Shown here piece by piece: positions 1-15,706 of a DNA stretch of 15,706 bases (the first letter of the stretch is position 1; each line of letters starts with the position of its first letter). This DNA comes from Haemophilus parainfluenzae. GTDB taxonomy: Bacteria; Pseudomonadota; Gammaproteobacteria; Enterobacterales; Pasteurellaceae. The translations under genes and the position numbers were made by a program. Under the pieces are notes generated by a model that did no database searches, was not told the DNA's origin, and saw only the letters and a program-made list of their open reading frames with translations. The stretch lies in assembly GCA_018381425.1 (NCBI GenBank), contig JAGZRY010000015.1, forward strand, positions 1-15,706, written 5' to 3'.

Positions 1-762
<762 letters not shown>

Positions 763-788
763 TTACTCCTTAATCATTTTGTTCGCAA

Positions 789-817
789 ATTATAACATTG
801 ATTTCTACGATACATAA
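789..817 (-). promoter_or_regulatory. Probable galE promoter
   Basis: A perfect TATAAT -10 box reads on the minus strand at 794-789, with a weak -35 (TTATGT, 817-812) at 17 bp spacing. A start near 782 would put the CRP site centre about 72 bp upstream, a classical class I activator position, which fits a weak -35. Inferred from sequence only. Confidence 0.55.
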
Positions 818-834
818 ATTTATCCCCTCTTTTG

Positions 835-843
835 ACCGCACTT
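835..843 (-). repeat. Haemophilus DNA uptake signal (USS)
   Basis: ACCGCACTT, the reverse complement of the 9-mer USS core AAGTGCGGT, lies next to the CRP site in the galE/protease intergenic region. Confidence 0.85.
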
Positions 844-846
844 TGG

Positions 847-862
847 TGTGATCGTTGTCACA
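847..862. promoter_or_regulatory. CRP-cAMP binding site between galE and the protease gene
   Basis: TGTGATCGTTGTCACA is an exact TGTGA-N6-TCACA palindrome, the CRP consensus. It sits about 88 bp from the galE start and 100 bp from the protease start. It could activate galE from about -72, and could serve the protease gene from a class II-like position, though no strong -10 was found on that side (best TTTGAT, 886-891). Which gene it controls is not decided by the sequence. Confidence 0.75.
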
Positions 863-908
863 GAATAAACATTTTTCTCTGGAATTTTGATTTGAGTCAT
901 TGAAGCGC

Positions 909-938
909 TTCGCGATGAGGCGAATAATAGCCTGCGAA
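909..938 (+). promoter_or_regulatory. Possible 5'-leader hairpin of the protease gene
   Basis: TTCGC (909-913) pairs with GCGAA (934-938) and AGGC (918-921) pairs with GCCT (930-933), giving nine base pairs interrupted by a four-base bulge. The hairpin ends 13 bases before the Shine-Dalgarno sequence AGGA. A role in mRNA stability or translation is possible but not shown. Confidence 0.3.
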
Positions 939-963
939 AATCGAAAAGATAAAGGAAGACAAC

Positions 964-3900
964 ATGAAACCTCAAACACTTCAAAAAACTGCACTCGCAC
1001 TACTTGTTGGTTGGTATGCTGCTAATGCAGCCGCTTATTCTGAACAAGGCCAAGCCGGTAACACCAAAAGCTGGGAAAGCGCCGAATACCTCAAAGACTG
1101 GGGTTTAACCTCAATGAATGCCTCCACGGCTTATGCCCTTGGCTTTAATGGTTCTGGTGTGAAAATTGGCGTAATGGATTCGGGTGTGCTATTAAACCAC
1201 CCTGAATTTCAAGATGGTCGAATCCACGTTGTAAAAACAGAAGGGACTTATAGTAAAGATGGCATGCGTTATCCCGATGCCAAATTTGGTTTCGGTGGGC
1301 TAAACAAAGACCAACCTTTTGACAGCAAAGGCAAACGTAATTTTGATAAAAACAATAATGGGGATTTTATTAAAGGTGAAACATTTAGTATTGATGGCAG
1401 ATGGTATAAAGGCATCAATGACTCCCATGGAACCCATGTGGGCGGTACTATGGCAGCTAGCCGTAACGGCGAAGGAATGCACGGTGTAGCCTTTGGGGCA
1501 AATCTATATTCGGCAAATACAGGCGGTACTGATAATATGACTTATGGGCCAAATCAGGACTATGAGTTTTTCTTGCGAGGTTATTCTCAATTAGCAGCAA
1601 ATGGCGCCAAAGTCATTAATAATAGTTGGGGCTCGAACCGCCGAGTCAATTCCGCTTTTTCTCGAGCTAAGGGGTATTCTACTGATTCTGCATCGAACTA
1701 CCAATGGAGGGAAATTACCGAATATGGTGTTGCGATGATGGATATTGCCAACATTACTGAAACCACGAATGAAAAAGATGTAATGTATTTAAAAGATCGT
1801 GAAGAAGCAGCCAAGGCCTATTATCAATTTGCTACCCAGGGAGAAAAAAGTTTCTTAGATGCAGCATATGAAGTGGCTAAAGAGAAAGGTTTAGTTCAGG
1901 TCTTTACCGCAGGAAACCGTAGTTTGATGTCGGAATCCTTTACCCGTGCATCCTTACCTTATTTCCGTCCCGATGCTGAAAAATATTGGGTAAATGTTAC
2001 TGGTCAACGGGGCGGTGACGGTTATCCAAATGACGTGACGCCAACGAACAAATGGTGGAGCAAATATTATGATTACGCAAGTGGCAGTTACGGAGCCGCA
2101 TCCTCGGATATTCAGATTTATAACTACGCGGGTGATGCTAAATGGTGGACGATCGCTGCACCGGCAACGAATATTTATTCCGCGTATGTACACATTATGA
2201 ATGAGGATGACTACGGGGCAGTCAATAACGACAATTACGGTAGTCCGATTTATAAATCCTCCGGTGGTACATCTATGGCAGCACCACACGTAAGTGGTGC
2301 ATTAGGTGTCATTCTTTCTCGCTATCCATACATGACAACCAATCAAGCGCGTGATGTCATGCTAACCACAGCAAGACAAACCACGCTTCGTAAAGGGCTT
2401 GAAGGTAAACCGTTAGAACGTTGGGAAACTGAACAAGGTATACCGAGTAACGTTTGGGGGTGGGGGATTTTAGATCTTGGCAAAGCCATGTTTGGCCCAG
2501 GTCAATTCTTAGGAAACGTGGAAATCAACCTCAATCAAAATGATGTTTGGTCAAATGATATTAGCGATAAAGCCATCAAAGCACGTCAAGTCGAAGATCA
2601 AGCTGAAGCGGCAACTTGGACAACACGCAAAGCTGAATTACAAGCATTAATGCAAAATCATGCAGGAGCGACAGCTGAAGAAAAAGCAGAATATCAAGTA
2701 GGTTTAGCGCGTGAAGCCACTCGTAATGAACGTGCCGCACAAGGCTATGTTGGCGCACTCACTAAAAATGGGACTGGCACCTTAACCCTCACCGGTAATA
2801 ACAGCTTCACTGGTGAAATTACTGTGAATGAAGGTCAGCTTTCAGGGTTAAATCAATCTCTTGGTTCTACACAGCAAGTTATTGTGAAACAAGGTGCAAC
2901 ATTGGAAGTATTACCGAAAGCAGAAGTCACTAAACCAAGTGATAATGGATTTGTCACCAAAACCTTAACCAGCACCGCGAAAACGGTTACCGCAACAGTG
3001 GAAAAAGGTGGTCATTTCTTACTGAATAATGGTATTGCTAACGTCAATGCAACCTTTGCCGACGGCTCTATTTTAGTGCCAAATAAATTTGACGAAGAAA
3101 TTCTGCCTCAATTACAACAAAATCCACAAAAAGCAGTGTCAGTACAAGGTACTGGCTCATTTGTAGGAGCTGAAAATGCGATAGTTGAAACACCTCGCAC
3201 TTATGATTTCTTTGCCGTTAAAAATGAAAGTAATGCAAATACGCTGAAAGTAACCGTTCATAAAAAAGCCCTTTCATCTGCAGCAACCACTGAAAATGAA
3301 GTGGCTATCGCCAATGCATTAGATGCAGCGACAAACAGACCGGCTTACCAAAGCCTCATTTGGGGAACAAAAGAGAATGCTCGCCAAGCTTTTGCTCGTT
3401 TAAGCTATGATGAAGATCTCGCAGCTCAACAACACAACGTGTTAAATGGTTTATTGATTCGTCAGCAACTTGCTCAACCAGGTGCAGTAAGAGCTCAACT
3501 TAATGCAGGTACACAAATTTGGACAAGTGGCACCTTCACCCACTTCAGCACGGATAGTTTAAGCAGCCATGCGTACAATCAACTTGTGGGTATTGATGCA
3601 ACCATTGATACAAACAAACATTTAGGTGTATTTGTCGGCTCAACACAAAATAGCCACAAAATTGACCGCACTTCGAAAGATCGTGCTATACATTTAGGCT
3701 TAACAGCTGAACATCGTTTCAACGTATTAACACCAAAAATTGGCTTTATTCAAAGCTGGGGAAAACACGAACAACGTGCTGAATTTGCACAAGGTGTGAA
3801 AAGCCATAACCAAACACAAAATGTCTTTGCTGAACTTGCCTACACTGGCTTAAAAGGGGAACATTTTGCGATTGAACCTTATGCTGGCGTAAGCTATATG

Positions 3901-4269
3901 CATATCAAAAACAAAGGTATGACAAAAGACGAAGTGCAGTTAAAAGACAACAATCGTGATTTAATCATTACCTCTGTAGGTTTACGTCCATCTATTCCAT
4001 TTGCAATTGGTGGCGTTCAATTAAATCTATTAGGCGATGTAGCTTATCATCGTTTCCATAAAGATAAAGCCGCTGAAGGCAGCTTGGTAATCAATAATCA
4101 AGGTGTCGCGAATCTTTATGGTAAAGAATTGAAAAATGTCGTCACGACAGGTGTGGCATTACAAGCGCAATTCACGCCGACATTCAGTGTGAAAGTGGGC
4201 TATCAAGGTGCTTACAACCACGATACCAAAGCCAATAATGTGAATGCAGAATTACGCTTCTCGTTTTAA
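964..4269 (+). CDS. Subtilisin-like (S8) autotransporter serine protease, NalP/SphB1 type
   Basis: Predicted to be exported and to process or release surface proteins, as NalP does in Neisseria; its own substrates are unknown. The signal peptide is residues 1-24, ending ANAAA. The S8 domain spans about 45-520: Asp72 (MDSGV), His155 (DSHGTHVGG), oxyanion Asn318 (TAGN) and Ser437 (GGTSMAAPH) form a complete catalytic set. A charged, probably helical stretch (540-600) is followed by an autotransporter-associated beta repeat (602-626, TGTLTLTGNNSFTG). A linker (about 777-835) leads into a C-terminal beta-barrel (about 843-1101) ending in LRFSF, the usual outer-membrane terminus. No lipobox Cys is seen, unlike NalP. 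AAGGAAG precedes the start. Its 1101 residues are close to NalP's length. Family confident, exact orthologue not. Confidence 0.93.
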   Translation: MKPQTLQKTALALLVGWYAANAAAYSEQGQAGNTKSWESAEYLKDWGLTSMNASTAYALGFNGSGVKIGVMDSGVLLNHPEFQDGRIHVVKTEGTYSKDGMRYPDAKFGFGGLNKDQPFDSKGKRNFDKNNNGDFIKGETFSIDGRWYKGINDSHGTHVGGTMAASRNGEGMHGVAFGANLYSANTGGTDNMTYGPNQDYEFFLRGYSQLAANGAKVINNSWGSNRRVNSAFSRAKGYSTDSASNYQWREITEYGVAMMDIANITETTNEKDVMYLKDREEAAKAYYQFATQGEKSFLDAAYEVAKEKGLVQVFTAGNRSLMSESFTRASLPYFRPDAEKYWVNVTGQRGGDGYPNDVTPTNKWWSKYYDYASGSYGAASSDIQIYNYAGDAKWWTIAAPATNIYSAYVHIMNEDDYGAVNNDNYGSPIYKSSGGTSMAAPHVSGALGVILSRYPYMTTNQARDVMLTTARQTTLRKGLEGKPLERWETEQGIPSNVWGWGILDLGKAMFGPGQFLGNVEINLNQNDVWSNDISDKAIKARQVEDQAEAATWTTRKAELQALMQNHAGATAEEKAEYQVGLAREATRNERAAQGYVGALTKNGTGTLTLTGNNSFTGEITVNEGQLSGLNQSLGSTQQVIVKQGATLEVLPKAEVTKPSDNGFVTKTLTSTAKTVTATVEKGGHFLLNNGIANVNATFADGSILVPNKFDEEILPQLQQNPQKAVSVQGTGSFVGAENAIVETPRTYDFFAVKNESNANTLKVTVHKKALSSAATTENEVAIANALDAATNRPAYQSLIWGTKENARQAFARLSYDEDLAAQQHNVLNGLLIRQQLAQPGAVRAQLNAGTQIWTSGTFTHFSTDSLSSHAYNQLVGIDATIDTNKHLGVFVGSTQNSHKIDRTSKDRAIHLGLTAEHRFNVLTPKIGFIQSWGKHEQRAEFAQGVKSHNQTQNVFAELAYTGLKGEHFAIEPYAGVSYMHIKNKGMTKDEVQLKDNNRDLIITSVGLRPSIPFAIGGVQLNLLGDVAYHRFHKDKAAEGSLVINNQGVANLYGKELKNVVTTGVALQAQFTPTFSVKVGYQGAYNHDTKANNVNAELRFSF
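3665..3673 (-). repeat. Haemophilus USS inside the autotransporter gene
   Basis: ACCGCACTT core lies within the C-terminal beta-barrel coding region. Confidence 0.8.
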
Positions 4270-4286
4270 CGATATTCAATAAGACA

Positions 4287-4318
4287 AAAGTGCGGTCAGT
4301 TTTGACCGCACTTTTTTT
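4287..4318 (+). terminator. Intrinsic terminator built from two inverted USS copies
   Basis: A 12-bp perfect stem (4287-4298 with 4303-4314) has a four-base loop and a T run to 4318. The arms carry AAGTGCGGT and ACCGCACTT, the common Haemophilus arrangement of paired uptake signals as a terminator. It ends the autotransporter transcript and may also serve the minus-strand fghA remnant. Confidence 0.92.
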
Positions 4319-4320
4319 GG

Positions 4321-4948
4321 TTACTTCAAAAATGCCTCATGATAGGCAATATGCTCACCAATAAAACTGGCGATGAAGTAATAGCTATGATCGTAGCCTT
4401 TGTGGAAACGCACATCGAGCGGTTGATTTGCTGCACGACAGGTTTCAATAAAATCTTCGGTAAGTAATTATGTTGTCAAAAACTCATCTTCCAAGCTCTG
4501 ATCAATACACATACCTTGCACTTTATATCCTTGTTGAATGAGCGAGTTGGCATCATATTGCTGCCATTTTTCACAATCTTTCCCTAAATAAGCAGTAAAA
4601 GCTTTTTCTCCCCAAGGCACAAGACTTGGCGACAAAATGGACGAAAAGGCAGAAACACTTTGATAACGTTCCCGGTTTCGCAATGCTAATACCAAGGCAC
4701 CGTGTCCCCCCATTGAATGTCCCATAATGGAACGTTTGCCGTTGGTAGGAAAATTTTCCTCAATCAGACGGGACAACTCGTTCAAAATATAATCATACAT
4801 TTGATAATTCATCGCCCAAGGCTGCTCGGTCGCATTAAGATAAAAGCCCGCACCTTGCCCTAAATCGTAAGCCACATCGTTCGGCACTTGCTCTCCGCGA
4901 GGGCTGGTATCGGGGGCAGCCACAATCACTTGATGGTCTGCCGCATAC
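4321..4948 (-). pseudogene. fghA: S-formylglutathione hydrolase (FghA/EstD) pseudogene, N-terminus lost
   Basis: The intact enzyme hydrolyses S-formylglutathione to formate and glutathione after the AdhC step of formaldehyde detoxification. This remnant begins at YAADHQVIV, roughly residue 75 of a family of about 275, and keeps the nucleophile motif GHSMGG. It then meets an in-frame TAA (4468-4470) after DEFLTT. The reading frame continues past the stop into clear family sequence, including FHKGYDHSYYFI with the catalytic His, and ends at 4321-4323 in HEAFLK. The stop is therefore a single-codon lesion, consistent with CAA to TAA. Upstream the homology switches abruptly to truC on the other strand. 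Minus-strand frame to 4968 is open, but the first seven residues (MLTNLIP) are truC antisense. Two independent lesions make function very unlikely. Confidence 0.9.
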
Positions 4949-5553
4949 GGGATCAAATTGGTCAGCATGTTTTCCCGCTACACCGTTTAGATCGCCCCAC
5001 CTCGGGCGTATTGCTGTTTGCCTTGAATAGCAAAATGGCGAAAAGGATGTGTGAATTATTCGAAAATTATCAAATGGAAAAAGGTTATTTGGCGGTGGTT
5101 CGAGGTTATTTACAAGGACAAGCCAGAGTAGCGTATCCGCTCAAAGTGATTTTAGATAAAGTGGCGGATAAATTTTCGCAGGAAAAGGAATCGAAAGAGG
5201 CGATTACCGATTATCAAAGTTTAGCAGCAGTGGAAATGCCTTACCCTGTGGGCAAGCATCAAACGGCACGTTATTCATTGGTCGAACTTTTCCCGCAAAC
5301 GGGGCGAAAACATCAGCTAAGACGGCACTTGAAGCACCTTTTCCACCTGATTATGGGCGATACTAAATATGGTGACTTACATCAAAACGGTGCCTTAAGT
5401 GAACACTCAGGCGTAAATTGATTGATGTTACATTCGCATTTTTTGCGTTTCGTTCATCCGAAAACTTCGCAAAAAATCACGATAAAAGCACCGCTTGATG
5501 ACCAATGGCAAAGGCTTTTTCAGTTCTTTAATTCGAGTTTTCCTGATTTTTAA
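4948..5553 (+). pseudogene. truC: tRNA pseudouridine(65) synthase TruC pseudogene, 5' end lost
   Basis: TruC makes pseudouridine 65 in tRNA. Homology starts at RDQIGQHVF, about residue 42 of a family of about 260, and includes the catalytic loop HRLDRPTSGVLL and the conserved TGRKHQLRRHL. The first 40 residues and the native promoter and start are gone. The frame upstream (to 4888) is fghA antisense. A TGA at 5419-5421, where the family has Arg (GVN-R-LMLHS, consistent with CGA to TGA), interrupts the frame. Recognisable sequence continues to the natural stop at 5551-5553 (FPDF). Residue changes such as HLFHLIMGD instead of a conserved Pro before IxGD suggest relaxed selection. Confidence 0.88.
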
Positions 5554-5574
5554 TTAGACAAAAAGAGAAACAAA

Positions 5575-5745
5575 ATGGATAATGCACTAATTTCATTAAA
5601 GCATGAGCAACAACAAGAAGCGGTTGAAGAAATCCAGAAACTTGCAAAACAAGGCATCAGTATGGGACAAGCAATTCAAATTATTGCGAATCAGTTAAGA
5701 GAAAAAATATCAACAAAATCAATTAGATCAAACGGAGGGAATTAA
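5575..5745 (+). CDS. YoaH-like UPF0181 family small protein
   Basis: A 56-residue protein, MDNALISLKHEQQQEAVEEI at the start, with the family's HEQQQ-AVE-IQKL and SMGQAIQIIANQLRE segments: two short amphipathic helices. Function of the family is not established. It has a weak AGAGAAA before the start and lies 21 bases after the end of the truC remnant; I recall truC and a UPF0181 gene being neighbours in H. influenzae, so this pair probably moved together. The tail (ISTKSIRSNGGN) is not typical of the family. It carries the Shine-Dalgarno sequence (GGAGGGA) for the next gene, whose ATG follows the stop codon directly. Confidence 0.8.
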   Translation: MDNALISLKHEQQQEAVEEIQKLAKQGISMGQAIQIIANQLREKISTKSIRSNGGN

Positions 5746-6222
5746 ATGAAAAAAATGATGATTGCAACATTAGCACTTATTTCTGCTAGTGTAATGGCTG
5801 CACCTAAAACAGAAACCACATCTACTGCTAAAGATCCAATAAATGGTCAGCCTGCAGTTGTTTTAAATGTGTATGATGTTAGCTCAAAATCACCCAGCCT
5901 TGTAAAAGGAACTCAAATTTCAAGAAGTCAAAATCAACAACTCTGTTGGAGCTCTCTCAATGTGCCATTAACAGGCCGAGTACGCATTGCTGAAGCATTT
6001 TATGCACCAGCACCAACCAATTTTGCCTCTGAAGGAATGAGCGTTACTGCATCGGAAGACAAAAAAGAGTTCTTAATTGTTGGTGATGTGATTGCAAAAG
6101 ATAAAGAAAATATTACCCGTTGTTGGAAATTTGGTAAATCAGATCCAATTGGTAAATATGGAATGGAAGTGCAAATTGGTAACTATGTATTTAGAAACCT
6201 TGCATTTGAAATAGTAAAATAA
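5746..6222 (+). CDS. Small exported protein of unknown function
   Basis: I do not recognise this 158-residue family. Residues 1-18 form a signal peptide (MKKMMIATLALISASVMA, then APKT), so it should be periplasmic or secreted. The mature part is largely beta-strand-like with no further membrane segment. It has only two cysteines, both followed by Trp (LCW at 67-68, RCW at 126-127), which could form one disulfide. The start directly follows the yoaH-like stop and uses GGAGGGA inside that gene, so the two are translationally coupled. A 24-bp perfect inverted repeat follows. The frame is intact although both flanks are decaying pseudogenes, so it is probably expressed and under selection. Confidence 0.8.
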   Translation: MKKMMIATLALISASVMAAPKTETTSTAKDPINGQPAVVLNVYDVSSKSPSLVKGTQISRSQNQQLCWSSLNVPLTGRVRIAEAFYAPAPTNFASEGMSVTASEDKKEFLIVGDVIAKDKENITRCWKFGKSDPIGKYGMEVQIGNYVFRNLAFEIVK

Positions 6223-6240
6223 TATATAAGCATCAGACAA

Positions 6241-6297
6241 AAAATCTGCACCTTAATTAGTTGAACTAAGCAATCAACTAATTAAGGTGCAGATTTT
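6241..6297 (+). terminator. Perfect 24-bp inverted repeat, probable terminator
   Basis: Arms 6241-6264 and 6274-6297 are exact reverse complements around a nine-base loop, with AAAA at one end and TTTT at the other. It lies 18 bases after the exported-protein stop. The stem is unusually long and mostly A/T, with a short GC block (CTGCACC), so it could be a bidirectional terminator or the scar of a small element. Confidence 0.65.
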
Positions 6298-6352
6298 GTA
6301 TAGCCGATATCTGGATAAAAACCTTCTCTCTATTCCAACATTGCTAGCACAT
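6298..6352. other. Unassigned DNA at the adhC breakpoint
   Basis: Fifty-five bases between the inverted repeat and the point where adhC homology stops. I see no gene, promoter or repeat here. It is the right end of the segment that replaced the 3' part of adhC. Confidence 0.5.
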
Positions 6353-6772
6353 TACTACAGCCCATATAGAGATAGATCGGCTGACCTTGATAAGAAAAAC
6401 GCGTCGTGCCGTCCGGCATTAAGCCTTTATCTTGCGTATCACGCACTGAGACGCATAAGTTGGTTTTACCTGAACGGCAAAAACTCGCATTCGCCACATT
6501 CTGCAGTGTAAAGCGGAATAACGTGATCGCCTGGTTTTACACTTAACACATCTTCACCCACAGCAACAACTACACCCGCACCTTCGTGCCCAAGCACTAC
6601 TGGGAATACGCCTTCAGGATCGCTTCCTGATAACGTAAATGCATCAGTATGGCACACGCCCGTGTGAGTGTTACGAATTAACACCTTGCCTTTGCGTGGC
6701 ATTTCTACGTCAATTTCCACAATTTATAAGGGTTGATTTGGTGCGAATGCAACCGCCGCACGAGATTGCAAC
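6353..6772 (-). pseudogene. adhC: S-(hydroxymethyl)glutathione dehydrogenase (AdhC) pseudogene
   Basis: The intact class III alcohol dehydrogenase oxidises the formaldehyde-glutathione adduct and reduces S-nitrosoglutathione. The remnant runs from SRAAVAFAPNQPL to about residue 170 of a family of about 378 (YLYMGCS), including [13 protein letters not shown] (catalytic zinc Cys) and GHEGAG. Lesions seen: no start codon before SRAAV; an in-frame TAA at 6724-6726 where CAA is expected (NQPL-stop-IVEIDVE); and an extra T in a five-T run (plus-strand A run 6479-6483) that shifts [10 protein letters not shown] to CEFLPFR and a stop. After 6353 all homology ends, so the cofactor domain is missing. 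The three lesions plus truncation make it certainly non-functional. Confidence 0.92.
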
Positions 6773-6794
6773 TTTTTATTTATAAGGAAGGGAA

Positions 6795-7202
6795 ATGACT
6801 TACGCCACCGCTAAAGCTGCTGAAAAAATCGGTATCTCTGCCCACACTTTACGCTTTTACGACAAAGAAGGCTTATTGCCTAACGTTGGATGCGATGAAC
6901 ACGGTAATCACCGTTTTACAGATAACGACTGGCAATGGTTGAGTTTATTACAATGCTTGAAAAATACAGGAATGAGCTTAAAAGATATTAAACGTTTTGC
7001 GGAATGTACCATCATCGGCGACGATACCATTGACGAACGTCTTGCATTATTTGAAAGCCAAACAGAAAATGTGAAGTGCCAAATTGCTGAATTAAAACGC
7101 TATTTAAACTTACTGGAATACAAGTTAGCATTTTATCAAAAAGCCAAAGCGTTAGGCTCAGTGGAAGCCGTGAATTTGCCACAGATTCCTGAAACAACCT
7201 AA
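6795..7202 (+). CDS. nmlR: NmlR/AdhR MerR-family regulator
   Basis: A MerR-family transcriptional activator of the aldehyde/S-nitrosoglutathione defence genes in Haemophilus and Neisseria. It has 135 residues: winged-helix DNA-binding part 1-70 (KAAEKIGISAHTLRFYDKEGLL, written here as helix-turn-helix residues 7-28) and a C-terminal dimerisation helix (about 80-118). Cysteines are at 33, 54, 71 and 95; 54, 71 and 95 coincide with those reported in NmlR proteins, while heavy-metal ligands of true MerR are absent. GGAAGGG precedes the ATG. Its usual target adhC-fghA is destroyed next door and only about 20 bases separate it from the adhC remnant, with no recognisable promoter. Its own promoter may be altered. 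Confidence 0.88.
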   Translation: MTYATAKAAEKIGISAHTLRFYDKEGLLPNVGCDEHGNHRFTDNDWQWLSLLQCLKNTGMSLKDIKRFAECTIIGDDTIDERLALFESQTENVKCQIAELKRYLNLLEYKLAFYQKAKALGSVEAVNLPQIPETT

Positions 7203-7241
7203 GTTAAGAGTTTGGTCCAACTTTTGGGTTGGTCAAAGTTG

Positions 7242-7250
7242 ACCGCACTT
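7242..7250 (-). repeat. Haemophilus USS after nmlR
   Basis: ACCGCACTT core in the nmlR-ppa intergenic region, preceded by TTG as in many USS copies. Confidence 0.8.
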
Positions 7251-7272
7251 TTGCTCATGCTCATAGATAAAT

Positions 7273-7299
7273 AAAAAGGCATCAATTTGATGCCTTTTT
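7273..7299. terminator. Bidirectional terminator between nmlR and ppa
   Basis: An 11-bp stem (AAAAAGGCATC, 7273-7283, with 7289-7299) and AATTT loop, flanked by A and T runs so that it can act on both convergent transcripts. Confidence 0.88.
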
Positions 7300-7317
7300 A
7301 TTCATTAACATGAAAAA

Positions 7318-7848
7318 TTAACGTTCATTCCAACGTTTGATAGATTCACGAATCACTTCTTTCGCTTCTTCTACATCGCCCCAGTGAGTCACTTTTGTTG
7401 AACCTGGTTTTTTCAATGCTTTGTAGTTATTGAAGTGGAATTCAATTTGTTTGATTAATTGCGCAGGTACATCTGCAAGACTGTTGTATGCATTGCCGGT
7501 GTCGCGATCATCTGCTGGCACACAAACGATTTTATCGTCCACTTCGCCATCATCAACGAATTTCATCACACCGATTACTTTTGCTTCAAGGAATACACCA
7601 GTTGCAAGTGGTTGGCGAGTTAATAATAAAACGTCTAACTCATCGCCATCTTCGTCTAAAGTTTGCGGAATGAAACCATAGTTAGTTGGTTTTGCGAAGA
7701 TCGCTGGCTCAACACGGTCTAATTGGAACGCTGCAACTTTACGGTTCCATTCGATTTTGTGGCAGCTACCTTCTGGAATTTCATTTACCACATTGATAAT
7801 GCCGGCATCTACATCGCCTGGCGTTAAAATTTGATTAAAATCAGCCAT
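7318..7848 (-). CDS. ppa: Inorganic pyrophosphatase (family I)
   Basis: Hydrolyses pyrophosphate to phosphate with Mg2+, pulling biosynthetic reactions forward; cytoplasmic and usually essential. At 176 residues it has the same length as E. coli Ppa. The family signature DGDELDVLLL with three acidic metal ligands is at residues 67-76 (Asp67, Asp69, Asp72). Also seen are NYGFIPQT (56-63) and the basic KALKKPG near the C-terminus. AAGGA lies just before the start. Monocistronic, convergent with nmlR and divergent from the permease gene. No anomalies. Confidence 0.97.
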   Translation of the reverse strand: MADFNQILTPGDVDAGIINVVNEIPEGSCHKIEWNRKVAAFQLDRVEPAIFAKPTNYGFIPQTLDEDGDELDVLLLTRQPLATGVFLEAKVIGVMKFVDDGEVDDKIVCVPADDRDTGNAYNSLADVPAQLIKQIEFHFNNYKALKKPGSTKVTHWGDVEEAKEVIRESIKRWNER

Positions 7849-7885
7849 TGTTTTTCCTTTTTTTGATTACGTTAAAAACTTTCAG

Positions 7886-7894
7886 AGTATAGCA
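7886..7894 (-). promoter_or_regulatory. ppa promoter (extended -10)
   Basis: On the minus strand TGCTATACT is an extended -10 element about 38 bp before the ppa start. The upstream -35 region is only a T-rich stretch. Confidence 0.55.
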
Positions 7895-7974
7895 GTTTTT
7901 AGTCTATAAAAAAATATGCGAAAAACATCCTCAAAACTGACCCTCCTTCCCGCCAGACTGACAAAAAAACGATT

Positions 7975-7990
7975 GCGCAAACGTTTACTT
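7975..7990. promoter_or_regulatory. PurR operator upstream of the adenine permease
   Basis: GCGCAAACGTTTACTT matches the PurR box consensus (ACGCAAACGTTTNCNT type) at its conserved core CGCAAACGTTT. It overlaps the -35 region of the promoter that follows, so repression by purine-bound PurR is expected. Confidence 0.8.
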
Positions 7991-8009
7991 TTAAATAATT
8001 TGCTATAAA
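7981..8009 (+). promoter_or_regulatory. Promoter of the adenine permease gene
   Basis: Extended -10 TGCTATAAA (TATAAA at 8004-8009) with a weak -35 (ACGTTT, 7981-7986) at 17 bp, embedded in the PurR box. Confidence 0.6.
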
Positions 8010-8048
8010 ATAGCACGTCTTTTTTTGATTATTAACCTAGGGGACTTT

Positions 8049-9365
8049 ATGTCAAGTTTAGAAAAAACCTTTGAACTCAGCAAACGCGGTTCAACGGTTC
8101 GTCAAGAAATCATTGCGGGTTTAACCACCTTCTTAGCCATGGTGTATTCCGTGATTGTTGTGCCTAAAATGCTTGGTGATGCAGGCTTTCCGGCTGAATC
8201 AGTGTTTATCGCAACCTGTTTAGTCGCGGGACTTGGATCGATTTTAATCGGCTTTTGGGCAAATGCGCCAATGGCGATCGGCTGTGCCATTTCATTAACT
8301 GCTTTCACTGCATTTAGCTTAGTGATCGGTCAACATGTTTCTATTCCTGTGGCATTAGGTGCGGTATTCCTCATGGGTTTGGTGTTCACCTTAATTTCGG
8401 CAACAGGTATTCGTTCATGGATTTTACGTAATCTACCGTCAAGCATTGCACACGGTGCGGGGATCGGGATCGGCTTATTCTTACTTTTAATCGCCGCAAA
8501 TGGCGTAGGCTTAGTGGTCGGCAACCAAGCGGGTTTACCGGTTAAATTAGGTGATTTCACCTCATTCCCAGTAATGATGTCTTTAATTGGTCTTGCATTC
8601 ATTATCGGCTTAGAAAAAATGAAAGTGAAAGGCGGGATTTTATGGGTCATCATCGCAATTACTATCGTTGGTTTAATCTTCGATCCAAACGTAACATTCA
8701 ATGGCCAAATTTTCAAAATGCCAACCTTTGGTGAAAACTCACTTTTCTTACAATTAGATTTACAAGGTGCATTACAGCCTGCCATTTTACCCATTGTCTT
8801 TGCGTTAGTGATGACGGCGGTATTTGATGCAACAGGTACTATTCGTGCCGTTGCAGGACAAGCGGACTTATTAGATAAAGACGGACAAATCATCAACGGC
8901 GGCAAAGCCTTAACCTCTGACTCTGTAAGTAGCTTATTCTCAGGTTTATTCGGTACTGCACCAGCAGCCGTTTATATTGAATCAGCAGCAGGGACAGCCG
9001 CAGGCGGTAAAACCGGTATCACCGCTATCGTAGTCGGCGTATTGTTCTTATTAATGTTATTCTTCCAACCGCTTGCATTCTTAGTGCCTGGTTATGCAAC
9101 TGCACCAGCGTTAATGTATGTGGGCTTATTAATGCTAAGCAATGTGAGCAAATTAGACTTCGATGATTTCGTCGGCGCAATGAGTGGCTTAGTTTGCGCG
9201 GTATTCATCGTGCTAACGGCAAACATCGTAACGGGTATTATGCTTGGCTTTGCGGCATTAGTGATTGGTCGTATCGTGAGTGGTGATGTGAAAAAACTCA
9301 ACATCGGCACCATTATCATCGCCATTGTCCTTGTCGCATTCTATGCTGGCGGTTGGGCGATTTAA
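8049..9365 (+). CDS. Adenine permease, AdeP/AdeQ type (NCS2, AzgA-like subfamily)
   Basis: Inner-membrane proton symporter for adenine, feeding purine salvage. At 438 residues it is strongly hydrophobic, with about 13-14 membrane spans. Family motifs seen include [18 protein letters not shown] near the N-terminus, [17 protein letters not shown] in the central substrate region and [18 protein letters not shown]. The C-terminus AFYAGGWAI is like the E. coli adenine permeases. I chose ATG 8049, preceded by TAGGGGA; the upstream in-frame TTG at 8025 has no ribosome-binding site and would precede the family's usual start. The PurR box upstream fits control by purines. AdeP versus AdeQ is not resolved. 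Confidence 0.92.
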
Positions 9366-9382
9366 TTAAATACAATCTTGAT

Positions 9383-9409
9383 AAGGCGAACAAATAGTTC
9401 GCCTTTTTT
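9383..9409 (+). terminator. Intrinsic terminator of the permease gene
   Basis: Stem AAGGCGAAC (9383-9391) with GTTCGCCTT (9397-9405), five-base loop, T run to 9409. Confidence 0.92.
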
Positions 9410-9440
9410 ATTTCTAGCCTAAAAAACAATCGAAAAACCA

Positions 9441-9449
9441 ACCGCACTT
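9441..9449 (-). repeat. Haemophilus USS upstream of trhP
   Basis: ACCGCACTT core followed by TTACTTT. Confidence 0.8.
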
Positions 9450-9496
9450 TTACTTTACAAATCCCTAAATCCGCCTAAAATACAGGCCTTTAATAC

Positions 9497-9515
9497 AGCT
9501 TGCCAAAAGCAAGCT
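9497..9515 (+). promoter_or_regulatory. Small hairpin in the trhP leader
   Basis: AGCTTGC and GCAAGCT pair perfectly around a CAAAA loop, 29 bases before the trhP start codon. There is no T run, so it is not a terminator. Role unknown. Confidence 0.35.
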
Positions 9516-9544
9516 ACTGACCTGAAATCAGACAAGAGAACATT

Positions 9545-10924
9545 ATGACAACCCCATTTAAACCTGAATTACTCTCCCCTGCGGGCTCCCTCAAAAACAT
9601 GCGTTACGCCTTCGCATATGGCGCGGATGCCGTTTATGCAGGCCAACCTCGTTACAGCTTACGTGTACGTAACAATGAATTTAATCACGCCAATTTAAAA
9701 ATCGGGATCGATGAAGCCCATGCGATTGGCAAAAAATTCTATGTAGTGGTGAACATTGCACCGCATAATTCCAAACTCAAAACCTTTATCAAAGATTTAC
9801 AACCTGTCATCGACATGGGCCCTGATGCCTTAATTATGTCTGACCCAGGCTTAATCATGTTGGTGCGTGAAAACTTCCCGGATATTGATATTCACCTTTC
9901 TGTACAAGCGAATGCGGTAAACTGGGCAACGGTAAAATTCTGGAAACAAATGGGGTTAACTCGTGTGATTTTATCGCGCGAATTATCCATTGAAGAGATC
10001 GCTGAAATTCGCCAACACGTGCCCGATATCGAACTCGAAATTTTCGTACATGGTGCATTATGCATGGCGTATTCTGGTCGTTGCTTACTTTCTGGCTATA
10101 TCAACAAACGCGACCCAAACCAAGGCACTTGCACGAATGCTTGCCGTTGGGAATACAAAATGGAAGAAGGCACCACGGATGAAGTAGGCAACATCGTGCC
10201 GAAAATCGATCCCGCTCAACAAATCGAAGTGAAAAATGTGGCACCAACCTTGGGCGAAGGTGCGGTAACGGATAAAGTCTTCCTTTATACCGAATCACAA
10301 AAGCCAGATGAGCAAATGACCGCTTTTGAAGATGAGCACGGCACTTACTTTATGAACTCAAAAGATCTGCGTGCAGTACAACACGTGGAAAAATTGACCG
10401 CACTTGGTGTGCATTCTTTAAAAATCGAAGGTCGTACTAAATCATTCTATTACTGCGCAAGAACCGCACAAGTTTATCGCAAAGCCATTGATGACGCAGC
10501 TGCGGGCAAACCATTTGATGAAAGCTTAATGGATACGTTGGAATCCCTTGCTCATCGTGGTTATACCGAAGGATTCTTACGTCGCCATACGCACGATGAA
10601 TACCAAAATTACGAATATGGCTACTCTATCTCTGAACGTCAACAGTTTGTCGGTGAATTTACTGGTAAACGTAACGAACAAGGTATGGCTGAAGTGGCAG
10701 TGAAGAATAAATTCTTACTTGGTGATGAAGTGGAAATGATGACACCACAAGGCAACATCGTCTTTAAGATTGAAAAAATTCTCAATCGCAAAAACGAAAA
10801 TGTGGAAGCCGCACTTGGCGATGGTCATTTTGTCTTTTTAGATGTGCCACAAGACGTCCAACTTGATTATGCATTGTTGATGCGTAACTTGGTCAACACC
10901 AACACACGCAATCCACACAGTTAA
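9545..10924 (+). CDS. trhP: tRNA uridine-34 hydroxylation protein TrhP (YegQ, U32 family)
   Basis: Needed for prephenate-dependent formation of 5-hydroxyuridine at tRNA wobble position 34, the first step to cmo5U. Formerly annotated as a U32 peptidase. It has 459 residues (E. coli about 453). The N-terminal TIM-barrel part starts PELLSPAGSL. The U32 signature EIFVHGALCMAYSGRC lies at 165-180. Four cysteines (173, 180, 196, 200) are placed as in iron-sulfur-binding U32 proteins. KIEGRTKSFYY follows in the second half. The start at ATG 9545 follows AAGAGAA, a modest ribosome-binding site. Single-gene unit; nothing odd. Confidence 0.95.
   Translation: MTTPFKPELLSPAGSLKNMRYAFAYGADAVYAGQPRYSLRVRNNEFNHANLKIGIDEAHAIGKKFYVVVNIAPHNSKLKTFIKDLQPVIDMGPDALIMSDPGLIMLVRENFPDIDIHLSVQANAVNWATVKFWKQMGLTRVILSRELSIEEIAEIRQHVPDIELEIFVHGALCMAYSGRCLLSGYINKRDPNQGTCTNACRWEYKMEEGTTDEVGNIVPKIDPAQQIEVKNVAPTLGEGAVTDKVFLYTESQKPDEQMTAFEDEHGTYFMNSKDLRAVQHVEKLTALGVHSLKIEGRTKSFYYCARTAQVYRKAIDDAAAGKPFDESLMDTLESLAHRGYTEGFLRRHTHDEYQNYEYGYSISERQQFVGEFTGKRNEQGMAEVAVKNKFLLGDEVEMMTPQGNIVFKIEKILNRKNENVEAALGDGHFVFLDVPQDVQLDYALLMRNLVNTNTRNPHS
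10397..10405 (-). repeat. Haemophilus USS inside trhP
   Basis: ACCGCACTT core in the coding sequence (LTALGV). Confidence 0.8.
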
Positions 10925-10939
10925 TTTGTTAAAAAATTG

Positions 10940-10967
10940 TTGCATTTGTTGATAAATAAACTATAAT
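10940..10967 (+). promoter_or_regulatory. Strong sigma70 promoter after trhP
   Basis: TTGCAT (10940-10945), 16 bp spacer, perfect TATAAT (10962-10967). It points away from trhP toward a terminator only about 80 bases on, with no open frame between. Confidence 0.7.
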
Positions 10968-10973
10968 GTGTCC

Positions 10974-11054
10974 CATACCTGATTTGTTAATTCAACAACT
11001 CATAGTATGACTCCAAATATTTTGCCCTTTCACCTTTTTGAAAGGGCTTTTTTT
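10974..11054 (+). ncRNA. Candidate ~80-nt small RNA
   Basis: The interval between the promoter at 10940-10967 and the terminator at 11024-11054 contains no plausible coding frame. It could yield an RNA of about 80 nucleotides with a single-stranded AU-rich body (GATTTGTTAATTCAACAAC) and a 3' GC stem plus U7 tail, the typical shape of an Hfq-dependent regulatory RNA. I do not recognise the family. Alternatively it is just the trhP terminator with an unrelated TATAAT. Confidence 0.45.
11024..11054 (+). terminator. Intrinsic terminator before the cas operon
   Basis: Stem GCCCTTTCA (11024-11032) with TGAAAGGGC (11039-11047), six-base loop, seven T. It ends trhP and/or the candidate small RNA and insulates cas3. 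Confidence 0.92.
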
Positions 11055-11150
11055 ATGCCCTAAAAAGACACTCCAAAATCATATAAATCACTCCATTTTA
11101 AAATCAATTAACTTCATATTATTTATGAAAAATATATAAAAAAATCATTC

Positions 11151-11180
11151 TTGACATTAAAATGAGATTAGGAGTAAATT
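11151..11180 (+). promoter_or_regulatory. Probable cas3 promoter
   Basis: Perfect TTGACA (11151-11156), 18-bp spacer, TAAATT (11175-11180), giving a leader of about 37 bases. The stretch 11055-11223 is otherwise AT-rich DNA without a gene. AAAGGA just before 11224 is the ribosome-binding site. Confidence 0.6.
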
Positions 11181-11223
11181 AAGTGAAGTAATTAAAGTAA
11201 TCATAAATATAAAGGATTATTTT

Positions 11224-13515
11224 ATGTTTGCAAAACTCTCCTACTACGCCCATTCTGCTGAAGATAAACTCGGCAATCTCTTGCCTTACGAACATTGGCA
11301 AACCTTGCAAAGCCATTCAGTCAATGTTGGTGAAATGGCGGCGGAGTTTGCTCGGGTATTCGGTGCTCAGGAAATTGCCTGCCAGACGGGACAGTTTCAT
11401 GACTTAGGGAAATATTCAGAAGCCTTTAACCATCGATTGCATGGTGGCCCATCAGTCGATCATGCCACCGCCGGAGCCAAAATTGCTGTCGAGCGTTGGG
11501 GGAATGTGATCGGTAAGCTGATGGCGTTTTGCATTGCGGGGCATCATGCCGGGTTGGCAAATGGAAACGGTGAAGGTGATAACCGCCGTACGTTAAAGCA
11601 GCGGTTAGCCTTGCAATTCGGTGCAGATATTCCCGTTCTCGATAACTTGTGGCAACAAGAAATCAAGCTCCCCAAAAACTTATCCGCCCCACCACTCAAA
11701 GCTGACGCGCATCATCCTTTTTTCTCCTACGCCTTCTTCACCCGAATGCTCTATTCCTGCTTGGTGGATGCCGATTATCTTGATACCGAAGCCTTTTATT
11801 CAAACCTAGAAAACAAAACTGTCAAGCGCGGCGGTTATCCCGATTTAAACGCCTTACAACACAATTTCAATCAATTTATCAATAATTTCAGACGACGCAT
11901 CGCCCAGGCTTCAGAGCAAACCGAAGCCGAAAAACGCAATGCCGCCTTAAACCGCCTGCGCAGCGAAATTCTCGATTACGCCGTAGAACAAGCGGCACAA
12001 CCGCAAGGGCTGTTCACGCTAACTGTGCCGACCGGCGGCGGAAAAACCTTCACTTCCATGGCATTCGCGCTGGAACACGCCAAGCGGCATGATATGCGAC
12101 GCGTGATTTACGTCATTCCGTTCACCAGCATCATCGAGCAAAACGCCGCTGAGTTTCGCAAAGCCTTTGGCGAATTGGGCGAACAAGCCGTGTTGGAGCA
12201 CCACAGCACCTTCGACGACAGCGAACTGCAAGACGACACCACCAAAGACAAATTGCGCCTTGCTTCGGAAAACTGGGACGCGCCGATTGTCGTGACCACC
12301 GCCGTGCAATTCTTCGAATCCCTCTTTGCCGACCGCTCCTCGCGCTGCCGCAAGCTGCACAACATCGCAGGTTCCGTCATCATCCTCGACGAAGCGCAAA
12401 TGCTGCCGCTCAATCTTTTGCTGCCCATCATGCAAGCTATCAAAGAATTGGCGCAGAACTATCATTGCTCTGTCGTCATGTGCACCGCCACCCAGCCAGC
12501 CGTGCAAGCCGAAAACGGCTTCTATCGCGGCTTTGAAAATGTGCGCGAAATTGCTCCAGAACCAACCGCACTTTTCGACAAACTGCGCCGCACCACCGTG
12601 CAACACATCGGCACACAAACCGACGCCGACTTGCTCGCTAAACTTGGCGAACATCCGCAAATGCTGGTTATCGTCAATAACCGTCGTCACGCCCGCAGCC
12701 TGTACGACCAAGCCAAACACCTTGACGGTACGTTCCATCTGACCACCTTGATGTGCGCCAAACACCGCAGCCAAAAGCTCGATGAGATTCGAGGCCGTCT
12801 GAAAAACGGCGAACCCTGCCGCGTTATCGCCACCTCCTTAATTGAAGCCGGCGTTGATGTAGATTTTCCGCTGGTGATGCGCGCCGAAGCAGGTTTAGAC
12901 AGCGTTGCGCAAGCAGCCGGACGTTGCAACCGCGAAGGCAAAAGGCCGTCTGAAAACAGCTTTGTCTGGATATTCGCGCCTGAGGATAAATGGAAAGCCC
13001 CGCCTGAACTTGCCGCCCAAGCTGCCGTTATGCGCTTGACTGCCGATGAGTTTTCAGGCGACCTCTTATCCACCCAAGCCATCGCCGCCTATTTCAAAGA
13101 CCTTTATGACTTAAAAGGCAAAGAACTGGATAACAAACAAATCCTGCAAATGCACCGGAACGCCGGGCAAAGCCTCGATTTCCCATTCCAAACCATCGCT
13201 GACAAATTCTGCATGATCGAAAGCCATATGCAGCCGCTGATTATTCCGTTTGATGCTGAGGCTGAAAGCCTCATTAGCAGCCTGCACCACGCCGACCACA
13301 TTGGCGGACTCTTACGCAAACTGCAACCCTACACTGTCCAAATTCCCGAAAAAGCCCTCGCTGCTTTGTATAAAGCAGGGCGTATCGAACCGATTAACGA
13401 GAAAAACTTCGGCAAACAGTTTTATACGCTGATTGGGTTGGATTTGTATGATGAAGTGGCGGGGCTGAGTTGGGAGGATACGGTATTTTTGAAGGGGGAG
13501 AGTTTGGCGTTTTAA
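11224..13515 (+). CDS. cas3: Cas3 helicase-nuclease, type I-C CRISPR-Cas
   Basis: Degrades DNA after recruitment to a Cascade-bound target. It has 763 residues. The N-terminal HD nuclease has His31, His59-Asp60 (FHDLGKYS), His80 and His107-His108 (GHHAG). The SF2 helicase follows with Walker A PTGGGKT (269-275), DEAQ box 389-392, TATQP (421-425), motif V around SLIEAGVDVDFP and motif VI QAAGRCNREG (563-572). All catalytic motifs are intact. It is assigned to I-C because cas5c lies downstream. G+C is far above the neighbours in the helicase part (36 of 60 bases at 12001-12060). Two Neisseriaceae uptake sequences lie in it, so transfer from Neisseriaceae is likely. Normally cas5c follows directly; here a foreign gene intervenes. 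Confidence 0.96.
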   Translation: MFAKLSYYAHSAEDKLGNLLPYEHWQTLQSHSVNVGEMAAEFARVFGAQEIACQTGQFHDLGKYSEAFNHRLHGGPSVDHATAGAKIAVERWGNVIGKLMAFCIAGHHAGLANGNGEGDNRRTLKQRLALQFGADIPVLDNLWQQEIKLPKNLSAPPLKADAHHPFFSYAFFTRMLYSCLVDADYLDTEAFYSNLENKTVKRGGYPDLNALQHNFNQFINNFRRRIAQASEQTEAEKRNAALNRLRSEILDYAVEQAAQPQGLFTLTVPTGGGKTFTSMAFALEHAKRHDMRRVIYVIPFTSIIEQNAAEFRKAFGELGEQAVLEHHSTFDDSELQDDTTKDKLRLASENWDAPIVVTTAVQFFESLFADRSSRCRKLHNIAGSVIILDEAQMLPLNLLLPIMQAIKELAQNYHCSVVMCTATQPAVQAENGFYRGFENVREIAPEPTALFDKLRRTTVQHIGTQTDADLLAKLGEHPQMLVIVNNRRHARSLYDQAKHLDGTFHLTTLMCAKHRSQKLDEIRGRLKNGEPCRVIATSLIEAGVDVDFPLVMRAEAGLDSVAQAAGRCNREGKRPSENSFVWIFAPEDKWKAPPELAAQAAVMRLTADEFSGDLLSTQAIAAYFKDLYDLKGKELDNKQILQMHRNAGQSLDFPFQTIADKFCMIESHMQPLIIPFDAEAESLISSLHHADHIGGLLRKLQPYTVQIPEKALAALYKAGRIEPINEKNFGKQFYTLIGLDLYDEVAGLSWEDTVFLKGESLAF
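11887..11896 (-). repeat. Partial Neisseriaceae uptake sequence (core)
   Basis: TTCAGACGAC is the reverse complement of GTCGTCTGAA, the ten-base core of the AGGTCGTCTGAA dialect; the first two bases differ. Could be chance on its own. Confidence 0.4.
12565..12573 (-). repeat. Haemophilus USS inside cas3
   Basis: ACCGCACTT within the helicase region, in a gene that also has Neisseriaceae uptake sequences. Either chance or acquired since arrival in Haemophilus. Confidence 0.7.
12792..12803 (+). repeat. Neisseriaceae DNA uptake sequence (AG-DUS), copy 1
   Basis: AGGCCGTCTGAA, an exact 12-mer DUS, encodes part of RGRLKN in cas3 (around residue 523). Confidence 0.85.
12943..12954 (+). repeat. 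Neisseriaceae DNA uptake sequence (AG-DUS), copy 2
   Basis: AGGCCGTCTGAA again, in a different reading frame (KRPSE, about residue 573). Two exact 12-mers in different frames argue against a protein constraint and for a Neisseriaceae past. Confidence 0.85.
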
Positions 13516-13520
13516 GCTTT

Positions 13521-13539
13521 TAATATAACTTCTTTAGAA
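13521..13539 (-). promoter_or_regulatory. Predicted target of the mini-CRISPR guide, with TTC PAM
   Basis: Reading the minus strand, TTC (13539-13537), the type I-C PAM, is followed by TAAAGAAGTTATATTA (13536-13521). The bases after the lone repeat at 15022 are TAAAGTAGTTAGATTA. They agree at 14 of 16 positions, and differ only at 6 and 12, where type I guides are flipped out of the duplex. Beyond position 16 the match stops, apart from 23-25. The site begins two bases upstream of the -35 box of the 440-residue gene, so Cascade bound there should block RNA polymerase. Partial matching of this kind allows binding without cleavage in known CreA/CreR systems. Confidence 0.75.
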
Positions 13540-13542
13540 GTT
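13527..13542. repeat. 16-bp palindrome overlapping PAM and seed
   Basis: AACTTCT-TT-AGAAGTT, with seven-base arms and a two-base centre, lies just after cas3 and just before the -35 box. The centre is too short for a good RNA hairpin, so a protein operator is as likely as a terminator. Confidence 0.5.
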
Positions 13543-13569
13543 GAATGTTTAAAAATACAAGAGTAATAT
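13541..13569 (+). promoter_or_regulatory. Probable promoter of the 440-residue membrane protein gene
   Basis: TTGAAT (13541-13546), 17-bp spacer, TAATAT (13564-13569). It gives the accessory gene its own transcription start inside the cas operon. AAGGA (13600-13604) is the ribosome-binding site. Confidence 0.6.
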
Positions 13570-13611
13570 ACTTAACAGTGTTACATTATTTATAACCTTA
13601 AGGAAAACCCT

Positions 13612-14934
13612 ATGAATCAAGTTTTGTTAGATATTAAAGATGAATTGAATAATATTATTCAACAATTAGAAAGCTCCATCTCTAGTGAAGATGTATTAAA
13701 TTATGCAAGAAATAGTTGGACATATCCAGGAATAGCAAGAGAAGAGTTAGTTACTGAAGCACAAAAGGTAATTACTCTCATTGAGACCAAAGGAAATGAT
13801 GAAATTAATGATGAGAATAATGTACTTTCCCGCTATGTAAAAGCTCTGGAATTTTTAAGAGCTAATACAATTCCTCAAATATGGGGAAATCCTCATGAAG
13901 CAGTTTCAGCCTACATAATCACGATAAACGCCTTAAGGACAGCCCTAGAACCTTTTTTGATTAAAGACGATAGTAAAGAGTTAGCTATTCAGTTAAAGAA
14001 CCAAAGAAGAAGAGTCAGGAGTTTAGAGGCAACATTAAATGATCTTGAACCTAGAACATCTCCGTTAAAGGATATGGTTTCCAGTATAGAACAAGCACAT
14101 GAGACAGCAGAGCAATTACCTACAGATTTGGAATCGTTAAGGGAAGCCAGGAAGACTATAGGTCAATTAGTAACTGAATCTACTGCAGATAAAACGGCAG
14201 TTTCAAATACAAAAACAGAAATTGAAAACCTTCAAGCAGAATTAAAAGGTGCTTCTAAAGAAGCCAAAGATATATTAGAAGAATGTAAAAGCACCTATGC
14301 TGCAGCTACAAGTGTGGGGTTAGCAGCGGCCTTTTCCGAACGCTCTGATAGTTTATCTACATCTATGTGGGTATGGGTTGGTGGATTGGTTTTATCGCTT
14401 AGTGCAGGTGGTTACTTTGGATCAGTTCAATTACAAAAGTTACTAGAGTTAATGGCACAGCAGGATATTTCTAGTTTAAGTATGTCTATCAATTTCATTA
14501 TGGCAATTTTGTCAATTGGTGCACCAATATGGTTCTCTTGGTTGGCAACCAAACAAATTGGGCAACGATTTAAATTATCGGAAGATTACGCCTTTAAAGC
14601 CTCTGTTTCTCGTGCTTATGAAGGTTTCCGTAAAGAAACAGCTCGGTTTGATAAAGAAATGGAAGCTAAATTGCTTAGTTCTGCTTTAACGAGATTAGAT
14701 GAGTTGCCTTTACGTTTAGTTGAGGCTGAAAATCATGGAAGCCCTTGGCATGAACTAGCTTCATCAAATATTGTTAAGCAAGCCATGTCTAAAATCCCAA
14801 GTTTCCCAGATAAAGTGAAAGAACTTGCAGGAAATGCTATGAGTGAGAGACAAGAATCAATCAAGGTTAATCAGGCGAAAAATAACAATGCACCAAGAAA
14901 AAATGATGATTCATCAGACAAAGACGATGTTTAA
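13612..14934 (+). CDS. Coiled-coil protein with two membrane segments, CRISPR accessory gene of unknown family
   Basis: I do not recognise the family. 440 residues: an N-terminal helical domain (1-118); a long heptad-rich, charged coiled coil (about 120-230, with RRRVRSLEATLNDLE and EIENLQAELKGASKEAKDI); membrane segment 1 (about 252-272, WVWVGGLVLSLSAGGYFG); a short loop; membrane segment 2 (about 292-312, INFIMAILSIGAPIWFSWLA); a soluble helical part (about 320-410); and a disordered, charged tail (411-440). No signal peptide and no enzyme motif. It is AT-rich (14 G+C of 60 at 13621-13680) between GC-rich cas genes, so of different origin. Its promoter is the apparent target of the crRNA-like guide encoded just downstream, so it is probably repressed by Cascade. 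A pore-forming or membrane-disturbing effector is a reasonable guess only. Confidence 0.85.
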   Translation: MNQVLLDIKDELNNIIQQLESSISSEDVLNYARNSWTYPGIAREELVTEAQKVITLIETKGNDEINDENNVLSRYVKALEFLRANTIPQIWGNPHEAVSAYIITINALRTALEPFLIKDDSKELAIQLKNQRRRVRSLEATLNDLEPRTSPLKDMVSSIEQAHETAEQLPTDLESLREARKTIGQLVTESTADKTAVSNTKTEIENLQAELKGASKEAKDILEECKSTYAAATSVGLAAAFSERSDSLSTSMWVWVGGLVLSLSAGGYFGSVQLQKLLELMAQQDISSLSMSINFIMAILSIGAPIWFSWLATKQIGQRFKLSEDYAFKASVSRAYEGFRKETARFDKEMEAKLLSSALTRLDELPLRLVEAENHGSPWHELASSNIVKQAMSKIPSFPDKVKELAGNAMSERQESIKVNQAKNNNAPRKNDDSSDKDDV

Positions 14935-14947
14935 TCGAATAACAGAA

Positions 14948-14956
14948 AAGTGCGGT
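14948..14956 (+). repeat. Haemophilus USS between accessory gene and mini-CRISPR
   Basis: AAGTGCGGT in the extended context AAAGTGCGGTCAGTTTTC, close to the full USS consensus, 14 bases after the accessory gene's stop codon. Confidence 0.85.
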
Positions 14957-14976
14957 CAGTTTTCTCGTTGTTTTTT

Positions 14977-14988
14977 AGGTCGTCTGAA
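14977..14988 (+). repeat. Neisseriaceae DNA uptake sequence (AG-mucDUS dialect)
   Basis: AGGTCGTCTGAA is exactly the dialect known as AG-mucDUS (Neisseria mucosa group). It lies 20 bases after a Haemophilus USS and immediately before the degenerate CRISPR repeat. Confidence 0.75.
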
Positions 14989-14990
14989 AA

Positions 14991-15022
14991 CTTTTCGCAC
15001 TTAACCGTGCGTGGATTGAAAC
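14991..15022 (+). CRISPR. Lone degenerate type I-C CRISPR repeat (first repeat of a mini-CRISPR)
   Basis: The 3' part GTGCGTGGATTGAAAC is the hallmark of type I-C repeats. CGCAC (14996-15000) pairs with GTGCG (15007-15011) around a six-base loop, as in I-C repeats, and the region is 32 bases, the normal length. The 5' end (CTTTT) has decayed. Cas5c should cut at the stem base to leave the 11-base handle TGGATTGAAAC. No second intact copy follows at spacer distance, so it is not an ordinary array. Confidence 0.8.
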
Positions 15023-15047
15023 TAAAGTAGTTAGATTAGTCAGCTAA
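15023..15047 (+). ncRNA. Guide ('spacer') of the CreA/CreR-like mini-CRISPR
   Basis: The bases directly after the repeat, starting TAAAGTAGTTAGATTA, match the accessory-gene promoter at 13536-13521 next to a TTC PAM. Only about 25 bases lie before the next stem-loop, shorter than the usual 34-35 of I-C spacers. Transcription could come from the cas operon mRNA or its own promoter; a TTTAAT (14930-14935) with a poor -35 is the only candidate seen. Confidence 0.65.
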
Positions 15048-15082
15048 TCCGCCCCTTCCTTACGAAGGGGCGCGTATACAAA
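15047..15082 (+). CRISPR. GC-rich stem-loop, possible second, decayed repeat
   Basis: CGCCCCTTC (15050-15058) pairs with GAAGGGGCG (15064-15072) around CTTAC. After the stem comes CGTATACAAAA, where an I-C repeat would have CGTGGATTGAAAC, so stem position and first bases agree. No T run follows, so it is not a terminator. It could form the 3' end of the guide RNA, or be only a leader hairpin of cas5c. Confidence 0.45.
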
Positions 15083-15095
15083 AAAGGAGAATCAA

Positions 15096-15706
15096 ATGAA
15101 CCAAATCCGCCTACACGTTTGGGGCGATTATGCCTGTTTTACCCGTCCGGAGATGAAGGTGGAGCGGGTGTCTTATGATGTCATCACGCCGTCGGCGGCG
15201 CGCGGGATTTTGGCGGCGGTGCATTGGAAGCCTGCAATTCGGTGGGTGATTGACCGGATTTATGTGTTGAAGCCGATTCGGTTTGAGTCGGTGCGGCGCA
15301 ATGAGTTGGGCGGCAAGATTTCGGCGGGCAAGGTCAGTGGCGCAATGAAGCGTAAGAGCGTTGCCGATTTATATACGCTGATTGAAGACGACCGCCAGCA
15401 GCGCGCGGCGACGGTGCTTAAAGACGTGGCGTATGTAATTGAAGCCCATGCGGTGCTGACGGCAAAAGCGGGGGCGGATGAGACCGTTACCAAGCATATC
15501 GAGATGTTCAAACGCCGTGCGAAAAAGGGGCAATGTTTCCAGCAGCCTTGTTTGGGCGTGCGTGAATTTCCTGCCGATTTTGCGTTGATTGACGAAGGCG
15601 AGCCGCTGCCGCCGTCGGCGTTATTGGAAAGCGAGGCAAACCGCGATTTAGGCTGGATGCTGCACGATATTGATTTTGACCACGGCAACACGCCGCATTT
15701 TTTCCG
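15096..15706 (+). CDS. cas5c: Cas5c (Cas5d), type I-C crRNA endonuclease and Cascade subunit (cut by window edge)
   Basis: In type I-C, Cas5c replaces Cas6. It cuts the repeat RNA at the base of its stem, holds the 5' handle and joins Cas8c and Cas7 in Cascade. The 203 residues visible begin MNQIRLHVWGDYACFTRPEM. They include ERVSYDVITPSAARGIL (23-39) and YVIEAH (113-118), the region where the family's nuclease His lies, then CFQQPCLGVREF (147-158). The family is about 220-240 residues, so a short C-terminus is missing. AGGAGA lies five bases before ATG 15096. Very GC-rich (39 of 60 at 15181-15240), Neisseria-like. cas8c and cas7 would be expected next. Confidence 0.94.
   Translation, partial: MNQIRLHVWGDYACFTRPEMKVERVSYDVITPSAARGILAAVHWKPAIRWVIDRIYVLKPIRFESVRRNELGGKISAGKVSGAMKRKSVADLYTLIEDDRQQRAATVLKDVAYVIEAHAVLTAKAGADETVTKHIEMFKRRAKKGQCFQQPCLGVREFPADFALIDEGEPLPPSALLESEANRDLGWMLHDIDFDHGNTPHFF

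Follow-up and report, generated by a model that had tools for sequence, protein, structure and literature searches.

A putative CreA-like guide directed at the promoter of a payload gene between cas3 and cas5c of type I-C operons

The window, a stretch of 15,706 nucleotides from a Haemophilus parainfluenzae contig, contains a mini-CRISPR between the cas3 and cas5c genes of a type I-C operon, and sequence comparison strongly supports reading its guide as CreA-like, of type I-C and directed at the promoter region of a protein gene. This reading, the central claim of an initial annotation, is backed by guides and targets that co-vary across 45 loci, by the restriction of above-threshold first repeats (R1) to operons with a gap between the two genes, and by a decay pattern of R1 and the second repeat (R2) equal to the published one. 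In dozens of related operons the guide in most cases matches the start of whatever payload occupies the slot between cas3 and cas5c, and the likeliest role of Cascade there is to keep an interchangeable back-up defence silent.

Mini-CRISPR, target and promoter in the window

Type I-C systems have the layout cas3-cas5c-cas8c-cas7-cas4-cas1-cas2 with an array; cas3 and cas5c of this set are present in the window, which ends there. The cas3 gene (11224..13515, + strand) encodes the helicase-nuclease and was identified with the Cas3c profile (E 3.6e-230) and with cas3 core and HD models; its stop codon bounds the payload slot on the left. The payload gene (13612..14934, +) encodes a protein of 440 residues. 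It is followed by the mini-CRISPR, formed by R1, guide and R2 (14991-15083) and located directly upstream of cas5c (15096..15704, +), which was identified with Cas5c models, encodes the crRNA-processing subunit of Cascade and runs off the window.

The mini-CRISPR consists of a spacer-like guide between repeat-like sequences, inside the cas locus and outside the array, as in elements of CreA type. R1 (14991..15022, +), read from sequence and fold, has a short stem of its own and ends at 15022 with the intact handle GTGGATTGAAAC; its fold (-7.5 kcal/mol) was equalled by 10 of 200 shuffles. The guide (15023..15047, +), delimited by sequence and locus comparison, matches the target with its first 16 bases (15023-15038, TAAAGTAGTTAGATTA). 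R2 (about 15048..15083, +) is degenerate, with a 9-bp stem-loop (15050-15072) and the degraded handle CGTATACAAAA, and the segment 15023-15082 folds at -21.5 kcal/mol, which none of 200 shuffles attained. The handle is kept in R1, whereas R2 retains the stem and loses the handle, the reference being the array repeat GCAGCCGCCTTCAGGCGGCTGTGTATTGAAAC of locus L009 as the array of the window lies outside it. A single type I-C repeat had been described here; the base pattern ending at 15022 stands and the word single does not, R2 being the second repeat.

The target (13521..13536, - strand) comprises the first 16 bases of the protospacer, and most related loci have a comparable site downstream of cas3. 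From 13536 to 13521 the minus strand reads TAAAGAAGTTATATTA, identical to the guide at 14 of 16 positions and differing at bases 6 and 12; at 13537..13539 (-) it reads TTC, the PAM. Both readings agree with the initial annotation; a seed match of at least 8/10 beside TTC was identified in 36 of the 45 loci with guide. Seed pairing in the window (bases 1-5 and 7-11) is 10/10 beside TTC, as for a target of CreA type, and agreement fades beyond base 16. A chance match had been called unlikely. When the 150-base promoter region was shuffled 20,000 times with its dinucleotides preserved, no 14/16 match beside TTC arose, nor did one appear, with the PAM again required, in 1,500 shuffles of the whole 1,475-base gap. 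When the PAM requirement was dropped, 14 of 4,000 shuffles of the 150-base region held a 14/16 match. The guide has no second target in the window at two or fewer mismatches outside bases 6 and 12, and thus nothing points to a target at the cas3 promoter.

The putative payload promoter (13541..13569, +) is formed by a -35-like box, TTGAAT (13541-13546), and a -10-like box, TAATAT (13564-13569), with a spacing of 17 bases. The target had been said to abut a promoter; the -35-like box is indeed present, whereas the promoter match is weak (8/12 consensus bases, counted against the main model) and is missing from the output of the promoter tool, its score falling short of the cut-off.

Guide and target in related type I-C operons

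The comparison comprises 99 loci, the window among them, in which both cas3 and cas5c were placed. Gapped loci, with at least 110 bases between the two genes, account for 64 and gapless loci for 35. Five loci (L007, L008, L028, L060 and L079) were dropped before counting, cas3 not being found in the DNA first fetched, and two of these, L007 and L008, re-entered as the longer fetches L152 and L153; L124, L148 and L151 were excluded as cas3 was not found. R1 with a guide beside cas5c was identified in 45 of the 64 gapped loci, which share the handle of the window, and R1 above threshold in none of the 35 gapless ones. Scores in the guide loci were 10/12 or higher with the exception of L010, accepted by hand at 9/12, a score also reached by four gapless loci; L047 offered two candidate repeats, of which the first was chosen by hand. 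The genes cas5c, cas8c and cas7 are recognisable in 41 of the 45 guide loci, the remaining four ending within 1.7 kb; all six genes from cas5c to cas2 were found in 35 and an array in 28.

The other 19 gapped loci were searched for further repeat ends. One is convincing, in L076, where a mini-CRISPR lies further upstream and is kept outside the 45; the remaining matches reach 8/10 and look like chance. Guide-less gapped slots also hold many antiphage payloads, namely Thoeris, OLD-like and Dsr2 (L016), which was counted against the main model.

Targets were searched from -30 to +250 bases of the cas3 end, with swapped unrelated guides as the control. A seed match of at least 9/10 beside TTC was obtained for 34 of the 45 own guides versus 2 of 1,670 swaps, and with any TTN PAM allowed for 40 of 45 versus 8 of 1,670. 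The guides contain 30 distinct seeds, 28 of them matched, and positions 1-5, 7, 8 and 10 agree in 26-28 of these. Positions 6 and 12 agree in 5 and 8, about 6 being expected by chance for each. Among 17 related guides of the TAAA/CAAA group the own pairs average 9.24/10 versus 7.53/10 for permuted pairs, a value reached in none of 5,000 permutations; with the 9 distinct guides of the group only, own pairing was reached by one permutation of 5,000. The co-variation of guide and target with positions 6 and 12 free, proposed with the initial annotation as a check, was borne out over the 45 loci.

Several loci were counted against the main model. In nine of the 45 no seed match beside TTC attains 8/10. 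Seven of these nine have their match solely beside TTA or TTT, and with such PAMs 8/10 is attained by swapped guides in 88 of 1,670 cases. In L014 the target is not near cas3, the guide fitting instead a site upstream of its own R1; no target was identified for the guide of L058; and L142 shares the guide of the window with a target of only 8/10.

Payloads of the cas3-cas5c slot

The cas3-cas5c slot takes interchangeable payloads, a point absent from the initial annotation. A named antiphage system, candidate or remnant occupies it in 15 of the 45 guide loci: GapS4, SIR2-HerA, Kiwa, Gabija, PD-T4-4, Dsr2, PDC-M48 and type III restriction. A target of at least 8/10 near cas3 is present in 14 of these 15 loci, beside TTC in eight, TTA in four and TTT in two. 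The guide is of CreA type, and none of the named antiphage payloads is a CreT RNA or a KilA-N toxin. For a 443-residue payload (L005 and L122) a SIR2-like identity was considered and dropped, as no family supports SIR2.

The 440-residue protein of the window is, according to its ORF, structure model and hydropathy, all-helical and contains stretches of coiled coil as well as a single clear hydrophobic segment. It has no Pfam family, and so lacks the KilA-N domain typical of CrePA. PADLOC and NCBIfam matches were weak, covered the coiled coil only and were taken as composition. The model is all-helical at a mean pLDDT of 72.6 and a pTM of 0.33 and gave no match at E 0.001 in the PDB structure search, therefore no function is derived from the fold. 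At least 1,937 relatives were identified among 7,993 scored candidates, the payload thus being a protein and not the small toxic RNA of CreTA. The protein family was found in 8 of 399 genomes from the order of genome G142; 369 genomes from the taxonomic class and 140 from the taxonomic family, sets with no positive control, gave no match at 1e-30, and six genomes searched by handle gave one weak match (1.1e-7). Eight relatives have no cas3 or cas5c within up to 19 kb around them, so no CRISPR lock is needed there. Toxicity of the 440-residue protein is possible.

Proposed mechanism and alternative readings

CreTA, a CRISPR-regulated toxin-antitoxin, was reportedly described by Li in Science in 2021 and CrePA, a CRISPR-repressed protein toxin, by Shu in 2025. 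Shmakov 2023 (NAR 51:8150) reportedly describes mini-arrays and repeats standing alone that in part complement the promoters of cas genes or of cargo genes, e.g. toxin-antitoxins; these would be alike in being aimed at cas or cargo promoters. The literature search listed no paper in which Cascade of type I-C represses antiphage systems.

In CreTA, a spacer-like guide lies between two degenerate repeats within the cas locus (Cheng 2021, PMC8501985; Cheng 2022, PMC9458426), the target upstream of the repressed gene is flanked by TTC and pairs at bases 1-5 and 7-11 (PMC8501985), and the Cas5-binding handle is kept by R1 and lost by R2 of CreA (PMC9458426). The window shares these three traits, whereas CreTA is of type I-B with a small toxic RNA and here the system is type I-C, its payload being a protein of 440 residues or, in the related loci, an antiphage system. 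CrePA (PMC12737573) likewise has a protein payload repressed by Cascade with a CreA guide and freed by anti-CRISPRs; its CreP is typically KilA-N, unlike the protein of the window and the defence systems of its relatives. The type I-E locus of C. rodentium (PMC12055562), with a toxin repressed by Cascade, also has a payload, a crRNA-like guide and a partly matching PAM-side target between cas3 and the next cas gene; it differs in its type, its short toxin ORF and its guide, which precedes that ORF and has the opposite orientation. CreR elements, crRNA-like regulators of cas promoters (PMC12737573), likewise employ a mini-CRISPR guide with a partial match for repression; their target is a cas promoter, whereas here, L014 excepted, it precedes the payload.

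Cascade with this guide probably sits on the target and keeps the 440-residue gene off until Cascade is lost or blocked. Cas5c would cut R1 and R2 to yield a crRNA-like RNA, with which Cascade would pair about 16 bases of the target, leaving bases 6 and 12 unpaired. The short R-loop would block payload transcription and would not summon Cas3 cleavage. The payload would be freed when an anti-CRISPR from a phage acts or when cas5c, cas8c or cas7 is lost; it would act as a second-line, perhaps abortive, antiphage effector, and an invader that disables CRISPR would meet another defence.

A strict addiction of the CreTA/CrePA kind, in which the 440-residue protein would be a toxin that solely punishes loss of Cascade, like KilA-N CreP or CreT, appears unlikely. 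The guide-target design is the same as in CreTA (PMC8501985, PMC9458426) and in the type I-E toxin of C. rodentium (PMC12055562), a helical membrane protein as modelled would be a plausible toxin, and the short inserts of other loci hold hairpins or small ORFs of hydrophobic character, as judged by eye. However, some of the antiphage systems, candidates or remnants counted among the payloads are restriction systems or Gabija, and the eight relatives mentioned above lie away from cas3 and cas5c. Back-up defence is likelier than addiction because the payloads of the slot interchange and a third of the guide loci (15/45) hold antiphage systems, candidates or remnants.

Autoregulation like that of CreR is improbable as well. 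The target promoter would also serve cas5c-cas8c-cas7 by read-through, the guide would tune the Cascade level and the payload would be a passenger. CreR is known from other type I systems (PMC12737573), and cas5c follows the payload gene in the same direction, which was counted against the main model for its possible effect on the cas genes. The first 14 bases of the L014 guide fit at 14/14 a TTC-flanked site that lies shortly before the R1 and cas5c of that locus, which is closer to CreR. In the window, by contrast, the target precedes the payload and not cas5c; the other matched loci have the site near the cas3 end, before the payload and up to 10-11 kb from cas5c (L152, L153); the gapless operons, all 35 below the R1 threshold, would need autoregulation equally; and no guide was found in 18 gapped loci, where cas5c expression is therefore independent of it. 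A chance resemblance, or the remains of an array that has decayed and now serves no purpose, is very improbable: the DNA is AT-rich and a 14-base pattern with up to two mismatches is expected 0.2 times per window, but the shuffles with PAM never reached the observed quality, own guides match far more often than swapped ones, and bases 6 and 12 are free in many distinct guides while the remaining seed is conserved.

Extended to type I-C operons in general, silencing of a back-up defence is somewhat favoured in the following form, with less confidence than for the window: one fixed socket between cas3 and cas5c would hold whole antiphage systems silenced by a co-evolving CreA guide, and any phage or plasmid that disables Cascade by an anti-CRISPR would switch on a second, unrelated immunity, making of the guide RNA a dead-man's switch. 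The socket payloads would be Gabija, Kiwa, GapS4, SIR2-HerA, PD-T4-4, type III restriction and the 440-residue membrane protein. If this is true, CRISPR effectors would be able to sense their own sabotage and control complete immune systems, beyond toxins; the presence of defence systems inside cas operons would be explained, and costly ones could be stored silent. A sequence rule for finding antiphage candidates would follow (TTC and guide bases 1-5 and 7-11, the guide lying directly upstream of cas5c), and by this slot rule payloads of no known function, such as the 440-residue protein, become antiphage candidates. The order of action among layered defences would become open to experiment.

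Organization of the cas3-cas5c insertion

At its right end the window carries a type I-C cas3 (11224-13515) and the first part of cas5c (15096-15704), which is cut off by the window edge. Between the two lies a 1.6-kb insertion, whose sole gene (13612-14934) encodes a 440-residue membrane protein, here the payload. A mini-CRISPR lies between this gene and cas5c. It comprises a first repeat (R1, 14991-15022) with its handle GTGGATTGAAAC intact, a spacer-like guide starting directly after it at 15023, and a second repeat (R2, about 15048-15083) in which a strong stem-loop is kept and the handle is degraded. The initial annotation had recognized R1 and the guide and overlooked R2. The guide-target match that it had proposed beside TTC, the type I-C PAM, was confirmed: guide bases 1-16 pair with the minus strand at 13536-13521 with mismatches at positions 6 and 12 only and TTC adjoining, and a match of this quality was found in 0 of 20,000 shuffles of the promoter region. 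The target is directly upstream of a putative weak -35/-10 pair, absent from the promoter-tool output.

Elsewhere, the window contains an autotransporter with a subtilase passenger (964-4269; nearest NCBIfam model EprS, at 442 bits far below the cut-off of 1700) and, outside the cas region, an inverted repeat whose perfect 24-base arms are 9 bases apart (6241-6297).

Related loci were taken from a cas5c genome scan as the best 80 of at least 571 confirmed loci; close relatives are over-represented because the best-scoring loci were kept. Among these 80, the closest cas5c belongs to Haemophilus quentini (L001, 99%). In two families, searches of whole genomes identified a close cas5c in 30 of the 140 genomes of one and 16 of the 83 of the other, and 26 longer regions were taken from these. 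Both cas3 and cas5c were placed in 99 loci, window included (76 contributed by the genome scan and 23 by the family searches). The two genes are at most 110 bases apart in 35 of them, none with R1 at the threshold of 10 of 12 (best score 9, in 4 loci), and a gap is present in the other 64. R1 and a guide were identified within 170 bases of cas5c in 45 of the 64 gapped loci; R1 scores at least 10 in 44 of them, and L010 was added by hand at 9. One locus beyond the 45, L076, has its mini-CRISPR further from cas5c, at L076 7589, upstream of a 103-residue ORF; its guide matches 10/10 seed positions (guide bases 1-5 and 7-11) beside TTC, with mismatches at 6 and 12. By tblastn with L009 genes as queries, the six genes cas5c through cas2 were all identified in 35 of the 45 guide loci and at least cas5c, cas8c and cas7 in 41; the remaining four, the window among them, end less than 1.7 kb from cas5c. 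A CRISPR array was detected in 28.

Co-variation of guide and target

For each of the 45 guides the best site was chosen in an interval from -30 to +250 bases relative to the cas3 end. At least 9 of the 10 seed positions matched beside TTC for 34 own guides and at least 8 for 36; beside any TTN the figures were 40 and 43. In 1,670 guide swaps between loci with at least four differences in the seed, nine matches were reached beside TTC in 2 and eight in 16, and beside TTN in 8 and 88, respectively. These swap controls bear the weight, since the seed positions were also used to choose the site. An earlier count over 30 loci had given 25/30 own guides against 13/870 swaps, the latter including relatives. 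The guide loci contain 30 distinct seeds and therefore do not represent a single inherited match. Among 17 loci with related TAAA/CAAA guides, own pairs averaged 9.24/10 against 7.53/10 when permuted, and 0 of 5,000 permutations were as good (1 of 5,000 when restricted to the 9 distinct guides).

Agreement over the 28 distinct matched seeds was found in 26-28 at positions 1-5, 7, 8 and 10, in 23 at position 9, in 24 at position 11, and in 20, 19, 17 and 16 at positions 13 to 16. Positions 6 and 12 agree in 5 and 8 (6.1 expected each). The co-variation test put forward in the initial annotation, with these two positions free, was passed. Agreement drops past base 16 (position 17, 14 against 10.6 expected; position 18, 13 against 10.1); position 21 is conspicuous, without explanation (15 against 8.4). 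Although unpaired with the guide, target base 6 is most often A (21 of the 28 representative loci).

Exceptions are L058, with no target in the interval searched (-30 to +250 bases of the cas3 end); L031, with 8/10 seed positions at best; L142, whose guide equals the window's, yet whose target reaches only 8/10; and L014, whose guide fits a site not near cas3, at L014 7824-7840, a short way before that locus's R1 and cas5c (first 14/14 bases, beside TTC), which looks like autoregulation. The PAM is TTT in L147 (10/10), L152 (9/10) and L153 (8/10). It is TTA in L009, L121 and L145, each matching 16/16, and in L013 (seed 9/10, overall 11/16). Full 16/16 pairing, bases 6 and 12 included, was found in three of four TTA targets versus 0 of 36 TTC targets; fuller pairing may be offset by a weaker PAM.

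Payload repertoire

Named antiphage systems, candidates or remnants were identified in 15 of the 45 guide loci: GapS4 (L004, L113, L121), SIR2-HerA (L009, L013, L142), Kiwa (L111, L112), Gabija (L143), PD-T4-4 component A (L116, where the scan covered the first of two genes), the defence candidate PDC-M48B (L145), Dsr2 (L014), and type III restriction with a DrmD-like helicase (L152, L153; remnant in L006). Eight of them (L004, L009, L014, L112, L116, L143, L145, L152) were scanned directly and the other seven were named by tblastn similarity to these. All except L014 have a near-cas3 target of at least 8/10, with TTC in 8, TTA in 4 and TTT in 2. The Kiwa genes are flanked in both loci by fragments of a DrmD-like restriction helicase and a type III methylase, an arrangement indicating that one payload was replaced inside another; a promoter lock on Kiwa itself is uncertain there for this reason. 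A DUF2188 protein is the payload in six more guide loci (L010 scanned, five by similarity), two carry an unnamed 443-residue protein, and one is the window. The inserts of the other 21 match none of the assigned payloads; by eye, some have a short hairpin or small hydrophobic ORF behind the target, as would a CreT-like RNA or small toxin.

Nineteen gapped loci, L076 counted among them, lack a guide adjoining cas5c. Their contents are Thoeris (L001); a protein matching PADLOC HEC-06, Orf5 and SspE (L002, and L146 by similarity); a 590-residue protein without family (L003); Dsr2 (L016, by similarity); SIR2 with part of HerA (L115); DitA-like genes (L117); OLD-like genes (L011 and L120 scanned; L118, L119, L123 and L150 by similarity); and short gaps without assigned payload (L038, L041, L065, L070, L072). 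An R2-like hairpin is kept before cas5c in L118, L119 and L123, as though the payload had been exchanged along with R1 and guide. The record of L003 (CABDVE010000001.1) is titled Pseudomonas stutzeri; its coordinates are those of genome G129, assigned to the family of the Haemophilus-like G001, and it is likely mislabelled.

In 6 of 48 loci, namely the window (14946-14990), L001, L002, L003, L009 and L145, the 230 bases preceding cas5c contain both a Haemophilus-type uptake signal core, AAGTGCGGT (or its complement), and its Neisseria-type counterpart, GTCTGAAA. Such pairs could allow payload exchange between Haemophilus and Neisseria groups by transformation.

At least 1,937 of 7,993 scored candidates are detectable relatives of the 440-residue protein, in which conserved residues are concentrated in 159-378. 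The protein has one clear hydrophobic segment by hydropathy and an all-helical predicted structure; a search with the model at an E threshold of 0.001 gave no structural match. Its relatives occur sporadically, in 8 of 399 genomes in the order of genome G142 and in 0/369 and 0/140 in two other sets. No cas3 or cas5c was found in the eight neighbourhoods of relatives that were examined (up to 19 kb each), some of which are phage-like in gene make-up by eye. Relatives are also encoded in a single phage record and in 14 plasmid records, 8 of these 14 matches spanning at least 80% of the protein. A family so sporadic, mobile and without fixed partner appears to behave as defence genes do.

Proposed mechanism

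On the analogy of CreA, Cas5c would cleave both repeats, and the resulting RNA would be loaded into Cascade and base-pair with the TTC-flanked target over about 16 nucleotides, bases 6 and 12 being flipped out. The loaded complex would block the payload promoter without a full R-loop, and hence without Cas3 cleavage at the target. Mini-arrays directed at cargo genes were reportedly described in Shmakov 2023. Our literature search returned no account of the present payload finding; earlier publication, in Shmakov 2023 for example, is possible. The mechanism was established by CreTA (PMC8501985, PMC9458426), by the toxin of the C. rodentium type I-E locus (PMC12055562), and by CrePA and CreR as reviewed in PMC12737573. 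The design is the same here; the known systems differ from ours in type (I-C here), in the fixed cas3-cas5c slot and, above all, in the payloads. An anti-CRISPR would free the payload, as would losing cas5c, cas8c or cas7, and the natural reading of the antiphage payloads, on this analogy, is that they would act as a back-up defence triggered by sabotage of CRISPR.
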